This document shows positions 1 to 64,000 of a stretch of 64,000 bases of DNA, piece after piece. Source of the DNA: a virus; IMG/VR virus record IMGVR_UViG_3300036939_000084, positions 43,264-107,263 of that record; one strand, written 5' to 3'. The position numbers were made by a program, and so were the translations under genes. The stretch's first letter is position 1. Every line of letters begins with the position of its first letter. The notes below the pieces were generated by a model, which saw only the letters and a program-made list of their open reading frames with translations, did not search any database and had not been told where the DNA came from.

Positions 1-367
1 GGCGACGGGTGTGCAGCCAAACATGGGGTGGATGTTGTTTAACCAGGATTTGCCCCTGGGAAGAGTCAAACACCTTGTCGTCAATCTTGACTCGGAACTG
101 CGCGACTAGTCGCTCATCAGCCCCTCTATCCTTTTTTTCTTCCTCTGTTCCTGGTAGCGGTTGAATTAAATTACTAGTAATAGTACTCACCTCAACCTTG
201 TCGAAGCTAAGGGGCTTAACAGGGTTGGTGGTCTTAGCGAGGGGGGTTAGCTTTGCTGTTTTGCTGATATTCAGCGTAGAAGCATCTAGCTTGGAGGTAT
301 CAGCTGAGGTAAACAATAATGTCGGTTGGGATGATGCAATTTTCTTAGTGTTTGGTGTTTCTACCAT
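1..367 (-). CDS. Partial protein of unknown function, cut by window edge
   Basis: An open frame runs from an ATG at 367 leftwards off the window without a stop, so at least 122 residues are coded. The N-terminal half is rich in Thr, Ser, Lys and Pro and looks disordered; the visible end contains QFRVKIDDKVFD and may begin a folded domain. I do not recognise the family. The opposite-strand frame at 198-449 is the less likely reading. A hairpin followed by a T-run lies just before the ATG (385-406). Confidence 0.5.
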   Translation of the reverse strand, partial: MVETPNTKKIASSQPTLLFTSADTSKLDASTLNISKTAKLTPLAKTTNPVKPLSFDKVEVSTITSNLIQPLPGTEEEKKDRGADERLVAQFRVKIDDKVFDSSQGQILVKQHPPHVWLHTRR

Positions 368-378
368 TTTTAATAAAG

Positions 379-407
379 AAAAACCTCGATTACGAACCGA
401 GGTTGCA
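379..407 (-). terminator. Hairpin with T-run directly before a start codon
   Basis: Read on the minus strand, AACCTCG and CGAGGTT form a stem followed by TTTTTC, about 18 bases before the ATG at 367. It has the form of an intrinsic terminator, but its position suggests attenuation of the gene at 1-367. Confidence 0.5.
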
Positions 408-449
408 CTACTTTTACAAGCTTTATTATCTTATCGCTCTTGCTTGTAA

Positions 450-459
450 TAAAGGTTTA
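450..459. repeat. TATTAAA-CC/GG-TTTAATA palindrome, copy 1
   Basis: Core TAAAGGTTTA between the T1 terminator and the convergent or divergent genes on either side. Confidence 0.8.
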
Positions 460-462
460 ATA

Positions 463-489
463 TAAAAAACCCGGACAAACCGGGTTTTT
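463..489. terminator. Bidirectional terminator
   Basis: AAAAACCCGG and CCGGGTTTTT form a symmetric stem just after the stop of the minus-strand gene at 495. Confidence 0.85.
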
Positions 490-494
490 CGGTA

Positions 495-875
495 CTACTT
501 GCTAGATATTGAATCTTTTAAAAGATTCGCCATCGTCTCGCAGTGAATGATCGTTACCTGTATTTGATGCAGCGACCCTGGTAGCTCTCCGTTCAAGCAC
601 TTGATCACTTCAGAAAGATCGTCAAACAAGTCATCTATACTTGCTTTCGCATTTTTTACGAACAACTCATGTTCTAAAATTTCTGCTTTGTCCGTGAGCT
701 TCATGTACCGGGTCATATCTTGCAGGTCGCTGCACCAGCTATGGGCGATCGCCACGGTTTTGGCAAGCTTAAATACCGACCCTTTCTCTTTCCCTGTGGC
801 TATCTCACTAGCAAGCCGAAGATTGATGATCAACTTGTCGGTTAGCCGTAAAGCTTCTTGGGTTAACGTTCTCAT
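495..875 (-). CDS. Hypothetical helical protein, 126 aa
   Basis: The protein is small and mostly helical (leucine, lysine and glutamate rich) with no motif I recognise. It begins at an ATG 25 bases from the promoter-like box TGTGATAAAATA (900-911, minus strand) and ends at a strong terminator, so it forms a single-gene unit like others in this window. The function is unknown. Confidence 0.7.
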   Translation of the reverse strand: MRTLTQEALRLTDKLIINLRLASEIATGKEKGSVFKLAKTVAIAHSWCSDLQDMTRYMKLTDKAEILEHELFVKNAKASIDDLFDDLSEVIKCLNGELPGSLHQIQVTIIHCETMANLLKDSISSK

Positions 876-899
876 TGTTGTCTTTTGAGTTTACTTTAT

Positions 900-911
900 T
901 ATTTTATCACA
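900..911 (-). promoter_or_regulatory. TGTGATAAAATA promoter box
   Basis: Perfect copy of the shared box (extended -10 form TGA-TAAAAT), 25 bases before the gene at 495-875. Confidence 0.7.
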
Positions 912-921
912 TTAGGTCTAT

Positions 922-931
922 TAAAGGTTTA
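922..931. repeat. TATTAAA-CC/GG-TTTAATA palindrome, copy 2
   Basis: Core TAAAGGTTTA in the divergent region between the genes at 495-875 and 1081. Confidence 0.8.
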
Positions 932-997
932 ATACAGGCAGAAATCTTCCGTAGACAATAGTTGAATTTATTTTTGTGCGTTAAAATTAATACATAA

Positions 998-1050
998 ATT
1001 GGCGAGTTTGCCGGGTACTGGAAATACCCAACAAACTTGTTTCCGCCAAT
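998..1050 (+). ncRNA. Structured leader of the BRO-like gene
   Basis: Three nested stems can be read: ATTGGCG with CGCCAAT outside, AGTTTG with CAAACT, and GGGTA with TACCC inside. The structure ends 30 bases before the ATG at 1081. It could be a regulatory leader or an antisense-RNA target, as in phage antirepressor genes; that role is inferred. Confidence 0.55.
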
Positions 1051-1080
1051 CGACCACAACCTAGTAGAGTAGGAGCAGTC

Positions 1081-1836
1081 ATGACTATTTTAAGTGCAAG
1101 TGTTGCATCTGTGTCTATTGGTGCAATAAAAATAGATGGATTGATGGATGAAAATGGGGACTTCTACATTGGAATACCCCAGATAGCAGCCCTCTTCGAG
1201 ACATCCACCAATACCGCAGCAAGAGACTTCAAACGCTTGATGGGAGAGGATTTCAAGACATCCAAACTGAAGACCGAGTTTAACCGAAACACAACGCTAG
1301 GGATTCCTTTGCCGGAATTTGAGAAATTAGTAGCAAAACTTGATCGAAAAGGAAACAAAGCTGCTCAAGATTTTCGCGATGATCTGGTTTGTCTTTCTCT
1401 GCGTTAATTGTTTTCAGATGCTTTTGGCATTAAATTCGAGGAGCAGCAACGTCAGGAATTTCTCAAAACCCGCCAAGAAGGTAAGCAAGTTCGTTTAACG
1501 CTAACTAACGCAATTGATTGGTATCTCAAGGAAGATGCCAAAAAAGATGAAAAGCACAGACGTTCTGCAAATTATGTTAACTTCATTTTTTCTAACTGCT
1601 CCGACCTGGTCAATCTTGGCTTGTTCGGTCGCAAGTCAAAGCGGTTGTGTGTTGATTTGAAGATTGAAGACCGCTCTCAACTCCGCGATTTCTTAACGGC
1701 TGACGAACTGCGGTGGTTGTCAGAGATTGAGGATCTTGGGGCGAGACTTATCGTCTATCAAGGTTTTGAGCCGATGGATGCTGTTCGAGAAGCCGTCTCT
1801 CGTGTAGCAATTCCAAAGGTTGATCGAACTGCTTAA
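1081..1836 (+). pseudogene. BRO/antirepressor-like gene split by an in-frame TAA
   Basis: Two open frames, 1081-1407 and 1408-1836, lie in the same phase and are separated only by a TAA at 1405-1407. Read through, they give one 251-residue protein with the continuous sequence ...SLR-stop-LFSDAFGIKFE. A CAA to TAA change (Gln to stop) would explain the break. The protein resembles phage-type regulators with an N-terminal DNA-binding region, but the family assignment is tentative. A clean terminator follows at 1851. A TTG restart at 1408 is possible but has no evident ribosome site. It could also be a sequencing error or readthrough. Confidence 0.6.
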
Positions 1837-1850
1837 TTTTCGCAAAACGC

Positions 1851-1877
1851 AAAAACCCCGGACTAGCCGGGGTTTTT
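1851..1877 (+). terminator. Intrinsic terminator
   Basis: AAAAACCCCGG and CCGGGGTTTTT stem after the split BRO-like gene; it can also work leftwards. Confidence 0.85.
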
Positions 1878-1921
1878 AATGTCGTTAATCAAACTGCAAT
1901 GAGTGTCGGAAGTATGTCACC

Positions 1922-2272
1922 TCATCCTTCGATTACCGAGAGCACATCTAAAGGCGCGATCGCCTTTAGCACCTCTAAGTGGAAGTTTGTTTCAGACGAA
2001 GGAAACGTTCCGACGTAAGACACAATATTTGCGTTCTCATTACGAGGGTCATCTCCCATATACCGAGGACCACAAGGGTAGCCCAAGGCATCTATCGCAA
2101 GTTCTACGTCGATTTGAATCAATGACTCCTCATTATCTTTTTCGTAATCGACGAAGATAATAACTTCACCCTTTTTTGGATTTTCCAGTGGTGGACAAAG
2201 ATGTCCTTGCTCTTTTGTCCAAACTATTGTTCCAGGTGTTTTCCAGTCATGAGCCGTTGCTTGTAAATTCAT
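1922..2272 (-). CDS. Hypothetical protein, 116 aa
   Basis: An acidic soluble protein with no recognised motif. The start at 2272 has a good ribosome site (GGAGA, 6 bases upstream). It lies 9 bases downstream of the secreted-protein gene at 2282-2689 and is probably co-transcribed with it from the box at 2769. Confidence 0.7.
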   Translation of the reverse strand: MNLQATAHDWKTPGTIVWTKEQGHLCPPLENPKKGEVIIFVDYEKDNEESLIQIDVELAIDALGYPCGPRYMGDDPRNENANIVSYVGTFPSSETNFHLEVLKAIAPLDVLSVIEG

Positions 2273-2281
2273 CGCATTCTC

Positions 2282-2689
2282 CTAATAAAAAACGCATTCC
2301 CACTGATTGCCTAAGTAGTGGCGCACCTCTTGCAAAGTACGTCCTTTAGCTATGGCTCTGCACCGTTCTGTCGCCTTTTTGCGAGTACCCGCAATTACTG
2401 TTTCTGATTGCGGATCTGCCATTCGCTCCATTTCTCTTTCTGGATCTTGTAGCATTCTTAAGACGTTACCCGCAGCATCTGCCGCCAATTTCTTGCCTCC
2501 TTGAAATTCCCAGACATAGTACAAGCCGCCAGCAATAACGACCGTACCTACCAGAACGCAACCTGCGCCTGTCGCACATAATGCGGGGGCTAAACCTGCT
2601 GGGTTGCTTTGTGCTGGTCTTACTGGAGTCCCAATTGCAAATGAACCTGCCAGCATTACTGCTAGCACTTTTCGGTTAAAATTAGGCAT
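2282..2689 (-). CDS. Small exported or membrane protein
   Basis: The chosen start is the ATG at 2689, preceded by GAAGGAG; an upstream ATG at 2719 has no such site. The N-terminus is a basic stretch followed by a hydrophobic segment like a signal peptide (VLAVMLAGSFAIG), and a second hydrophobic segment rich in Gly, Val and Ala follows at about residues 40-60. The rest is charged and contains two Cys near the end. It is likely membrane-bound or exported; the function is unknown. Confidence 0.7.
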   Translation of the reverse strand: MPNFNRKVLAVMLAGSFAIGTPVRPAQSNPAGLAPALCATGAGCVLVGTVVIAGGLYYVWEFQGGKKLAADAAGNVLRMLQDPEREMERMADPQSETVIAGTRKKATERCRAIAKGRTLQEVRHYLGNQWECVFY

Positions 2690-2768
2690 AATACTCCTTC
2701 GTGAGTGTTGAGCGATCACGTTGATTTTCCAGATCCGGCGTGATTGCTCTCGAATTTGTTTGCATTTT

Positions 2769-2780
2769 TATTTTATCACA
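2769..2780 (-). promoter_or_regulatory. TGTGATAAAATA promoter box
   Basis: Perfect copy, 80 bases before the start at 2689. The stretch 2690-2997 otherwise holds palindrome copy 3 and a hairpin at 2938. Confidence 0.65.
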
Positions 2781-2835
2781 TAAATAGTAGAATTTAATAG
2801 TAAATAAACATCAAATAGCGACGCGAGTTTTTTAT

Positions 2836-2845
2836 TAAACCTTTA
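2836..2845. repeat. TATTAAA-CC/GG-TTTAATA palindrome, copy 3
   Basis: Full 16-base form, upstream of the tail-fibre operon. Confidence 0.85.
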
Positions 2846-2937
2846 ATATAAGCAACTCCTAATCTTAGGGATAAACCGGAATTTTCCCCAATGCTAAAAT
2901 TCCGATAAGAAAATCAAAACTGTAGGATTCGGCACGC

Positions 2938-2969
2938 GCCACCCCCTTTTAAGGAGGTGGTCTATTTTT
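2938..2969 (+). terminator. Hairpin with T-run ahead of tail-fibre operon
   Basis: GCCACC and GGTGGT arms with inner CCCTT/AAGG pairing, then TCTATTTTTT. It stands 29 bases before the first tail-fibre gene and could terminate or attenuate. Confidence 0.5.
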
Positions 2970-2997
2970 TGCAGCTATCTTAATTAGGAGGTTTCCT

Positions 2998-4302
2998 ATG
3001 TCTGAAATGTACAAGAGTTTGCGATTCCGTAATGTCAATACCGTTACGGGACTTCGCACACCAGCCGTTGATACTGATGCTTTCCGACTAGTTGACTTCC
3101 GGGAAGGCGCAACTAACATCACAAACCAATTCCAAAATGCTGACGCCGCAGAGGCTCAAGCTCGTGAGGATGGTGACGCGACCTTGCAGAATAGCCTGAA
3201 TACTGCGATCGCGCAATTGGAAGCTGCCTACCAAGCTGCCGACACCGCAGAAGCTCAGGCACGACAAGCTGATATTCAATCTCTAGTTTCTGGTTTCACT
3301 CCTAAAGATCCAGTATTTACAATTCTCAATGCACCTGTTGCTTTATCAGGTCTAACCGTTAATACCCCATCGTTTAATGGCAGCATTCCGGCAGGTAGCC
3401 GTGTTTTAGTTATTGGTCAAGGGGGAGACGCGGCAACGGCTGATGTTGCTAACGGCATCTATATTGCGGCTAATGGAGCATGGAGTCGTTCTACAGATGC
3501 TGATGAAGGCGATGAACTAGTTCGGTCAATTCTAGTTCCAGTCGAGAATGGCACAGATGCGTTTCGCAACACCATTTACTTCCTAGCTGAACCAGCGATT
3601 TTCCGGGATACGGTTATCGGTACTACCGCTCTTCGTTTTTCGCGCTGGCTAGGAACTGAGAATGTCCGCGCCGACGAAACAACAATTCATCGGGAAGGTA
3701 ACGTCTTCTCTACTATTCTCAATGCCACCCAACTAATAGCAGGTGCAAGCGGAATTGAATTAGCCCCAGCATTTATCGCTCAACTGCGCGACTTAGGTCA
3801 AGCCACTGGCTTGCTGAGCACAGATCAGATTCGAGACTTGATGGCTTACATCACCGCCATCACTCTAAACAGTTTTGCCGCGCCAACCGCACCAGTAGCC
3901 TACGCCAACCAGCGTATTACTAATCTTGCTGACCCTACAGCGCCTCAAGATGGCGTCAATCAGCGAACATTGACAGCAGCCGTTGATTCTCTTAATGGTG
4001 CAATTAACAACCTCAATCAAACCCTTACCGCATCTATCCAGGCGCAAGAAGATAAGGACGGTTACTACCCTCTATCTGGCGGGGATATCGTAGATGGCGA
4101 TCTTGTTGTAACAGTCAACCACAACAAGAACTCTTTCAAGATCATGAAGGAGGTTATTGATGCAACGAATGGCGAAACTATAGACACCGATTTTGTTCGG
4201 ATTATGAACAACGGTGCAAACGAGTGCCGAGTAATTTTTAGAGGACATACGACCATCGCAGCAGGTCAATTTGCACTGATGGTGCATCGCGTTGCTTCCT
4301 AA
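2998..4302 (+). CDS. Tail fibre protein
   Basis: A 434-residue protein starting at an ATG with an AGGAGG site. The N-terminal third holds Ala-rich helices (AAEAQAREDGDATLQ and a similar AEAQARQADIQSL) as in trimeric phage fibres. Around residue 310 is QRITNLADPTAPQDGVNQRT, the common phage tail-fibre repeat. The C-terminus is a compact beta-rich domain. It probably forms part of the host-recognition apparatus and opens a run of six adhesin-like genes. Confidence 0.75.
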   Translation: MSEMYKSLRFRNVNTVTGLRTPAVDTDAFRLVDFREGATNITNQFQNADAAEAQAREDGDATLQNSLNTAIAQLEAAYQAADTAEAQARQADIQSLVSGFTPKDPVFTILNAPVALSGLTVNTPSFNGSIPAGSRVLVIGQGGDAATADVANGIYIAANGAWSRSTDADEGDELVRSILVPVENGTDAFRNTIYFLAEPAIFRDTVIGTTALRFSRWLGTENVRADETTIHREGNVFSTILNATQLIAGASGIELAPAFIAQLRDLGQATGLLSTDQIRDLMAYITAITLNSFAAPTAPVAYANQRITNLADPTAPQDGVNQRTLTAAVDSLNGAINNLNQTLTASIQAQEDKDGYYPLSGGDIVDGDLVVTVNHNKNSFKIMKEVIDATNGETIDTDFVRIMNNGANECRVIFRGHTTIAAGQFALMVHRVAS

Positions 4303-4310
4303 TTCAATAT

Positions 4311-4346
4311 GAAGAATGCCATCGGTGAAGAGTCGGTGGCATTCTT
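4311..4346 (+). terminator. Terminator between fibre genes
   Basis: GAAGAATGCCA and TGGCATTCTTC stem eight bases after the stop of the first fibre gene. Confidence 0.75.
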
Positions 4347-4375
4347 CACTTTCACCTTAATGTCGGTAGGTTTTC

Positions 4376-5380
4376 GTGGCTCAAACAATTCAGTTTAAAC
4401 GCTCGCCTGGAACAACCCCTCCTGCAACCCTTGCACCCGGTGAACCAGCCTGGTTAGACGGTAATAATACCTTGTATATAGGTAAAGTTAGTGGCGGAAT
4501 TCAGGCGATCGCAGGCGACAACACTGGTTACATAAAAGGAAATCAGAATATAAACTTTACAGGAGATGTCACAGGTTCTGGTACTACGGCAGTCGCCTTA
4601 ACTCTGCCGACCTTACCAGGGCTATCTGTGGGTACCTACTCCAAGGTGACTGTTAACGTGAAAGGGCAGGTGACAGCAGGAGCAAATCTAACTGCTTCAG
4701 ACATTCCTGCTGTGCCAATTAGTAATATAACTGGACTCCAAGCCGCGTTAGACAGTAAACCAACTTTGGTTAATGGGGTTCTTCCGACCAGCGTCTTGCC
4801 TGCCATATCAATATCAGATACGTTCGTCGTTGCTTCTCAGACCGCCATGCTTGCCCTCACTGCACAGCGAGGTGATTTTGCAGTTCGGACTGATATTTTA
4901 GAAAACTTTATTCTTCAAGGTAACGATCCAACGCGATTAGATAACTGGGTTCAGTTAGTACATCCAACTGCCGCAGCGGGTGGGGTTCAAACCGTTAACA
5001 GTTTGACAGGTCCAAATGTTACCCTTGCAGCAAGCAACATCCCCTTTACTCCGACCGGAGGTGTAACCAGTAACAACACTCAGTCTGCGATTACTGAGTT
5101 AGATACCAAGAAACTCTCCGCCAACCAGACTATTGCTTTTACAGGAGATGCCACGGGTTCAGGGACAACGGCAGTTTCTCTAACCCTAGCAACCATACAA
5201 GGTCTGTCTGCGGGCAGCTATTCCAAGGTAACGGTTAACACAAAAGGGCAGGTAACAGCAGGAACAAGTCTCGTTGCTACAGATATTCCTGCTATTACTA
5301 TCTCTCAAGTAACTGGACTCCAAACTGCTCTCGATGCCAAGCTCAATGCGACAGCCGTAATTGATGGAGGGACGTTCTGA
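4376..5380 (+). CDS. Tail fibre with internal repeat
   Basis: Starts at GTG preceded by GGTAGG. The N-terminus (IQFKRSPGTTPPATLAPGEPAW ... TLYIG) matches a short virion-attachment module seen at the start of many phage fibres. Two homologous blocks of about 50 residues follow (G-D-V/A-T-G-S-G-T-T-A-V near residues 63 and 256, each with SKVTVN-KGQVTAG), showing tandem duplication. The same N-terminal module starts the next gene. The stop overlaps the next ATG (TGATG), so translation is coupled. Confidence 0.75.
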   Translation: MAQTIQFKRSPGTTPPATLAPGEPAWLDGNNTLYIGKVSGGIQAIAGDNTGYIKGNQNINFTGDVTGSGTTAVALTLPTLPGLSVGTYSKVTVNVKGQVTAGANLTASDIPAVPISNITGLQAALDSKPTLVNGVLPTSVLPAISISDTFVVASQTAMLALTAQRGDFAVRTDILENFILQGNDPTRLDNWVQLVHPTAAAGGVQTVNSLTGPNVTLAASNIPFTPTGGVTSNNTQSAITELDTKKLSANQTIAFTGDATGSGTTAVSLTLATIQGLSAGSYSKVTVNTKGQVTAGTSLVATDIPAITISQVTGLQTALDAKLNATAVIDGGTF

Positions 5381-7110
5381 TGCCGGATATCCGTTTAAAA
5401 CGTTCCACTGGTAGCACGGCCCCTGCGAGTTTGAGCCCTGGTGAGCCAGCTTGGGTAGACGGAACTAAAACTCTCTATATCGGAAAAACGGGTGGTGGTG
5501 TTGAAGCAATCGCTGGAGATGGGGCTGGGTATGTCAAGACTAGCAACCTCTGGGTGAATGCTCGTAACTTCGGTACTAAGGGAGATCTGGTCACTTCCAG
5601 GGTTGATCATCAAACTCAAGCTTACATCTCAGGTTCCGACGACACTGCTGCATTGCAAGCTGCTCTTAACTATGCTGGATCACTGGTAAGCTCGGATTTA
5701 ACTTTAGAGTTTGAAGGCAATGTAGTTTGTTATGTACCTTTTGGAATTACAGGCAAGTATCGGCTTACAGCTCAACTTAAGATCCCGCCCAACGTTATTT
5801 TTCATTGCGAAGGGTTTATTTATAATTTTTTGAGTGACCCTCATCAACCGATGATTTGGGGCGATCGCCACTCGCACTGTAGAAAACTTCAGGTACACTG
5901 CAATGGTAAAGCTGGGGTTGACTGGGGAAGAGTTGGTAGTGATCCTTGTGCTTCAAACCTGGAATCTCTTGTAATTTGGAACGTCGGGGTGGACTTCAAC
6001 CCTTCTGAACCTACAAATCGCCAAAAATGTGGATTAAGACTATACGGTTTAGACTTTCGTATTGGTCATGTTTGGGTCAAGGGTGGCAACATCGGTATAC
6101 ACGGCTCTGGGGCTTCCGATGTTCTGAGTGCTAACCTCTTTTTAATCGGCTGCGCCAACGGGATGCAGCTTCAAAACGGCGAACAGTGGAGTTGCCCATC
6201 AATTTGTATTGATACTAATATAACTAGCGGTATCAATATAGATAACTGCAACAATATTGAGTTGAAAGCTAGGGCATTCATTGATAGCGATACCTACGGT
6301 ACCCCGATGCAGTATGGTGTTGTTATCGGTCGCTATACGGGTTCTCGGTTAAATACCAATATTGAAATCGAGTACGCTGCTCAATCTACGGGCGGATATG
6401 GAATAGAGGTTGGTAAGGTTGAAAGCTTTAAAGGCAAATTTTATTTAACTAATTCCCGAACGTATTCGCAGAATGGCACAGGGGCAACCAGTCATTGGAC
6501 GCCAACAAGTACAGGAGCTTTACTTCCTCACGATATTGGGCGTTTCTATTACTTAAACAATGGTGTTCCAGCAGAAAATGCAGCAGCGGCGGTAAAATAT
6601 ACAGGAAACTATGGGCGGTATGTCGATATCGACGTTTACCTGGATGATGGTATTCCGCTTTCTGAAGGAACGATTTATGGACAATTGCGTGGTCATTTTC
6701 CCTCATCAACAGTTAAATATCCAATAGATGGCAACACCAGCCCTGGGCAAGTAACGGCGACAGCAAGCGAGGCTATCACCGCTAATTCCTTGGTTAATAT
6801 TGTCGCGAACGGTCAGATTCGGAATGCTAGTGCAAGTGCAGGTATTCCCGCAGACGGATTTGTTCGAGTAACTGTTGCCAGTGGTCAACAGACGATCGTT
6901 TATCTACTTACTGGAATAGTATTTACTCCGCTAGTAGAAGCAAATACAGTACTGACTGCGGGAGCAGATTATTTTCTGTCTACAGTAAATGGAAGGATCT
7001 CAGCCAGTACCGTTGATCAAAACAGTGGGTACCTGCATCAACGTATCGGAAAGGCTATTAATTCTACTACTTTAATATTCCGCCCAAGCGATTCAATTTT
7101 GAAGAGTTGA
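5380..7110 (+). CDS. Tailspike with predicted beta-helix
   Basis: It shares the N-terminal attachment module of the preceding gene (RLKRSTGSTAPASLSPGEPAW). After about residue 75 comes DDTAALQAALNYA, a hallmark of pectate-lyase-like beta-helix tailspikes, followed by several hundred residues of Gly/Asn/Ile-rich short strands. Such spikes bind or cleave surface polysaccharide; the enzyme activity cannot be judged from sequence alone. At 576 residues it is a usual size. Confidence 0.75.
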   Translation: MPDIRLKRSTGSTAPASLSPGEPAWVDGTKTLYIGKTGGGVEAIAGDGAGYVKTSNLWVNARNFGTKGDLVTSRVDHQTQAYISGSDDTAALQAALNYAGSLVSSDLTLEFEGNVVCYVPFGITGKYRLTAQLKIPPNVIFHCEGFIYNFLSDPHQPMIWGDRHSHCRKLQVHCNGKAGVDWGRVGSDPCASNLESLVIWNVGVDFNPSEPTNRQKCGLRLYGLDFRIGHVWVKGGNIGIHGSGASDVLSANLFLIGCANGMQLQNGEQWSCPSICIDTNITSGINIDNCNNIELKARAFIDSDTYGTPMQYGVVIGRYTGSRLNTNIEIEYAAQSTGGYGIEVGKVESFKGKFYLTNSRTYSQNGTGATSHWTPTSTGALLPHDIGRFYYLNNGVPAENAAAAVKYTGNYGRYVDIDVYLDDGIPLSEGTIYGQLRGHFPSSTVKYPIDGNTSPGQVTATASEAITANSLVNIVANGQIRNASASAGIPADGFVRVTVASGQQTIVYLLTGIVFTPLVEANTVLTAGADYFLSTVNGRISASTVDQNSGYLHQRIGKAINSTTLIFRPSDSILKS

Positions 7111-7149
7111 TACACTAATTTAGGTAAATTTGTAGGAATGTATTGAGGT

Positions 7150-8166
7150 ATGCAAAAGGTATTGAGCCTTGCTAGAGCGGGAATATCAGAACTTTTCCAG
7201 CCTATTGGAATGAAGAATCTGATTATCAATGGTAATTTCGATATTTGGCAGCGGGGAACATCTTTTGCTGCTGCTACTGGATACACAGCAGATCGTTTTT
7301 CTATCTCCAAGGTTGGGACGACTGTCGGGACCGTTAGTCAGGAAGCGGATTCGCCAGGTTCTCTTTCGCCCGTTTATAGCGGCTATTGTTTGAGGCATAG
7401 AGTTACGACAGCTCAAGCGACTCTTAGAACCTCCGATGTCTATCGTCTCCGTTATACCGTTGAGGGCTACCACACCCGTTTGATATTTGGACAACCTTTC
7501 ACTTTGTCATTTTGGGTTAAGGCGACGATGCCTGGTATTTACTGTGTTTCATTTAGGAATACAGATAGCACCTACTCTTATGTCGATGAGTTTTCGGTCA
7601 ATGCTGCAAACACCTGGGAAAAGAAAATAATCATTGTTCCCGCACCACCACTTGGTATTGCCTGGGATTATGAAAGTGGGGTTGGCTTAAGAGTCTCTTG
7701 GGCTTTAGCAGCGGGAACAACCCATCAAACCACTCCAAAGGGTTGGAGAGCAGGTAACTTTTCTGGAACTAGCAAGCAAATCAATGCTGTTGCTGCTGTA
7801 AACAATGATTTTTCCATAAGCCAGGTGCAGTTAGAGCCCGGTATTGTTGCTACAGAGTTTGAACAAAGATCTTTTGATCAAGAATTTAATTTATGTAGAC
7901 GATATTATCTGCGTATGGTACTGACTGCGACCGGATACGCCCCAACTGCTGATAGTACTCTATACTTCCCTTTGATTATTTCCCAGGCGATGAGAGTAAC
8001 CCCATCCTTCTCTTTGGTAGGTGGAACTGAAAGAAGTAATGTATATGACGCGGTTACGATCGCCTACGATTATCCAAACTCAACAGCCTATCTAGGCTTA
8101 GCCCCAGAGGGGGAAGGAATGGTTTCCTTAACTAATGAAGTATGGGAAGGTAATTCGGAGTATTAG
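7150..8166 (+). CDS. Tail protein with carbohydrate-binding-like domain
   Basis: The protein contains NLIINGNFDIWQRGTSF near residue 24 and EFEQRSFDQEFNLCRRYY near residue 235, a pair typical of phage tail or fibre proteins with a jelly-roll carbohydrate-binding domain. It follows the tailspike by 39 bases. It likely binds cell-surface glycans. Confidence 0.7.
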   Translation: MQKVLSLARAGISELFQPIGMKNLIINGNFDIWQRGTSFAAATGYTADRFSISKVGTTVGTVSQEADSPGSLSPVYSGYCLRHRVTTAQATLRTSDVYRLRYTVEGYHTRLIFGQPFTLSFWVKATMPGIYCVSFRNTDSTYSYVDEFSVNAANTWEKKIIIVPAPPLGIAWDYESGVGLRVSWALAAGTTHQTTPKGWRAGNFSGTSKQINAVAAVNNDFSISQVQLEPGIVATEFEQRSFDQEFNLCRRYYLRMVLTATGYAPTADSTLYFPLIISQAMRVTPSFSLVGGTERSNVYDAVTIAYDYPNSTAYLGLAPEGEGMVSLTNEVWEGNSEY

Positions 8167-8194
8167 TATAGTTTCTTCTCTGTCGCAGACACAT

Positions 8195-8204
8195 TAAACC
8201 TTTA
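8195..8204. repeat. TATTAAA-CC/GG-TTTAATA palindrome, copy 4
   Basis: Ends two bases before the ATG at 8207, where a ribosome site would normally be. Confidence 0.85.
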
Positions 8205-8206
8205 AT

Positions 8207-8902
8207 ATGAATATGTTTATCAGTAATTTAGGAAATTCCAAGGCTGGCGTCATTGACACTATTAAAACAGCTGAGAGAATTCATTGGACTCTTGGTCTTA
8301 AGCAGGCAGAGAATACGGTATTTGCTCAATCAGCCACCTTGCGATCTAATATATGGAACAATCGCAAGCTTGGTCGTGATGTTTGTCTAAAACGAGAAAA
8401 AGTTTCTTGGCTAAAAAAAATTTGGTATTTTTGCAGATTCATACCCATCCTAGGAAATTCTATTCGCAATAACATAGAAACGCTGCTTGATGAAATTGCG
8501 GCATGGGAGGAAGGCGATTTAGTTCGTGAGTCACTTTTTAGAGATTGTGCTTACGAACTTAAAATTGCTCAAGAAGAATTACACAGAATATTGCAAGAGC
8601 ATCCTGAGATTGAATCTCTAAGTTACGAAGAACTTCAAGAGTATTCCCTGGTTGCCTTGAAAGAGAAAAAATTGAGTTATCTTTTCCCCCGCTACTGGTC
8701 GGCAAAGAACGGCTTGCCAGAAACAGTAGGGGTAACACTATTTGAAGTAAGTGATGATGAGCGTGATTATCTGATTACTCGCATTGCTCAAAAAATGTAT
8801 AATCTTCCAGCGACTGAGGAGACGATAAGATTGGCTGGGATATTTTCTCAGTTACCGCCTCACGAAAAAGAAATTTTACTTCAAAATACTAAGGCAGGTT
8901 AG
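8207..8902 (+). CDS. Helical protein in the tail-fibre operon
   Basis: A 231-residue charged helical protein with no recognised domain; residues 65-80 form a short hydrophobic patch (WLKKIWYFCRFIPILG). It lies between fibre genes and its stop directly abuts the next ATG, so it may be a fibre chaperone or assembly factor; that is inferred from position only. No Shine-Dalgarno site is present: the palindrome occupies that place. Confidence 0.6.
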   Translation: MNMFISNLGNSKAGVIDTIKTAERIHWTLGLKQAENTVFAQSATLRSNIWNNRKLGRDVCLKREKVSWLKKIWYFCRFIPILGNSIRNNIETLLDEIAAWEEGDLVRESLFRDCAYELKIAQEELHRILQEHPEIESLSYEELQEYSLVALKEKKLSYLFPRYWSAKNGLPETVGVTLFEVSDDERDYLITRIAQKMYNLPATEETIRLAGIFSQLPPHEKEILLQNTKAG

Positions 8903-10072
8903 ATGCCAAAAAATTCATTAATCTATCCTGAAGATTTTGCGCTTCCTACTAGACTGGGAGGTTCATCTACAACCAATGCAGGTATAACACTTGAGGCTGC
9001 CGTATCTCAGATAGCTGTGCAAGCTAGAGACACAGCATTGAGGCAGGCTCACACCAGACGAATTTTAGGACAAAGTGTTATTTCTCAGAATAGGGCAAAG
9101 ACAGGGCTTCTAATGCCCCTTCATCAGGTAGGTACAGCGATCGCTTCCCCTCCTTTTTTGGGTACGGCAGCTTATATTCCCGGAACAGAAGGGCTGCAAT
9201 GCTTTCTTTTCTCGAATGAATCTTTTAAGAGATCAACAGCCAAATTACCTCAAGAGTATGTTTATGGTTCCGTAACAGGAAATTCGGAATCGGGGAAGTT
9301 TGTCGGGGGAGAAACTGGAACAGGGCTAATTGGCAGCAGTTTCGACAAGCTTAACTACAAGAAGGAGTCGGTTTCGCGAACTGGAGCTAAATTAACAGAA
9401 CCCAGACTGGTTGGAATCGGGCAAATGGGAACCCCTCTTACTGGGATTATCGCGGGTGGGGCTGACTCGTTAGGAGTTCTAAAGAGAGATTGCCATTTTT
9501 ATAACCATGCAACTGATACTGTGACCGTGGTTGCAAATTTCTTGCAACGGACACGTTTTGCTCCACATGGAGGGCTATCAAGTCAGTTCAATGGGTACAT
9601 CTTGGGAGGCTCTAGTAGTTATTTTGGCGCAAACATGATTCGCTCTGTTGAGCGAATTCCTTATGCCGCTGGTACAACAGCATCTATAAACGTATCACCT
9701 GATGCTCCTCACTCCCACTGGGTTCACGCCGCTTTTTCCAACCCAAATAAAGGTTATTTTGCGGGTGGCGCAAATTCAATCCCTTACGGTACGAACTTGG
9801 ATCGTATTACAGCTTTAACATTTTCTGGCGAAACAACTGCTCTGATTGCTGCTAAATTGGCTCAGCCTACTATGTGTTCTTTTGGAGCAGGCAGTAGTGC
9901 TGCTGGATATATATTTGCTGGATGGAACGGTGATTTAACGTTAGTAAACAAAGGCGTGTCTAAATTAGACTATGCAACCGAATCAACTAGCATTATAGGC
10001 GCTCAGCTTTTGGAGCAAGCGTGGGATAGAGGAGCGGTTTCCGATTATTCACCAGGTTTTAGTTACGTATAA
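8903..10072 (+). CDS. Beta-propeller (kelch-like) tail adhesin
   Basis: Repeated G-Y-x-F/L-G-G turns (GYILGG, GYFAGG, GYIFAG) spaced about 50 residues apart indicate a kelch-like propeller in residues 90-380. The N-terminal 60 residues contain LPTRLGG and an Ala/Arg helix, probably for virion attachment. Propellers of this type occur in phage fibres and probably bind the host surface. Confidence 0.65.
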   Translation: MPKNSLIYPEDFALPTRLGGSSTTNAGITLEAAVSQIAVQARDTALRQAHTRRILGQSVISQNRAKTGLLMPLHQVGTAIASPPFLGTAAYIPGTEGLQCFLFSNESFKRSTAKLPQEYVYGSVTGNSESGKFVGGETGTGLIGSSFDKLNYKKESVSRTGAKLTEPRLVGIGQMGTPLTGIIAGGADSLGVLKRDCHFYNHATDTVTVVANFLQRTRFAPHGGLSSQFNGYILGGSSSYFGANMIRSVERIPYAAGTTASINVSPDAPHSHWVHAAFSNPNKGYFAGGANSIPYGTNLDRITALTFSGETTALIAAKLAQPTMCSFGAGSSAAGYIFAGWNGDLTLVNKGVSKLDYATESTSIIGAQLLEQAWDRGAVSDYSPGFSYV

Positions 10073-10082
10073 TAAACGTTTA
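10073..10082. repeat. Palindrome variant with CG centre, copy 5
   Basis: AATAAACGTTTAATA is a fully symmetric variant. It overlaps the end of the preceding gene's trailer and ends two bases before the next ATG (10085). Confidence 0.75.
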
Positions 10083-10084
10083 AT

Positions 10085-12223
10085 ATGTTAGAGGAAAAAA
10101 TTGCCAGATCTATTCAAGGAAGCTTGATTGAGTTAAACCAAGGAGAGGTTCCAAATTTTGAGCGCCGTTCTCCTGTTTGGCTTGAACAATATTTAAACGA
10201 TTCCATTCAGCTTTATCCAGTAGAAGCTAATTATCCTGCGATCGCATCCGAGGATAGCGCTTGGTTATTAGAGCCTTCTGGCACAAACTTGGTAAATTAC
10301 AACATAGATTTAAGCCAAACAAGTTGGGTGAAAGGGTCAAACGTCATCGTTTTTCCAGATGAGGTTCCAGCCCCAGACGCATCAACCTATATGGCGGACA
10401 GAGTTGTATGGAGCAGTGGTGACGGGCTCACTCAAATTCTTAAGCGTAGTTTCAGTTTGGAAGCTGGCTATACCTATACGATGTCCCTGATTTTAATGCT
10501 TACAGGTGGTCAGCTTGCGGGAGATAGGGATGTTATTAGATTGGTAGGTGGGGTAGAAGGGTCGTCAACAATCAAACTTAGTCAGCTAAATAATTATTCA
10601 AACCGCTATCGTTTAATTTCTCTACAGTTCAAGGTCGCAGGAAAGCAACTCGTTCTTCCTACAGCATCAGCTGGAGGGTATAGTCATGACACTGGCTATA
10701 CAGTTACCGCCGTTTCTGCTAATACAATTACCACGACTATTAGCGGTACCATTGTTGCAGATCAGTTTAAGGGTGGACAAGTTCAGTTCGGTACTAACAC
10801 AAAAGTTTACCCAATACTATCTAGCTCGCCAAATGCTGCAAATGGAAGTGTAACAGTAACAATCGATGCTTCAACGTTGATTGTTGACGGGGTTACTGTT
10901 GGAACGGTAGCCAGATTCCTGGGTGCCCAAAACCAGCCAGTTGATTTAGAATTTTATGTTGAGTCTACTCTATCACTAAACTTTGGCGGCATTCAGATCG
11001 AGAAGAGTCCTTTTAGGACTTCTATGATTTATCAGGATGCCGATCTTAAGGTGCGGGCTATTTCTCGATTAGTATATAGAAATAATCCCATCGCAAAACT
11101 TAAGTCGTTTGGTATTTTTATCAATCTAAAAGAATGGAGGGGCGATGGCAATATTGCCGATTTTGGTACGTTAAACTTGTCGATTGTCTCCAATCGACTC
11201 GTTGTTAAAGCCCAAAACGCAACTCTATCCACGGACTTGGTACTGCCTGCGTCGGTTAAGATTTTCTTGCAAGTAACTGAGGAAAATAACTCTATTTCCC
11301 TGTTTATAAACAAAACCCTAGTAGCTAAGACAAATCTCCTGGGATATGTAGGAGATCATCATGCCAACTTCACACTTACTTCAGAAGGAGTGCGATCTTG
11401 GAAGTCTTTTATTGTTTTTGATAAAGTTCTACTTGATGGCAATCCAGAGACAGGTGGTATCGCTAGCCAGGAAGTTGCATATTTATTTGATACAGAAGCT
11501 ATTATTAGCGCACGGGCGATATCAGCACCCCCACCCTTAATTGTCTTGCCGCCAGTTCTTATTCCGTCTAAGCCTGCACCAATTGCGCGATCGCTAATCG
11601 TTGGTCTTAACAGCGCAACCAACACTATAACCGTTGCTGACGGAACCAATTTTCCGCTTAATGCCCCCGTTTCTGTTATGCGGGAGGATCGGTTTATCTT
11701 AAGGAGTCGAATCCAAACCCGGACACCTGCTACAGGAACTCAATTTAATTTGGGGCTAGATCTTACGGCTGGTGTATTGGTCGGAGATTTCCTTGTGTAT
11801 GGCAATATCGATCAACCTGGGCGAGCTAGCGTAAGGTTTCCTTTTACCCCCATAGATCAGCAAAAGATTCTCGAAGTTGACCCAACCTTGCTACGCATTA
11901 AGTTGGGGTCAACTCTTGCTTTTAACAGGGGACGGGGATTTGTACAAAATATTTTTTATCAAGATATTTCCGAGGTTTTGGTACTAGATAAACAAGATAA
12001 TTTGGGTTACCTGTATTTAGACAAGGTGACCAATTTAGAGATAGGTCATGTTTTTAGTCAAGCCGAAGATGAGATGTTGGTGAGTCCTAGATGCTATCTA
12101 CCGACATTGTTGAACCCAGTTGACAACGTGGCGATCGCTAATTGTTACGAAAATGGGCTAGTAATCGAAAATCTAAATCCCTTTCCCGTTCAGGTACAAC
12201 CAGCAATTCGGGTTTATTATTAA
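10085..12223 (+). CDS. Large tail protein with lectin-like domains
   Basis: A 712-residue protein. Residues 70-110 (SGTNLVNYNIDLSQTSWVKG) match the start of the jelly-roll domain common in phage minor tail proteins; residues 320-440 look like a concanavalin/LamG sandwich; a Pro-rich linker (APPPLIVLPPVLIPSKPAP) at about 480 leads to a beta-rich C-terminal part. It ends the adhesin run. Its stop codon TAA is also the first three bases of the palindrome core at 12221. Confidence 0.65.
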   Translation: MLEEKIARSIQGSLIELNQGEVPNFERRSPVWLEQYLNDSIQLYPVEANYPAIASEDSAWLLEPSGTNLVNYNIDLSQTSWVKGSNVIVFPDEVPAPDASTYMADRVVWSSGDGLTQILKRSFSLEAGYTYTMSLILMLTGGQLAGDRDVIRLVGGVEGSSTIKLSQLNNYSNRYRLISLQFKVAGKQLVLPTASAGGYSHDTGYTVTAVSANTITTTISGTIVADQFKGGQVQFGTNTKVYPILSSSPNAANGSVTVTIDASTLIVDGVTVGTVARFLGAQNQPVDLEFYVESTLSLNFGGIQIEKSPFRTSMIYQDADLKVRAISRLVYRNNPIAKLKSFGIFINLKEWRGDGNIADFGTLNLSIVSNRLVVKAQNATLSTDLVLPASVKIFLQVTEENNSISLFINKTLVAKTNLLGYVGDHHANFTLTSEGVRSWKSFIVFDKVLLDGNPETGGIASQEVAYLFDTEAIISARAISAPPPLIVLPPVLIPSKPAPIARSLIVGLNSATNTITVADGTNFPLNAPVSVMREDRFILRSRIQTRTPATGTQFNLGLDLTAGVLVGDFLVYGNIDQPGRASVRFPFTPIDQQKILEVDPTLLRIKLGSTLAFNRGRGFVQNIFYQDISEVLVLDKQDNLGYLYLDKVTNLEIGHVFSQAEDEMLVSPRCYLPTLLNPVDNVAIANCYENGLVIENLNPFPVQVQPAIRVYY

Positions 12224-12230
12224 AGGTTTA
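12221..12230. repeat. Palindrome copy 6, overlapping a stop codon
   Basis: TATTAAAGGTTTAATATAAAATG: the TAA stop of the upstream gene lies in the left arm, and the endolysin ATG follows seven bases later. Confidence 0.85.
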
Positions 12231-12237
12231 ATATAAA

Positions 12238-13650
12238 ATGCCGAGTTTAACCCTTGAAGCACTGGGAGCAACATACCAAAAACTTTGGGATACGACACAA
12301 ATTAATCCTAAGTTTGCCGGAAAGGCTAACGAAATTACGTCTCAAATTCAGGCGAATAAAGCTAGGTATGAGGCGGTTGCGGCAAAGACGGGTTGCCCTT
12401 GGCACTTTATTGCGGTAACTCATAATATGGAGTCCAGTTTGAGTTTTTCCAAGCATCTGCACAATGGAGACCCATTAACTGGCAAAACATTTCAAGTTCC
12501 CAGCGGGAGACCACCAGGTCCACCGAAGAACGGCTCAGCCTATACCTGGGAAGAAAGTGCAGAAGATATATTACTACACAAAAAACTAAATTTAATCAAA
12601 GACTGGTCTATCCCAAGACTGTTGTATGAACTAGAAAAATACAACGGGTGGGGCTACAGGCAGTACCACCCAGATGTTTTAACGCCTTATCTTTGGTCAG
12701 GTACTAATCACTATACCTCTGGTAAGTATGTTGCAGATGGTCGATTTGATCGGGGCGCAGTGTCTGCTCAGTGCGGATGTGTGCCATTACTGAAAATTTT
12801 GACTAATGGTGCGCCCATTGTTGCGCCCAATAAAGGCTTGAACTGCGTTGATCCAGGATTAGCAGGGTCTCAGACGCTGACCATGCAAAATCCCCAAACC
12901 CAAGCCGACGCCTTTCAAATTGCCATTGGGTTGGATCAGCAGTACCGTTCTCGTACCCATGAGTTTAAAGGGCGGCTTAATCCAGCCTCTAATCCCGATG
13001 TGTTAGATATAGACATCCAGAAAACCTTTGCTGTTAAGGGGTTTGGAGAAGAGTTGGATGGTGATTACAATTGCGAGGATGTCTGCTTTCGCCTGCTAGA
13101 TAGTGGGATTGAGGTTGAAGTTAATGGCTTCAAGGGTGACCCCAGCATGGCGGCACCCCAAGTATTCGCTCACGATTCCACTCAACCACTAACAGGTGGT
13201 CAAGCACCCGCCGCAGATACTGCGGATTCAGCGGCTGCGGCGATACCCGCTGGAAGTATTAATCAGAGGATCTTCCAAGCTGCTCAGGCGAGCCGGGGAG
13301 CAAGTAGTAGAAGTGGTCCAGGTGGTGGTAACGTCGCTTGCGCCTGGATACTTAATACTGTTGTTTTTCCTAAAGCCGGGATTAAGACTATTGGTTCTAA
13401 CCCAAATCTGGTTGCATCGGTAGAACAGGCATTGCAGGGAGGAAGAGGGCAAGCGGTAGAGCGATCGCAGGCTCAACCTGGTGACATCGCCATCATGCCC
13501 AATAAGCATATTGGTATTTGCATGGCAGCTGGATGCACTTCTCTTTTGTCGAACTCCAGCAGCAAGGCAACTTTTACGTGGGACGCTCCTATCGGTAGTT
13601 ACGACTCTTACTACCGCACCACAACAAAAATCTATCGGGTGACGAGCTGA
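12238..13650 (+). CDS. Bifunctional endolysin: lysozyme-like plus Cys peptidase/amidase
   Basis: Residues 1-200 form a lysozyme-like domain: HNMESSLSFSKHLHNGDPL with a candidate catalytic Glu at 65, then EKYNGWGY and SGTNHY. The C-terminal 130 residues resemble an NlpC/P60- or CHAP-like peptidase: candidate Cys near 367 (GGNVACAW) and His near 423 (KHIGICM), with the Gly-Asp-Ile-Ala strand typical of the fold. The middle segment is a different beta-rich region. It would cut glycan strands and stem peptides of the host wall. The N-terminal domain is shared with the gene at 18634 but the C-terminal enzyme differs. Confidence 0.75.
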   Translation: MPSLTLEALGATYQKLWDTTQINPKFAGKANEITSQIQANKARYEAVAAKTGCPWHFIAVTHNMESSLSFSKHLHNGDPLTGKTFQVPSGRPPGPPKNGSAYTWEESAEDILLHKKLNLIKDWSIPRLLYELEKYNGWGYRQYHPDVLTPYLWSGTNHYTSGKYVADGRFDRGAVSAQCGCVPLLKILTNGAPIVAPNKGLNCVDPGLAGSQTLTMQNPQTQADAFQIAIGLDQQYRSRTHEFKGRLNPASNPDVLDIDIQKTFAVKGFGEELDGDYNCEDVCFRLLDSGIEVEVNGFKGDPSMAAPQVFAHDSTQPLTGGQAPAADTADSAAAAIPAGSINQRIFQAAQASRGASSRSGPGGGNVACAWILNTVVFPKAGIKTIGSNPNLVASVEQALQGGRGQAVERSQAQPGDIAIMPNKHIGICMAAGCTSLLSNSSSKATFTWDAPIGSYDSYYRTTTKIYRVTS

Positions 13651-13988
13651 TGCTGATTGACCCCTACTTCTTGCAATGTTACGACGAGGAAATGCTCAAT
13701 CCACCCCCAGGCGTCTATTATCGAATCCGGGGGTATTATCAGTACGCCGACTACACCCTGGTGACTTGGGCATATGGGGAAGAGGAGGAGTATTTCACCG
13801 GGGAAATACTATACAAGGGGTACGAACTAATCGCCTCCGGCGCGGGTGCCCTGGAGATCGGAATGCCACCCTCTGCACCTACATCGGTTTGGGACAGGAT
13901 CGATACGAGAGCCAACGCTTACGGGCTTAGCACCCAAGCGGCGCAGCAGTTGAGAAATCTGGATAACTACACCCCGTTGATTTTCTGA
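13650..13988 (+). CDS. Hypothetical protein coupled to endolysin
   Basis: The ATG overlaps the endolysin stop (TGATG), so it is translationally coupled. The 112-residue acidic protein is rich in Tyr in its first half (YYRIRGYYQYADYTLVTWAYG) and has no membrane segment, so it is not an obvious holin. It could be an endolysin regulator or a virion protein. Confidence 0.65.
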   Translation: MLIDPYFLQCYDEEMLNPPPGVYYRIRGYYQYADYTLVTWAYGEEEEYFTGEILYKGYELIASGAGALEIGMPPSAPTSVWDRIDTRANAYGLSTQAAQQLRNLDNYTPLIF

Positions 13989-13989
13989 G

Positions 13990-14008
13990 GTTTTGCAATT
14001 TGCGAAAA
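13990..14008. repeat. TTTCGCAAATTGCAAAA repeat
   Basis: Copy reading TTTTGCAATTTGCGAAAAAA, between the stop at 13988 and the terminator. Confidence 0.7.
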
Positions 14009-14010
14009 AA

Positions 14011-14037
14011 GAAGGGGGTGATCGCACCCCCCCCTCT
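14011..14037 (+). terminator. Intrinsic terminator
   Basis: GGGGGTG and CACCCCC stem ending the endolysin operon. Confidence 0.7.
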
Positions 14038-14040
14038 TAT

Positions 14041-14050
14041 TAAACCTTTA
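14041..14050. repeat. TATTAAA-CC/GG-TTTAATA palindrome, copy 7
   Basis: Core TAAACCTTTA directly after the endolysin-operon terminator. Confidence 0.8.
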
Positions 14051-14141
14051 TTATCAGACCTCTTGATCGCAGTAAAGCTGCCCACCCTAATTTAGTGTGA
14101 TGGACAGCTTTTAGGTTGGTAGAGCCTGACTAAGTCAAATT

Positions 14142-14390
14142 CTATTGGTTGTCACTGATAATGATTTCTGATTGCGTCCAATAACAAGGCTCATTCTCGC
14201 TCCAAGGGTTGGAAGGGCTGCACAAGTAGAGACCTGTAGGCTTTCCTTCTTTGTTCAAGCAAATTTCTTTGACCTCCCATTGCTCTTCGTTCCAGTGGAA
14301 TGTTATGCCTTTCTCTATGCTCATGGCTTTACCGATTGTTGCTGCTACGATTTCTGGCTCTAATTTCCGAACTTTGTCTCTAATGTTCAT
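14142..14390 (-). CDS. Hypothetical protein, 82 aa
   Basis: A small soluble protein with no known motif, whose ATG overlaps the stop of the upstream RHH-like gene, forming a two-gene operon. Confidence 0.6.
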   Translation of the reverse strand: MNIRDKVRKLEPEIVAATIGKAMSIEKGITFHWNEEQWEVKEICLNKEGKPTGLYLCSPSNPWSENEPCYWTQSEIIISDNQ

Positions 14391-14557
14391 ACCTTTATCG
14401 GTGGTGGTTGAATAACGGGTGGTTCGTCAGGGAGCGACTGAAGCATTCGCCTGACAAAAGTGGAGGTGTCTTCTCCATAGGCTGTAGACCAGGCTAGTAA
14501 TTTTTCCTTCTCTTGTGGCGTCAGTCTAACTCTGAGCCAGTCTGTTTTAGTGTTCAT
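14387..14557 (-). CDS. Ribbon-helix-helix-like small protein
   Basis: The sequence VRLTPQEKEKLLAWSTAYG then STFVRRMLQSL fits the strand-helix-helix pattern of CopG/MobC-type DNA-binding proteins. I chose the ATG at 14557 over an upstream TTG at 14578. It likely regulates its own operon or binds plasmid DNA; the C-terminus is Pro-rich. Confidence 0.6.
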   Translation of the reverse strand: MNTKTDWLRVRLTPQEKEKLLAWSTAYGEDTSTFVRRMLQSLPDEPPVIQPPPIKV

Positions 14558-14617
14558 ACTTGCTATTCTGTATCCCAATGAAATACAATGTCAATAGTAA
14601 ATTGAAGAAAAGGTCAG

Positions 14618-15004
14618 ATGACTAAACATAAATTCAGTAAATCTTTGAGGAATTGGCTGGACAGTAAATCTGTCGTAGTCGCAGGTTATTTTGATGACGT
14701 CAAAGGAGTCAACCTTAGCTATCTACTAGAGTCATGGGTTGAAACTATGCATCTTAACGATGCATTTGCCTGTGATCATCCGTATGCCGCCGATTATTTT
14801 CAAGTTGCTGTCGTGGATAAAGACGATCCAAGATTGGAGCAACCAGGTATCTTACTCAAGGTGTTGAATGATTTTCGCCATTGTCGGCACCTGAAAGTTT
14901 GGAGTGGCGGCGAGTTAATGGACAGTCAGGAGATAGTAGAGATAATGGAGCGCACTGACGATCTGTTCCATCTAGAGCCTTTAGAGCCTGCTCCTTGGGA
15001 CTGA
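14618..15004 (+). CDS. Hypothetical protein, 128 aa
   Basis: An acidic soluble protein with no recognised domain. It is divergent from the RHH-like gene and lies just upstream of a BRO-N gene, whose leader begins at its stop codon. Confidence 0.6.
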   Translation: MTKHKFSKSLRNWLDSKSVVVAGYFDDVKGVNLSYLLESWVETMHLNDAFACDHPYAADYFQVAVVDKDDPRLEQPGILLKVLNDFRHCRHLKVWSGGELMDSQEIVEIMERTDDLFHLEPLEPAPWD

Positions 15005-15091
15005 TTGAAACGAAAAAGCGATCGTTTCCTCCCCGTCGAAAGATTGGAAGCGATCGCCCTCCCACGAATCAATACACATAGGAGTAAATTA

Positions 15092-15712
15092 ATGTTACAG
15101 CTTTTCACGTTTGAATCCAAGGAAGTTCGCTTTGTCGGTACAGCTGACAAGCCTGAATGGATTGCTCAGGATGTATGCAACTGCCTTGATTTAGCTAATG
15201 TTAGTCAGGCGCTTGACTCGCTCGATGAGGATGAAAAGGGTATCACGATTATAGATACCCTTGGAGGTGAGCAACGGTTGCTAACAGTGACAGAGCCCGG
15301 TCTTTACAGTCTTACCTTTAAATCCCGTAAGGCACCTGCTAAGCGATTCAAGCGATGGATATTTCATGACGTTTTGCCCTCTATCCGCAAGACTGGTAGC
15401 TACAGCGTCAGTCAGCAACCTATTCAACAATCCTCAGTCAAGGAAGAAATCGACATTCTCAAGGACTGCCTTTTTATTGCGGGACTTGACCCGAAGTTAA
15501 TTGCAGGGATTGCATTAAATCACGCAGGTACTCGGATACCAGAACTTAAAGAAGCTGTACAAGAGGGACATGAGCTGCTAGCTGCATCAGGACAAACCGA
15601 ATTGCTGCTTACTCCAACAAAAATTGGAAAAGAACTGGGGATATCCAACCGCAAGGTTAACGAGATCTTAGTGACATACTCCTACACTGACTTGAGTACA
15701 GGTACAGTGTAG
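15092..15712 (+). CDS. BRO-N domain antirepressor-like protein, C-terminus probably disrupted
   Basis: The N-terminal 110 residues are a clear BRO-N domain ([21 protein letters not shown] ... [30 protein letters not shown]). I start it at the ATG at 15092, which has AGGAG nine bases upstream, not at the open frame's first ATG. The C-terminal HTH-like part ([19 protein letters not shown]) ends abruptly where the TnpB element begins; the last residues are coded by the element's terminal hairpin, so the original end has been replaced. Confidence 0.7.
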
Positions 15713-15713
15713 G
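15681..15713 (-). repeat. Right-end hairpin of tnpB element
   Basis: Perfect 9-base arms with a 15-base loop. By analogy with IS605 elements this would be the 3' part of the omega-RNA, with the guide just beyond it. Confidence 0.5.
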
Positions 15714-16911
15714 CTTCCAAGACAATCCGGCTATCACTGAGGAGACTCTTGGCTTTAAGAACGGGATGCCCCGCCGCTCTATTTTTGATATTAATAGCTG
15801 CATTATGATCGCGGTCTAAACTACACCCACAATGGGGACAGTCGTGCCAGCGAACATGCAGCTTTTTTGGTACTTTCTCGCCGCAATTAGAGCAATCTTG
15901 TGAGGTGTTATGGGCACTGACAGGGACAACCAACAAACCAGCATTTTCGGCTTTGTTTGTCAGTATCGACAGAAAGCTTGACCACCCAGCATCCAGCACA
16001 GATTTAGCTAATCGGGTACGAGAAAGACCTTTAACATTCAACTCTTCGTGAGCAACTACGTCATATTTTGATAACAGCCACTTGGCGGTTTTGAAGTGAA
16101 AGTCTTTTCTCTTGTCAGCAACTTTCTTATGCTGTTTCCCCAACTGTTTAATAGCTTTAAGCCTACCGTTACTTCCCTTCTTACGGCGTGATACCCGCTT
16201 TTGAATGACTCGTAAGCGTTTTTGCGCCTTGCGATAGTGCTGAGGGATGGCAATCGTTTCACCCTCGGAAGTTGTTAAAAATTCCTTTAGTCCTACATCA
16301 ATTCCGGTAATTTTGTTCGGATTGAAATCTGGCTTAATTTCGGGAACGGTTTTGTCTTCGAGGGAAAGCGTGAGGTAATAGCCATCAGCCTTCTTAGTAA
16401 CAGAAGCGGTTTTAATCTTGAACCCATCTGGGATAGGGCGATGCAGAACAACCTTAACTTTGCCAAACATCGGTAAGTTAATCTGGTTGCCTTGCAAACA
16501 CCCATCCTTCATCTGAGGATAAGTAAAGGTGCGATAACGATTCTTCGCTTTAAACCTAGGCTTACCGCTTCTTTTACCGCTACTATCACCCTTTAAAAAA
16601 CGGTCAAATGTTACCTTGACTCGCTTAACTACATCTTGAATAACCTGGGAATAAATCTCGCTGTACCAGGGATGAGTTTTCTTGAGTTGGGGTAGCGTCT
16701 TTTTTTGACTGTAATAGTCAGGATTATCCCTCAGCTCTCGTAGATGGCAGACAAGGGGGCAAGCATTGACAGGAGAACGATTTTGCTCATACCAGTTAAA
16801 CCTATCAGCCAACAAATAGTTGTACTGAGCACAAAGCATTGCAAGCCACCTATCAAAGTTGGCGGCTTGCAATGCTGTTGGTCGTAATCGGTACTGGTAG
16901 GCTGTTCTCAT
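15682..16911 (-). CDS. tnpB: TnpB RNA-guided nuclease
   Basis: A 409-residue TnpB with all catalytic landmarks: RuvC-I Asp in GIDVGLKEF, Glu in [11 protein letters not shown], and final Asp in [10 protein letters not shown], plus the four-Cys zinc ribbon (CSNCG ... CPHCG). It is probably an active nuclease guided by an RNA from its own 3' end. No tnpA is present, so movement would need a transposase in trans. Confidence 0.85.
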
Positions 16912-16948
16912 GTCATAATTATATCAAAAGCGACGGCAGTATGACGAC

Positions 16949-17095
16949 ATGACAAAAATAACAGTTCGCCCCACTGATAGCGAGTATGAACATTTGGTAA
17001 CATACTGCTTTCATAAAGGACGAACCCAGAATGATGTACTCAGAGAACTTATCAGAAGATTGTCAATCAAAGGGGTATTGAACCCCCTTGATTGA
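16949..17095 (+). CDS. Small RHH protein divergent to tnpB
   Basis: A 48-residue protein (TKITVRPTDSEYEHLVTYCF ... NDVLRELIRRL) with the pattern of a ribbon-helix-helix domain. It takes the place usually held by tnpA, 37 bases from the tnpB start and on the other strand. It may repress tnpB transcription or bind the element's end; this is inferred. Confidence 0.6.
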   Translation: MTKITVRPTDSEYEHLVTYCFHKGRTQNDVLRELIRRLSIKGVLNPLD

Positions 17096-17233
17096 CCGCA
17101 ATGACCATCCCAACACCAAAACGTAGGACGGTACTCAGCTGCGCTTCGATATTCCGTCCCGTCTATGGTGTGGGGCTTCCGGCGAAGAAAGCTAAAAGGT
17201 ACTTCTGTTCTAGATAAGATCGGGAAGAAGTAA

Positions 17234-17276
17234 ACAAAGAGCGATCGCACCCGTAATGAATGCGATCGCTCTTTGT
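17234..17276 (+). terminator. HIP1-stem terminator
   Basis: ACAAAGAGCGATCGCA and TGCGATCGCTCTTTGT arms with the loop CCCGTAATGAA. It is one of five related elements (17234, 22612, 23091, 23431, 23766). Confidence 0.8.
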
Positions 17277-17290
17277 TCTATTCCCTTTAG

Positions 17291-17302
17291 TGTGATAAAA
17301 TA
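17291..17302 (+). promoter_or_regulatory. TGTGATAAAATA promoter box
   Basis: Perfect copy, 20 bases before the ATG at 17322. Confidence 0.75.
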
Positions 17303-17321
17303 ACAATATATCAAACAAAAA

Positions 17322-17597
17322 ATGGTAGAATCAACTCAAAACACATGGTCTTACGAATATCAGCTAAAATTCTGGAAAGAAAAAGGCTTTGATATCGATT
17401 ACGCCAACCGTATTGCGAAATACATGAGTCAGGTATACGGGAAGGTGGGAAAAGAATCTCTAGAAGATCAGCGCACTTTCTGTGCGACACAAAATTTTAG
17501 CTATGCCTTAGATAGTGAGGTTTTTCCAAGATTCTTAACGAGACTTGAGATGGCTATAAGTATTATGGACGGGAAAGCTGACGATATGCTGTTTTAG
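17322..17597 (+). CDS. Hypothetical cassette protein, 91 aa
   Basis: A single-gene unit with its own promoter box. The helical protein (aromatic, Lys/Glu rich) has no known domain. A HIP1 octamer follows the stop but without a complete terminator stem. Confidence 0.65.
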   Translation: MVESTQNTWSYEYQLKFWKEKGFDIDYANRIAKYMSQVYGKVGKESLEDQRTFCATQNFSYALDSEVFPRFLTRLEMAISIMDGKADDMLF

Positions 17598-17689
17598 GGC
17601 GATCGCTCTTTTCCCCATAACGTAATATTGGTTCAACCCATATAGAAACCCTCTAGATTCACAAATCGGGGGGTTTTGGTTTGTAAAAT

Positions 17690-17866
17690 ATGAACAAGAT
17701 TTTGGGAATTGCTAGTGTTTTTGCTACCTGGTTCTTAGCCGTATACCTAATCGTGGCACTTGTTGTATTTTGGAATGCTACTCAACGCGACTGGCAACAG
17801 ATATCTCCACGGGTCGTAGCACGAAATATCGTTGCCTCACTTCTGTGGATCAAAGAAATACTTTGA
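17690..17866 (+). CDS. Small single-span membrane protein, 58 aa
   Basis: The frame from the ATG at 17690 to TGA at 17866 codes MNKILGIASVFATWFLAVYL and onwards, with one strong transmembrane segment at residues 5-29 followed by a charged tail. A GGGGGG tract lies 13-18 bases upstream. It could be a small phage membrane protein (holin or superinfection factor), but the role is unknown. Confidence 0.55.
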   Translation: MNKILGIASVFATWFLAVYLIVALVVFWNATQRDWQQISPRVVARNIVASLLWIKEIL

Positions 17867-17873
17867 TCTATAT

Positions 17874-17883
17874 TAAACCTTTA
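17874..17883. repeat. TATTAAA-CC/GG-TTTAATA palindrome, copy 8
   Basis: Core TAAACCTTTA eight bases after the stop at 17866 and just before the next promoter box. Confidence 0.8.
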
Positions 17884-17897
17884 TTATGCTGTTATTA

Positions 17898-17909
17898 TGT
17901 GATAAAATA
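17898..17909 (+). promoter_or_regulatory. TGTGATAAAATA promoter box
   Basis: Perfect copy, 30 bases before the ATG at 17939. Confidence 0.75.
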
Positions 17910-17938
17910 TAATAGTAAACACAAAAAAAACAAAGGCA

Positions 17939-18298
17939 ATGCAAAAAAATCTACAAGGATTTTGGGCAGTTCAAAAGTGTAGTGGAGAAGAATATCATAT
18001 CTTCCTCTCTCAAGAAGAAGCTCAGAACGCTTGTGATAAATGGAATGCGGAACTTGATCTTAAACTACAATCCTGGTTATCAGGAGATAGAACAATATCT
18101 GATTCTCTAATTATGCCTAACCTCGAAGCCGACTTAGAGGGGGGTTGCTATCAGAATTATATTATTAATCCTGCTTGGCGACCAAGTGGATACAGTTTTA
18201 TCCCTGCCTATTCTGCAACGTTCGCTGTATGGCAAAAGTCCGTAGGCTGTCACCGGGTTTCTTGGGGAAATCCAGCTACTGCCAGACCAGCTAAATAA
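17939..18298 (+). CDS. Hypothetical cassette protein, 119 aa
   Basis: The protein starts with a segment like a short sensor fold (GFWAVQKCSGEEYHIFLSQEEAQ) but belongs to no family I recognise. It has its own promoter box upstream and a strong terminator downstream, so it is a self-contained cassette. Confidence 0.65.
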   Translation: MQKNLQGFWAVQKCSGEEYHIFLSQEEAQNACDKWNAELDLKLQSWLSGDRTISDSLIMPNLEADLEGGCYQNYIINPAWRPSGYSFIPAYSATFAVWQKSVGCHRVSWGNPATARPAK

Positions 18299-18317
18299 TC
18301 CGAATCTAGTGGTCTGT

Positions 18318-18327
18318 TAAACCTTTA
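18318..18327. repeat. TATTAAA-CC/GG-TTTAATA palindrome, copy 9
   Basis: Core TAAACCTTTA four bases upstream of the terminator stem. Confidence 0.75.
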
Positions 18328-18330
18328 TTA

Positions 18331-18362
18331 TCCCCGCCTTTCACAAATTGTGAAAGGCGGGG
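18331..18362 (+). terminator. Strong intrinsic terminator
   Basis: CCCCGCCTTTCACAA and TGAAAGGCGGGG arms. The stem also contains a symmetric TTTCACAAATTGTGAAA core that resembles the TTTCGCAAATTGC repeat. Confidence 0.8.
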
Positions 18363-18395
18363 ATTTTACCATGAAGTAAAGTGCGTGCCACACTC

Positions 18396-18641
18396 ATGCT
18401 AGATCTAGAATTCCTGACGGGTCTCCCTTCTCTGCAAGAGGTGGCTCGACATCAATATAAACTCTACTCCCAGTTCGACCAAGAAGCGCCGACCTGGGAT
18501 GAGCTGTCTCCAGAAATACAGCTGGCATGGGAACTTAGTCTCCGAGCATTGCAAGCTAGCGTGAATAATCAACCCCAGCCAACCGAATACTGGAGGGAAC
18601 TAGCTAAACGTAGGCTGGAGCGAAAGAATAGATTTGAGTAA
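18396..18641 (+). CDS. Hypothetical protein upstream of second lysozyme
   Basis: A helical 81-residue protein (from the ATG at 18396; a GTG at 18381 would add five residues). Its end overlaps the lysozyme start by eight bases. Sequences such as LQEVARHQYKLYSQFD suggest a small virion-associated helical protein, but no family is clear. Confidence 0.6.
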   Translation: MLDLEFLTGLPSLQEVARHQYKLYSQFDQEAPTWDELSPEIQLAWELSLRALQASVNNQPQPTEYWRELAKRRLERKNRFE

Positions 18642-20181
18642 CATCACGCTGACAGAATTGAGGGGGGAGTATCAGCGACTATGGAATAGCTGCCGAATAT
18701 TGCCGGAGTGGGAAGACCGAGTAGATGAGGTGGTGGCGCGGATTAGAAAAAACCAAAAAAGGTATGAAGCGATCGCCTCCCTTCTCGGCAAATGCCCCTG
18801 GTATTTCATCGGCGCAATCCACAACATGGAGTCCTCCCTTAGTTTCTCCAAACACCTGCACAACGGAGACTCCTTACGCCGCCGCACCGTTCAAGTTCCA
18901 GCGGATCGTCCGGTTGCAGAACCCAGCAGGGGATGGGACGAAGGATATACCTGGGAAGAGAGTGCGATAGATGCCCTGAAATTGCAAGAAATCGACCGAG
19001 TCCGCGACTGGTCAATTGCAGGACTACTGTTTCAATCCGAGCGGTACAACGGTTGGGGATACCGCCTCTATTACCCACACATCCTCTCTCCCTATCTCTG
19101 GTCGGGCACTAATCACTACAGCAAAGGCAAGTATGCAGCAGACGGCAAGTTCGACCGCAATCTCAAGAGTGAGCAGGTTGGGATTGTGCCGCTGCTCAAG
19201 AAACTGATGGAGGATTGCGATACCCCGGTTTCGCAAATTGCAAATTCGCAAATTGCAAAAACTGAGAATAATAAACCTTTATTAAAAGGCGGGGCTTGCA
19301 AGCTGCGGACTGAGAACGACACTTGGTTTACCCAGGCACCTATTGATGCTGAGCTATTGGACGAGAGCGATCGCACCCAACTCCCAGCCAAAAGCATACT
19401 CCCCGTCCTCGCTTGGCGGGAAACTCACAACAATTACTTAGTTATTACATTTGGCGCAACGTTTGAGGGACGCAATACCTGGCATGTTAAAGCGAGCGAC
19501 GTGCGGATGTCGGTGCCAGCTGTTGTTAAATCACCTGTTCAGCAAGTTGTTCAACATGCCGCACCTCGTCCGATTGTTGCGGGTGATTTATCCACACTCC
19601 CTGGAGAAAAAGTATTACGCTTCATGAAAAGCCGAGAGTTTAGGGTAAAAGCTCTCAATATTGTGTATTTGGTCAATGCTTCTGCTGACGACTGGTCTCC
19701 AGTAAACAATGTGCTTGATGACTGGAACGATGTTCGTTGTCTGATTAGAGATACGGGCGAGGTTTTGGGGAGCTGGAAGGCTACTACCGATCCAGGTCGT
19801 CACTATCTCTACAATCCGATGAATCCTGCGGGATGCGCTATTCTCGCCTTGGGCCAGCACAGGGATGGGTGGAGAATCGGTTTACATCATGGTCACCCGG
19901 CATTAACCCAGTGTGGAAATTTGGTGATTTATCGCGATCGCAGAAAGTCAGGATCGAGAACAGGTCACACGGTCATTGCTGGAGCGGAGTGTGGAATCAA
20001 CCATCACGGCACGTCCGGTAGGGATGGTAATCCAAAATCTATAGGACGGTGGAGTGCAGGATGTTGCGTCGGGTTGTTCTGGAAATCCCATTTGCAGTTT
20101 ATGCAGTTTTGTCGGGATTCGGGTAATTCAAGGTTTGACGCCACTTTGATTGATGGCGTTTCACTACATAATTTTGAATGA
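18634..20181 (+). CDS. Second endolysin: lysozyme-like plus SH3-like plus L,D-transpeptidase-like Cys domain
   Basis: The first 195 residues match the N-terminal domain of the endolysin at 12238 (HNMESSLSFSKHLHNGDSL, YNGWGYRLYYP, SGTNHY). That alignment supports the unusual TTG start. An SH3-like region follows at about residues 220-290. The C-terminal part has HHGTSGRDG ... GRWSAGCCVG, the His and Ser-x-Gly-Cys pattern of YkuD-like or related Cys peptidoglycan enzymes. The linker between the first two domains is coded by inserted copies of both dispersed repeats (19230-19281). Confidence 0.7.
   Translation: MSNITLTELRGEYQRLWNSCRILPEWEDRVDEVVARIRKNQKRYEAIASLLGKCPWYFIGAIHNMESSLSFSKHLHNGDSLRRRTVQVPADRPVAEPSRGWDEGYTWEESAIDALKLQEIDRVRDWSIAGLLFQSERYNGWGYRLYYPHILSPYLWSGTNHYSKGKYAADGKFDRNLKSEQVGIVPLLKKLMEDCDTPVSQIANSQIAKTENNKPLLKGGACKLRTENDTWFTQAPIDAELLDESDRTQLPAKSILPVLAWRETHNNYLVITFGATFEGRNTWHVKASDVRMSVPAVVKSPVQQVVQHAAPRPIVAGDLSTLPGEKVLRFMKSREFRVKALNIVYLVNASADDWSPVNNVLDDWNDVRCLIRDTGEVLGSWKATTDPGRHYLYNPMNPAGCAILALGQHRDGWRIGLHHGHPALTQCGNLVIYRDRRKSGSRTGHTVIAGAECGINHHGTSGRDGNPKSIGRWSAGCCVGLFWKSHLQFMQFCRDSGNSRFDATLIDGVSLHNFE
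19230..19260. repeat. Two tandem TTTCGCAAATTGCAAAA repeats inside a gene
   Basis: TCGCAAATTGCAAA and TCGCAAATTGCAAAA in tandem, coding QIANSQIAK in the endolysin linker. Confidence 0.75.
19272..19281. repeat. Palindrome copy 10, inside the endolysin gene
   Basis: AATAATAAACCTTTATTAAAAGG codes NNKPLLK in the linker between the lysozyme-like and SH3-like domains. Confidence 0.8.
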
Positions 20182-20194
20182 AGCGGAAAAAATT

Positions 20195-20614
20195 ATGCCT
20201 AAGGAAAAATTAGAACCATCTCAGTGGGTTGTTGATGTTGTCGCCTTGTCGGGCGCGGCTGGCGAATTTCTAAGTCAGGCTGGGGGGACGATTACCACGG
20301 CGATCGCGGTCATCTCTGTTGCCTCAGTCGTTGGGATTTGCGTGGTTAGTTCTAAAGACTTACCCCCTTGGGCACAATTAATTCTCGGCACAAGCGGGAT
20401 AGCGGGGGTTGTTTACGACCCGAAGAAGGGTCGGACGGATATTAAACAAGAGTTTCAGCAACCTGTAGACAACGTTACCTCAGGCGCTCAAACAATAACA
20501 GAGACTGTTGCACCATCTATTACACCTTCTGCTTATAGTCTTCCGATGATAGACAACGATCTGAGTGATGATGGGGAATGGCTAACTCCGGAAGAAGCGG
20601 CGACGAGGTATTGA
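20195..20614 (+). CDS. Holin-like membrane protein
   Basis: The ATG at 20195 is preferred to a TTG at 20150. Two hydrophobic segments (TTAIAVISVASVVGICVV and QLILGTSGIAGVVY) with a short polar turn, and a long hydrophilic tail, fit a class II holin or similar phage membrane protein. It directly follows the second endolysin, which supports that role. Confidence 0.55.
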   Translation: MPKEKLEPSQWVVDVVALSGAAGEFLSQAGGTITTAIAVISVASVVGICVVSSKDLPPWAQLILGTSGIAGVVYDPKKGRTDIKQEFQQPVDNVTSGAQTITETVAPSITPSAYSLPMIDNDLSDDGEWLTPEEAATRY

Positions 20615-20616
20615 CA

Positions 20617-20647
20617 CAAAAAAAGGAGGCATCTGCCTCCTTTTTTA
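20617..20647 (+). terminator. Intrinsic terminator
   Basis: AAAAAAAGGAGGCA and TGCCTCCTTTTTT arms between convergent genes. Confidence 0.85.
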
Positions 20648-20648
20648 C

Positions 20649-21089
20649 CTAATCAGCGTAATCGACGAGAAAATATTTCAAGTGATTAATTTCTTCAGCT
20701 TTTAAGCTATTTAGGTATTGTATCTTTTCTTCCATTAGCCGAATCCTTTTCTCATGAAATTCTTGAATTTCCGCTGCTGCGATTTTCCAGTTATCGGCAA
20801 GATTCTGCCTCAATTCTCTTAACACCTTTCGGGCTTCTATATCTATTTCCCCGTTGGGAATACGAAAACCCTGTTTATCAATAAGCTCCCAGTTTATTGA
20901 TGGTATCTTGTGGTCGCAATAATAATACTGCTGCAACGAGGGCAGACTGCTTCCGTTGTATGTCGAGGAGATGAACCAACGACATCCCGGTTCTTTCTGT
21001 TCCAATACATCTTCGTTTGATGGGATGTACGACAACTCAATTATTGAGCTGATTTGCTTGCCTTCGTACTCAGTAATGAAATTTTGCAT
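20649..21089 (-). CDS. Hypothetical protein, 146 aa
   Basis: Contains a beta-rich N-terminal half and a helical, likely coiled-coil C-terminal third (EIQEFHEKRIRLMEEKIQYL). No known domain; convergent with the holin-like gene and sharing its terminator. Confidence 0.65.
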   Translation of the reverse strand: MQNFITEYEGKQISSIIELSYIPSNEDVLEQKEPGCRWFISSTYNGSSLPSLQQYYYCDHKIPSINWELIDKQGFRIPNGEIDIEARKVLRELRQNLADNWKIAAAEIQEFHEKRIRLMEEKIQYLNSLKAEEINHLKYFLVDYAD

Positions 21090-21181
21090 GACGTACTATT
21101 TAACTTGTTTACATTAATAATTTTAACATATTTTGTGATAAATGTATTACACAAACAACCGCAATAACTAAGAAAATAGTG

Positions 21182-21220
21182 GTCTCAAGGATCGGGATAA
21201 TAGCCCGACCATTGAGACTA
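21182..21220 (-). terminator. Long hairpin downstream of RHH gene
   Basis: GTCTCAA-GG-ATCGGG pairs with CCCGA-CCA-TTGAGAC. It lies just past the stop of the gene at 21223 and may end its transcript. Confidence 0.5.
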
Positions 21221-21222
21221 TC

Positions 21223-21426
21223 TCAGAGAGCTTTTTTCTTCATCGCCTCCAACACAGCCTCGTCTCCCCTAGCCATACGCTCCACCAGTTCTGATCGGCT
21301 TATTTTAAACTGCTTGGCAACCATATCGAGGAAAACAATTGCGGTGGGGGTAATTCGCATGGTCACCTTCTGCTTGTTTTCTTCATAGTGCCGAGGTTGC
21401 CCTCTGCCTCTTTTTTTCTCCGGCAT
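21223..21426 (-). CDS. RHH-type DNA-binding protein
   Basis: A basic N-terminus (PEKKRGRGQPRHY) then VTMRITPTAIVFLDMVAKQF and SRSELVERMARG fit a CopG-like ribbon-helix-helix. It is divergent from the gene at 21491, with paired AATGTAC sites in between that are candidate operators. Confidence 0.7.
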   Translation of the reverse strand: MPEKKRGRGQPRHYEENKQKVTMRITPTAIVFLDMVAKQFKISRSELVERMARGDEAVLEAMKKKAL

Positions 21427-21438
21427 GTTGATCTTTTA

Positions 21439-21476
21439 TTAATGTACGTCTATTATCAATAATGTACAGACATTAA
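21439..21476. promoter_or_regulatory. Paired AATGTAC sites, candidate operator
   Basis: TTAATGTACGTC and TAATGTACAGAC are direct repeats 20 bases apart, about two helical turns, in the divergent promoter region. Confidence 0.5.
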
Positions 21477-21490
21477 CTAAGGCTTGTCAA

Positions 21491-21712
21491 ATGGAAATCA
21501 GATTCATGGCAGCACGCGAAGAACTCGGAAAGAAGGGATTTCTTCAGAACGAGATTGAGGGATTGCACACAGAGATCGTTGCACGCCCCGTGAAGAATGA
21601 ATTTTTCTCTAACACAGGTCAGGTTGTTTTGGTTGTAGAAGGTAAAGCAGTCGTCGTAGCGCTTACAGATCTTGAAAGTGTTGTTGCGGCATTTAAAATC
21701 CAAAACAGCTAA
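21491..21712 (+). CDS. Hypothetical protein, 73 aa
   Basis: A small protein with mixed strands (NTGQVVLVVEGKAVVVALTD) and no recognised family. It is divergent from the RHH gene and may be its partner or target. Confidence 0.55.
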   Translation: MEIRFMAAREELGKKGFLQNEIEGLHTEIVARPVKNEFFSNTGQVVLVVEGKAVVVALTDLESVVAAFKIQNS

Positions 21713-21730
21713 CCCTGTTTAGACAAGTCG

Positions 21731-21757
21731 CCCCGAAGATTAGGACTCCAGGGGCGA
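21731..21757 (+). ncRNA. Leader hairpin of BRO-N-like gene
   Basis: CGCCCC and GGGGCG arms lie 45 bases before the ATG at 21802, a position like the leader at 998-1050. Confidence 0.4.
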
Positions 21758-21801
21758 TCTCACTCCCACAAACAACGACGAATATAGGAGCAACAACAAT
21801 C

Positions 21802-22602
21802 ATGTCACATAATCTGGCATTAGAAAACTACGGTGAGATACGGGTGACCCCAGATGAGCGTTACAGTGTATTTGACGTAATTGAGGTTATTGGCGGAAAA
21901 AACAACCCCCGTAAAGCTTGGAGCGATCTGAAAGAGCAATTTCCAGAAGTTGTAACCAGAAGTGACAACTTCAAGTTTGATGGTCAAGGGCAACGCCCCA
22001 CACCAGTCACAAATAAGGAAGGGCTGCTTTATATTATCGGACTGCTTCCAGGAGCTGTTGGAAGAAGTTATCGAGAAGATGCGGCAAAATTAATGCTAGC
22101 CAAGATTGAAGGGCGATCAGATTTCGCTATACAAACATCGGACAGATTACTTGCGCTCCCTGCTCCAAAAGAAATAGCGGAGGCGATTACACTTGTTCTG
22201 CAAATTGCAAATATCGATCCGCTGCTGATCGCTGGTGTTGTTGCTAATGAGATTGGTAATACTCACCCGCAGCTGAAGCCGCAAATGGAAGCAGCTAAGA
22301 AACTTCTTCCTTTCCCAGTCGAGCAGGAACTTTTAACTGTTACGGATTTGGCGAAAAAATATGTGGCAGAAACAGGTAATCCTCTCAGCAAGAACAATAC
22401 GGAACGGGGCAATGCCATTGCTCTCAATAAGCTGCTAATTAGCTTAGGTTTGCAAGTGCAAAATCCAGACGGCAATCCAAGCTACCTGCCCACCGAATTG
22501 GGCAAACCCTACTCTCAGCTTGTACTACAGGAGGGGAAAGAATCAAACAAGACATGCCAGCAGCTTCGTTGGTATCCGAAGGTAATTGAGCGTTTAGCGT
22601 AG
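21802..22602 (+). CDS. BRO-N-like antirepressor protein
   Basis: The N-terminal 110 residues (EIRVTPDERYSVFDVIEVIG ... KLMLAKIEG) resemble a BRO-N/KilA-type DNA-binding region, followed by a central helical region and a C-terminal part ending in QQLRWYPKVIERLA, as in phage antirepressors. A good ribosome site (TAGGAG) lies upstream. It is the longest intact member of three such genes in the window. Confidence 0.6.
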   Translation: MSHNLALENYGEIRVTPDERYSVFDVIEVIGGKNNPRKAWSDLKEQFPEVVTRSDNFKFDGQGQRPTPVTNKEGLLYIIGLLPGAVGRSYREDAAKLMLAKIEGRSDFAIQTSDRLLALPAPKEIAEAITLVLQIANIDPLLIAGVVANEIGNTHPQLKPQMEAAKKLLPFPVEQELLTVTDLAKKYVAETGNPLSKNNTERGNAIALNKLLISLGLQVQNPDGNPSYLPTELGKPYSQLVLQEGKESNKTCQQLRWYPKVIERLA

Positions 22603-22611
22603 AAATAGAAA

Positions 22612-22648
22612 GAGCGATCGCATTCATAACGGGTGCGATCGCTTTTTC
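22612..22648 (+). terminator. HIP1-stem terminator
   Basis: AGCGATCGCA and TGCGATCGCT with loop TTCATAACGGG and TTTTT. Confidence 0.85.
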
Positions 22649-22657
22649 TATAATCAT

Positions 22658-22669
22658 TGTGATAAAATA
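22658..22669 (+). promoter_or_regulatory. TGTGATAAAATA promoter box
   Basis: Perfect copy, 28 bases before the ATG at 22697. Confidence 0.75.
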
Positions 22670-22696
22670 TCTATATCAACCTAATCAGCCAAACTA

Positions 22697-23083
22697 ATGC
22701 TAAAACCGACCGAAACCCATGAACAAATCGCTTCAGAGATATACCAAGATTTTTGCGAGGGTACTGCCGAAAACAGCCCTTTTCAAAAAGCATGGGATGC
22801 TTATGAAGAAAAGCATGGAAATATCGTTACTGGAAGTTTAGAAGAAAATCTTGTCTACCAAGCAATTCTCTACGCCATTCAGGTGGGGTGTGACAACTAT
22901 TATTCGCCTTCAGTCCCTCCAGGGATGCAGGTAGCTGTCCCCAGAAAAGTGCGGCACAGAACACTTCCAATGACAGGCACTGTGATACAAGAGTTGGAGA
23001 CAATGCCTGTTTAGTACAAAATTAACTGGAATGATGGAACCGTTTCTACAGAGTTTGAAGATTCCATTGTATTTGAAGATTAA
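22697..23083 (+). pseudogene. Cassette gene with an in-frame TAG
   Basis: The first 105 residues end at a TAG (23012-23014). The same frame continues without interruption for another 22 codons (YKINWNDGTVSTEFEDSIVF) to a TAA just before the terminator, and those residues look like a natural protein end. So the gene is probably interrupted by a nonsense change, or read through. Its function is unknown. It has its own promoter box and HIP1-stem terminator. Confidence 0.5.
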
Positions 23084-23090
23084 GTAGAAA

Positions 23091-23125
23091 AGCGATCGCA
23101 TTTATCACAGGTGCGATCGCTCTTT
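23091..23125 (+). terminator. HIP1-stem terminator
   Basis: AGCGATCGCA and TGCGATCGCT with loop TTTATCACAGG, then CTTTGTTTTTT. Confidence 0.85.
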
Positions 23126-23141
23126 GTTTTTTATGTCATTA

Positions 23142-23153
23142 TGTGATAAAATA
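23142..23153 (+). promoter_or_regulatory. TGTGATAAAATA promoter box
   Basis: Perfect copy, 27 bases before the ATG at 23180. Confidence 0.75.
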
Positions 23154-23179
23154 AAATAGTAAACCAAACACATTGCATC

Positions 23180-23428
23180 ATGATAATCAAAGTAGAAATA
23201 AATGGAAAACCGATAGATGTCGAAATTATTACTGACATTCGAGTAACAGTTTTAGATGCAGATTTCGAGGCAGAGGGGTATAATTCCCTCGAAATCACCT
23301 ACAAGATAAATCACGAGGGGGTGAGTATTGATTTAGTAGACGGAGAAACGGGAGAAGTTGTTGGAGACAGTGCCAGTTCCCACTGGGACTATGTTGCAGA
23401 ACATACCCCAGTTGACGATTTGGTTTAA
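23180..23428 (+). CDS. Hypothetical cassette protein, 82 aa
   Basis: A very acidic, strand-rich small protein (many Asp/Glu; few Lys). Such composition is known from DNA-mimic inhibitors, but nothing specific supports that here. It has its own promoter box and HIP1-stem terminator. Confidence 0.6.
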   Translation: MIIKVEINGKPIDVEIITDIRVTVLDADFEAEGYNSLEITYKINHEGVSIDLVDGETGEVVGDSASSHWDYVAEHTPVDDLV

Positions 23429-23430
23429 TA

Positions 23431-23472
23431 AAAAGAGTGATCGCATTCATTCCGGGTGCGATCACTCTTTTT
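23431..23472 (+). terminator. HIP1-like stem terminator
   Basis: AAAAGAGTGATCGCA and TGCGATCACTCTTTTT. The HIP1 octamer is changed identically on both arms (GTGATCGC), keeping the pairing. Confidence 0.85.
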
Positions 23473-23476
23473 GTAT

Positions 23477-23486
23477 TAAACCTTTA
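23477..23486. repeat. TATTAAA-CC/GG-TTTAATA palindrome, copy 11
   Basis: Between a terminator and the next promoter box, eight bases from the latter. Confidence 0.8.
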
Positions 23487-23493
23487 TTATAAA

Positions 23494-23505
23494 TGTGATA
23501 AAATA
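23494..23505 (+). promoter_or_regulatory. TGTGATAAAATA promoter box
   Basis: Perfect copy, 30 bases before the ATG at 23535. Confidence 0.75.
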
Positions 23506-23534
23506 ATACTTAAGACAAAACAAGGTAAAGATAG

Positions 23535-23759
23535 ATGAATAGAGAAGAATGGATCAACTCGCTAAAAGTTGGAGACAGGGTTATCTATATCAGTTCAGAA
23601 GAATCCTGGGATGCGAGAATTGGAGTTGTTAAAAGCATCTCTAATACGAAAATCTGTGTTTATTTTTTTAAAGATCAAAAGAAAGGTTCTATGTTTGATA
23701 AGAAAACAGGATCTAGGGCTGACTGGAATGGGTGGATTCAGCCTTACAGAGAATTCTAG
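23535..23759 (+). CDS. Small SH3/Tudor-like cassette protein, 74 aa
   Basis: The pattern KVGDRVIYISSEES ... RIGVVKSISNTKICVYF resembles a small beta-barrel of the KOW/Tudor type. It is another promoter-gene-terminator cassette. The cellular target is unknown. Confidence 0.55.
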   Translation: MNREEWINSLKVGDRVIYISSEESWDARIGVVKSISNTKICVYFFKDQKKGSMFDKKTGSRADWNGWIQPYREF

Positions 23760-23765
23760 TTGTCT

Positions 23766-23802
23766 GAAGCGATCACATTCATCACGGGTGAGATCGCTCT
23801 TC
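23766..23802 (+). terminator. HIP1-like stem terminator
   Basis: GAAGCGATC and GATCGCTCTTC with the shared loop ATTCATCACGGGTG. Confidence 0.75.
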
Positions 23803-23809
23803 TGTTTAT

Positions 23810-23819
23810 TAAACCTTTA
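23810..23819. repeat. TATTAAA-CC/GG-TTTAATA palindrome, copy 12
   Basis: Upstream of the head-gene operon. Confidence 0.8.
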
Positions 23820-23842
23820 TTATAGAAACCTGCTTAAAACGC

Positions 23843-23848
23843 TATAAT
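23843..23848 (+). promoter_or_regulatory. Candidate -10 box of the head operon
   Basis: TATAAT about 100 bases before the protease-scaffold gene; no clear -35 is seen, and it differs from the TGTGATAAAATA class. Confidence 0.35.
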
Positions 23849-23920
23849 TCGCACAATGAGGCTGTGTTAGCCCATGATATAGAGTGAATTAAACAAAATT
23901 TTAACCGGAACGTCTCGCGA

Positions 23921-23948
23921 CCTCGGCATTTTATGTGCCGGGGTTTTT
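23921..23948 (+). terminator. Hairpin with T-run just before the protease gene
   Basis: CCTCGGCA and TGCCGGGG arms followed by TTTTTG, ending six bases before the ATG at 23955. It could be an attenuator or could mask the ribosome site. Confidence 0.5.
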
Positions 23949-23954
23949 GTGTTT

Positions 23955-25682
23955 ATGGCTAAATACTTGTCAATGACCGAACCAATTGAGATTGAGATTG
24001 CTGCCAGCTCGGAAGAGTTGGTGGCAGATGCTGAATCTCAAGAAACGCAGGCAGCGGGACGGGTACTGTCTCAAAGAAATGCGGATAGACTCAGTGGGTC
24101 GGTTCGCACGCTGCTTGAAGTCCTGGGCGATGCAGGGATTCTCGACACTGGCGACATGAATTCGCTAGCCGACTTCCTGAGGAAAGAGGCAAATGCATCC
24201 CCAGCTCTTGAAGTCGCAGAGGTGGAGGCGGGTGCCTTCAAGGAGATGTGCGATCGCAATACTTGGCAAATGCGGCTCAATTCAGCAGTCAATTTGTTCC
24301 AGGACAGATTTTGCATGTTGCATGAAATGGGGGATGACGAGATGGCTCGTTTCCTTCCCCCCGGAAGCAGTCGGTCTGCCGAAATTGCGGCACTCATGGA
24401 AGACTTTAACTCTGTTCTCTCAGCATTAGATAAAGATCATCCGGGACCGGGTCGGCGTTTAAGCCCCATTATGCTATCAACTTCAGAGGGAGAGGGATTG
24501 CAAGCCTTGGCGTTTGAAGCCCCTATAGAGATAGCGGCGAACGCCGGTAACCCCAACCGTCACCCAATCAAAGGTGTTCTGTTCCAAGTTGACGAACCCT
24601 CCCCGGCTATTCCCGCAGTGGGTCCGGGGCTTCCTCTATTTATCCCCCGCGCAGTTGCTGAGCGAGATGTGGTTCAGGCGGGGGTTTCGGGTCTTCCTCT
24701 TGATGCCCACGACAGTCTTTCTCAGCACGCCAACGAGGATATTGCTGGCGTAATGCAGTCGGCAGCGATTAATGGAAACGATTGCGAGATGGTGGGCTTT
24801 GTCTGGCCTTGGTCACGCAAGAAAAAGGTGCAATCGATTTTGCAAAATGCAAATCGCCTGGGCATGTCTATTAATGCGATGGCTAAAGGGCATCAAGCGG
24901 AGGTTAATGGCACCCGTGTTTTTTGGGTCGATGAGCTACGCCTGATGGGGGCTAACATCCTCTACTCCGACAAAGCTACTTATCGCAAAACTCGATTACT
25001 TGCTGCTCAAGGATTGCCAGAGGAAGACTTGTTGGAACGGGAAATCACCCTGCTTGATTTCCCTGTCGCGGCTGTTAGTACAGGCGCGAGAGACCCTACC
25101 GATGAAGTTGAGGTAGCAATTGCCGCCAGCGCTAAACCCAACGACGAGTACGACGAAAGGGAATATCAACCACAACCAGAGGAAACAATGTCCGAGGAGA
25201 TAAAAGAACAATTACAGGCGATGTCGCGCACGCTGTCCGATGTAGTCGGCACACTTAATGGCACGGTCTCGCAATTGTCGAATGAAATCGACGGAATTAA
25301 AACCCAGCTCCGTGATGTGCGCTCCGACTTTGAAACTCGACAAAATATTGCTGCTCAAGCGGCTGAGGATGCTCGTAAAAAAGAGGAGCAAACTAGCCTA
25401 GTTCAGCTTGTCAGAGCAGAGATGGAAACAGTTCTTCGCCAGATCAATCCATCCGGTTCACCCGCTCGTTCTACTCACCGCACAGTGCCTGTTGCAGCAA
25501 GCTCTGGTGGTAGCGGCACTGTCTCTCCAGAGCTTATTCAGATTCAGCTTCAAATTGCCACCATTGATGGACAACTGGCGGAAGCCCAAAGTGCGACGGG
25601 TGGTCACTACGATTCAGTCAAAATAATGCAACTGCTAGATCGTAAGCGTGATCTGCAAATGCAAATCGGTGGAGGCTACTAA
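23955..25682 (+). CDS. Prohead protease-scaffold fusion
   Basis: The middle region (about residues 200-350) resembles a capsid maturation protease: GVLFQVDEPSPAIPAVG, then a candidate His in LSQHANEDIAG and a candidate Ser in LGMSINAMAKG. The C-terminal 170 residues include a coiled coil (EEIKEQLQAMSRTLSDVVG onwards) and a Pro/Gly/Ser-rich tail, as in scaffold domains. The N-terminal 200 residues are unassigned. The gene lies directly before the major capsid gene, as expected. I start at the ATG at 23955; an ATG at 23973 is an alternative. Confidence 0.6.
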   Translation: MAKYLSMTEPIEIEIAASSEELVADAESQETQAAGRVLSQRNADRLSGSVRTLLEVLGDAGILDTGDMNSLADFLRKEANASPALEVAEVEAGAFKEMCDRNTWQMRLNSAVNLFQDRFCMLHEMGDDEMARFLPPGSSRSAEIAALMEDFNSVLSALDKDHPGPGRRLSPIMLSTSEGEGLQALAFEAPIEIAANAGNPNRHPIKGVLFQVDEPSPAIPAVGPGLPLFIPRAVAERDVVQAGVSGLPLDAHDSLSQHANEDIAGVMQSAAINGNDCEMVGFVWPWSRKKKVQSILQNANRLGMSINAMAKGHQAEVNGTRVFWVDELRLMGANILYSDKATYRKTRLLAAQGLPEEDLLEREITLLDFPVAAVSTGARDPTDEVEVAIAASAKPNDEYDEREYQPQPEETMSEEIKEQLQAMSRTLSDVVGTLNGTVSQLSNEIDGIKTQLRDVRSDFETRQNIAAQAAEDARKKEEQTSLVQLVRAEMETVLRQINPSGSPARSTHRTVPVAASSGGSGTVSPELIQIQLQIATIDGQLAEAQSATGGHYDSVKIMQLLDRKRDLQMQIGGGY

Positions 25683-25686
25683 TTAG

Positions 25687-26763
25687 ATGTACTTAAAAGA
25701 CAGATTAGTAACCTCCACCGATATTCAAGGCGCTGGAGGGGTGAACGAGGGCGGGTTTATGCCCGTACAAGCCACTTACGGCACCGCGCTTGATGGCTTC
25801 ATGGTGCGACAGGATTACCAACCCATTGTTAAGAATCTTGTTCGCTCCGAGATGTTCTTGTGGCCTCAACTCGCTAAAGAACAGGCCGAAGCTGACCAAA
25901 TCCAAGGAATGTCTGAAGGGCAAGAACCCTACAGCGGATTTGTTGACAAAATTGATCTCAACCCGCCTGAAAACCCATCGGACATCATTCCGTTTGTTTA
26001 CAACGGTGTGCCCCAGGGTGTGAAAGCTATTGGGGGAGTGATTAAATTTGGGCATTATGCGCGATCGCTCTATGACCAGCAAGGAAAACCTTATGGTGAT
26101 ATCGCTGCTCGTCGCACCCAAAAACTCCTCCAAAACGTTCTCCGCAACTTAGAACGAGCCTTGTTTATCGGTGATGCCACTCGCAACCCCTTGGAGTTCA
26201 ACGGGATTGAGACTCAAATGTCTGCCCAAAACCGTTTCCACGCTTCTGTAATCAACGGTGATTCGGTAGTGCAGAAGTTGCGTGCGATCGTTCGCCTTGC
26301 AGTCAACGATCCGTATATTATGCGGAAAATTGACTTCATCTACTGTTCCGGATTAGCCCTTGAGCTAATTGAGGAAGAGGTTCAACAGCGACTTGAGTAC
26401 CACAATCTCGACTCAATCCGACCTGGATTAAGAGTACCGGGTATTATTACTCAGGCTGGTGTCGTACCCATCCTCCCTACTCCCTACATCCAGGACATCC
26501 TTAATCCAAATGGACCCGATCAAGTAGTGTTCTACCTGATGGACAAAGACAGCTTGACTTGGAAGGGTGTTTATCCTCAGGGCGGGCAGAAAACCTTCGA
26601 GCCCCAGATTTTTGAGGTAGCTAGCTATACCCAGAATGCCGCTCCCTATCTACTAGAGAAGCGGATGGCATTGTGCTATGGAACTCTATTCTCTGAAAAC
26701 CAAGGATTAGGGCTTTATCGGTTAACGGTTGATATTCCCAAGGGTCGAGTGGGGACGATCTAA
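25687..26763 (+). CDS. Major capsid protein
   Basis: A 358-residue protein with features of an HK97-fold coat protein: a processed-like N-terminal arm, LNVLRNLERALFIGDATRN-type E-loop and spine region, and the late RMALCYGTLFSENQGLGLYR strands. Position directly after the protease-scaffold gene, with four bases between, strongly supports the call. The stop overlaps the next ATG (TAATG). Confidence 0.75.
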   Translation: MYLKDRLVTSTDIQGAGGVNEGGFMPVQATYGTALDGFMVRQDYQPIVKNLVRSEMFLWPQLAKEQAEADQIQGMSEGQEPYSGFVDKIDLNPPENPSDIIPFVYNGVPQGVKAIGGVIKFGHYARSLYDQQGKPYGDIAARRTQKLLQNVLRNLERALFIGDATRNPLEFNGIETQMSAQNRFHASVINGDSVVQKLRAIVRLAVNDPYIMRKIDFIYCSGLALELIEEEVQQRLEYHNLDSIRPGLRVPGIITQAGVVPILPTPYIQDILNPNGPDQVVFYLMDKDSLTWKGVYPQGGQKTFEPQIFEVASYTQNAAPYLLEKRMALCYGTLFSENQGLGLYRLTVDIPKGRVGTI

Positions 26764-27284
26764 TGCCTGAAGGACAAGAACCAACCAGTATGATAGTTGT
26801 TCCAATGCGGCGATGGATCAATCAGACCATCCGCACGCCTTGGGACGGTCCCATCACTCGCAACGGGAATCTTCCAATCACCGTTCCGGCGCGGGCAGGA
26901 AAGTGGCTCATCGACAGGTGCTTTGCCGAACTGTATGTGGAGGGGTCGGGACAAACAGCACAAGTGGCACCCTTGGGAAGTCCAGAAGTGCCGCAGCCGC
27001 TCGACGAGTCTGCGATTATCGATCATCCGAAAGTGGAGGATATTAAGCCACCAGAGGGTGAAGCTACTACACCAGAACAGAATCTATCTCCTCCAGAATC
27101 GTGGCAAACAATTTGTGTGGAGCGACTCAATGGCATGAGTGCGGACGAAATTTCTCAAATTCGTGGAATAAGCGCTCCAATGGCAGAGTTAATTTCTAAC
27201 TCTAAGCCGTTAAATTGGGAAAAGCTCAGCACAATTGTTAACGAACGGCAAATCAAATCGCTGCAATCCTGGATTGATGGCTGA
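26763..27284 (+). CDS. Head-associated protein with C-terminal HhH-like motif
   Basis: Starts in overlap with the capsid stop. The N-terminal 70 residues are compact and beta-like; a Pro/Glu-rich linker follows; the last 55 residues (LNGMSADEISQIRGISAPMA) resemble a helix-hairpin-helix. It may be a head-completion or head-decoration protein; assignment rests on position. Confidence 0.5.
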   Translation: MPEGQEPTSMIVVPMRRWINQTIRTPWDGPITRNGNLPITVPARAGKWLIDRCFAELYVEGSGQTAQVAPLGSPEVPQPLDESAIIDHPKVEDIKPPEGEATTPEQNLSPPESWQTICVERLNGMSADEISQIRGISAPMAELISNSKPLNWEKLSTIVNERQIKSLQSWIDG

Positions 27285-27290
27285 AAATAA

Positions 27291-27300
27291 TAAACCTTTA
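27291..27300. repeat. TATTAAA-CC/GG-TTTAATA palindrome, copy 13
   Basis: Seven bases after the stop at 27284 and upstream of the AAGGAG site of the next gene. Confidence 0.85.
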
Positions 27301-27317
27301 ATATAAAGGAGACGTTT

Positions 27318-27764
27318 ATGGTTAATGCCGCAACAACACCTACTACTAAAGATCTGCCCCCCAATATCCCGTTTGGTGGAAATTACCAGTATTTATACCC
27401 AAACGAGCCGTTTCTTCGCAAAGTACCTCCAGGTCTCCCTGCGACTGAACATCTGGGTTCTGACGGCAAATTTTACAGCCTCAATCCTGAAGGAGTAATT
27501 CCCTTCAGCCTGCACAAATCGAAACAAGTGGAAAACGCAACGGGTAGACCTCCCAGTCTGATCAGAAGTTTGCCATCCCTACCACCACAAGACCGTCCGC
27601 ACGGCACACCCGGCAGCACTCACGACCCGAACCCTTGGTTCATCCCAGCGGCGCTCAATCCTCCTGCGGAACTCACCGCACCTCCGATTCCTGCTGCTGG
27701 TTATGTTCCACCGCCTGCTGCTAGTACGCCGACAACGACGGGGAGTACTGCTCCGTCAACTTAG
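27318..27764 (+). CDS. Pro-rich protein of the head operon
   Basis: A 148-residue protein with about one fifth Pro and no globular motif; the C-terminus is Pro/Ala/Thr repeats (PPPAASTPTTTG). It has a good ribosome site. It may be a virion decoration or internal protein; unknown. Confidence 0.6.
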   Translation: MVNAATTPTTKDLPPNIPFGGNYQYLYPNEPFLRKVPPGLPATEHLGSDGKFYSLNPEGVIPFSLHKSKQVENATGRPPSLIRSLPSLPPQDRPHGTPGSTHDPNPWFIPAALNPPAELTAPPIPAAGYVPPPAASTPTTTGSTAPST

Positions 27765-27765
27765 G

Positions 27766-27783
27766 TTTTGCAAATTGCAAAAA
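27766..27783. repeat. TTTCGCAAATTGCAAAA repeat
   Basis: GTTTTGCAAATTGCAAAAAA between the gene stop and the terminator, the same arrangement as at 13990. Confidence 0.7.
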
Positions 27784-27830
27784 AAAGAGAGGGGGCGATC
27801 GTACATTGATCACCCCCTCTCTCTTTTTCT
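27784..27830 (+). terminator. Strong bidirectional terminator
   Basis: AGAGAGGGGGCGATC and GATCACCCCCTCTCT arms between convergent genes. Confidence 0.85.
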
Positions 27831-27838
27831 AATTTACC

Positions 27839-28147
27839 TTATTCAACATCATCAATAAGGCTTTCTGCTATTTCCTGCGCCTCTTCAAGAGTGCAGTGGT
27901 AGGGAATACTGTTGTATGCCCAATATCCCCGATGATCGGTATCATACTGACTATCACCCGTTATGAGTGACCAATCACCCTCAAACACCCTTAGTCGGCA
28001 GTCCGTTCCAGAAAAGTCGGAGTCAGGCATTTGCAATTCCTCTTCGGTGAAGTTTCGTCGCAAGTAATCAGCCTCTTCAAATATCTGTTCAGCTAAATCT
28101 TCAACAGATATTTCGATTGATTCAGTCTTTGTTAGTTGAACCTTCAT
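27839..28147 (-). CDS. Hypothetical acidic protein, 102 aa
   Basis: Acidic protein with Asp/Glu-rich segments and no known family; promoter box at 28176 on the same strand. It shares a terminator with the Pro-rich gene. Confidence 0.65.
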   Translation of the reverse strand: MKVQLTKTESIEISVEDLAEQIFEEADYLRRNFTEEELQMPDSDFSGTDCRLRVFEGDWSLITGDSQYDTDHRGYWAYNSIPYHCTLEEAQEIAESLIDDVE

Positions 28148-28175
28148 TCTCTTGTGCTTAATTTGTTTGCCTAAT

Positions 28176-28187
28176 TATTTTATCACA
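28176..28187 (-). promoter_or_regulatory. TGTGATAAAATA promoter box
   Basis: Perfect copy, 28 bases before the start at 28147. Confidence 0.75.
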
Positions 28188-28205
28188 TTATAACTAAAAA
28201 ATATA

Positions 28206-28215
28206 TAAACCTTTA
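28206..28215. repeat. Palindrome copy 14 (right arm partly lost)
   Basis: TATAAACCTTTATTG. It abuts a long inverted repeat. Confidence 0.65.
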
Positions 28216-28216
28216 T

Positions 28217-28262
28217 TGACACTCTCCGGATTTTAGCGTTAGCGGAATCTGGAGAGTGTCAA
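28217..28262. repeat. Long inverted repeat
   Basis: TTGACACTCTCC and GGAGAGTGTCAA arms (12 bases, extended by GATT/AATC) with no T-run. It lies at the end of the partial gene copy 28262-28346. Confidence 0.6.
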
Positions 28263-28346
28263 CCTCAATCTTTCTAAATCCTAGAAAAGCTAGTCCGTCA
28301 CAACCTTCCAGAGCAATGATTATTGTCTGAAGGCGATCGCCGTGAT
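28262..28346 (-). pseudogene. Partial copy of the 3' end of the gene at 28619-29077
   Basis: The frame codes HGDRLQTIIIALEGCDGLAF and FRKIE, nearly the same as HGDRLQAIIIALGGCGGLAF in the full gene 370 bases away. Only the C-terminal membrane-proximal part is present, so it is a duplication remnant. Confidence 0.75.
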
Positions 28347-28348
28347 TG

Positions 28349-28360
28349 TGTGATATAACA
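28349..28360 (+). promoter_or_regulatory. TGTGATATAACA promoter box (variant)
   Basis: One or two changes from the consensus, 29 bases before the ATG at 28390. Confidence 0.6.
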
Positions 28361-28389
28361 ATAATGAAATCTATTAAAGTTTCAAAACT

Positions 28390-28518
28390 ATGAATCAAAG
28401 ACAGCAGGAACTAATTAAAAAGCTTAGTCAAATTGCAGACGAAGCAGAGTTAAGCGGCTTGCTAGGAGAAGCAGGCGTACTAAAAGCTGTTTGTGGAGCA
28501 ATGTGCTCTGGACGCTAG
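28390..28518 (+). CDS. Small helical cassette protein, 42 aa
   Basis: MNQRQQELIKKLSQIADEAE and onwards, ending CGAMCSGR. It starts 29 bases after a promoter box; a terminator follows at 28611. Unknown function. The stretch 28519-28610 holds no further gene that I can support. Confidence 0.5.
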   Translation: MNQRQQELIKKLSQIADEAELSGLLGEAGVLKAVCGAMCSGR

Positions 28519-28610
28519 ATAGATTTGCTAAGGTATATTTCTGTATTTACAGAAAAAGAAATGGAAAGACTACGACAGCCTTGACTTATTCACTAAGCAA
28601 GATAGGGGAG

Positions 28611-28636
28611 AAGCGACCTTATGGGTCGCTTTTTTC
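28611..28636 (+). terminator. Intrinsic terminator
   Basis: AAGCGACC and GGTCGCT arms followed by TTTTTT, overlapping the 3' end of the convergent gene. Confidence 0.8.
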
Positions 28637-29077
28637 TTCTTCGTTTTTTTCTTCTATTTTTCTAAATCCCAGAAATGCTAGTCCGCCACAACCTCCAAGA
28701 GCGATTATTATTGCCTGAAGGCGATCGCCGTGCCATTCAAACTCACCTGCACTCCAGCTCAAAGCACTAGAAAAAGAGGCAAACGTCAAGACTCCTATGC
28801 CAAAATTCCTTAAGAAAGCAATATTTTTTGTATTTCTACGCACCACAGCAGATTGATGCTTTTGGATTTTTTCGATTAGTTCCTTTGATTCTTTTAGTTC
28901 TTGCCTTAATTCTTTTATTTCCTGGCTAAGGTTTTCAATTTCGTTACAATTCCGAAAGATTTGCTCAGAGCTAGTAATCTCTAGCTCTGATACATTCTCA
29001 GCAAGTTTATTAAATTCGGAGTGGAGTGCCTGAAAGTCGGCATCATTTGCACATGGTTCTCGTTCTGGCGGTTGCAT
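28619..29077 (-). CDS. Coiled-coil membrane protein, 152 aa
   Basis: A soluble N-terminal region with a long coiled coil (ENLSQEIKELRQELKESKEL) is followed by two hydrophobic segments (FGIGVLTFASFSSAL and AIIIALGGCGGLAFLG). It is a candidate lysis or superinfection-exclusion factor; the role is inferred only from architecture. A truncated copy lies at 28262-28346. Confidence 0.65.
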   Translation of the reverse strand: MQPPEREPCANDADFQALHSEFNKLAENVSELEITSSEQIFRNCNEIENLSQEIKELRQELKESKELIEKIQKHQSAVVRRNTKNIAFLRNFGIGVLTFASFSSALSWSAGEFEWHGDRLQAIIIALGGCGGLAFLGFRKIEEKNEEEKSDP

Positions 29078-29155
29078 GATGATAATGGGTTTTACCCTAT
29101 TATCGACGGCTAAGTTTCTTCATGCCCTAAACTAATAGCAGCAAAAATCTTATAT

Positions 29156-29165
29156 TAAACCTTTA
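29156..29165. repeat. TATTAAA-CC/GG-TTTAATA palindrome, copy 15
   Basis: Ends six bases before the ATG of the head-tail connector gene. Confidence 0.85.
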
Positions 29166-29171
29166 ATAAAG

Positions 29172-29807
29172 ATGTTGATCGATCCATTAGATGCGAGAAC
29201 GCGGCTAATTACTGTTGGAGACTATACAGAAGAGAATGCGCCAACAGTAGAAGCATTGACACTAGTACTAGAAGGTCTAGAGGCTTATCTTGTAGACTGG
29301 CTAGGATTCTATCCAGGTATACAAGAGTACGAAGAAGTTTTATCACTAAATGCTAATAGTGTTGTCATTCTAACCAATTTCCCGGTCTTGGCGGTAGAAA
29401 GCGTTGCCTTGTACCAAGACTATCTGCCGCATGTACACACTCCCCCTGTACAAGTGCTAGAAGTCCCCACTATCTGGCGACAGGGTAGAGTCCTCCCAAT
29501 TCCTGCCTGCTCATGCCGCTGGGTCAAGGTCAGGTACACAGCAGGAATGGCTGTGCCCAAGGAGGTCGGATTGGCGCTGTTCCAATTACTGAGAAAAGCC
29601 TTGGAGGAAGGCGGAACATCAGGGGATTTGTCATTTTTGTTTGAACCTACTAGGGATGTGACCAGTATCTCTATTCCTGGCATGTCCAAGTCTTGGGCAC
29701 TCGGCGGGGCAAATGCGGCTAATAACAATGGCGGAGGAAGTACAGGAACCATCGGCGATAGAATGCTGAGAATGCTTCAATCGTTGAGAAGGTCTTACAT
29801 CACCTGA
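29172..29807 (+). CDS. Head-tail connector (gp6-like adaptor)
   Basis: A 211-residue protein with the pattern of phage connectors: an N-terminal helical pair with LEAYLVDWLGFYPG, then strands ending in VKVRYTAGMAVPKEVGLALFQLLR. The Y-T-A-G then P-x-x-V/L-x-x-A motif is characteristic. The stop overlaps the next ATG (TGATG). Confidence 0.7.
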   Translation: MLIDPLDARTRLITVGDYTEENAPTVEALTLVLEGLEAYLVDWLGFYPGIQEYEEVLSLNANSVVILTNFPVLAVESVALYQDYLPHVHTPPVQVLEVPTIWRQGRVLPIPACSCRWVKVRYTAGMAVPKEVGLALFQLLRKALEEGGTSGDLSFLFEPTRDVTSISIPGMSKSWALGGANAANNNGGGSTGTIGDRMLRMLQSLRRSYIT

Positions 29808-30070
29808 TGAAAAACGAAGAGGATAAGCTTTATCAATATGAACAGGTAGGGCACGAATCTTCCCGCGAGCATGAATTACCTGAGAAAATTCAGCTTAAGG
29901 GATGGTATGTTGACGCGGACGAAAATGAATTTCATTTGGCTTGGTACGTCAAGGAAAACATCAAAGATCGTGAGAAAAATCTGATTTTACAGGCGATCGC
30001 ATCCCTACTCCTAGACAACGGCTTCAACGTCGGCTGGCTAGAAGATGAGCATGACCCAGAGCTTGACTAA
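29807..30070 (+). CDS. Hypothetical acidic protein, 87 aa
   Basis: It is translationally coupled to the connector gene and is followed by a terminator. Acidic, mixed alpha/beta, with no family recognised; possibly a head-tail joining component. Confidence 0.6.
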   Translation: MKNEEDKLYQYEQVGHESSREHELPEKIQLKGWYVDADENEFHLAWYVKENIKDREKNLILQAIASLLLDNGFNVGWLEDEHDPELD

Positions 30071-30102
30071 GTAGCTAAATATCTTCCTAAACTTACGTAA
30101 AC

Positions 30103-30127
30103 CTGCTTGCACACAAGCAGGTTTTTT
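30103..30127 (+). terminator. Intrinsic terminator
   Basis: AACCTGCTTG and CAAGCAGGTT arms with TTTTTT; the next promoter box starts at its end. Confidence 0.85.
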
Positions 30128-30138
30128 GTGATAAAGTA
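30127..30138 (+). promoter_or_regulatory. TGTGATAAAGTA promoter box (variant)
   Basis: Directly follows the terminator; the next clear gene starts 199 bases on at 30337. The intervening leader holds no ORF I can support. Confidence 0.55.
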
Positions 30139-30336
30139 TATTTGTTGCCGAAAACCAAGGCAGAAAAAATCGCGAAACCTTTTTCGCACAAAACATTAAA
30201 AAGCAGATCGAGTACGCTCGGCTTGAGCGGAATTGACGCCCGTGGACAAGAAGAGGCCGACCTCCTTGGTTGAGACGGGGAGAAAACATCAAATTTTAGC
30301 TTTAGCTAGGTTTGAGTAAGTTTTTCGGAGCAGAAC

Positions 30337-30513
30337 ATGATTTTAGTCATAGACTTGCCACAGGGACAGGTTAGCTACGACATTCCCAAGTCTCTTATGA
30401 TTGCGAAGTTACCTGTGTTCGAGGGGGTCAACTTCAGAAGGGTAGGATGGGAGCAGTGCGATCACCTTCAACAATTTATTGAGAACTATAACGATGAACC
30501 ATCCAACAGCTAG
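30337..30513 (+). CDS. Small hypothetical protein, 58 aa
   Basis: Starts at an ATG with CGGAG upstream (MILVIDLPQGQVSYDIPKSL). It overlaps the next gene by 20 bases. No family recognised. Confidence 0.5.
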   Translation: MILVIDLPQGQVSYDIPKSLMIAKLPVFEGVNFRRVGWEQCDHLQQFIENYNDEPSNS

Positions 30514-30766
30514 TGTTGAAGAATTAGAAGTTTCTCAACTACCTGAAATCCCCTGGATCTTTTTTGCAGCAAGCGCCTACCGTGTACATTGCATGACAGC
30601 AGGAGAAGAGGTAATTCCTTTTGAGAAGTTGGATGTTGTTAAACAAGAAGCATGGAAGATCACTCTGAAGCATGTTGTCGCTTCATTGGGTGGTCAGGTA
30701 ACTTATGTGATGAATCCGGTTCTTCTAACAGAACTTGAGAATAGTTGGCTCGTTCAAAAACAATAA
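30494..30766 (+). CDS. Hypothetical protein, 90 aa
   Basis: A small alpha/beta protein overlapping the preceding gene. Its stop codon TAA lies in palindrome copy 16, immediately upstream of a gp49-like gene. Confidence 0.6.
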   Translation: MNHPTASVEELEVSQLPEIPWIFFAASAYRVHCMTAGEEVIPFEKLDVVKQEAWKITLKHVVASLGGQVTYVMNPVLLTELENSWLVQKQ

Positions 30767-30773
30767 AGGTTTA
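30764..30773. repeat. Palindrome copy 16, overlapping a stop codon
   Basis: AATAAAGGTTTAATAAAAATG: the TAA stop of the upstream gene begins the core and the next ATG is six bases on. Confidence 0.85.
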
Positions 30774-30779
30774 ATAAAA

Positions 30780-31061
30780 ATGGCAAACACAGTGACTCAA
30801 GAACAAATTAACGCAATTCTTGATTCTGCTGAGAAGGTAGAAGCTATTTTCTGGGGCAAAGAATTGGTTGTTAGTTACAAATTGGTGACTCGCGGCGGAT
30901 TCACGATTATAGGAAGAGGTGCTTGCGTTGATCCTGCTAATTTCGATCTAGAGGTTGGTCGAAAAGTTGCAAAAGAAGATGCTGCTGATAAGTTGTGGCA
31001 GCTGGAGGGCTATCTCCTGCAACTGAAGCTGGCTGGTTTAATCACGGCAGATATTGTTTAA
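30780..31061 (+). CDS. N4 gp49/Sf6 gp66-like phage protein
   Basis: The first ATG of the frame lies upstream, but 30780 fits the family start. FTIIGRGACVDPANFDLEVG and ADKLWQLEGYLLQ match the conserved core of the small N4 gp49/Sf6 gp66 family, found near structural or early genes in many phages and of unknown function. Confidence 0.7.
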   Translation: MANTVTQEQINAILDSAEKVEAIFWGKELVVSYKLVTRGGFTIIGRGACVDPANFDLEVGRKVAKEDAADKLWQLEGYLLQLKLAGLITADIV

Positions 31062-31085
31062 CACAAAACGACTGCTGCAAAATAA

Positions 31086-31095
31086 TAAAGGTTTA
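31086..31095. repeat. Palindrome copy 17, next to a start codon
   Basis: AATAATAAAGGTTTAATATGG: the right arm runs into the ATG at 31098. Confidence 0.85.
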
Positions 31096-31097
31096 AT

Positions 31098-31511
31098 ATG
31101 GCATTCTCCCCCACACCAGACCCTACAAACCCAAGCACAAATCCAGTTCAGTACTACGCAACCCCCTCGATGGTTGCAAACAATCTGGTTTTGAGCGATG
31201 CACAACTAGAAGTATTAGCTGAACTGGGAATTGCCAAAACTGACATCTATTATATTAGGGGAGAGTTACTCCAGGGCACTATTGTTAAAGCCCACGGATA
31301 TACCAACGGGCAATTTGTTTTCTTCCTGGAAGGTAACGCCACAGAGCATGCAATTTTCTTAAAATACCTATTCGGAAACGAATACCGCCCCCAGATGCCC
31401 TACCGCTTCCGGGGTTTAACCATATATGGGACACCGACTCAGGCGTTCATGAAGCCTGAGTACAAGGTAACCATATCTTCAGTGTCGGAACCACTAGTGG
31501 ACTATCAATGA
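31098..31511 (+). CDS. Paralogous phage protein A
   Basis: Similar to its neighbour at 31508: LTIYGTPTQAFMK in this one and ITIYGAPTQPFVK in the other, with matching GYTNGQFVFFLEGN / GYTSGHYVVFVEGE strands. This copy has about 27 extra N-terminal residues. The stop overlaps the next ATG. Probably a tandem duplication; possibly structural. Confidence 0.6.
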   Translation: MAFSPTPDPTNPSTNPVQYYATPSMVANNLVLSDAQLEVLAELGIAKTDIYYIRGELLQGTIVKAHGYTNGQFVFFLEGNATEHAIFLKYLFGNEYRPQMPYRFRGLTIYGTPTQAFMKPEYKVTISSVSEPLVDYQ

Positions 31512-31840
31512 TGGCTACACCTTACGGACTGAACTTAACGGCTGATCAGGCTGAGGTTTTCTCAGATCTCAAGATTGACCCCAAAAAACTGTACTTTATC
31601 GACAACGACCTACTGCCTAGTGCGATTTATTTGCGCGTCAACGGGTATACCAGTGGGCATTATGTTGTCTTCGTCGAGGGTGAGGAACACGAACACAAAG
31701 CATTCCTCCAGTCTCTATACGGGAAAGAGTTTGACGCCCCATTGATTCAAAAAGCCAGGGGCATCACCATATACGGTGCTCCGACGCAGCCTTTTGTTAA
31801 GGACATGAATCTCGTCGCTGTTAATGTTGCAGCAGCTTGA
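31508..31840 (+). CDS. Paralogous phage protein B
   Basis: Second member of the tandem pair, 110 residues, coupled by ATGA overlap upstream and TGATG overlap downstream. Function unknown. Confidence 0.6.
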   Translation: MMATPYGLNLTADQAEVFSDLKIDPKKLYFIDNDLLPSAIYLRVNGYTSGHYVVFVEGEEHEHKAFLQSLYGKEFDAPLIQKARGITIYGAPTQPFVKDMNLVAVNVAAA

Positions 31841-32058
31841 TGAGCAGACAGGGGGATAGCGATTGCACTTGCGATGAGTTCGACTGGGTTGAGCAACTCC
31901 CCTTAGACCAGCTTGAACTGCTCGAATGGCTTCTAGGGAGCGGGTTGAAGAGCCAGGTTGGGATTAATACCGGGACAGAGAGGTGGGAGAGGGGATGGAA
32001 GTTGGTAGACGCGATCGCTTGCCGTAAGGAGAAGCTCAGTTGTGCGAGAAAAGATTGA
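31840..32058 (+). CDS. Small acidic protein, 72 aa
   Basis: Third gene of the overlapping set. It has an N-terminal DSDCTCDEFDW Cys pair and LLEWLLGSG; no known domain. A strong terminator follows. Confidence 0.5.
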   Translation: MSRQGDSDCTCDEFDWVEQLPLDQLELLEWLLGSGLKSQVGINTGTERWERGWKLVDAIACRKEKLSCARKD

Positions 32059-32073
32059 CTGTTGCTTGGCACA

Positions 32074-32104
32074 AAAAACACCTGCCTTTGTTGGGCAGGT
32101 GTTA
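32074..32104 (+). terminator. Bidirectional terminator
   Basis: AACACCTGCC and GGCAGGTGTT arms between convergent genes. Confidence 0.85.
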
Positions 32105-32123
32105 AGTAATTTCTTGACAGAGA

Positions 32124-32438
32124 TCAGCTTGCTTGAATATCGCAGACCTCAAATATATTCTTGAGAAGAGGACATTGGGTCATCGCAACATAACGTTCTT
32201 TCAGTCCTCGCCATTCACCACTCAGTGCCAGATGAGCGGATTTGTACTCATCAAAGCTCATAGCGGACGGAGAAACAATCACAGTCTCGCAATTTTCTAG
32301 AAAAATATTCTTCCAGACTCCTTTGCTAACCTTTTCCATCAAGTAAGTACACGACACCCAGTCATAAGGTGATGGATAGAGTGCGTCAACCGGATAATGC
32401 TTGACTATTGTAGCTTCTGTTTTTGAAACACTTAACAT
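32124..32438 (-). CDS. Hypothetical protein, 104 aa
   Basis: Mixed alpha/beta small protein with a ribosome site (GGAGAA) and a promoter box at 32466. Unknown family. Confidence 0.6.
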   Translation of the reverse strand: MLSVSKTEATIVKHYPVDALYPSPYDWVSCTYLMEKVSKGVWKNIFLENCETVIVSPSAMSFDEYKSAHLALSGEWRGLKERYVAMTQCPLLKNIFEVCDIQAS

Positions 32439-32465
32439 AGGTTCTCCTGTTTTTGTATGTATTAT

Positions 32466-32477
32466 TATTTTATCACA
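32466..32477 (-). promoter_or_regulatory. TGTGATAAAATA promoter box
   Basis: Perfect copy, 27 bases before the start at 32438. Confidence 0.75.
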
Positions 32478-32485
32478 TCATAAGT

Positions 32486-32527
32486 ATGAATACGATGCTG
32501 ACTTGCAGCACGGTAGAGGTGGCGCGA
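32486..32527 (+). pseudogene. Fragment matching the 5' end of the gene at 33050
   Basis: ATG and the next 13 codons read MNTMLTCSTVEVAR, close to MDTIINCCLVEVAR at 33050. The promoter box and the spacing to it are also shared. The rest of the gene is absent, so this is a duplicated 5' end. Confidence 0.6.
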
Positions 32528-32540
32528 GAAGAGAATGAAA

Positions 32541-32566
32541 AAGCCACCCAGGCGGGTGGCTTTTTG
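32541..32566 (-). terminator. Intrinsic terminator
   Basis: AAAAGCCACCC and GGGTGGCTTTTT arms directly after the stop of the gene at 32567-33004. Confidence 0.85.
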
Positions 32567-33004
32567 CTAGCTATAAATATTTTTAATGAGTGCGATAACT
32601 CTTTTCCAGTCTCGCTCATTAAAACTGTTTTTATTCACAACCTGAGGGAGAGGGTAGACGTAGCAACTTGCAATGCAATAGTCATGATCTGTTCGGAACG
32701 CGATCGCAGGCATAATGCCATAATCAACTTGATTGTCCGGTACAAATACTCCCATCATTCTCACCGTCTGGTCTGTCTCGTAATACAAGCCAGTATCGTT
32801 CAAGAATTGCTCAAACTGTTTTCGGTTAAGCAAGGCTGCATACTTCCTGTGTTTGCCTTTCTTCCATATTCCCCCTAAGTGAGAGTATTTGTAGTATGCG
32901 TCGGTCTCTTGCGGGACAAACAGCAGGCTTAACTGACTTGGCTGGTAAGGTTTAATGCTCTCTGTGTAGGGAACGTCAAACTCATAAATGATTGAGAAAA
33001 GCAT
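32567..33004 (-). CDS. Hypothetical protein, 145 aa
   Basis: The start at 33004 is used because the earlier ATG at 33040 lies in the promoter box. The protein has alternating strands and aromatic residues (VPYTESIKPYQPSQLSLLFV) and no known domain. Confidence 0.65.
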   Translation of the reverse strand: MLFSIIYEFDVPYTESIKPYQPSQLSLLFVPQETDAYYKYSHLGGIWKKGKHRKYAALLNRKQFEQFLNDTGLYYETDQTVRMMGVFVPDNQVDYGIMPAIAFRTDHDYCIASCYVYPLPQVVNKNSFNERDWKRVIALIKNIYS

Positions 33005-33029
33005 ACTTGTTTTTATTTGTTTACAAATA

Positions 33030-33041
33030 CATTTTATCACA
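33030..33041 (-). promoter_or_regulatory. TGTGATAAAATG promoter box
   Basis: Near-perfect copy, 25 bases before the start at 33004. Confidence 0.7.
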
Positions 33042-33049
33042 CTGTGGAT

Positions 33050-33520
33050 ATGGATACAATAATTAATTGCTGCTTGGTGGAAGTGGCGCGATCGCAGGTG
33101 ATTTTACTGGTGGGGGCGATCGCGCTTCAAGCCGCAAAATACGATCACATTGACTTCGTTCCACCCAAAGCGGTGCAAGAAACTGCTCGAAGAGGACTTG
33201 AATTGAGAAGGAAGCAGCCCAAAAGTAAGCGAGGTGGGTTGGATGTTAGACAAGCTTCGGAGGAAGGGATTGGTTCCGGCGTGCAGAGAGCGGCTAACCT
33301 TTCTAGCGGGAAAGCTGTGTCGCCAGAAACGGTGAGGAGAATGCTTGCGTATTTCACCCGGCACCAGAAAGACAAAGACGCCCCAGGTTGGGGCGATGCT
33401 AGCAATCCGTCTAAGGGTTATCAAGCGTGGCTTTTGTGGGGTGGATCAGACGGATGGAATTGGAGCAAGAAGGTTGTGGAACAGATGAATCGGGCTGACG
33501 AAGATGTTGCTTCATATTAA
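33050..33520 (+). CDS. Phage protein with conserved head-gene-associated domain
   Basis: After a variable start, residues 45-155 (FVPPKAVQETARRGLELRRK ... LSSGKAVSPETVRRMLAYF ... GYQAWLLWGGSDGWNWSKKV) match a conserved domain common in phage and prophage proteins near head genes, of unknown biochemical role. Its TAA stop lies in palindrome copy 18. Confidence 0.6.
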   Translation: MDTIINCCLVEVARSQVILLVGAIALQAAKYDHIDFVPPKAVQETARRGLELRRKQPKSKRGGLDVRQASEEGIGSGVQRAANLSSGKAVSPETVRRMLAYFTRHQKDKDAPGWGDASNPSKGYQAWLLWGGSDGWNWSKKVVEQMNRADEDVASY

Positions 33521-33527
33521 AGGTTTA
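33518..33527. repeat. Palindrome copy 18, overlapping a stop codon
   Basis: CATATTAAAGGTTTATTAG, the TAA stop at 33518-33520 being part of the core. Also at the 3' end of the convergent gene. Confidence 0.8.
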
Positions 33528-34136
33528 TTAGAAATTGAGCAGTAGTTGACACTTCCTTTCAATTTCTAGCTTCGCATGCCTACTTTCCGCAATCTTTCCA
33601 GAATTTTTGCCCCAAATTTCAAGTTTCTTCACCACGCTCTTCACCAGGTTGTTGTAGGTGTGGATTCGATCTTTGCGATCCAGCTCATGATTAATATCAT
33701 TGAGAACCTTCAACGTCTTTTTACTAGGAGGAAGTGGCGAAACATACCAGATATCGGCTTTCCGACCAACCATTTTCTCGTAGATTTTGCGATAATGGCG
33801 ACCGAATAGCGTTTCCAAAATGATGTCGCTGTCGATTATTTCGGTTTTGCATTCGCCGAGAATATCAGAACCGTTATCGTATCTTTCTACAAGAAAATCA
33901 ACAGAGCGATGTTTCCCCGGTTGAAGCAAGTCTGGCATATAGAATTCACCAAAGCATTGGGCGACGCCACGGAATTCGCGAGGAAGCAGGAAAAACATAG
34001 TTGCAATTTCTCGCAAGAAGTCGTCATGGTGAATGCGGCGATCTCCTGATGCTAGGTACGATTCTCCATTAACCCAGACGGGTTTCCAGTCGCCAGAATA
34101 GCTGATTTGATTAGAACTCACTGTCAAAATCCTCAA
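33528..34136 (-). CDS. Possible PD-(D/E)XK nuclease, partner of the J-like gene
   Basis: HRSVDFLVERYDNGSDILGECK gives the Asp then Glu-x-Lys spacing of the PD-(D/E)XK nuclease fold, between residues 78 and 100. The remaining sequence is basic and helical. Its start overlaps the upstream HPD-motif gene by up to 26 bases, so the two are probably made together. Start codon is uncertain (TTG 34136 or GTG 34121). The nuclease call is tentative. Confidence 0.4.
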   Translation of the reverse strand: MRILTVSSNQISYSGDWKPVWVNGESYLASGDRRIHHDDFLREIATMFFLLPREFRGVAQCFGEFYMPDLLQPGKHRSVDFLVERYDNGSDILGECKTEIIDSDIILETLFGRHYRKIYEKMVGRKADIWYVSPLPPSKKTLKVLNDINHELDRKDRIHTYNNLVKSVVKKLEIWGKNSGKIAESRHAKLEIERKCQLLLNF

Positions 34137-34716
34137 GATCTAATTCGATTTTTTCTGCCACTGCATAGTTTCCATAAGAACTTCCCCAACCTTCATGGAC
34201 AGAATCGACATCATCAAAAGCATTAGACAGAATTGCAAAAAGCCTATTAGATTGCTCACCCGGTAGTTGAGAACTATCTGGATGGAATGACCGGGCAAGT
34301 GATCGATAGACAGGTTTCAATTCCTCTTTCTCAAAAGAAAGAATGGTCGATAAGACTCTTTTAGCCAAGTCATCTGGAACATGAGTCATGTATTCCGCCA
34401 AGTAGTCTTCCGCTGAAAGGTTAGTATCTTCTTCCCGGTGGTTAGCCTCATGCTTGGCTTGGTCAGATGTTTGGGAATGTTCTTCCAAGGGAGGGGATTG
34501 GTCTTGAAAACCATTGCTGAATTGATAGGTTGGCGCACTTGGAACAAGTTTGAATTCGATCACCGAAAGAACTACTTGCCAGTCATACTTTGAACGCATA
34601 GGGTAGCTTGCCATCAGAGGGGCGGCAATAACTACAAAAGACTTCTTGGCAGGTAGACCTGTCATGCGCGTAAATTCGGCTTTAAGTTCTTTGAGAGACA
34701 AATTTTCCAGTTCCAC
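34111..34716 (-). CDS. Protein with C-terminal J-domain-like HPD motif (A)
   Basis: Start chosen at GTG 34716 with GGAGG upstream; the open frame begins at 34746, inside a terminator region. The last third carries LKPVYRSLARSFHPDSSQLP and LFAILSNAFDDV, a helix-HPD-helix pattern as in J-domains. The N-terminal half is a separate globular region, followed by a polar linker. J-domains recruit DnaK-type chaperones; whether this one does is unknown. A paralogue with the same ending is at 37408. Confidence 0.55.
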   Translation of the reverse strand: MELENLSLKELKAEFTRMTGLPAKKSFVVIAAPLMASYPMRSKYDWQVVLSVIEFKLVPSAPTYQFSNGFQDQSPPLEEHSQTSDQAKHEANHREEDTNLSAEDYLAEYMTHVPDDLAKRVLSTILSFEKEELKPVYRSLARSFHPDSSQLPGEQSNRLFAILSNAFDDVDSVHEGWGSSYGNYAVAEKIELDLEDFDSEF

Positions 34717-34737
34717 AGCAAACCTCCAATTAATGAA

Positions 34738-34760
34738 GCGCACCACTTTTGTGGTGCGCT
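34738..34760. terminator. Terminator upstream of J-like gene A
   Basis: GCGCACCAC and GTGGTGCGC arms, between two minus-strand genes. Confidence 0.7.
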
Positions 34761-34766
34761 GTGTGT

Positions 34767-35063
34767 TTAGAACTTGTTCGGTTCTATAGATTGATGACGA
34801 ATCTTCCAGTTGCTTACTAGTGCGTCGGCAGCCGCTTCAGCAGTACCAAATCGACGGTTATCAAAATCGCTAGTCAACCAATGAGGGAGACATATGGAAC
34901 GCACGACTCGACCGATGTAAGCATGATTGTAATAGACAACGAAAGCTTCGGTGAGATCATCGATCGCTTCCATGACTATCTCATTCTTTTTTATTGGTGC
35001 GGAAAACGTTAACATGGCATTATGTGTGATTTTGCGGATGCAGAGTTTCTCAGTCTGCTGCAT
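34767..35063 (-). CDS. Hypothetical protein, 98 aa
   Basis: AAAGGCGG precedes the ATG at 35063. The end resembles small phage proteins with GTAEAAADALVSNW, but no family is certain. An ATG at 35018 is an alternative start. Confidence 0.55.
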   Translation of the reverse strand: MQQTEKLCIRKITHNAMLTFSAPIKKNEIVMEAIDDLTEAFVVYYNHAYIGRVVRSICLPHWLTSDFDNRRFGTAEAAADALVSNWKIRHQSIEPNKF

Positions 35064-35102
35064 CCGCCTTTACGTTAACCATAATAGCACATGTTGGTGC
35101 GA

Positions 35103-35300
35103 TTATGTTTTTCTTTTTCTTCCCTTGGGATAACCGCGCTTCCTGTCCCTGACTACATCTAAGTCTTTTTCGGCGATCGCCCAGTATGATCCGATCTTTA
35201 TAGCAGGCAGTTTCCCTGACTTGATCAGTCTACTGACTCGGCTCCTATCTATCCCAAGGGCTTTTGCCGCTTCCGACGTGCTGAGCATTTTTTCTTTCAT
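35103..35300 (-). CDS. Excisionase-type HTH protein
   Basis: STSEAAKALGIDRSRVSRLI ... GSYWAIAEKDLD is a typical helix_turn_helix_17/excisionase-family domain, followed by a very basic tail. It is divergent from parA and may regulate the shared control region. Confidence 0.75.
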   Translation of the reverse strand: MKEKMLSTSEAAKALGIDRSRVSRLIKSGKLPAIKIGSYWAIAEKDLDVVRDRKRGYPKGRKRKT

Positions 35301-35387
35301 TATCTAAAACAGCACAAACCTAAGCTATTATTGTGTCACAAAAGCCGTCGAGATGATAGCAGGCAAAGATTTATTAACCATTAAATT

Positions 35388-35409
35388 GGTATCTAGGTTT
35401 CTAGGTACC
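35388..35409. repeat. Inverted repeat upstream of parA
   Basis: GGTATCTAG-GTTT-CTAGGTACC, one mismatch, next to the -35 box. Candidate operator or centromere half-site. Confidence 0.5.
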
Positions 35410-35417
35410 TCTACTCC

Positions 35418-35446
35418 TTGACACCTAATAAACAAGGTGCAATAGT
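35418..35446 (+). promoter_or_regulatory. parA promoter (TTGACA-17-AATAGT)
   Basis: A consensus -35 and a weak -10 at 17-base spacing, 33 bases before the parA ATG. Confidence 0.55.
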
Positions 35447-35478
35447 TTCGATAAATCAAATTTTCTATATATCCGTGC

Positions 35479-36252
35479 ATGCGAACTATAACGATTACTT
35501 CACTATCAGGGGGCATGGGGAAAACCACCTCATCCATCCTCTTGGCAAAGAAGCTAGCTCAAATGGGGAACAAGACACTTGCTATAGACTGCGATCCTCA
35601 ATCAAGTCTGACCTTCTTTCTGGGTCACGCGATTGAAAATAATGACCCCACTCTTTTGGAAATTCTGATGGGCATAGTAGAACCCAAGGCTGCTATTTAT
35701 CCGACCTCTGACAATAATCTGTACCTGATTCCAGCAGATGGGCATCTTGCAAAAGCTCAAGAGCATTTAGCTAGCAGTGGTATGGGAGCGGCTGTACTGA
35801 AGCAGTTGTTGCAGGAGGTTGCTATCTTCGACTTCTGTGTGATCGACTCACCTCCCCAAAAGACACAGCTAGCGATGACAGCAGTCGGTGCGGCCGATCA
35901 TTTGCTTGTCCCAATAGAATCAACGACAAAGGGGGTAAACTCACTGCTTCGCACGTTGGAATTAGAACAGTCCCTGCGGAAACTGGGTGCGTTCCAAGGA
36001 GATATCCTGGGCGTTATTCCCTTCCGAGACAGATGGTTTGGTCGCAGCCAGTCAACCGACAGTCGCGATGCTATTCAGATGATTGGGGAGATTTTCCCTG
36101 ATATTCAGGTATTTCCTTCTATTTTGGAAAGCGAGCAATTTAAAAAGGCCCTCCGGAAAGGTGTCACTCTAGCGGACGCAGGATTTAAAGACTTAGAGTA
36201 CTCATTCGACGTAATCATCGAAAAATGTCTAACGATTTCCTCAAGCAACTAA
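35479..36252 (+). CDS. parA: ParA-type partition ATPase
   Basis: A 257-residue ParA/MinD-family ATPase. The deviant Walker A is SGGMGKTT at residues 10-17, CDPQSSL follows at about 38, and FDFCVIDSPPQ is the Walker B region. It lacks the N-terminal HTH of type Ia ParA, so is type Ib. It overlaps its partner gene by 28 bases. It should position the replicon during division, which points to a plasmid or phage-plasmid. Confidence 0.85.
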   Translation: MRTITITSLSGGMGKTTSSILLAKKLAQMGNKTLAIDCDPQSSLTFFLGHAIENNDPTLLEILMGIVEPKAAIYPTSDNNLYLIPADGHLAKAQEHLASSGMGAAVLKQLLQEVAIFDFCVIDSPPQKTQLAMTAVGAADHLLVPIESTTKGVNSLLRTLELEQSLRKLGAFQGDILGVIPFRDRWFGRSQSTDSRDAIQMIGEIFPDIQVFPSILESEQFKKALRKGVTLADAGFKDLEYSFDVIIEKCLTISSSN

Positions 36253-36617
36253 ACCAAAGACCAAAGGTTCCGCCACGTACCGACGAAGAAGTGCAAAACA
36301 ATCCCGAAGTTTCTGTACCACGAAACAATGGTACAACAAAATCCGTGTACAAGGATATCGAAGAATCCGGGATTAAAACCGTCCGAAGCTCCCTGCTTCT
36401 AGAGGAGTCGATGCATTTCAAGTTCCGCGATTGGTGCAATCGCAACGGTATTATCAGGGCCTGTTGGGTTGAGGCGGCGATGATAATAGCAGAAAAAGAC
36501 CCCCAGTTGCTAAAGCAGATTGAAGAGTTGGCGAAAGAACTTACCTCAGAGCGCAAAGAGGAGGCGGATGACAAGCGGCGGGTAACCATGTGGGAAAATC
36601 GAAAAAAAACGAGGTGA
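36225..36617 (+). CDS. Partner of ParA, RHH-like centromere binder
   Basis: Overlaps parA. The N-terminal half is disordered and polar (in other ParBs this region activates ParA); the C-terminal half (RSSLLLEESMHFKFRDWCNR ... CWVEAAMII) fits a ribbon-helix-helix DNA-binding domain. It is likely the centromere-binding ParB equivalent. Confidence 0.6.
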   Translation: MSNDFLKQLNQRPKVPPRTDEEVQNNPEVSVPRNNGTTKSVYKDIEESGIKTVRSSLLLEESMHFKFRDWCNRNGIIRACWVEAAMIIAEKDPQLLKQIEELAKELTSERKEEADDKRRVTMWENRKKTR

Positions 36618-36772
36618 CCACAGTGCCCTATAAACTCAAAAAAGAAGGTTCGGACTGGTTTGTTATCAATCCAGACACTGGCGAGAAAAAGAATAAAAAA
36701 CCTCTCACTGAAGAAGAGGCTAAGAAATATTTGCGAGCGCTGTACGCGAATGTTCCAGACGCTAGAGATTAA
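36590..36772 (+). CDS. Small basic protein downstream of par genes
   Basis: 60 residues, Lys-rich, overlapping the ParB-like gene. The start is a GTG at 36590 (a GTG at 36614 is also possible). A strong terminator follows. Confidence 0.55.
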   Translation: MGKSKKNEVTTVPYKLKKEGSDWFVINPDTGEKKNKKPLTEEEAKKYLRALYANVPDARD

Positions 36773-36773
36773 A

Positions 36774-36800
36774 AAAAGCACCCGGATGGGTGCTTTTTTT
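36774..36800 (+). terminator. Intrinsic terminator
   Basis: AAAAAAGCACCC and GGGTGCTTTTTT arms, ending the par operon. Confidence 0.9.
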
Positions 36801-36815
36801 AAGACAGCCAGGATA

Positions 36816-37484
36816 TTACAAAGATTCTAATATCCGAGCAAACTCGATGTAATTTTTCCTTAACCACTCTTGGTCAAACCACTCAGGATAACCATCTGAA
36901 GCGGTTGTTAAGGCATGGAGTTGCAAGGGTATTTGACCCAAAGTGTAAAGAGAATAGTTGGAGACATTGTTTTGCACATCAAGCAAAGCCTTCCTTACCA
37001 ATATCCTTGCGAAGTTTTTTGTGTCTGCAACGAATATATTTGTATCGAAAACCTCAGACAAGGTTTTGATAATTCCTGCCGGAGAATCGGGGGAAATACT
37101 GCTGTCAATAGATTCCCCTACAAATATCATTCCCGCCAAATCTGAGCCATGTCTAGCTCGAAGGGTTAAAGAATATCGCCTCCTGATTAAACAATCGTAA
37201 AGATGAGCATCGCGGAGAATGCCTTTTTTAAACTCAGCTCCATAAAATTTAGAGCAAGAACAAAAAACATTGTCTGTTCTCCGGGTATCTGCTCCAATCA
37301 CTTGCAATACATCAGACTGTCCATTTCCAAAGCTAAGCCTATCCCTGACCTCTTTCGGTAAAGTGGCAGCAATTCTCGACATTGCTGCCACAATTTCCGC
37401 TTCGGAGTTAAAAGTCAATATCCCCGATGTCGTTAACCCAGTAGCTCGTTGTACCAGTTTCGGATTCTGATTCTTTTCGTTCAT
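36816..37484 (-). CDS. Partner protein of J-like gene B, unknown function
   Basis: A 222-residue alpha/beta protein that overlaps the upstream HPD-motif gene by 77 bases. No catalytic motif is clear; it has three Cys in CSCSKFYGAEF and CLIRRRY regions. Its position mirrors that of the possible nuclease at 33528. Confidence 0.6.
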   Translation of the reverse strand: MNEKNQNPKLVQRATGLTTSGILTFNSEAEIVAAMSRIAATLPKEVRDRLSFGNGQSDVLQVIGADTRRTDNVFCSCSKFYGAEFKKGILRDAHLYDCLIRRRYSLTLRARHGSDLAGMIFVGESIDSSISPDSPAGIIKTLSEVFDTNIFVADTKNFARILVRKALLDVQNNVSNYSLYTLGQIPLQLHALTTASDGYPEWFDQEWLRKNYIEFARILESL

Positions 37485-38034
37485 CGTTTACAATGTTATT
37501 TGCGAGAGGTCGTGAATTAATCTGCTCGTACAAGCGGCGAACAAGCGCAAACAAGGTCGCCGCTTCGTCTTTTGGAAGACGTGTCGTATCTGGATGAAAG
37601 ACCTTAGAAAGTCTTCTGTACGTGTCTTTGGCGGCCCCCTTATCGGCATAAAAAACTGCGCTTAATACATCTTCAGCAGTTGGCAGTGAGACGGAAGCAA
37701 TATATTCAGCCAACTGTCGCTCAGGTTCTTTTGTTGGTTCTTCAGGGCTGAGTTCTACTTGTCTAGATTTCAGTTCTTCAATTTCAGCCTGGGCGACATC
37801 TAGTTTTTGGGTGAGTTCGGACAATTGGGATTGCTGCCTCGCCAGCTCTTCGCTCATATCTTTGGGCTGTTGCTCTTTCCAGCGCATAGCTGCCTCAAAA
37901 ACAATTTTCAGGTTATCTGTTTTTCTTAGATCACCGACTTCCTGTACAAAGCGCTTCGCATTTGCCTTGATCAGTGGGAAGCCAATCTCCTCTAAAAACT
38001 TTTGTCGATAATCTGATGCTTTAAGGTCTGCCAT
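37408..38034 (-). CDS. Protein with C-terminal J-domain-like HPD motif (B)
   Basis: The C-terminal third has KDTYRRLSKVFHPDTTRLPK and ATLFALVRRLYEQI, homologous to protein A at 34111. The middle forms a coiled coil (ARQQSQLSELTQKLDVAQAE). The N-terminus is different from protein A. It overlaps the partner gene at 36816. Confidence 0.6.
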   Translation of the reverse strand: MADLKASDYRQKFLEEIGFPLIKANAKRFVQEVGDLRKTDNLKIVFEAAMRWKEQQPKDMSEELARQQSQLSELTQKLDVAQAEIEELKSRQVELSPEEPTKEPERQLAEYIASVSLPTAEDVLSAVFYADKGAAKDTYRRLSKVFHPDTTRLPKDEAATLFALVRRLYEQINSRPLANNIVNDERKESESETGTTSYWVNDIGDIDF

Positions 38035-38083
38035 GTCTGTTTTCGCACACTAAATTAATTATAGCTATCGTTACCGAGAGTGA

Positions 38084-38320
38084 CTACTTAGATTTTGAAT
38101 TTTTCATAACGGCAAGAAATTCATCATCGGAAAGATGGAAAAATTTCTTTATCGCGATCGCCCTTTCTATCGTCAAAAAGTCCATGCGTCCATTCCGCCA
38201 ATGATTCAGGGTAGTGTAAGGGATATCTACACCTGTCGCATCCCTTATCCTCTCCCTAGCTGTAGGGACACTACCGTAAATCATGAGAAGGTCGTGAAGG
38301 GCTAGTCCTGTCTTATCCAT
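38084..38320 (-). CDS. Cro/CI-type HTH protein
   Basis: A 78-residue protein with ARERIRDATGVDIPYTTLNH as helix-turn-helix; likely a small transcription regulator. It lies near other control genes and could repress or activate phage promoters. Confidence 0.6.
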   Translation of the reverse strand: MDKTGLALHDLLMIYGSVPTARERIRDATGVDIPYTTLNHWRNGRMDFLTIERAIAIKKFFHLSDDEFLAVMKNSKSK

Positions 38321-38347
38321 CTTTCGCTTGCGACACTTCTCTTATAT

Positions 38348-38357
38348 TAAACCTTTA
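38348..38357. repeat. TATTAAA-CC/GG-TTTAATA palindrome, copy 19
   Basis: Upstream of the HTH gene and at the end of the membrane-protein gene. Confidence 0.85.
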
Positions 38358-38394
38358 ATAGAAATAGTGCGCCCAAGTGATAGAACCCCATTGC

Positions 38395-38781
38395 TTATGA
38401 CTTTTTCGCAAATTGCAAAAAGTTGGAACGGAAATAGATTGCCAACTTGCCGAAAACAGGCAAAACACGGTCTTGGGCAAACTGGTGAAATTGAACCTCT
38501 AGTTGAACGATGGTATTTGAGGAGCGAGCCTTTTTGCCGAGGGAGTGCGATCGCCTCATCAAGCCAAAAAACCCAACAATCAAAAACCCACCCAGCGCCC
38601 CCAACGCGACCAGCGTATACCAAGCGAGCACAGCCAAAGAATAAATGAAGTGCATAATCTTCGGCACAGCATCAAAAAATTCCCGCACCCCATCCTTGAT
38701 TACTGGTAGGCGAGACTGCCATTGGGTGACAGCCAGGAATAGACATTGAGAAAGATTGTTTTGCGCGGTTACAAGTTGCAT
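38395..38781 (-). CDS. Small membrane protein, 128 aa
   Basis: One or two membrane segments (FIYSLAVLAWYTLVALGALG and GFLIVGFFGLM) with basic ends. Its last codons, LQFAKKS, are coded by a TTTCGCAAATTGCAAAA repeat (38402-38421). The opposite frame (38328-38648) is less convincing. Confidence 0.55.
   Translation of the reverse strand: MQLVTAQNNLSQCLFLAVTQWQSRLPVIKDGVREFFDAVPKIMHFIYSLAVLAWYTLVALGALGGFLIVGFFGLMRRSHSLGKKARSSNTIVQLEVQFHQFAQDRVLPVFGKLAIYFRSNFLQFAKKS
38402..38421. repeat. TTTCGCAAATTGCAAAA repeat at gene end
   Basis: TTTTTCGCAAATTGCAAAAAG forms the last codons of the membrane-protein gene. Confidence 0.7.
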
Positions 38782-38826
38782 TGCGAATTCCTCTGTTGTT
38801 TACTAGGCGTGAAGCGCTTGCCCATA

Positions 38827-38838
38827 TTGTTATAAAAT
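38827..38838 (+). promoter_or_regulatory. TTGTTATAAAAT promoter box (variant)
   Basis: Same form as the box at 39861: TGT then ATAAAAT. It lies 69 bases before the exonuclease start. Confidence 0.6.
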
Positions 38839-38887
38839 TAATACACAAACATTGCTTCTGTCAACCCCAATTTCTTAGAATTAATAA

Positions 38888-38897
38888 TAAACCTTTA
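38888..38897. repeat. TATTAAA-CC/GG-TTTAATA palindrome, copy 20
   Basis: AATAATAAACCTTTAATA ends ten bases before the exonuclease ATG. Confidence 0.85.
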
Positions 38898-38906
38898 ATA
38901 TCAGTC

Positions 38907-39461
38907 ATGGATGCTAACACCGCCGAGGCTACCATCTGGGCAAAAAATTTACTCAAACGCGACGACTGGGTTATCCTTGATACCGAAACAACGGGTTTGG
39001 ATGCAAACGCTGAAATTTGCCAGATAGCTATTTGCAACCATCGTGGCAAAGCCGTTATGAACACCTTAGTTAAACCTGGCGTCGAGATGACGATGGGGGC
39101 CTACATGGTGCATGGAATTTCGGACGATGATTTCAAAAATTTCCCTATGTTTTCGGGCGTCTATCACCAGCTTCAAGAAGCAGTAAGGGGAAAAACGGTC
39201 ATAATCTACAATGCAAAATTCGATAGACGAATCATTCGCCATTGCTGCACTGCATACAACCTACCCATCATTCGCTGCAAAGGTATCGAATGTCTAATGG
39301 AAGAATACAGTAGATGGTATCCCCACTATCGGAAGCGGGGTGGGTATAAGTGGAAAAAGCTGCCAGGGGGTGACCACTCTGCTATTGGTGATTGCTTAGC
39401 AGCGCTCCAAGTTATTTACAAGATGGCTGGCGTCGAAAACAAAATAGCGCTCTCGTATTGA
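38907..39461 (+). CDS. DEDDh 3'-5' exonuclease (DnaQ-like)
   Basis: 184 residues with the four motifs of a DnaQ-type exonuclease: LDTETTGLD, HGISDDDF, IIYNAKFDRR and GGDHSAIGDCLAAL. The ATG at 38907 gives a normal N-terminus; an earlier ATG at 38781 would add 42 unrelated residues. It may proofread, or process DNA ends in phage replication. Confidence 0.8.
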   Translation: MDANTAEATIWAKNLLKRDDWVILDTETTGLDANAEICQIAICNHRGKAVMNTLVKPGVEMTMGAYMVHGISDDDFKNFPMFSGVYHQLQEAVRGKTVIIYNAKFDRRIIRHCCTAYNLPIIRCKGIECLMEEYSRWYPHYRKRGGYKWKKLPGGDHSAIGDCLAALQVIYKMAGVENKIALSY

Positions 39462-39470
39462 GAGCGCCAT
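39448..39470. terminator. Terminator over exonuclease stop
   Basis: GCGCTCTC and GAGAGCGC arms around the stop codon, shared with the convergent gene. Confidence 0.6.
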
Positions 39471-39474
39471 TAAC

Positions 39475-39768
39475 CTAGCGGTTTAACTTTCCTTGATACC
39501 GACCTTCTAGAAAACGAGAACGTCGCTTAGGAGCTATTTTTTGCATCAAGAACAGAGCCAGTTTGTCTCTCGTTCTTGAATTCATCATATCCACTAGTAA
39601 GATCATCTCGATTAGTCGAGGGGAAGAATTGTGGATTACAATTCCTTGTCCTGCGGATTTCGCCATCATATAGGCGACTATACTTCTGATTTCTTCCTCG
39701 GTCATTTTTTCCACGCAGACCTTAAGTGGTGTTTGTGGAACCTGTGGTGCCTGTTTTTGTGTTAGCAT
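39475..39768 (-). CDS. Hypothetical protein, 97 aa
   Basis: A helical, basic-ended protein of unknown family. A HIP1-stem terminator lies upstream on the other side of its start. Confidence 0.6.
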   Translation of the reverse strand: MLTQKQAPQVPQTPLKVCVEKMTEEEIRSIVAYMMAKSAGQGIVIHNSSPRLIEMILLVDMMNSRTRDKLALFLMQKIAPKRRSRFLEGRYQGKLNR

Positions 39769-39791
39769 TTTGGTGACTTATATTGATGGAA

Positions 39792-39837
39792 GGGCGATCG
39801 CGAAACTCTGTTGTTACCAGAGGCGATCGCTTTTTTG
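39792..39837 (+). terminator. HIP1-stem terminator
   Basis: Two GCGATCGC octamers 21 bases apart followed by TTTTTT; no plus-strand gene ends here, so it may insulate the next unit. Confidence 0.6.
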
Positions 39838-39860
39838 TTACAACAATATTATAGCACTTT

Positions 39861-39872
39861 TTGTTATAAAAT
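39861..39872 (+). promoter_or_regulatory. TTGTTATAAAAT promoter box (variant)
   Basis: Identical to the box at 38827; 114 bases before the ring-nuclease gene with an attenuator-like leader between. Confidence 0.65.
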
Positions 39873-39896
39873 AAACACAAAAACAGAGAAGAGCGA

Positions 39897-39962
39897 ATGA
39901 AATTCTTCTTTTTCTAGATCTCCTCGACAACTTTCTCTATCATTTGGATAATAGAGAAAGTT
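39897..39962 (+). promoter_or_regulatory. Leader peptide MKFFFF plus 12-bp hairpin
   Basis: ATG-AAA-TTC-TTC-TTT-TTC-TAG gives a Phe-rich hexapeptide at 39897. It is followed by a perfect 12-base stem (AACTTTCTCTAT/ATAGAGAAAGTT) with a ten-base loop. This resembles an amino-acid-sensing leader or a translation-coupled switch upstream of the ring-nuclease gene. Confidence 0.4.
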
Positions 39963-39986
39963 TAGAACAAACAAAGGTTTCGGTTA

Positions 39987-40352
39987 ATGACTATATATTT
40001 TGGCTTCGCGATCGCTGACAGCATGATTCCGGATGACGCCGACATTCAGAAGCGCAAACTAGAAATTGAGGAGGCTAAAGAATTGATTCAGACTGCTGTG
40101 CCATGCGTGAATGCCTCGCATACCGCAACGATTGAAGCTATGACTGAACGATTCGGGATTCAACTAGAAATTCCCGAAAAACCACCTATGGTTAATCTCC
40201 AGTATGGTGACGTGTTGGTAGTTATGGGCGTTAGAGGGCTACCTCGGCTCACAGATCGCCATCACTACACGGAAGAAGAGATAGCGGCTGCGTCTTTTAA
40301 GTTCAGCTCGTATGAAATATTTGAAGATTTAAGAGAGCTGTACGCAAACTAG
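39987..40352 (+). CDS. Ring-nuclease-like protein of the DUF1874/AcrIII-1 family
   Basis: 121 residues with the DUF1874 layout: strand-turn FGFAIADSMIP at the start, helix EEAKELI, then VNASHTATIEAMTERFGIQL with the candidate catalytic His at 45, the strand GDVLVVMGVRGLPRL, and the closing EEEIAAASFKFSSYEIF. Family members in archaeal and bacterial viruses degrade cyclic tetra-adenylate and so switch off type III CRISPR. Type III CRISPR is common in cyanobacteria, which makes such a gene useful to a phage. Assigned from motif order and spacing only. Confidence 0.7.
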   Translation: MTIYFGFAIADSMIPDDADIQKRKLEIEEAKELIQTAVPCVNASHTATIEAMTERFGIQLEIPEKPPMVNLQYGDVLVVMGVRGLPRLTDRHHYTEEEIAAASFKFSSYEIFEDLRELYAN

Positions 40353-40429
40353 TTTAAATAAGCCGAAACACCGAAACAATCGGTGTCTGCCAGGTAGTCG
40401 TTTACTGGCACTGACGAGGAAGACGAATA

Positions 40430-40651
40430 ATGTTCGATCAAGGCAAAGACTTGAAACTATTTTTGCTCACTCGTGACGGTAACTATTGGGTGGCCGAAGT
40501 TCAGCACAATGGCTGGGAGGTTATTGAAGAATTTGTTTGGTCTGCCAACAAAACCGAAAATATTCTCATTAACTGGCTAGAGCGTTTAATTGCAGAAGGC
40601 AAAATCACGGTAGCTGATGCTATCCGTGTAGGGGTTTACATTAACCGATAA
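40430..40651 (+). CDS. Hypothetical protein, 73 aa
   Basis: A small acidic protein with no known motif between the ring-nuclease and Nudix-like genes. Its stop overlaps the next ATG, so it is coupled to the Nudix-like gene. Confidence 0.55.
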   Translation: MFDQGKDLKLFLLTRDGNYWVAEVQHNGWEVIEEFVWSANKTENILINWLERLIAEGKITVADAIRVGVYINR

Positions 40652-41373
40652 TGCCTAAAGGTAGTAATCCCAATAGCCACCACAATAAGCCCACCATCTC
40701 AGGATTAAAAGCATCGGAAATATCTCTCCTGCATGAGCAATGGGCTTTTCTAGAAATTATCGGACGCAAAAATAAATCAAGAGGAGGACGTGAAGTGGTC
40801 AGAGCGATGCAAGTCATTGCCAAGCGCAATTGGCAAAAATCTGCTGAAATTTTCAAATGTGAGCCAACACCAGAAGCATTGAAGTCCAAGCTGATTGAGA
40901 TGTTCCCCAGCATTCAAAAGGGGCGCAAAACAGCAGATGATTTAATTCAAGAAATAGCTTTAGGCGAATGCAGCCTTGATTGGAAACCTGAGACTGGTTT
41001 TATCAGAGTTGTTAATTTAGCTAGTATTGCTATTGTTGATGGCGATCGCAAGCTCGTCGAGGCCTATCAGGAACTAGCGAGTGGAGAAATATTCCCCCGC
41101 AACATCGAAGGCGTAGCAGAGAAAATCCAGTATCCTGAATCTCCCCAAGAGGGAGCACTGCGAGGATTAGAAGAGGAATTGGGAATTGTACCTGCATCTT
41201 TAGAGTTTATTGGTGAGACCTTTGATAAGAATCAACGGTCAAAATACCAGGGTATTGAGTCCTTTGCGCGAAAGTATCAATTTCGCGCAACACTCAAACC
41301 GGAAGATATCAAAGATGAGTACGTAGAAGACAGGGATGGTGATAAGACAGTGTTTAGATGGGTTCTTGTTTAA
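40651..41373 (+). CDS. Nudix-like hydrolase with N-terminal helical domain
   Basis: Around residues 170-190, ESPQEGALRGLEEELGI matches the Nudix box (E-x7-R-x-L-x-E-E-x-G-I), with Gly in place of the first Glu after Arg. The two metal-binding Glu residues of the EE pair are kept. The N-terminal 100 residues are helical and basic, possibly nucleic-acid binding. With the neighbouring ring-nuclease-like gene it could act on a signal nucleotide, but the substrate is unknown. Confidence 0.55.
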   Translation: MPKGSNPNSHHNKPTISGLKASEISLLHEQWAFLEIIGRKNKSRGGREVVRAMQVIAKRNWQKSAEIFKCEPTPEALKSKLIEMFPSIQKGRKTADDLIQEIALGECSLDWKPETGFIRVVNLASIAIVDGDRKLVEAYQELASGEIFPRNIEGVAEKIQYPESPQEGALRGLEEELGIVPASLEFIGETFDKNQRSKYQGIESFARKYQFRATLKPEDIKDEYVEDRDGDKTVFRWVLV

Positions 41374-41375
41374 TT

Positions 41376-41387
41376 TGTGATAAAATA
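41376..41387 (+). promoter_or_regulatory. TGTGATAAAATA promoter box
   Basis: Perfect copy, 30 bases before the ATG at 41418. Confidence 0.75.
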
Positions 41388-41417
41388 AACATACAGATCA
41401 ATAAGGAAAACAAAAAG

Positions 41418-41765
41418 ATGGGTTGGAATGGATTCCAAGAGGCAATTGGCGGATACATAGAAGAAGTTGTCGTAAGACAGCTTAAAGTTAACGAGTACAA
41501 TGTTTCAGTTAAAAACATTGCTCATCGACAAGAACAAGGACTATTGAGTAGTTCCACTGCTTTCTACCAGGGAACCACGTATAGTGGTGAATGGTTGGTG
41601 CTTATGTCAGATATTGAGTTGTCCACTGAGCTTGTCAGAAGGGACAAAGAAAAGAACGAAAAACAGAAGCTAATAAACGAATTAAATTCTCTCGTTTATC
41701 ACAAAGGTGTCATCACTAAAGCAATGAAACAGAGAATCGCAGAACTTAGAAGAATTTTGTACTAA
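41418..41765 (+). CDS. Hypothetical cassette protein, 115 aa
   Basis: The ATG at 41418 is preferred to 41358 because the promoter box lies between them. A strand-rich N-terminal half and a basic helical C-terminus (DKEKNEKQKLINELNSL). Followed by a copied gene end and terminator. Confidence 0.6.
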   Translation: MGWNGFQEAIGGYIEEVVVRQLKVNEYNVSVKNIAHRQEQGLLSSSTAFYQGTTYSGEWLVLMSDIELSTELVRRDKEKNEKQKLINELNSLVYHKGVITKAMKQRIAELRRILY

Positions 41766-41767
41766 AA

Positions 41768-41858
41768 ATTCTTGTCTAGGATGATATTTGCGAAGAAAGC
41801 CCAAAAGTTGTTGATGTAGAGCGTTCCTCTAAAAGCAGAAGGTTGCCAGATTAAAGAA
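41768..41858 (+). pseudogene. Copied 3' end of the gene at 41955-42224
   Basis: About 85 bases match 42140-42225 closely (LVWDDIREENPKVVDV in the full gene; here frame-disrupted), and the terminator that follows is also related. It is a remnant with no start. Confidence 0.75.
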
Positions 41859-41890
41859 AAAGTTATCGCATATATATGCGATAACTTTTT
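41858..41890 (+). terminator. Terminator after copied gene end
   Basis: AAGTTATCGCATA and TATGCGATAACTT arms with TTTTTT; a diverged HIP1-stem terminator. Confidence 0.85.
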
Positions 41891-41916
41891 TGTTTGCATA
41901 TTATTATGTATTGTTG

Positions 41917-41928
41917 TGTGATAAAATA
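41917..41928 (+). promoter_or_regulatory. TGTGATAAAATA promoter box
   Basis: Perfect copy, 26 bases before the ATG at 41955. Confidence 0.75.
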
Positions 41929-41954
41929 TAAAAGTAAACAAACATTAAACAACG

Positions 41955-42224
41955 ATGACTATCAACAAAATTCAACATTTCGAGTTCGGTGAATACGAAG
42001 GTAGCGACCGGATATCGGGAAGAATTGAAGCCGGGGACGATGGATTGGCCGTATTCATAGATGGCTATGGCGAATGTACTTCTCCAGACGGTAATGGGGC
42101 AATCATTATCCTTGAAAAATACCAGGGACGACTAAGGGTTCTTGTCTGGGATGATATTCGCGAAGAAAATCCAAAGGTTGTTGATGTAGAGTGCGCCTCT
42201 GAAAGCAGAAGGTTGCCGAATTAA
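41955..42224 (+). CDS. Hypothetical cassette protein, 89 aa
   Basis: Acidic, strand-rich (GRIEAGDDGLAVFIDGYGEC), with no family known. It is a self-contained cassette with its own box and HIP1-stem terminator. Its 3' end is duplicated at 41768. Confidence 0.65.
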   Translation: MTINKIQHFEFGEYEGSDRISGRIEAGDDGLAVFIDGYGECTSPDGNGAIIILEKYQGRLRVLVWDDIREENPKVVDVECASESRRLPN

Positions 42225-42227
42225 AGA

Positions 42228-42264
42228 AGAAGCGATCGCGTTATTATCTGCGATCGCTTTTTTC
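42228..42264 (+). terminator. HIP1-stem terminator
   Basis: AGCGATCGC and GCGATCGCT arms followed by TTTTTTC. Confidence 0.85.
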
Positions 42265-42284
42265 TTGTTAAACATCTAACATGA

Positions 42285-42296
42285 CGTGATAAAATA
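42285..42296 (+). promoter_or_regulatory. CGTGATAAAATA promoter box
   Basis: One change from the consensus, 66 bases before the ATG at 42363. Confidence 0.65.
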
Positions 42297-42362
42297 AACA
42301 CAAAACTAAAAAGCTAACAAAGTCCCTCTCTTTGTCCCAACCAATCAACAGGAGCAAGCCAA

Positions 42363-43133
42363 ATGACAAAAACTAGTCCAGCAAAACCTAAACCAAAGCC
42401 CCGGCAGTCCCTCATTGAGTTACCAGAAGACAGCGGGGCTATTTTCCAAGCGGTGGGAATTCTCCCAGGTGATGTAGCGTTTGAAGAGCAGGTCGCATCA
42501 ATAACGGTCGGAGGAAAACAGTACCGCCTCTTCTATTCCAAAGAACATCGGAATGCTTTCGAGGCGCTCAAATTAAATGTTAGGGCTACCGGGTCAAGCC
42601 AACGATTGATTGTCTATCCCTGCGTTCGCCACTTCCCAAAAAAAGAGCAACCTTATCAATTAGCCTTTCAAGTCGTTGGCTTTATCGGGAAGACGCCTAT
42701 CGAGAGCTGTATCTCACAAGAACTCCAAGACTTTGAGTTTAGGATTGCTGGGCTGTGGCAGTTCATCCCTGTTTGTACCACTCCCTGCGTCACGGTTCTA
42801 AAAAACTTCTCTTCCGAACGAATTGGTTTCATCAGAGAGGCGACTGTAGAGGAGAAAGTACGGTTCATGAAGGCGTCTCACATTCCGTTACTCTGGTCAA
42901 ACCCGCCGGTGCGACCTTTCAGGTTTAACCCTAAGCTTGAGAAAGAACAACAGGGTTCATCCGCGTTTGTCCAAATTACGGCGCGATTCTTACCAGACCA
43001 GGACATATTCGAGTTCAAAACCTTGCGCTCTCTCCCAGCCAGTAACTCACCTAAAGGTCTGAAAGCTGGGAAGAAAGATAAGGCTGAGGTTTTGGCTAAG
43101 TTAAGATCTCAGCAGAGCAAAGCCAAAAGATGA
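42363..43133 (+). CDS. Conserved protein of unknown function, 256 aa
   Basis: A basic Pro-rich start (SPAKPKPKPRQSLIELPED) leads to a strand-rich globular body with several Cys and aromatic residues; no catalytic motif is recognised. It has a GGAG ribosome site and ends at palindrome copy 21 plus a terminator. Similar proteins seem common in cyanobacterial plasmids, but that is from memory and uncertain. Confidence 0.6.
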   Translation: MTKTSPAKPKPKPRQSLIELPEDSGAIFQAVGILPGDVAFEEQVASITVGGKQYRLFYSKEHRNAFEALKLNVRATGSSQRLIVYPCVRHFPKKEQPYQLAFQVVGFIGKTPIESCISQELQDFEFRIAGLWQFIPVCTTPCVTVLKNFSSERIGFIREATVEEKVRFMKASHIPLLWSNPPVRPFRFNPKLEKEQQGSSAFVQITARFLPDQDIFEFKTLRSLPASNSPKGLKAGKKDKAEVLAKLRSQQSKAKR

Positions 43134-43148
43134 TTCCTACTTTTTTAT

Positions 43149-43158
43149 TAAACCTTTA
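43149..43158. repeat. TATTAAA-CC/GG-TTTAATA palindrome, copy 21
   Basis: Full 16-base form between the gene stop and the terminator. Confidence 0.85.
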
Positions 43159-43166
43159 ATACAAAA

Positions 43167-43193
43167 AGCCCCGGAATTAACTGGGGCTTTTTG
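43167..43193. terminator. Bidirectional terminator
   Basis: AAAAGCCCCGG and CTGGGGCTTTTT arms between convergent transcripts. Confidence 0.85.
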
Positions 43194-43210
43194 CTGTAAC
43201 TATTCATACA

Positions 43211-43432
43211 TCAAAACATCTTTCCTCTCCAAAAACGATGTCGATCTTGGATTAGCAAATATTGAGAATAGCTTGGCTGTAAAGGATCACAATTAATTAG
43301 ACTGTTGAGTTGTTTCATTTCGGATTCCCAAAAAGTCAGATCCACAGGCGGATACCGAGAATTCCAGTGATGAGTTCGGAGATATCGTCGCAAAGCTTCT
43401 CGTTCATGCCAAAGAGTGAAATTTTTAGACAT
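43211..43432 (-). CDS. Hypothetical protein, 73 aa
   Basis: Starts at an ATG at 43432, eight bases inside the methyltransferase gene's end. A basic protein (WHEREALRRYLRTHHW) of unknown function; possibly a partner of the methyltransferase. Confidence 0.55.
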   Translation of the reverse strand: MSKNFTLWHEREALRRYLRTHHWNSRYPPVDLTFWESEMKQLNSLINCDPLQPSYSQYLLIQDRHRFWRGKMF

Positions 43433-44570
43433 CGACCAATAAACCTTTAAGACAACTTGCCATGTCCGTGATCGCCCCCGGCAGCATCCCCATCGACAGC
43501 ATCTTGATCCGCTCATTCGCCGACAACTCGACGAGCTTGCCCTCATGTGACAAACCATACCTGGTACAGTCTGTCATCTCCCCCATTATGCGTTCAATTT
43601 CGGTTGGCAGGGGAGGTCGGGTTTCACCGTTGGGCATCCTCACTTTCATGTGGCCGGTACCAGGCTGACGATACCCTGAGCGTTTCTGCCAGTTCATTCC
43701 CCGAATAGTGGGAGCGAAGCGCGTGTATACTCGTTCCCCCGCTGCTGCCCTCATCACGAAAGCGGTTGCTCCCTTTTCCAGTACATTCTGCAACGTCGCC
43801 CAGTGGTAGGCAAAGTTCTCAAACTCTGCATCCACGGACAGGAGTTGACCCAAGCCAAAACAGCAGAACTTGAGAGACGGAGGTGGAGATGCATCAGCTA
43901 AATTGCTGATACTCAGCGTCTTTTCCTTAAATGCGCTAAGCCTCTTAAAGAAGTGGTTTGCAATTTGAGCGGGAGCCTTGCGACTCAACAAAGGGAATAC
44001 CCCGGCTAGTGCCTGAACATTCAAATCAATACACGGTTGACCAAGATCTAATAAATCATTTCGGACGCCGATTAGATAAATCCGTTGGCGCAACTGAGGT
44101 GCCCAGTGGGTACCATCAATAACACCAGAACAACCAGAGTATCCAGCCTCGCTTAAGGCGGATAAAAACTCCAGATAATCAGTTCCTGGCGGACGGTCTT
44201 TTACTTTCCGGGGAGAGCTGAGCATTCCTGGGACATTCTCAAACAGAATCCCCCTAGGCTGCTTGTCGAGAACCACTCGCACATACTCGAAAGAGAGACT
44301 ACCAATTTCACTATGGATTCCCTGCTGCATCCCGCCAGAGCTGAATGCTGTACAAGGGCTGCCGCCCAGAATAATGTCGGTGTCCGGAAAGGCGGAGGAA
44401 GAATAGCTACAGATATCTCCTTCAATCGTTTTGCAATTTGCAAAACGATAGCGGTGGACTGACAAAGCCTTGTCATCTATATCATTGCCGCAGATGACTT
44501 CAATTCCTGCTTTAACTAATCCTGCGGTACCAAGTCCAGCGCCGCAAAACAAATGTAGAGCTGTTAGCAT
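43425..44570 (-). CDS. C5-cytosine DNA methyltransferase
   Basis: All main motifs are present: I (LHLFCGAGLGTAG), IV with the catalytic Cys (GGSPCTAFS), VI (FENVPGM), VIII (QLRQRIYLIG) and X (IKMLSMGMLPGAITDM). The ATG at 44570 has a GGAGGAG site; a longer frame from 44657 belongs to the overlapping gene. No restriction enzyme is adjacent, so it is an orphan that may protect phage DNA; the target is unknown, although GCGATCGC sites are abundant. Palindrome copy 22 and a TTTCGCAAATTGC repeat lie at or in it. Confidence 0.85.
   Translation of the reverse strand: MLTALHLFCGAGLGTAGLVKAGIEVICGNDIDDKALSVHRYRFANCKTIEGDICSYSSSAFPDTDIILGGSPCTAFSSGGMQQGIHSEIGSLSFEYVRVVLDKQPRGILFENVPGMLSSPRKVKDRPPGTDYLEFLSALSEAGYSGCSGVIDGTHWAPQLRQRIYLIGVRNDLLDLGQPCIDLNVQALAGVFPLLSRKAPAQIANHFFKRLSAFKEKTLSISNLADASPPPSLKFCCFGLGQLLSVDAEFENFAYHWATLQNVLEKGATAFVMRAAAGERVYTRFAPTIRGMNWQKRSGYRQPGTGHMKVRMPNGETRPPLPTEIERIMGEMTDCTRYGLSHEGKLVELSANERIKMLSMGMLPGAITDMASCLKGLLVDV
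43440..43449. repeat. Palindrome copy 22 (right arm changed)
   Basis: AATAAACCTTTAAGAC within the last codons of the methyltransferase gene. Confidence 0.65.
44429..44446. repeat. TTTCGCAAATTGCAAAA repeat inside methyltransferase gene
   Basis: CGTTTTGCAATTTGCAAAACG, a 21-base near-perfect palindrome coding RFANCKT in a variable region. Confidence 0.7.
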
Positions 44571-44985
44571 TTTTGCTCCTCCAGTTTTTGCAACACCCGC
44601 GCCACGATCTTGTCGCAATGACAAGTACGGGGGGAGCACAACACATAAGGTATACATTGTTTCTCGCCCGAACCATCTGAAAGATCCGCATCATCTCCGC
44701 TGAAACCTGACGAGATTTTGGATTTTTAAATGTTGGCGAAATCTGCAATCCCTGCTGCTTCCAAATCTCTAAGGAAATGTGGATATTGAGATAATGGCGA
44801 TAAGCCAAAAGGTTCTCTTCTAACCACTCGTCATAAGCTTGGCAGACAGTGAGGCGATCGCACTCCTTCCTCATCTCAAACGGATTTCCCAAGACCGAGG
44901 AGCGATCGCACCGAACCTGCAACCACCCCTTCTCGCCAACCCAGCCACTTCGCAACGACCCAACTTTAATTTGCCCTGACTTCAT
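44564..44985 (-). pseudogene. DUF4326 protein with a frameshift in a C tract
   Basis: The N-terminal part (LQVRCDRSSVLGNPFEM ... YDEWLEENL) is a DUF4326 domain. The frame then breaks at a run of six C (minus strand, near 44630). Shifting by one base restores APPRTCHCDKIVARVLQKLE, the family's usual C-x-P-x-x-C-H ending, with a stop in ATGCTAA that overlaps the methyltransferase start. So seven C were probably present originally. It may be a sequencing error, a phase-variable tract or a -1 ribosomal frameshift. Confidence 0.6.
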
Positions 44986-46138
44986 CTTTCACCTCCAACC
45001 GACTCACCGCCAACTCATACACTCGAACTAATTCATCAACACCTGTGGTTTCCAGTTCAATTTCCAGCTCCTCCTCTGGAATTTCCACCTTCTGTTCCCG
45101 GTGCTTTGCCCAGAGAATTCTGATCTGTTGTCTGAGTGCCTGCTCTAGGTTGCGGCGCAAGTCCATTCCCCAGGCAATCAACTCTTTGTCGTCCATTTCC
45201 TCGAATTTTGGAAGGGGGACGGGGGTTGAACGGAGAGACTGGAGTTTGTCGGTTAAGCTGATGATGCGATCGCACATCTTCTGACGACTCGAAGGAGCTT
45301 TTGGCTTTAATTCCACTTCAACTTTAGGAACAATAGATGTCACAGGTACGACGAAATCACTAGCCTGGGGCTTAGCAGATAGAGTTGCAAAACCTTTAAT
45401 AGCCTCTACTCTGGACTCCACCATCTTCACCCCAAATTCTGGCTCAACTTCTAGGTGGCAGAACCACTTCTTTTGGTTAAATGTTTTACCTTCAGGTGTG
45501 ACGTGGCGACAGTTTTGCTGGGTCTTTACCAATACAAATGGAATATCCCTCAAGTCATATTCCTTGTAGGCTTCTAAATTGCCACTAATAGTGGTGATGT
45601 CCTTGATGGAATGTGTGGTGAGTACAACCTCGCCCGGATACCTTAATTCAGGTATCGTAAAGCGGAGTTGACCCGTCGGCTTACACTCCTTGGGGCATTT
45701 CTTATCCCCCTCCTTAGCTGAACAGGGAATAGGAGCATAAGGAGAATCTCCTTCTTCATCTAAATGAATGGAGCAAATTTTTCCGTCACAGTAGCGAACA
45801 CACATACTTTCCTTTCCAACCATCTGCCATTTTTGGTTTGATGGTCGCCATACCTGCATCACGTTGGGATATGGGAAGAGGATATGCACCTGTTTAGGTT
45901 TGTCCAACTCTTCGTAACGGGCAAGAAGTTCATCATAGAGAGAGTTAAACTTCCCCGTTATACTTGGAACCTTCTTGAATCTTTCTAGGGGTTCAAACCG
46001 ATAGTACTCCAGTTCGTCCCCGTAAACTTGAATTTCTTTCCCTTTCCTGTTGACGGTTTTTTTCTTTCCGCCCTTGTATATTTTCCCTATTTCCACGATT
46101 TTTGGCTCGATTGGTTGATTTGCTCGGAAGACGGCCAT
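44966..46138 (-). CDS. Gp3-like recombination directionality/metal-binding protein
   Basis: The middle region (PKQVHILFPYP, then CVRYCDGKICSIH, then paired Cys in KKCPKECKPTGQLRFTIPEL, then IKDITTISGNL) matches the phage Gp3-like RDF family with its zinc-type Cys cluster. The N-terminal 60 and C-terminal 130 residues are additional, helical and charged. In this replication block it may act in DNA replication or recombination rather than excision, since no integrase is seen. Confidence 0.55.
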   Translation of the reverse strand: MAVFRANQPIEPKIVEIGKIYKGGKKKTVNRKGKEIQVYGDELEYYRFEPLERFKKVPSITGKFNSLYDELLARYEELDKPKQVHILFPYPNVMQVWRPSNQKWQMVGKESMCVRYCDGKICSIHLDEEGDSPYAPIPCSAKEGDKKCPKECKPTGQLRFTIPELRYPGEVVLTTHSIKDITTISGNLEAYKEYDLRDIPFVLVKTQQNCRHVTPEGKTFNQKKWFCHLEVEPEFGVKMVESRVEAIKGFATLSAKPQASDFVVPVTSIVPKVEVELKPKAPSSRQKMCDRIISLTDKLQSLRSTPVPLPKFEEMDDKELIAWGMDLRRNLEQALRQQIRILWAKHREQKVEIPEEELEIELETTGVDELVRVYELAVSRLEVKDEVRAN

Positions 46139-46143
46139 GATAA

Positions 46144-46153
46144 TAAACCTTTA
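46144..46153. repeat. TATTAAA-CC/GG-TTTAATA palindrome, copy 23
   Basis: Exactly fills the gap between the dnaN stop (46154) and the next gene's start (46138). Confidence 0.85.
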
Positions 46154-47290
46154 TTACGCGAGAGCAGGTGCCATGACTGCCGTTACAATAACCAAATCTT
46201 TCTCGGAATGGGGACGGAGGAAGAATGGTAAGCGATCGCCAAATAACTCCATCACACCCTCTTTGTCCTTTATGTTCTTGAGGTTGGATAAAAGGTAAAC
46301 GAAGTTAACGCAAACTTCCAAGCTTTCGCCTTTGACAATAACAGGAATTTCCTGGAAGCTCTCTTTTCCATCTGTCTGGGCCCACAGTTTCATCGTCTGG
46401 TCTTCAGCGCAGACATGTACCTTAAGCCTGTTACTTGCGGCTGTTGCTGAAGGTTCGAGAATTTCTAAAATCTTCAACAAATCAGAAACTGAGAAGAGAA
46501 TCTCTCGTTTCAAAGCATCAGGTCGTGCGGGAACTTGTTGAATATATTCTGGCATGATTGTGCCTGGGTACTGCCCTGCCAAAGTTCGGCATAAAATGTA
46601 CCCACCCTGAGAGTCTTCGATTTTCATCATGCCGTGCTCTTTACGCATGGCAAGTTTAACCTCTCCCTGTTCCAACCTCAGGAAGGAGATTACAGCTTTG
46701 ATGGCAGAACTCGCAACCATACAAGATGTGTCTTGTACCTCCTGCTCATTCTTCATGCAGAACAGTGCCATTCGTTGCGACTCTCCAGCCATGAAACGAA
46801 TGACACTGTTCTGAATCTGCAAATAAATAGATGCCCAGGTCTGCTTGTACTCATCGGTGGTGGCAGCGAATTCCACTGCCTCAAATCCCTCTAGCAACAA
46901 AGATGAAGAAATACTGATTGTTTCCCCTGCTGTGAAATTAATCCGAGGGTACTCTTCTCCGTCAAGGAGACCTACTCTTGTTTTTCCTGTAGTACAGTAG
47001 AACCAGGCTTGCTTGGAATCAATAGGTACCTGAATCGATTTCAACCCGTATAGTCGAGGAATCTCTTTCTCAATAATCGAGATCGTTCCTGGCGTAATAA
47101 CTGTTGCTGATTCGGAGTCTACAACGGACAAAATCTCTATTGCTAAGTCGCAAGCCTTAAAGATGACCTTGCTCTCAGTCGCCTCAATGGTTAGTGCTGT
47201 GGAGATAACCTGTGGTGCTTTGGACGCGATTGCGTGCTTTACCCGCGCTAAATGCAGCGCGAATGTTTTTTCGTCGATCTCGATATGCAT
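46154..47290 (-). CDS. dnaN: DNA polymerase III beta sliding clamp
   Basis: 378 residues, the usual length, with three-domain clamp features: FKACDLAIEILS in domain I, FAATTDEYKQTWASIYLQIQ in domain II and the C-terminal PFFLRPHSEKDLVIVTAVMA. It would tether a polymerase; none is coded in the window. The start has a conserved leader (ACATTTATTGTCAGC) and a promoter box upstream inside the dnaG end. Confidence 0.9.
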   Translation of the reverse strand: MHIEIDEKTFALHLARVKHAIASKAPQVISTALTIEATESKVIFKACDLAIEILSVVDSESATVITPGTISIIEKEIPRLYGLKSIQVPIDSKQAWFYCTTGKTRVGLLDGEEYPRINFTAGETISISSSLLLEGFEAVEFAATTDEYKQTWASIYLQIQNSVIRFMAGESQRMALFCMKNEQEVQDTSCMVASSAIKAVISFLRLEQGEVKLAMRKEHGMMKIEDSQGGYILCRTLAGQYPGTIMPEYIQQVPARPDALKREILFSVSDLLKILEILEPSATAASNRLKVHVCAEDQTMKLWAQTDGKESFQEIPVIVKGESLEVCVNFVYLLSNLKNIKDKEGVMELFGDRLPFFLRPHSEKDLVIVTAVMAPALA

Positions 47291-47294
47291 TAGC

Positions 47295-47310
47295 TGACAA
47301 TAAATGTTTG
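47295..47310 (-). promoter_or_regulatory. Conserved leader ACATTTATTGTCAGC
   Basis: The same sequence stands just before dnaG (49664) and the gene at 51155 (51402), in the place of a ribosome site. Confidence 0.6.
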
Positions 47311-47316
47311 TCTATT

Positions 47317-47328
47317 TACTTTATCACA
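47317..47328 (-). promoter_or_regulatory. TGTGATAAAGTA promoter box (variant)
   Basis: One change from the consensus, 26 bases before the dnaN start, overlapping the dnaG stop. Confidence 0.65.
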
Positions 47329-49663
47329 AAAGAACGGGTTCAGCGACTCGTTCTAGGAAATTCGCCAAGGCTGCCGATACACGCACCCAGTAGTCGTTCA
47401 GTGTCTCACCAAAGGCTGCACCAATCTGTTCAGCTTTGGTGAAAAGGGAAATGGCTTCATCCTCGGACGCGATCGCCCCCTTCTCTAAATCTTCCAAGTA
47501 TTGGTTCAGAAACTCTTCGGGCTGAGGTGCTTGAGATAGAAGATTTAGGCTACTGAGGTCAAATGAACAGAGGCGATCGCGTTCCTGCTCTGGCAACCGT
47601 TCCCAAACCTCTTGCACCACGCCAGCATACTGCTTAGCAATGCTTTCGATATCCCTTTGACCTTTCGCATTTTGCAATTTGCGAAAGCACAGTCCCATTA
47701 GTTGACCCCGTTTCTCGTCAACAGGGGAAGGCTTATGCAAGGGTAAGGGGGCAACGGGGATTGATTGAACAACCACTGGCTCAACGATGGGTTCTGCAAT
47801 CATCTCTACCTGGGGTTGTAATTCAACAACAGGTGCCTCAACGATAGGTTCCTGATAATAAAGGTTTAATATGGACTCTCCTGGAACGGGATTCCAGCTT
47901 CTCAGTCGGTCAATCTCGGCACAAGCCTCACGGTTTTGAGCATCATAGTATTCTCGATCTTTCTCGTTATCACCCGCTTGTGACCAACGTTCCAGGCAGT
48001 ACTTGCGTTGTTTATGCAGCTGCTGAATCTGCATATAGTTCAAGCAACGGATTAGAGACTCCTCAACTTCTCGGATAGTTGCCCAATGGGCTTCTAGTCC
48101 GTGCTTCTGGTTGTATGAGGCGATCGCCTCATAGTCTCCACTATGCAAAGAATGAAACAAATCGCGGCAATGGGAGAACGAGATACCTCGCTTTTCCAGC
48201 TCTCCCTTAACAACAGCTTGATACTCCTTGCAATTTTGATAAATGGCTAAAACCGTCAGCTCAGCCGTTTCTAGAACAGAACGCTCAGGCTTGGAATGAG
48301 TTGGAGTTACGGGTTTGGCTTTTACTTTCCGATTCCAGGCTGCCAACGCTGTTTGCAGACTCGCAATGATGGCATTTGGACTAAATCCACTGCGAGAAGC
48401 TAAGATTCTCGCAGCTTTGTCGCAAGCGGGAACAAATGCAGTAGGGTTGAGTGAAGCGATAATCTCAACCAACTGAGTTGCAGCCTTCTGATAAGCCTGA
48501 GCATCAGATAGGTTTCCTATACAAATTCGGTCAAATTTCCACTCAACCCAACTCAAAGCCTTATCCACCAAAGAACGGTAAGCATCTGCACCATGCTGAG
48601 TTACGAATTCGTCGGCGTCCTTGCCCTCTGGTAAAGAAATAACTTTGAGGTCGATAGAGTCGGTAGCAAGAGGCGTAAGTTCTGCGATCGCCTTATGGGT
48701 TGCATCAATTCCTGCTTTGTCTGAATCCATACCCAACACAACTCGATTAGATTGTGTATATCGGCAGACCTGCTTGATGTGTTGCACAGACAGAGCTGTT
48801 CCCATTACCCCCACCACGTTAGAGATACCCGCCTGGTGGAGACTGATTACATCCAGGTGCCCTTCGACGATGATGGCTTGATCAATAGAGGCGATCGCGT
48901 CTTTTGCCCTATCCAATCCAAACAATACTCGTGCCTTCTGAAAGAGTAACGTTTCAGGCGAGTTGAGGTACTTAGCTTGATCATCTCCCAGGGTTCGCCC
49001 GGTAAAGGCAATAACCACTCCTTTTTCGTCACAGATGGGAATCATTAGGCGGTTGCGGAAGCGATCGTAGTAGCCGCCTGACTCCCGCTTCACAATGAGA
49101 CCCGCTCGTTCAATCGAGTCGGGTGAAAAGTTTTTTGAGGTTAGGTGATTGAATAGGCTATCCCAAGAATCTGGCGCGTAGCCCAATTTCCATGTATTTG
49201 CTGTTTCTGGGGTGATGTGGCGGTGATCGCTCAAATACTGTTTAGCAACTGGAGATAAATTGAGTTGGCGTTGATAGAAAGCCACCGCAGCGTTGTGGAT
49301 TTCGCGCAGTTCTTCTAGTAGAGACTTCTCTTTCTGATAGTCGCGACTTGAGTGCTTGTATTCGACAGGGACGTTAAACCGTTCCGCTAGGGCAACAATA
49401 GCGTCAGCAAATTCATGAGTACTGGTTTTACGGAAGAAGGCGATCGCGTCCCCTCCCTCTCCGCACCCGTGGCAGTGGTACACCCCCTTGGTTGGGTTCA
49501 CACTGAAACTGGGGGTAGAGTCATCATGGAACGGGCATCTGCCCATGAACTCGCGACCGGATTTCTTTAAAACGACAGAGTCGGAGATGATTTCGACAAT
49601 ATTTTCTGTGGCGACTTGCCGAACCGCTTCGACGGTACTGGGGTGGATGGATGATTTAACCAT
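47324..49663 (-). CDS. dnaG: DnaG-type primase
   Basis: The N-terminus has a CHC2 zinc finger (GRCPFHDDSTPSF ... YHCHGCGEGGDAIAF), followed by the primase core and a TOPRIM domain (AIIVEGHLDVISLHQAG ... LGMDSDKAG). The C-terminal 280 residues are an extended helicase-interaction region. The start at 49663 (MVKSSIHP) is preferred. At 780 residues it is longer than host DnaG, part of the extra length being a linker that carries palindrome copy 24 and a TTTCGCAAATTGC repeat. Confidence 0.9.
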   Translation of the reverse strand: MVKSSIHPSTVEAVRQVATENIVEIISDSVVLKKSGREFMGRCPFHDDSTPSFSVNPTKGVYHCHGCGEGGDAIAFFRKTSTHEFADAIVALAERFNVPVEYKHSSRDYQKEKSLLEELREIHNAAVAFYQRQLNLSPVAKQYLSDHRHITPETANTWKLGYAPDSWDSLFNHLTSKNFSPDSIERAGLIVKRESGGYYDRFRNRLMIPICDEKGVVIAFTGRTLGDDQAKYLNSPETLLFQKARVLFGLDRAKDAIASIDQAIIVEGHLDVISLHQAGISNVVGVMGTALSVQHIKQVCRYTQSNRVVLGMDSDKAGIDATHKAIAELTPLATDSIDLKVISLPEGKDADEFVTQHGADAYRSLVDKALSWVEWKFDRICIGNLSDAQAYQKAATQLVEIIASLNPTAFVPACDKAARILASRSGFSPNAIIASLQTALAAWNRKVKAKPVTPTHSKPERSVLETAELTVLAIYQNCKEYQAVVKGELEKRGISFSHCRDLFHSLHSGDYEAIASYNQKHGLEAHWATIREVEESLIRCLNYMQIQQLHKQRKYCLERWSQAGDNEKDREYYDAQNREACAEIDRLRSWNPVPGESILNLYYQEPIVEAPVVELQPQVEMIAEPIVEPVVVQSIPVAPLPLHKPSPVDEKRGQLMGLCFRKLQNAKGQRDIESIAKQYAGVVQEVWERLPEQERDRLCSFDLSSLNLLSQAPQPEEFLNQYLEDLEKGAIASEDEAISLFTKAEQIGAAFGETLNDYWVRVSAALANFLERVAEPVLL
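47664..47687. repeat. TTTCGCAAATTGCAAAA repeat inside dnaG
   Basis: TTTCGCATTTTGCAATTTGCGAAAG codes FRKLQNAKG in the C-terminal linker. Confidence 0.7.
47859..47868. repeat. Palindrome copy 24, inside dnaG
   Basis: GATAATAAAGGTTTAATATGG codes SILNLYYQ in the linker between catalytic and C-terminal domains. Confidence 0.85.
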
Positions 49664-49680
49664 GGCTGACAATAAATGTT
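49664..49680 (-). promoter_or_regulatory. Conserved leader ACATTTATTGTCAGC before dnaG
   Basis: AAAACATTTATTGTCAGCC directly before the ATG at 49663. Confidence 0.6.
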
Positions 49681-49719
49681 TTAGTTGGAAGAATTGTACC
49701 ACTACATGTGGTAAAGAAA

Positions 49720-51102
49720 TTAATCTTGACTTCTTTGCATATTGCGAAAGATTCCACAGGATGGGTCAAAGAGCATTTTTGCTACACCTGTCTCACCTAG
49801 TCTGGCCTTAAGAGCTAGCCACTCAATAATCCCTCGATCTGGAGTATCTGGGTTGTAGTACTCATCTCGGTACATAGCAACAATCGTATCAGCTACCATT
49901 TCCAAAACCCCAGATTGAGCTAGATCACTCATCATTGGGCGTTTATTAGTCCGCGTCTCCACGGCTCGACTCACTTGGGAAAGGGCAACAACAGCAACTC
50001 CAAGCTTGCCCGCCATGTTATACAGTCCGCGAGCAATTTTACCTAGCTCGTAGGATCGGTTGTCATCTTCGGTAACTCCCGCCATCATTTGCAGGTAATC
50101 AACTACGACAACGCCTACTTGACCGTGCTTTCGGATGAGGCTGCGAGTTTCTGACCATATCCCCTGAAGAGAGATGGATCTGTTTTCATTGATGAAAATG
50201 GGTAGATCAACCGCGACCTCAGCAATTTCGTTGAGCATCTGGCGTTCCCAGTCTTGCAAAGGTTCGATGCGGGAGCGGTGGCGACGGATGCGATCGCTCT
50301 TTAACGTCGAAAACTTGCGATCTTTGTAAGCACTATGCCCACTAATTAACGACCACAGGCGGCACTCTAACTGGACTAACGTCATTTCCAGGGAAAAATA
50401 TACTACTGGTATCTGATGAAGATGGGCAATTTGATGACAAATCGCCAGCGCCCCCTGGGTTTTGCCCATTGATGGACGACCCGCAAGGATGGTAAGGGTT
50501 CCAGGTTCTAATCCACCCAACAGAAAATCCAAGTCATAGAAACCTAGATTGAATATCTTGTTGTCGGCTTCTATGTATTCTTTGGTCTTAGCCACAGCCT
50601 CAGCCTGCGACTTGCTTTTTCTATCGTCAACCTTGGCTACCTCAACGTTGATTTTGCAAACCTGCTCCTGAGACTGATTTACAACCTCTTCCAAAGGTTT
50701 TTCAGTCTCATGAGCCAATTCAGCTATCTCGTTAGCAGCAGCAGTTAACTGCCGACGCACATATCGATCAGCCACTGCGGCAGCCTCGTCTGTGATTCCA
50801 CCGATGCAACTACCTAGGTCGGCTAAGGCGTTTAGCTTATCCTCTCCCCCCGCCTCGGCTAAAACCTTATGAGATTTGAGCCAGGTCAAGACTGTTGTTA
50901 GATAAACAGGTCTGCCTAGCCCGTGTAGAGAGTGGGCGGCACGATAAATCTCCTGATGGCTTTCTAAGTAGAACGATTCTGGTTTTAGGATGTCTGCGAC
51001 TTTTTCAATCGCCTCTGGATTGACCAATATCTTGCCAAGGATCTTTTCCTCGGCACCTGTGTCTTGGAGAGGGAGTTTTAAATTTTGTTGTTGCTGCGAC
51101 AT
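49720..51102 (-). CDS. dnaB: Replicative DNA helicase DnaB
   Basis: 460 residues with the N-terminal DnaB domain (EEKILGKILVNPEAIEKVAD), Walker A GRPSMGKT, Walker B VVVVDYLQMM and the late KARLGETGVAKMLFD motif. No intein is present. It forms the replication fork helicase with the DnaG coded next to it. The final codons (IFRNMQR) are coded by a TTTCGCAAATTGC-like repeat. Confidence 0.95.
   Translation of the reverse strand: MSQQQQNLKLPLQDTGAEEKILGKILVNPEAIEKVADILKPESFYLESHQEIYRAAHSLHGLGRPVYLTTVLTWLKSHKVLAEAGGEDKLNALADLGSCIGGITDEAAAVADRYVRRQLTAAANEIAELAHETEKPLEEVVNQSQEQVCKINVEVAKVDDRKSKSQAEAVAKTKEYIEADNKIFNLGFYDLDFLLGGLEPGTLTILAGRPSMGKTQGALAICHQIAHLHQIPVVYFSLEMTLVQLECRLWSLISGHSAYKDRKFSTLKSDRIRRHRSRIEPLQDWERQMLNEIAEVAVDLPIFINENRSISLQGIWSETRSLIRKHGQVGVVVVDYLQMMAGVTEDDNRSYELGKIARGLYNMAGKLGVAVVALSQVSRAVETRTNKRPMMSDLAQSGVLEMVADTIVAMYRDEYYNPDTPDRGIIEWLALKARLGETGVAKMLFDPSCGIFRNMQRSQD
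49735..49751. repeat. TTTCGCAAATTGC-like repeat at dnaB end
   Basis: CTTTGCATATTGCGAAAG, a diverged copy in the last codons of dnaB. Confidence 0.5.
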
Positions 51103-51128
51103 GGAACTTTTGCGTAGGGTAACTTTAA

Positions 51129-51151
51129 TCCCGCCAGAGGGGCGGGATGCA
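51129..51151 (-). terminator. Terminator upstream of dnaB
   Basis: GCATCCCGCC and GGCGGGAT arms between the gene at 51155 and dnaB. Confidence 0.7.
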
Positions 51152-51154
51152 GGC

Positions 51155-51400
51155 TTAAGCGAATATGGATTTAATGGCAGTCATCAAACCGACTCGTTGT
51201 TGCGGAATCTTACCGTCATCGATTGCGTTTTTGACGGCGATCGCAGCGATCGTCGCATTCGGAAAATTCTGGGCACTTACTACCGGGCGAAATCCTGGCT
51301 TAAACGCTGTGACTTGGTACCCCTTTATACCCTTCCAGTCTTCGATAGTCGTTGGAGCAATGGTGATGGTGTAGCCTTTGTACTTGAGTGTTTTTTGCAT
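51155..51400 (-). CDS. Hypothetical protein, 81 aa
   Basis: A small strand-rich basic protein (LKYKGYTITIAP ... GYQVTAFKPGFRP), no family known. It carries the same ACATTTATTGTCA leader as dnaN and dnaG, so may belong to the replication regulon. Confidence 0.6.
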   Translation of the reverse strand: MQKTLKYKGYTITIAPTTIEDWKGIKGYQVTAFKPGFRPVVSAQNFPNATIAAIAVKNAIDDGKIPQQRVGLMTAIKSIFA

Positions 51401-51417
51401 GGTGACAATAAATGTGA
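51401..51417 (-). promoter_or_regulatory. Conserved leader ACATTTATTGTCA
   Basis: CTCACATTTATTGTCACC directly before the ATG at 51400; third copy of the leader. Confidence 0.6.
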
Positions 51418-51435
51418 GTGAAACGAAAACCTTAT

Positions 51436-51445
51436 TAAAGGTTTA
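51436..51445. repeat. TATTAAA-CC/GG-TTTAATA palindrome, copy 25
   Basis: CTTATTAAAGGTTTAATAAG, extended symmetry, seven bases after the stop of the interrupted gene. Confidence 0.85.
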
Positions 51446-51607
51446 ATAAGGTTAGAGAGTTGAGCTTTCCTGACGCATACTGCTGAGTTCGCGATCGCAA
51501 ACCTTTGCTAAGGTATCTAATCCAAGCGAATTGTCAGTACGCAGAAATTCGGCAAGAGCAGCGAGAACCGTGTAGACTAAACTTATAGAAATCTGTGGTT
51601 CAGTCTT

Positions 51608-52807
51608 TCACACTGGATTAACCAGTATCGGCTGCACGGCGCAGCTCACTACTCCCTCAGCGGTGAAGGCTCCTGGGAGATGCTTGCGGATAATCTGAAT
51701 ACTTCCATTGATGTCCGCATTAATTACACGTCCAGCTCTAGATTTAAACAAACCTCTTTTGACTCGCTTTCCAGCATATTCTGGTTGCTTACAAGGAGGT
51801 TCTAAGTCTAGGGCTGATGTTTTTGAGGTGTAACTTTCCTCTTGGATTACTACCTTGATTCCTGTCAGTTCGCACTTGTAGGTTATCTGGTCGATTAGCT
51901 TGGCATGAGGAATATTGACAAACTTCTGATTGTTTCGCTTGCCCATATTTACTTCTTGCTTCCAGCCATCGTTTTTGCCGATAACCAAAGTGCCAATACC
52001 TTGCTGTCTAAGCAGGTCTACAATCAATCGACTGGTGTTGTGCAGGTAGTTTTCAACGAAGCGATTACGGTGATACGTGAGAGTCTGTATTCGTCTGCTA
52101 GTGCGGATTTCGCTCTTGAGATAGCCCTGAAGTTTTGCCTTAAGCTTGTTGTAATATTGATTTCGGCTCTTGAGTGGTCTTCCATTAACCAACAAAGGTC
52201 TGAAGCCTGGTTGGTTTGACGTTAAAGCCACAAGATTGTCTACGCCTAAATCAATACCAGCTATCCATTGCGACTTTATGGATTCAATGTCTGGTACATC
52301 GTAAACGATTTCCAAAATGTAGCAATCAGAACTTGGAACAATTCGAGCTTCTGCAATGTTCACTGCTTTGGTAGGAACACTTATATTGCTCATCGATAAG
52401 TGACAACGTCCCTGTTTCAAGCCAGCCTTGTAGATTGACTCATGATGATAGATGACGATGTTTCGTCCTTTGGTCTTGTCCTTATATCTAGGGATACGAG
52501 GCTCACTTTTGTATTTATCTGGATGTTTCCTCCAGTCTTTGTGAGCCTCGAAGTAAGACTTCCAACTCTCAACTAGTTTTTTGACTATCTGTTTCGAGAC
52601 TTTGGTAGGTAAAGCTCGATAAGATTCTGTGTATTTGACTAAGTGATAGAGAGTTGGAAGTGTATAGCGATTTCCCGTTTCAAAGAAGTGTTGACGGCAA
52701 AAATAATTAGCTGCGTTGTACAGATTTTTTGACTTAAAAGCCAATTCATCTGCCTCCCGCCAGCATGCATGATTTCGGTTTATGACGTGTCTTTCAACCA
52801 ACTTCAT
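51608..52807 (-). CDS. tnpB: TnpB of IS607 element A
   Basis: 399 residues with RuvC-I GIDLGVDNL and a final Asp in INADINGSIQI. At the usual Glu position the sequence reads VIGKNDGWKQE, without the canonical Glu, and the zinc-ribbon Cys pairs are missing. It may use a relocated acidic residue or be inactive as a nuclease. Overlaps tnpA by four bases. Confidence 0.8.
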   Translation of the reverse strand: MKLVERHVINRNHACWREADELAFKSKNLYNAANYFCRQHFFETGNRYTLPTLYHLVKYTESYRALPTKVSKQIVKKLVESWKSYFEAHKDWRKHPDKYKSEPRIPRYKDKTKGRNIVIYHHESIYKAGLKQGRCHLSMSNISVPTKAVNIAEARIVPSSDCYILEIVYDVPDIESIKSQWIAGIDLGVDNLVALTSNQPGFRPLLVNGRPLKSRNQYYNKLKAKLQGYLKSEIRTSRRIQTLTYHRNRFVENYLHNTSRLIVDLLRQQGIGTLVIGKNDGWKQEVNMGKRNNQKFVNIPHAKLIDQITYKCELTGIKVVIQEESYTSKTSALDLEPPCKQPEYAGKRVKRGLFKSRAGRVINADINGSIQIIRKHLPGAFTAEGVVSCAVQPILVNPV

Positions 52808-53442
52808 GTCTCGCAGCCCCCGACGACTTTTAGATGACGCTCCTTACGTCTATCAGCCGACCTTTTCCCGTATATCTTTGCCGAGAACGAGGCAAGTAGC
52901 GAAAGCATATCTTCCACTAGCTCTGCCTCGTAAGACTTGGGCAGCACTTCTTCAATCAACTCAATCGATACGCCGTGACTTGAGAAGAATTCTTCGTAAA
53001 TTCCGAAGTTAAATCTGGTCAATCGGTCTTTGTGTTCGACCACAACCTTGGTGATTTTTCGCTTGCTCACCAATTGGAACAGTTGTTTTAGTTTTGGGCG
53101 TGTATCCGACATTCCCGAACCTACTTCAACAAGGATGTGGTCAACGTTGTACTTGCGGTTAACGCAATACTCTAGGACTCTAGCTTTTTGCCTGTCTAAG
53201 TCGCCTTTGGTCTTTTGGTCGTGGCTTGAAACCCTTACATAACATACGATGCTCTCCTTTGGCTCCTGTTGTTCTTGTTTGATACCTAGAAGCTGATTGA
53301 TATCAGATTCCTTGTATCTTCGATGACCACCTTGCGTTCTTAGCGCTGGCAACTTTCCACTGGCATCCCATTGTCTAAGTGTCCATTCGGATACATTGAG
53401 CTTCTCAGCTACTTCAGCGATTGTTAACAGCCTTTCTTCCAT
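52804..53442 (-). CDS. tnpA: IS607 serine recombinase
   Basis: 212 residues: a MerR-like HTH (LTIAEVAEKLNVSEWTLRQW) then a serine-recombinase domain with the nucleophile in YVRVSSHDQ and the late ARG/ALARG-like region (VEHKDRLTRF). It moves the element by a synaptic tetramer. Confidence 0.9.
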   Translation of the reverse strand: MEERLLTIAEVAEKLNVSEWTLRQWDASGKLPALRTQGGHRRYKESDINQLLGIKQEQQEPKESIVCYVRVSSHDQKTKGDLDRQKARVLEYCVNRKYNVDHILVEVGSGMSDTRPKLKQLFQLVSKRKITKVVVEHKDRLTRFNFGIYEEFFSSHGVSIELIEEVLPKSYEAELVEDMLSLLASFSAKIYGKRSADRRKERHLKVVGGCET

Positions 53443-53714
53443 TGGTCGGAATTAGTAGACGTTTCCAGTGGTCATAGTATTCTTGAAATTCCTCCACAGT
53501 AGGAACTTCATCCAATTCAACGACGTGCGGAAAGATGCGTCCATCTGAGAGTTCAAACTCTATTTTGGTCACTCTGACAACACGAACTTCGTCTTCATGT
53601 TTTGGTACTTCCATAGAACCTATGTACTACCACCTTTATCTGAGATTACTACAACTTCTCTAAGATTTCCACAGGTTTGCAGAAAATACTTGAGAGAATC
53701 TAAAGACCCATAAA

Positions 53715-54152
53715 TTATTCTGTGGGTCGCCTATAACTTTCCAAAAAGGCTTGGATGGAAATCTTGCGTGCTTGAATTTTGCCGTCTACCTTTTCTTCAA
53801 ATGCCACTCTCCAAGCGCCGTGGTCTACATCCCAATAAATCTCAGTTGGTTTGGCATACTCAACATATCTAGACCAAGCGTGTTTGTACAAAAAACCAAT
53901 TTCAGGCATCTCTTGGAGAAACTGTTTTTTCTCTTTTTTTAGACGCTTAACTGCTTTTGCAAATGTTTCAATTGGCGTTTTGACCTTACCTAAAGATTGG
54001 CGTTCCTGCTTTAACTGCTCGGACTGAAGGAAGTCGGCAGCATGGAAGATACACTCAGAGCCGAAATTGGAGCCTCCAATTGTAAAGACTTCTTTTATTG
54101 CCCTGCCGCACCTATCGCATCGGCAAGTCGCCATGACCGTTGATGTACTCAT
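53715..54152 (-). CDS. Zinc-ribbon protein, 145 aa
   Basis: The N-terminus has CRCDRCGRAIKEVFTIGGSNFGSECI, a zinc ribbon; the rest is a helical region then a strand-rich end. The role is unknown; it resembles small phage or plasmid proteins with a nucleic-acid-binding N-terminus. Confidence 0.65.
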   Translation of the reverse strand: MSTSTVMATCRCDRCGRAIKEVFTIGGSNFGSECIFHAADFLQSEQLKQERQSLGKVKTPIETFAKAVKRLKKEKKQFLQEMPEIGFLYKHAWSRYVEYAKPTEIYWDVDHGAWRVAFEEKVDGKIQARKISIQAFLESYRRPTE

Positions 54153-54234
54153 TGCTCTTTCATGGGTTGCTACTGTACGCTTTAAACAAAAAACGTACTT
54201 AGATTTTACTATGTATCTATAGGTTTCTACAAGT

Positions 54235-54378
54235 TTAATGGCAGCAGTTCAGAACCCCTATTGCAATATTGAGGGCTCTGCCCCTGTTTGGCATTCTTGC
54301 AATATCGACCATCAGATCTTCGATTTGATCGGCGATTATGTGTTGGGCAGACTGTTGAACAGGCGTGTTAGAGGGCAT
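54235..54378 (-). CDS. Small hypothetical protein, 47 aa
   Basis: ATG at 54378 to TAA at 54235 (MPSNTPVQQSAQHIIADQIE onwards, ending LNCCH). Helical; follows the DUF29 gene in the same direction. Unknown. Confidence 0.45.
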   Translation of the reverse strand: MPSNTPVQQSAQHIIADQIEDLMVDIARMPNRGRALNIAIGVLNCCH

Positions 54379-54449
54379 AGGCACTTTTCATAAGGGGTGA
54401 AGGTAGCGTTTCCGAGAAAAAACTGATTGAGGAATAGGGGCGATCGCTT

Positions 54450-54884
54450 CTACTCCGGCAAAAACTCAGACTCTAAGGACTGGTCTATCGTATACGGGCA
54501 CTGAGAAGGAAAAACGCTGTAGGATAGGCCCGTCTCAGAGACGGCAAGGTTTATTGCAATCTGGTAGGCTTCTCCAACAGCGTCTCCCAGATAAGACTTG
54601 AGGCTTGGGCTATCTTTGAGCAATTGCAGAATTTGAAGGCGCTGAGCCTTGATTGTTGCCGACCAGCTGGTCGTTCTTTTCCCCGGCTGAAATTGCCACT
54701 TGAGCAAATGCCCTAGCAGAATAGCCAGACGGTTCTTGAGTTCCCTACGCTCTGATCTGCCCAACGATTCCAGCTCCTCAACAAGGTTTGGTATGTCTAG
54801 ATTGTTCCAATCCCGCTTCTTCAAAGATTCGGCTTGCTGCTGAATCCAGGCGTGGAAATCGGTTTCGTAGGGAGAATCTGACAT
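54450..54884 (-). CDS. DUF29 family protein
   Basis: YETDFHAWIQQQAESLKKRD ... LVEELESLGRSERRELKNRL ... HLLKWQFQPGKR is the clear signature of DUF29, a family expanded in cyanobacteria; biochemical role unknown. Length is normal. Confidence 0.9.
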   Translation of the reverse strand: MSDSPYETDFHAWIQQQAESLKKRDWNNLDIPNLVEELESLGRSERRELKNRLAILLGHLLKWQFQPGKRTTSWSATIKAQRLQILQLLKDSPSLKSYLGDAVGEAYQIAINLAVSETGLSYSVFPSQCPYTIDQSLESEFLPE

Positions 54885-54901
54885 GCAAGGGATGACTGTA
54901 T

Positions 54902-54911
54902 TAAAGGTTTA
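54902..54911. repeat. TATTAAA-CC/GG-TTTAATA palindrome, copy 26
   Basis: GTATTAAAGGTTTATTAG, 17 bases before the DUF29 start. Confidence 0.8.
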
Positions 54912-54961
54912 TTAGCGGAGACGCATTGGCATGTATTCCGACTGATGAATGTTTGTGGTTT

Positions 54962-54973
54962 TATTTTGCCACA
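54962..54973 (-). promoter_or_regulatory. TGTGGCAAAATA promoter box (variant)
   Basis: Two changes from the consensus; upstream of the DUF29 gene. Confidence 0.5.
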
Positions 54974-54992
54974 AAAACACTGTTCTGTGTGA

Positions 54993-55559
54993 TTATTTTT
55001 TGCCGTTCTGTTCTTCCCAGCGCCTCATCCGCTCTTGTCGGTTGCGTTCCTGTTCCTCTTCGTCGTGAATACTGTAGCGGGGCACTTCGGCGGACGTTTG
55101 AGCTGACTGAGCCAATGCCTTGCGATCCTCGCTGCTGCACTGACAGTAGATCGAAATAAATTTCTTCTCTAAGCGGGGGCGCTCAAAGCCATCAGCAAGA
55201 CTGACAGCACGAACCCCTCCAATAGCCTTTAGAGCGATGCTGGCGCGGTCAGAGAGGTAAACCAGGCGTTCTTGAGCATCGTCCCTGCCTGCCGCGTCGA
55301 GAATCGAAGCCCACTCTTGGAGTCCTTTTGTCTCTTTGCCGCCGTGTATGTGATCAACTAAGTCGGCAGCTACTGGCCAGTATCGAACGTGGAGGATGAA
55401 ATACTTTACGGCTGCGATGAATTCTTGGTCGGTTAGGCGATCGCTGAGATACTCATGCCACATATCCAAAATCTCTTCAGGAAGAGGCTCTGGGTGGATA
55501 TGCTTGTAGTTCTTTTGCAGCAAGTCCATGCTGTGATTAAACGTTTTTTTGTCAATCAT
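54993..55559 (-). CDS. Possible DnaB helicase loader (G39P-like)
   Basis: The N-terminal 75 residues (LLQKNYKHIHPEPLPEEILD ... FIAAVKYFILHVRYWPVAADL) resemble phage helicase-loader/inhibitor proteins of the G39P type. The C-terminus is a charged helix (EEEQERNRQERMRRWEEQNG). It follows the HTH initiator-like gene at 55571 by 11 bases, as expected for an initiator-loader pair. Confidence 0.5.
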   Translation of the reverse strand: MIDKKTFNHSMDLLQKNYKHIHPEPLPEEILDMWHEYLSDRLTDQEFIAAVKYFILHVRYWPVAADLVDHIHGGKETKGLQEWASILDAAGRDDAQERLVYLSDRASIALKAIGGVRAVSLADGFERPRLEKKFISIYCQCSSEDRKALAQSAQTSAEVPRYSIHDEEEQERNRQERMRRWEEQNGKK

Positions 55560-55570
55560 GATAAATCTCT

Positions 55571-56770
55571 CTAGATTATTTTGGTGTTTTTCAGTAACTG
55601 CCGGAACTTCTCGTATTCCTCGTCTTCTCGCGCCTGGACAGCAGGGCTTACTCGCTTCTTGTCTAACGAAGGAGCCTTGCCTTTGACCCGTGCTTCATAC
55701 TTGGGGTCAGATTCCATTGAGTCAAAATGCTTATCTGCATATTCAAACAACTTGCCGTTACTGCATAAGTTGTCCAGGGAGAATTTGCCCGTCGTGCGCC
55801 ACCAGTTATCATCCTGCTCTCGACACCACGTTAAGGCGGCGGAAAAAATTTCTAGGCTGCGATCGCCATAAGTCTTCACAAGCTTGCGTATTGTCTTGAT
55901 GTGTTTCTCCGACAGGACTGAATGCTTAACGAAGTTCGACGGCTTTTCCGATAGGTAAGCTTCCAGAAATACTCCGAACTCTGTTGATTCATTTTGAGTC
56001 AATCTTGCCCCTCGGTTAATGTGTACAAGATTGCTTTTTGTTTTGTTATCACGCGCAGCCGCGCCCTTTTGATTCTGACCCGGATTTGAGTTTCTTGCCT
56101 GAATCTCTGATTTTTCTCTTTCGACTGAGGAATGAATTCTTGCTTGAATTTCTTCTTGCGTTTCCGTCGCGATTTCAACTTCAACTGCGACGGCTTGGTC
56201 TTCCTCTTTCTCCGATCGAATGCCGCTGCTTTTTTTTTCGCACGCGCCACCCCCCGCTGGGGGGCTTAGGGGGGTGTTCTTGAATTTGTCTTTTTTAGAT
56301 TTGTCTTCTATATCTATATATTCTTTATGAGGGTGGTCTGCCCCTCCGGTGGGTGAGCCACCGGAGGCTGAGCCAGAGGTGGCTGACCCGTCTATGGTTC
56401 CACCAGGGGTGGATGAGCCGTCTATGGCTGTTGAATCTTGTTGAAATACTAAATCACGAAATGCGATCGCATCTTGCTGGTGAGCGAATATATGATAGTC
56501 CCAGTCAAACTGTCCAGTCTCTTCATCGCGGGTTCTGACCCGAACTAGGTAGTTGTTATCTTCTGCATTTTTGATAATGCTTCTCAACCCGTCTCTTCCG
56601 TAGCCAAGTGCTGCTCGAATACCTGAAAAAGAGATGTCGAATCCCTCCGAGTGAGAAGTTATCCAGCAAATAAGTCTGAATGCTCCGTCAGACACGTCCC
56701 GGTTCCGAATTAAATCATTGGGGATTTGAGTAAAATTTCGATTTGGCGCGACACCTTTTTTAACTCCCAT
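55571..56770 (-). CDS. Replication initiator/primosome organiser-like HTH protein
   Basis: The N-terminal 90 residues (NFTQIPNDLIRNRDVSDGAF ... FDISFSGIRAALGYGRDGLR) form a winged HTH as in phage replisome organisers and plasmid initiators. A long low-complexity linker (Gly/Ser, then Pro, then charged) follows, and a helical C-terminal domain (about 270-350) with KTIRKLVKTYGDRSLEIF. It probably recognises the origin and loads the replisome. The origin was not found. Confidence 0.6.
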   Translation of the reverse strand: MGVKKGVAPNRNFTQIPNDLIRNRDVSDGAFRLICWITSHSEGFDISFSGIRAALGYGRDGLRSIIKNAEDNNYLVRVRTRDEETGQFDWDYHIFAHQQDAIAFRDLVFQQDSTAIDGSSTPGGTIDGSATSGSASGGSPTGGADHPHKEYIDIEDKSKKDKFKNTPLSPPAGGGACEKKSSGIRSEKEEDQAVAVEVEIATETQEEIQARIHSSVEREKSEIQARNSNPGQNQKGAAARDNKTKSNLVHINRGARLTQNESTEFGVFLEAYLSEKPSNFVKHSVLSEKHIKTIRKLVKTYGDRSLEIFSAALTWCREQDDNWWRTTGKFSLDNLCSNGKLFEYADKHFDSMESDPKYEARVKGKAPSLDKKRVSPAVQAREDEEYEKFRQLLKNTKII

Positions 56771-56981
56771 GTTGTTTGTCTCCTTTTGAAGCGATCGCCT
56801 GCTGGGGCGAGTGGCAATAATCTAGATTCTCTGAGCCAATGATTTCACTGATGGTGTTTTCATAACCGCACCAAGGGCAATGGATTGTCTGTCCTAACTT
56901 GAAGCTGACGTTGGCAATCGACCACCAATATCGGCAGCGATCGCAGCTAAAATGATTGACAATTTCTTGGTTAACTTTCAT
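56760..56981 (-). CDS. Zinc-ribbon protein, 73 aa
   Basis: Two Cys pairs (FSCDRCRYWW and IHCPWCGYEN) form a zinc ribbon. It overlaps both neighbours, so is part of the initiator operon. Confidence 0.65.
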   Translation of the reverse strand: MKVNQEIVNHFSCDRCRYWWSIANVSFKLGQTIHCPWCGYENTISEIIGSENLDYCHSPQQAIASKGDKQHGS

Positions 56982-57291
56982 TGTTGACCCTTTGTAAATG
57001 TGTTTGAATCTTCTCTAGTGCTGTTTTCATTTTTGGACTAATAACACTCTGAAGTAATACAAGCTTTTCGGTATTTGACAAGCTAGATGACTTTCCAAAA
57101 ACGTCATTTAGTGTAGAAAGTGCGTGTTCAATGGCGATCGCCTCCTGTGTAGTGAGTTGATCAACCAGATCTCTTTGCACTTCTTCCAATGCAAGATTTA
57201 CAAGATTTTTCATTATTCTTTCCGAAGGCTCATTGTTTTTATATACCCACCATGCTCTCCAGCGTTTTATGATTCGATTCTCTAAACTCAT
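56971..57291 (-). CDS. Hypothetical helical protein, 106 aa
   Basis: First gene of the initiator operon; helical, Leu/Glu rich, overlapping the next gene. It begins with RRIIKRWRAWW-like basic-aromatic residues. No family known. Confidence 0.6.
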   Translation of the reverse strand: MSLENRIIKRWRAWWVYKNNEPSERIMKNLVNLALEEVQRDLVDQLTTQEAIAIEHALSTLNDVFGKSSSLSNTEKLVLLQSVISPKMKTALEKIQTHLQRVNNES

Positions 57292-57424
57292 CTTTCTTCC
57301 GTTACATAATACCTACGCAAATCTACTCACAGCTAGGTTTTCTATACTAGATAACTGGCACTAGGAGTAAATTCGCTGATTACTTCCTGCTTCATCCAGA
57401 ACTGTCGGCAGTACTCTGTCCACA

Positions 57425-57443
57425 GGCTAACACCGCCTAACTG
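57425..57443 (-). ncRNA. Terminal hairpin of omega-RNA region, element B
   Basis: CCGCC-TAACT-GGCGG at the tnpB stop; the omega-RNA scaffold of tnpB would lie here, with the guide beyond 57425. Confidence 0.35.
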
Positions 57444-58525
57444 GCGGCTTTCTCCAAATTAATGGAGGCGTTTAAGTCGCGGTCAATTTCAAGACCGCAC
57501 TGGTCACAGTGGAACACTCTTGTCGTAAGAGAGAGTGTTTCTTTTTTGGTTCCACAATTCGAGCAAGTCTTACTGCTAGGGAACCATCGGTCAATTACGA
57601 TCAACTTAGAACCGCGCAGTTCACACTTGTACTCAAGCTGACGGCGAAATTCGTAAAATCCCATGTCAGCAATAGCTTTGGCTAACTTATGATTTGCCAA
57701 CATACCGGACACATTTAGATTCTCAATCCCAATCTTGTCGTGGTTTTTGACGAGATAAGATGTTAGTTTGTGCAATGAGTCCTTGCGGATATTGGCAATC
57801 TTGCGATGCAGTCTAGCTATTTGTACTTGAGCTTTTTTCCAATTATTGGAGCCTTTGACCTTATGGCGATTAAGCCACTGTAACCTTGAAAGCTTTTTCT
57901 CATGCTCGCGATAGCTAAACGCGCCTTCAAATACGACACCCGTTGACAGTGTAGCCAGTGCTTTGACGCCAAGATCTACACCCACAGCTGGTACGGCTTT
58001 TGGTTCATTGGTTGGCTCAATCTCAATTTTCCAACTGATAAACCATCTATCGGCTGTGCGACTTATCGTAAAAGATTTGGGTTTATGGTCAACTGGCAAG
58101 CGTTCATAAGTTTTGAGCCAACCAATCACAGGAATTTTGACTCGAAAATGGTCAACAGCCAACGAACCATCAACGGTAAAGCTATCAGCGCGTCCTTTCT
58201 TTTTGAATCGTGGCGGTTGCTTGATTTTCTTGAAAGCTTGTTTCCAGGCTTCTGATAGCTGCCTTAAAGCGTATTGAGGAGCGCATTTGGAAACCTCATA
58301 GTACCAAGGAAACTCAGGCTTAACCATTGCAACTAGCCATTTGTGGAGGTCTACCGCAGTGGGAAATTTGATTTTCTCTTCCGGGTTTTCTCTGTTATGG
58401 TTAAGTATCTGTAAGGTGAGTCCTAGCCCCCAATTCCAGGCGTGTCTGGCTACACCACAATGCTTGGCTAGTTGTGTCCGCTGTTGATTATTGACCTTGA
58501 GTTCCGTCTTAAAACCTAAAAGCAT
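57437..58525 (-). CDS. tnpB: TnpB of IS607 element B
   Basis: 362 residues with intact RuvC residues (GVDLGVKAL, GIENLNVSGM, EIDRDLNASIN) and a four-Cys zinc ribbon (CSNCGTK ... CDQCG). Likely active RNA-guided nuclease, in contrast to element A. Confidence 0.9.
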   Translation of the reverse strand: MLLGFKTELKVNNQQRTQLAKHCGVARHAWNWGLGLTLQILNHNRENPEEKIKFPTAVDLHKWLVAMVKPEFPWYYEVSKCAPQYALRQLSEAWKQAFKKIKQPPRFKKKGRADSFTVDGSLAVDHFRVKIPVIGWLKTYERLPVDHKPKSFTISRTADRWFISWKIEIEPTNEPKAVPAVGVDLGVKALATLSTGVVFEGAFSYREHEKKLSRLQWLNRHKVKGSNNWKKAQVQIARLHRKIANIRKDSLHKLTSYLVKNHDKIGIENLNVSGMLANHKLAKAIADMGFYEFRRQLEYKCELRGSKLIVIDRWFPSSKTCSNCGTKKETLSLTTRVFHCDQCGLEIDRDLNASINLEKAAS

Positions 58526-59166
58526 TACTGCACATCCTTTACGACTTGCGTCATACCATCAAGTAACTTTTTATTTTTCTTGGAACGAGAGCCATACAAA
58601 CGAGCCGAAAATACGGTGATTAATTCAATCATGTCTTGCACTAGCTCTTGTTCAAACGTAGTCTCTTCATGCGATTTGTTGACTATCACAACTTCCGTTT
58701 CAAACTCCTCACACATGGCAAAAACTAGTTCAGCACCAAAGCGAAGCAACCTGTCTTTATGGGTCAAAACCAGTCTGCCGACATCACCTTGCATGATGCG
58801 TTTGAGAAGTTTCTGTAGTCCTTTTTTGTTGTAGTTTAGTCCGCTTCCCAAGTCTTGAATCGTCTCAAATTGCCATCCGTTTGCAGCGCTGAACAATTCT
58901 AAAACCTGTACCTGTCTGACTAAATCGTGCTTTTGGTCGTGACTGCTAACACGGGCATAGTTAATGGTGATGCGCTCGTCTAGTTGCTTCAATTCTCTAG
59001 GTGTTAGTCTCTTTAAGTCTGCTAAGTAAAAGCGCCTGTGACCGCTTGGAGCGCGTACAGACTTTAGTTTGTCTGCATCTGCCCATCTTCTAACCGTGTC
59101 AACAGAAACGCCCAGCTCTTTAGCCGCTTCTCCAATGCTTACCGTCATGTCCTGAATGTTCCCCAT
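58525..59166 (-). CDS. tnpA: IS607 serine recombinase, element B
   Basis: 213 residues: MerR-like HTH (VSIGEAAKELGVSVDTVRRW) and recombinase domain (NYARVSSHDQKHDLVRQ, LVLTHKDRLLRFG). Start at 59166, with an ATG at 59148 as alternative. The paralogue at 52804 is clearly diverged, so the two elements arrived separately. Confidence 0.9.
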   Translation of the reverse strand: MGNIQDMTVSIGEAAKELGVSVDTVRRWADADKLKSVRAPSGHRRFYLADLKRLTPRELKQLDERITINYARVSSHDQKHDLVRQVQVLELFSAANGWQFETIQDLGSGLNYNKKGLQKLLKRIMQGDVGRLVLTHKDRLLRFGAELVFAMCEEFETEVVIVNKSHEETTFEQELVQDMIELITVFSARLYGSRSKKNKKLLDGMTQVVKDVQ

Positions 59167-59204
59167 ATAATCCTTGCTCTTTGTTTACTCTAGATTATAT
59201 GGGT
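59163..59204. repeat. 11-bp inverted repeat over tnpA promoter
   Basis: CCCATATAATC and GATTATATGGG, 20 bases apart; contains TATAAT on the minus strand and may be an operator for TnpA. Confidence 0.6.
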
Positions 59205-59239
59205 ATTCAGGGTAACTTACCAAGATGTGCCTAGAAATT

Positions 59240-59383
59240 ACCTTTCAGTTACACGCCCCCGTGGAGACCCCCGCTATAATCAGCGCGGACACATCGAACC
59301 GCAGGTGAGTACCGCGCATTGATTTAGCGGTGGGAGGAAACGGGAGCTTTTGAGTGGGGTTCAACACCCCCGAAAAAGCTAAG
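59240..59383. ncRNA. GC-rich structured region downstream of iscB
   Basis: A GC-rich stretch ending in a long stem (AGCTTTT/AAAAGCT with GTGGGG/CACCCC inside, 59350-59383) directly past the iscB stop. It may be the right end of the IscB element or a remnant of another tnpB end. Orientation is unclear. Confidence 0.4.
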
Positions 59384-60667
59384 TCATGCATAAGCGTAGC
59401 CATCCTTTTTGTGAATGTGCGTGCAATATTTGTGGCTGATTCCTTGAACTAATCCATCAGGAGCCGAGATATTGAAGCTACCAGTGGCACGAGTGGAGAC
59501 TCGACCAACATAAGTCCCAACTTTTTTTCCAGTGGTGACAACAGCTTTAACAATGTCACCTGTCTGAAAACCCTTGTGAAACTTGGTTCTGGAGCAATAA
59601 CGAACTGGGAACCCAAACTTATCAGTCCGACATTGTTGGCGCGTTCCGTGACCTTTAGCCGTAATCAGTAAAGGCTTGACTGCTAACGTGATTAACTGTT
59701 CAGGTGTCGATGCTCCAACACAAGCAGCATCCCAGTAGTGAGTCTTTTCCAGTCCTCTAAGGGTTCGGTTGTACTTGGTTCGTCCCCCAGTCCCAACTTC
59801 TACAGGTAAACCTGTTCTCTTGAGGTTTTCGTAAAGGTTCCATCGGGTTGCATTGACGGCTGCTGTGTCAGCCAAAGGTTTTTTAGCTTGTGCCAGAATT
59901 CGTTTGAGTAGGTCAGGCTTTCCTTTGAGAAAGTCTTTGATATCCTGATTTCCTTTTTTCTGATTGCAAGGAGTACAGGCTAAACACAGGTTACTGACTC
60001 TGTTAGAACCACCTTTTGCGCGAGGTTGAATATGCTCAATTTCAAGTTTGGTGTCTTTTGCCCCGCAGTAAGCACAAGTCCTGTCCCACTTTTCAAGTAG
60101 AAACTCACGAATCTCGTATCCGGCAAGCGTACCCTGCTGGTATCCAACCCCACTAATTTCCGAATCCTGCATCTGCTGGGTGTCAAACCTTACCAATTCC
60201 TGAGATACGGCTGTGATTTGACACAGTGCTGACAGGCGTTTAACCCAAGTCAAGATGTTGGCAACTCGACTATTCAGAGACGGCGGTAACCATCCTTTAG
60301 GGCGGGTGCGGTTAAGGAAACGAGGTTTACGATATCGGGTCTTACGATTACGTCGTGAACGTCTTAACTGGCGACGTGAAGTTAAAGCATCCCGAATTTG
60401 AAAACCACGATGCTGCAACTCAGCAACCCAGACGACTTCACCTGTTGTGTCGTTGACCAGGGCAAGCCCAGTTGTCTTTGCGCCTGGATCAATTTTCACC
60501 CTGAGTGGTTCAACGGCTGGGTTTGGCACTTCCTGCTTGAGTACGAGAGTGAAAGGGTAACGGCGAAATACCGCAGCTTTACCTTGAGATAGCAGCATTC
60601 TTGCCCTACCTGGATGGATGGGATTAAGAGGCTGTTTGTTGGTGTCTAGAACGAAAACTTTACTCAC
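59384..60667 (-). CDS. iscB: IscB RNA-guided nuclease
   Basis: 427 residues in the order typical of IscB, the ancestor group of Cas9: PLMP-like domain (PLNPIHPGRARMLLSQGKA), RuvC-I (VKIDPGAKTTGLALV), Arg-rich bridge helix (RRQLRRSRRNRKTRYRKPR), HNH (CAYCGAKDTKLEIEHIQPR and CNQKKG) and RuvC-III (HYWDAACVGAS). Catalytic Asp, His and metal-binding Cys are all present, so it is probably active. Its omega-RNA lies upstream. Confidence 0.9.
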   Translation of the reverse strand: MSKVFVLDTNKQPLNPIHPGRARMLLSQGKAAVFRRYPFTLVLKQEVPNPAVEPLRVKIDPGAKTTGLALVNDTTGEVVWVAELQHRGFQIRDALTSRRQLRRSRRNRKTRYRKPRFLNRTRPKGWLPPSLNSRVANILTWVKRLSALCQITAVSQELVRFDTQQMQDSEISGVGYQQGTLAGYEIREFLLEKWDRTCAYCGAKDTKLEIEHIQPRAKGGSNRVSNLCLACTPCNQKKGNQDIKDFLKGKPDLLKRILAQAKKPLADTAAVNATRWNLYENLKRTGLPVEVGTGGRTKYNRTLRGLEKTHYWDAACVGASTPEQLITLAVKPLLITAKGHGTRQQCRTDKFGFPVRYCSRTKFHKGFQTGDIVKAVVTTGKKVGTYVGRVSTRATGSFNISAPDGLVQGISHKYCTHIHKKDGYAYA

Positions 60668-60910
60668 GAAGTGAGTCTCCTTGCGGGTAATGTTAGCCTT
60701 GACAATGATTTAAAGGCTTTTTACGTTAACAGCACTGACTCAAACCCGATGATTCTGTTTAACTGTTAACCTCAGAGCTACAGACTGGCTTCGTATCTGT
60801 AGGTGAGATGACCTAAAAATCGTAGTACCGAAGTACTTAGTCGGGTAAACTCTGGGCTTCTTTTAAAAGCCCCCACCATAGCTGTACTCAGCTTGGTGGC
60901 GGGTAGTTTA
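60668..60910 (-). ncRNA. IscB omega-RNA (HEARO RNA)
   Basis: Directly upstream of iscB, as for HEARO RNAs. Stems seen: CCACCATAGCTG/CAGCTTGGTGG (60873-60899), GGGCTT/AAGCCC (60854-60872), AGTAC/GTACT (60823-60836) and AGGT/ACCT near 60802. The guide would lie at the 5' end, near 60905-60930. This fills the 347-base gap with no gene. Confidence 0.75.
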
Positions 60911-60963
60911 CAACGAGTATTCTTAGCTCAGATGTTTTTATTTTGTGATAATAAGTAATTATT

Positions 60964-61008
60964 TTTTCGCAAATTGCAAAAGCGGCTTCGCAATTTGCAA
61001 AGCCGCTA
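60964..61008. terminator. Terminator built on TTTCGCAAATTGCAAAA repeats
   Basis: TTCGCAAATTGCAAAAGCGGC pairs with the inverted copy CTTCGCAATTTGCAAAGCCGC; AGCGGCTT/AAGCCGCT forms the inner stem, after the stop of the gene at 61016. Confidence 0.6.
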
Positions 61009-61015
61009 ATGGCTG

Positions 61016-61336
61016 TTACCAGCCAGATTTAATGAATTCCTGTGCTTCTTCGTCGGACTCAAACCATTTTGGCTTGACGGCGCGGAATGCTTCCGCAATC
61101 CAGCCATTGCCAGAAACTGTCTGATAGAAGATGCCTAGTACGGATTGACCGCGCCAAACCCGAAAGATTGTTCCGAAGCAGTCAGATACGGAGTCAATCT
61201 CGAACGAGTCTTGTTCTGGTTCGAGATATTCCTGCTGGCAACGGCTGAAGTCTAACTCCAGTTTTGCTTCTAATTGCAGGATGTACTCGACTTCTGCGTC
61301 GATGGTGTGTTGCCATAGATCGGTAGTTTGTGGCAT
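61016..61336 (-). CDS. Hypothetical protein, 106 aa
   Basis: Acidic protein with an N-terminal helix (VEYILQLEAKLELDFSRCQQ) and a strand-rich second half (FRVWRGQSVLGIFYQTVSGN). No family known. The palindrome at 61362 lies 26 bases upstream of its start. Confidence 0.65.
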   Translation of the reverse strand: MPQTTDLWQHTIDAEVEYILQLEAKLELDFSRCQQEYLEPEQDSFEIDSVSDCFGTIFRVWRGQSVLGIFYQTVSGNGWIAEAFRAVKPKWFESDEEAQEFIKSGW

Positions 61337-61361
61337 GATCGTAAAAAGCCTATAGGCTTAA

Positions 61362-61371
61362 TAAAGGTTTA
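61362..61371. repeat. TATTAAA-CC/GG-TTTAATA palindrome, copy 27
   Basis: TTAATAAAGGTTTAATAG upstream of the gene at 61016-61336. Confidence 0.85.
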
Positions 61372-61435
61372 ATAGAAGACCGTTGCGTTGAATTCCACCT
61401 CAGCCGCTTCGGTCTTCTGCTATTATACCCCTAAA

Positions 61436-61456
61436 ATGCACAAATGTGGTGTGCAA
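61436..61456. promoter_or_regulatory. TGCACA-N7-TGTGCA inverted repeat, candidate operator
   Basis: ATGCACAAATGTGGTGTGCAAAT about 40 bases before the gene at 61497. Related TGTGCA half-sites occur at the repressor start (63004-63013) and at 63079. Confidence 0.45.
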
Positions 61457-61496
61457 ATAACTCTATACATTGGTGTTTTTGATTTAAGATGAGTGC

Positions 61497-62303
61497 ATGT
61501 TTGCTAACGATTTTATGAAAAAAACAGACAAGAGCGGTGGGTTGGATAAAGCAAAGAGTATCGTTCATGAGTACGAGGCTCAGTTATTGTGCGCGAAACT
61601 GCTGCACACTTCCTTCTCGTCAGTATTGCTGCGATCGCAGATAGAGGTAATGAACGACCACATCATTATTAACTGCGACAATCGCACGATCGCTGACATC
61701 TGGTGCGACAAGTGCCAAGAACTTTGCCAGATTGTTCTGGATGCTATCAGGTTACCACTACGGGTGTTGGTGTGTTGGCCGAATTGCGGTAGCTCAAATT
61801 ACGATATCCCTACTGGTGCAATCTTGAAAATGTCCCTCAACAATCCTGGGGATACCAGTCGGACGCTTCGGGTTTTGCAGCAGGTTGTTTCCGGTCTAGG
61901 GGACAGGGATGATAGGAAGTTGCTAGACGAGGTGATGGACGAAGATGAGGCTCGTTGTTTGGTTGAGCTGGAAAGCGATCGCCCAATTATTTGCAACAGT
62001 AATCTCGCCTCATTGGTTCAGCAGACTGCGGCTGAGTGGCGGCGCACTGACCTGAGGAAACATTGGGCAGAGAAACCTGCCGAGTTTACGGATAACAAAG
62101 ATGATGCACCAGAATATTTAGTAAAGGTCAAGGACAGGCTTACTAAGGACGGTTCTGTTCTTCTGGGTTACGAGACCTGGTTGACCGATGATGTTTTTGG
62201 AAATTTCCGATCGCTGTTTCAATTGACCAGTTTCCAGGGGCTAGCGGCTCGTGCTGTTACCATCTACTCGTTTGAGGAGAGCGAGTGCTTGGTAAGCGGT
62301 TAG
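61497..62303 (+). CDS. Hypothetical protein, 268 aa
   Basis: An alpha/beta protein with no recognised domain; CWPNCGSS and CDNRTIADIWCDKC Cys motifs might bind a metal. It is convergent with and overlaps the repressor gene by four bases, and may be under that repressor's control. Confidence 0.6.
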   Translation: MFANDFMKKTDKSGGLDKAKSIVHEYEAQLLCAKLLHTSFSSVLLRSQIEVMNDHIIINCDNRTIADIWCDKCQELCQIVLDAIRLPLRVLVCWPNCGSSNYDIPTGAILKMSLNNPGDTSRTLRVLQQVVSGLGDRDDRKLLDEVMDEDEARCLVELESDRPIICNSNLASLVQQTAAEWRRTDLRKHWAEKPAEFTDNKDDAPEYLVKVKDRLTKDGSVLLGYETWLTDDVFGNFRSLFQLTSFQGLAARAVTIYSFEESECLVSG

Positions 62304-63013
62304 GATGCAGCGCGTTCCTTGTTTAATGTGTCACCGTTTTCACCGTACTGGCGATCGCGCAAATCGATTAATTCTTCTGTTGATTTCCCAAGGATAGCAG
62401 CCAGTTTCACCAGTTCTCCCATATCCGGTCTTCCGCCGAGCCAGATGTCTTTGATTCTCTGCACTGATATAGACGCTGACTCGGCGAACCTTTCTAGTCC
62501 GTTCCGTTCTATCCTCCATTTTCTGGATTTCATTCCCAGGCTGATCAGATCTTGAATAGTTTCAGGTTCAGATTCAGACTGCCCCACAATTTGAGTCAGT
62601 AAATGATTAGATGCTATTTCCGTTACCGCCTGCAATATCTTCGCAACGTTTACCAGGTTGGTTCGGGGCAGCATTTGACTAATAAACTTGTCAACCTCCG
62701 CGTACTCAGAAAGGTAGGATTTCCAACTAGGTGCATGAACTTCCAGGAAGACAAGCACATCCAACTCTTTCCTTATCAGTTGCTCAAAAACCTCGCTCTT
62801 GCAACCTAGTTTACGAATAAGCAGATCTGTGTCCCTAACCTTGGTTGTTGCTTTCTTCCATCTCTGAACTGTGCTGCGGTTGACTCCGAAGAAGTCAGCA
62901 ATTACTTGGTCGGATGGTGAGACCAGCTGCGATCGCATACTTTCGACCAATGCTTTGACTTGTTCACTCTTGGTTTTGTCTTGGATTTTCAAATAAGACC
63001 TCATGGTGTGCAT
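62300..63013 (-). CDS. Phage-type repressor with two HTH regions
   Basis: The N-terminal HTH (DQVIADFFGVNRSTVQRWKK) and a C-terminal XRE-like HTH (GLERFAESASISVQRIKDIW ... LAAILGKSTEEL) flank a helical middle. It may control lysis-maintenance genes. Its operator may be the TGCACA sites nearby. ATG at 63013; a second ATG at 63004. Confidence 0.6.
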   Translation of the reverse strand: MHTMRSYLKIQDKTKSEQVKALVESMRSQLVSPSDQVIADFFGVNRSTVQRWKKATTKVRDTDLLIRKLGCKSEVFEQLIRKELDVLVFLEVHAPSWKSYLSEYAEVDKFISQMLPRTNLVNVAKILQAVTEIASNHLLTQIVGQSESEPETIQDLISLGMKSRKWRIERNGLERFAESASISVQRIKDIWLGGRPDMGELVKLAAILGKSTEELIDLRDRQYGENGDTLNKERAAS

Positions 63014-63126
63014 ATATCCTTATTTTGGCTTATGCCCCTTGTTTTTACGAAAAATGCTCGGTAAGCTCGCTCTAATGTGTTGTGCATTCGCTCGCGCTTA
63101 TGTTAGGCTTTTTAAAGACAGGGAAA

Positions 63127-63158
63127 AGCGATCGCCACAGTTCCCCAACTCAACGATC
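63127..63158. repeat. Inverted repeat with HIP1 arms
   Basis: AGCGATCG and CGATCGCT 16 bases apart in the divergent region 63014-63251; possible terminator or regulatory hairpin. Confidence 0.4.
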
Positions 63159-63167
63159 GCTCCCCAC

Positions 63168-63192
63168 TTTCCGAATCTCACAAATTCGGAAT
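63168..63192. terminator. Hairpin TTCCGAAT/ATTCGGAA
   Basis: Stem with a CTCACA loop followed by TTTGATTAT; no gene ends here, so it may be a leader structure. Confidence 0.4.
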
Positions 63193-63205
63193 TTGATTAT
63201 GAATT

Positions 63206-63217
63206 TAATTTATCACA
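63206..63217 (-). promoter_or_regulatory. TGTGATAAATTA promoter box (variant)
   Basis: Minus-strand variant upstream of the repressor gene, 193 bases away. Confidence 0.4.
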
Positions 63218-63251
63218 CTTTTGCTGATTTGTGTGAAAGGACGGAAGATTC

Positions 63252-63659
63252 ATGAATCGCTCTGCCGCTGCACGCAAGGTTGCCAACTTCTCCTATGCTA
63301 CTGAACTGCATGTGGTACAGGACGGCGAAACGCGCCAACCGCGCTTTCATTTCGGCGACTGGGTGCTGTACATCGCTGAGCGCAAAGGGAAATTGGTACA
63401 GGAAGAGGGGCAAATCATTAGTATTGCCTGGAGTCTACCTGCCCCCAACGTTAAGGACTACAAGTGGTCGATCGACTGGGACTTCACCATCCGGGAAGCT
63501 GGTTTCGTCTATTCGGTTATTCCCTGCGACGATCTGGCTGATTACCGGGTGTTGCAGGAACACCAAATCCAGGCAGTGCTTGCTGAGGAATTTGCGGCTG
63601 AGAAAACCGCTGCTCGCAACCAATTCATCAACGATCTAATTCAGAAATATCGCAAATAG
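63252..63659 (+). CDS. Hypothetical protein, 135 aa
   Basis: Possible SH3-like barrel at residues 30-70 (FHFGDWVLYIAERKGKLVQE), then a helical C-terminus. No family known. 11 bases separate it from the next gene. Confidence 0.6.
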   Translation: MNRSAAARKVANFSYATELHVVQDGETRQPRFHFGDWVLYIAERKGKLVQEEGQIISIAWSLPAPNVKDYKWSIDWDFTIREAGFVYSVIPCDDLADYRVLQEHQIQAVLAEEFAAEKTAARNQFINDLIQKYRK

Positions 63660-63670
63660 GGATTGCAACC

Positions 63671-64000
63671 ATGCAGTTAATTACACCTCGGCAGTTCTGC
63701 CGAATCTACTTTGGCTTGATCGGCTTGCCCGACGAGCAGATTGAGAAGGAAGAACAATCTCATGGATACAAAACCCGGTGCGCTGATGCGCTGGCTTACG
63801 TTCTGGGAATGTCTCGTTCAACGCTGATTAATAGCAGGTTCTGCAAGGAGCTGGAGTTTGAGGGGTTGAGGAACAACCATCAGGCTCGGCTTTTTCTGAC
63901 CGTTTGGGTGATTCAGAAGTATTACCCGGACAAGATCCACCATCTCGAACAGTGTGTTCGGGAACTGATTGCCCATCCCCAGAGCCGGGACGCCGCCTAA
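63671..64000 (+). CDS. Hypothetical protein, 109 aa
   Basis: The TAA stop is the last three bases of the window. Helical, with ADALAYVLGMSRSTLINSRF reading like a helix-turn-helix, so a DNA-binding role is possible. Confidence 0.6.
   Translation: MQLITPRQFCRIYFGLIGLPDEQIEKEEQSHGYKTRCADALAYVLGMSRSTLINSRFCKELEFEGLRNNHQARLFLTVWVIQKYYPDKIHHLEQCVRELIAHPQSRDAA

Follow-up and report, generated by a model that had tools for sequence, protein, structure and literature searches.

Organisation of the locus

The window, by which we mean the whole 64,000-nucleotide stretch of DNA analysed, corresponds to positions 43264-107263 of a virus record of 107,263 bases. Within it, three plus-strand genes lie between two copies of a recurrent promoter-like motif:

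39862..39877, plus strand: promoter-like motif TGTTATAAAATAAACA, which opens the three-gene unit
39929..39962, plus strand: hairpin in the leader of the ring-nuclease-like gene (15-nt arms, 4-nt loop)
39987..40352, plus strand: P0001 (121 aa), a divergent AcrIII-1/Crn2-like (DUF1874) protein; H45 is encoded at 40119-40121, R87 at 40245-40247 and D90 at 40254-40256
40430..40651, plus strand: open reading frame for a 73-aa protein of no recognised family; its stop overlaps the next start
40651..41373, plus strand: P0002 (240 aa), with a C-terminal Nudix domain (PF00293)
41376..41391, plus strand: next copy of the promoter-like motif, TGTGATAAAATAAACA (1 mismatch), which ends the unit and serves the gene at 41418

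Scoring the window for the motif at up to three mismatches gave 15 matches against 1.0 expected, a number reached by none of 100 shuffles. Of the exact motif TGTKATAAAATA, the 107 kb record has 20 copies, compared to 0 for the reversed control. The phage-wide form of the motif is TGTGATAAAATA, which reads TGTTATAAAATA before the ring-nuclease-like gene. Copies are mostly located 30-41 nt 5′ of start codons and in the sense of the gene; examples are found at 17291, 23142, 39862, 41376, 41917 and 42285 on the plus strand and at 896, 2765, 28172 and 32462 on the minus strand. Since copies of the motif bound the genes at 39987-41373, one before them at 39862 and one at 41376 directly after the Nudix stop codon, the three genes are probably transcribed together as one unit under a phage promoter of their own. 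The stretch 39861-41373, singled out in an earlier note on this DNA, is to this extent borne out as a real unit. The start of the P0002 gene overlaps the stop of the 73-aa gene by one base (TAATG), in agreement with the claim of the same note that a Nudix-like gene is coupled to a small gene. For the 73-aa protein itself, none of Pfam, PHROGs and NCBIfam gave a family match with a meaningful E-value. The leader before the ring-nuclease-like gene is unusually long (~110 nt) and contains the hairpin listed above; the idea of a structured leader was rejected, as its folding is no more stable than that of shuffled sequences (z −0.35).

The phage and its likely host

The record carries phage replication genes (for a DnaB-like helicase, a DnaG-like primase and a sliding clamp) together with structural and lysis genes. 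Nucleotide searches of phages and plasmids with the central 24.5 kb gave no near relative, and a tRNA scan found no tRNA. The HIP1 octamer, GCGATCGC, is present in 65 copies per 64 kb where 0.6 would be expected from base composition. This octamer is typical of cyanobacteria, and its excess therefore suggests that the host of the phage is very probably a cyanobacterium. Type III CRISPR systems are abundant among cyanobacteria. The type III-D CRISPR system of the cyanobacterium Synechocystis uses cA4 signalling (PMC9676260).

Several other features of the same phage were recorded. Three TnpB-like genes (OrfB_IS605/Cas12f1-like) and one RRXRR-HNH (IscB-like) gene are located, jointly, at 15682-16911, 51608-52807, 57437-58525 and 59384-60667, all on the minus strand. 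A MerR-resolvase gene (52804-53442) adjoins one of the TnpB genes in an IS607-like arrangement, and a C5-cytosine DNA methyltransferase is encoded at 43425-44657 on the minus strand. Two copies of a 109-nt direct repeat (41761-41869 and 42131-42239, 84% identical) lie at the ends of two small genes, partly inside and partly beyond them, adjoined by hairpins with HIP1-like octamers. A 792-aa protein matched reverse transcriptase models in PADLOC because of its DnaG primase/Toprim domains, and these matches were rejected.

P0001 is a distant homologue of AcrIII-1 and Crn2

P0001 matches the Pfam family PF08960 (STIV_B116-like) with E=1.5e-4 and 22.3 bits, under the gathering score of 26, and PHROG 5063 with E=4.5e-6; no other family in Pfam or PHROGs competes with these two. 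PADLOC makes no call for the protein. A tblastn search yielded only proteins of Planktothrix plasmids (32% identity, E=9e-15) and a weak match to an archaeal virus. A profile built from six members of the clade to which P0001 belongs identified AFV3-109 (2j6b; E=5.4e-4) among 177,635 PDB sequences and also gave a weak match to the Crn2 part of Csx1-Crn2; the catalytic His aligns. L015, a canonical Crn2 from genome G008, which has Cas10 on the same contig, scored 48 against the clade profile, compared to 19.5 or less for 100 shuffles.

Structure prediction of the 39987 protein points the same way. An AlphaFold model from seven sequences (pLDDT 93.1, pTM 0.83) was compared to the PDB with Foldseek, and its best 16 matches were all AcrIII-1, AFV3-109, B116 or Csx1-Crn2, with probability 1.00. 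These family matches, which include AcrIII-1 (2x4i, 6scf), have E-values from 2.6e-6 to 1e-3; the next match is unrelated (E=2.2). STIV B116 is among the viral matches of the model. The earlier note had assigned the protein to DUF1874 from its motif order and had named the fold as a point on which this would stand or fall; the model matched AcrIII-1/Crn2/B116 folds only.

The motif NASHTATIE, whose His was part of that assignment, is present, and this His (H45) aligns with H47 of AcrIII-1 (SIRV1 gp29) and is kept in all 15 complete members of the clade. R87-L88 is kept in 15 of 16 members, and R87-L88-T89-D90 of P0001 aligns on canonical R-L-P-E, of which R85 and E88 are functional residues in AcrIII-1. 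At the position of E88 an acid (D) is found in P0001, and D, E, N, T or G among the members. The loop after R87 is unlike RLPEG in most members, where the clade signature GLPRLxDRHEYTxEEI stands in its place beside the active site; two members (L022 and L023) read RRLNEGE, bridging the form of the clade to canonical KRLPEG. In AcrIII-1, H47 is reported as a likely general acid and the H47A mutant is inactive (PMC12830947, PMC7213978).

P0001 thus resembles the AcrIII-1 proteins (SIRV1 gp29, STIV B116, AFV3-109; PF08960) in its predicted fold, viral genome, catalytic His, Arg-Leu motif and small single domain, but differs from them in its low identity (~15-20%), sub-gathering score, signature in place of RLPEG and longer C-terminus. 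With Crn2 and Csx1-Crn2 it shares the fold (8y7f, 8y7g) and the active-site His, whereas it lies outside a CRISPR locus and without a Csx1 fusion. The ring nuclease Csx16 is reported to be structurally similar to 2J6B (PMC12409355), as is P0001, which however has no Pfam or NCBIfam match to Csx16. Fold, homology and active-site residues together give good support to P0001 being a distant AcrIII-1/Crn2 (DUF1874, STIV-B116-like) homologue from a divergent clade, here in a cyanophage, with ring-nuclease activity predicted from its sequence and model. This clade is a little-noticed branch of the AcrIII-1 family.

Distribution of the clade

Relatives were gathered by a degenerate GLPRLTDRH pattern followed by alignments; one of two pattern matches (L004) was rejected as a chance match. 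Members are found in phages, Planktothrix plasmids, one Moraxella MAG and Patescibacteria. The relatives at 44-56% identity come from an IMG/VR phage (L005), the Moraxella MAG (L007), Patescibacteria MAGs (L006, L008 and L009) and two viral contigs, one with a GemA gene (L013) and one with RusA (L014). Scans of IMG/VR for close relatives with P0001, P0002 or a recombination directionality factor-like protein returned nothing.

Among sampled Patescibacteria genomes, 8 of 380 (~2%) contain a clade member. At least two of the Patescibacteria copies lie amid core chromosomal genes, as judged from translations read by eye: L006 is near site-2-protease-like and undecaprenyl-diphosphate-synthase-like genes and MutM, and L009 is near ClpP-, trigger-factor- and NusA-like genes. 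The Cas10 palm domain was found in none of ten Patescibacteria genomes carrying the clade, which suggests no link between the clade and type III CRISPR in this group; since these are MAGs of uncertain completeness, the absence is suggestive only. Cas10 is present in G008 and in the Moraxella genome, where it is on another contig than the clade member.

A TrmB-type regulator lies within ~4 kb of the member in five of ten Patescibacteria genomes (L006, L009, L025, L027 and L030), against 0.28 expected, a proximity with a probability of ~2e-6 on rounded genome sizes that is a post-hoc observation and carries no correction for being so. At two Patescibacteria loci, L026 and L028, the ring-nuclease-like gene stands beside the same neighbour protein of ~500 aa (4015-5523 and 3646-5208, respectively, both on the minus strand), for which one of the two copies was scanned and gave no Pfam match. 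One further Patescibacteria member, L019 (G508:C17:6297-6632), contains one in-frame TAG and is either a broken gene or one with a recoded stop.

The Nudix gene

The claim of a Nudix-like protein at 40651 holds, in that residues 141-222 of P0002 match Pfam NUDIX (PF00293) with E=1.1e-6 and 29.1 bits, over the gathering score of 21.1. The N-terminal ~140 residues match no known family. A remnant of the Nudix box, E-x7-RGLEEELGI, is encoded at 41137-41187 (residues 163-179, ESPQEGALRGLEEELGI) and keeps E-x7-R-x-U-x-EE-x-G-U, that is, seven of the nine positions of GX5EX7REUXEEXGU. The first Gly is replaced by Glu and the first Glu of REUxEE by Gly. As the box is incomplete, we describe P0002 as a Nudix-fold protein and at most a putative enzyme. 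Compared to Nudix hydrolases such as MutT, RppH and ADP-ribose pyrophosphatase, P0002 shares the domain and retains E-x7-R-x-L-x-EE-x-G-I, but has the two replacements, the extra N-terminal region and no close relative among the sequences searched. A homologue was found neither in phages, plasmids and IMG/VR nor in 299 Pseudomonadota genomes, an empty answer that is weak evidence; a single-sequence structure model was rejected (pLDDT 41).

Co-occurrence of a ring nuclease and a Nudix gene in other genomes had been proposed as a check; in the records searched, no relative had a Nudix gene nearby. Among the records of eight relatives, a Nudix gene shares the contig with the ring-nuclease gene only in Moraxella, 19 kb off, and none was recognised among the genes neighbouring the relatives. 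We therefore see the pairing as belonging to this phage rather than to the clade. The literature library searched yielded no paper that links a ring nuclease with a Nudix enzyme.

Proposed function and alternative explanations

We think it reasonably probable that the 39987 gene encodes a ring nuclease with which the virus removes a cyclic oligoadenylate, probably cA4, and so blunts type III CRISPR. This proposal starts from what the analysis shows: the open reading frames, the homology, the predicted fold, the conserved residues and the motif-bounded unit. Expression of P0001 would be driven by the promoter that recurs throughout the phage, and by analogy to AcrIII-1, a viral enzyme that destroys a CRISPR alarm molecule, the protein presumably dimerises. 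Its ligand would be a cyclic oligoadenylate, most probably the cA4 that Cas10 produces in a cyanobacterial type III CRISPR system; P0001 would cut this molecule via H45, and R87 and D90 would take the positions of R85 and E88. Upon loss of cA4, effectors activated by it, such as Csx1, would stay off. The 73-aa gene and the Nudix gene probably share a transcript with that of P0001, and P0002 most likely serves a separate nucleotide clean-up rather than a step of the P0001 reaction. In favour of a ring nuclease we count the location in a phage, the cyanobacterial HIP1 signature and the use of cA4 by a cyanobacterial type III-D system; among the ring nucleases of phage genomes, AcrIII-1 is the commonest (PMC12409355). 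Against it we count the sub-gathering Pfam score, the altered RLPEG loop and the ten Patescibacteria genomes without Cas10.

The last two of these points would also fit an enzyme, be it a ring nuclease or a phosphodiesterase, that acts on a signal other than Cas10-made cA4, for example cA3 or a cyclic nucleotide of CBASS or another kind; Cas10 does share a contig with the canonical Crn2 of G008. However, the His, the Arg-Leu and often the acid are conserved, the MAGs are incomplete and their copies may be recent phage acquisitions, and the Moraxella genome in which a member was found also encodes Cas10, if on another contig; we regard a different signal as rather unlikely. The same holds for the GLPRLxDRHEYT clade being a ring-nuclease family in its own right that acts on a substrate of its own, in phages and in Cas10-less Patescibacteria near TrmB-type regulators, which we consider improbable to a like degree. 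That P0001 might be a sponge that binds cyclic nucleotides and does not cut them, or have another role on the same fold, seems very unlikely indeed: fold and pocket can persist without turnover and the E88 equivalent varies among members, but the catalytic His is invariant in the complete ones.

The earlier note had gone further and proposed an anti-signalling island, in which ring nuclease and Nudix protein act as one set, the latter removing a second signal or a linear product. The single promoter-bounded unit, the translational coupling of the Nudix gene to the small gene and the processing of ADP-ribose signals proposed for phage Nudix domains (PMC7824862) would be in line with such a set. 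Since the relatives examined are without an adjoining Nudix gene, the box is degenerate at two positions, P0002 has no homologue in the databases searched and no paper in the library searched joins the two activities, we hold a functional set to be decidedly unlikely. The ring-nuclease half of the island is thus well supported, by fold, homology and residues, and the Nudix protein as part of a set is not. The sole link between P0001 and P0002 is a shared short transcription unit in one phage; the "island" comprises two unrelated predicted enzymes in one unit, and a joint set beyond probable co-transcription is not supported.

With P0001 as a candidate viral ring nuclease that falls below the Pfam cut-off and draws no PADLOC call, ring nucleases of this clade are probably undercounted in phages, here in a cyanophage whose likely hosts are rich in type III systems. 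Should the clade prove to be a separate family, this would indicate that a cyclic-nucleotide signal exists beyond type III CRISPR. If its members are active, the Patescibacteria without Cas10 would make the action of DUF1874-type proteins on non-type III signals directly testable.
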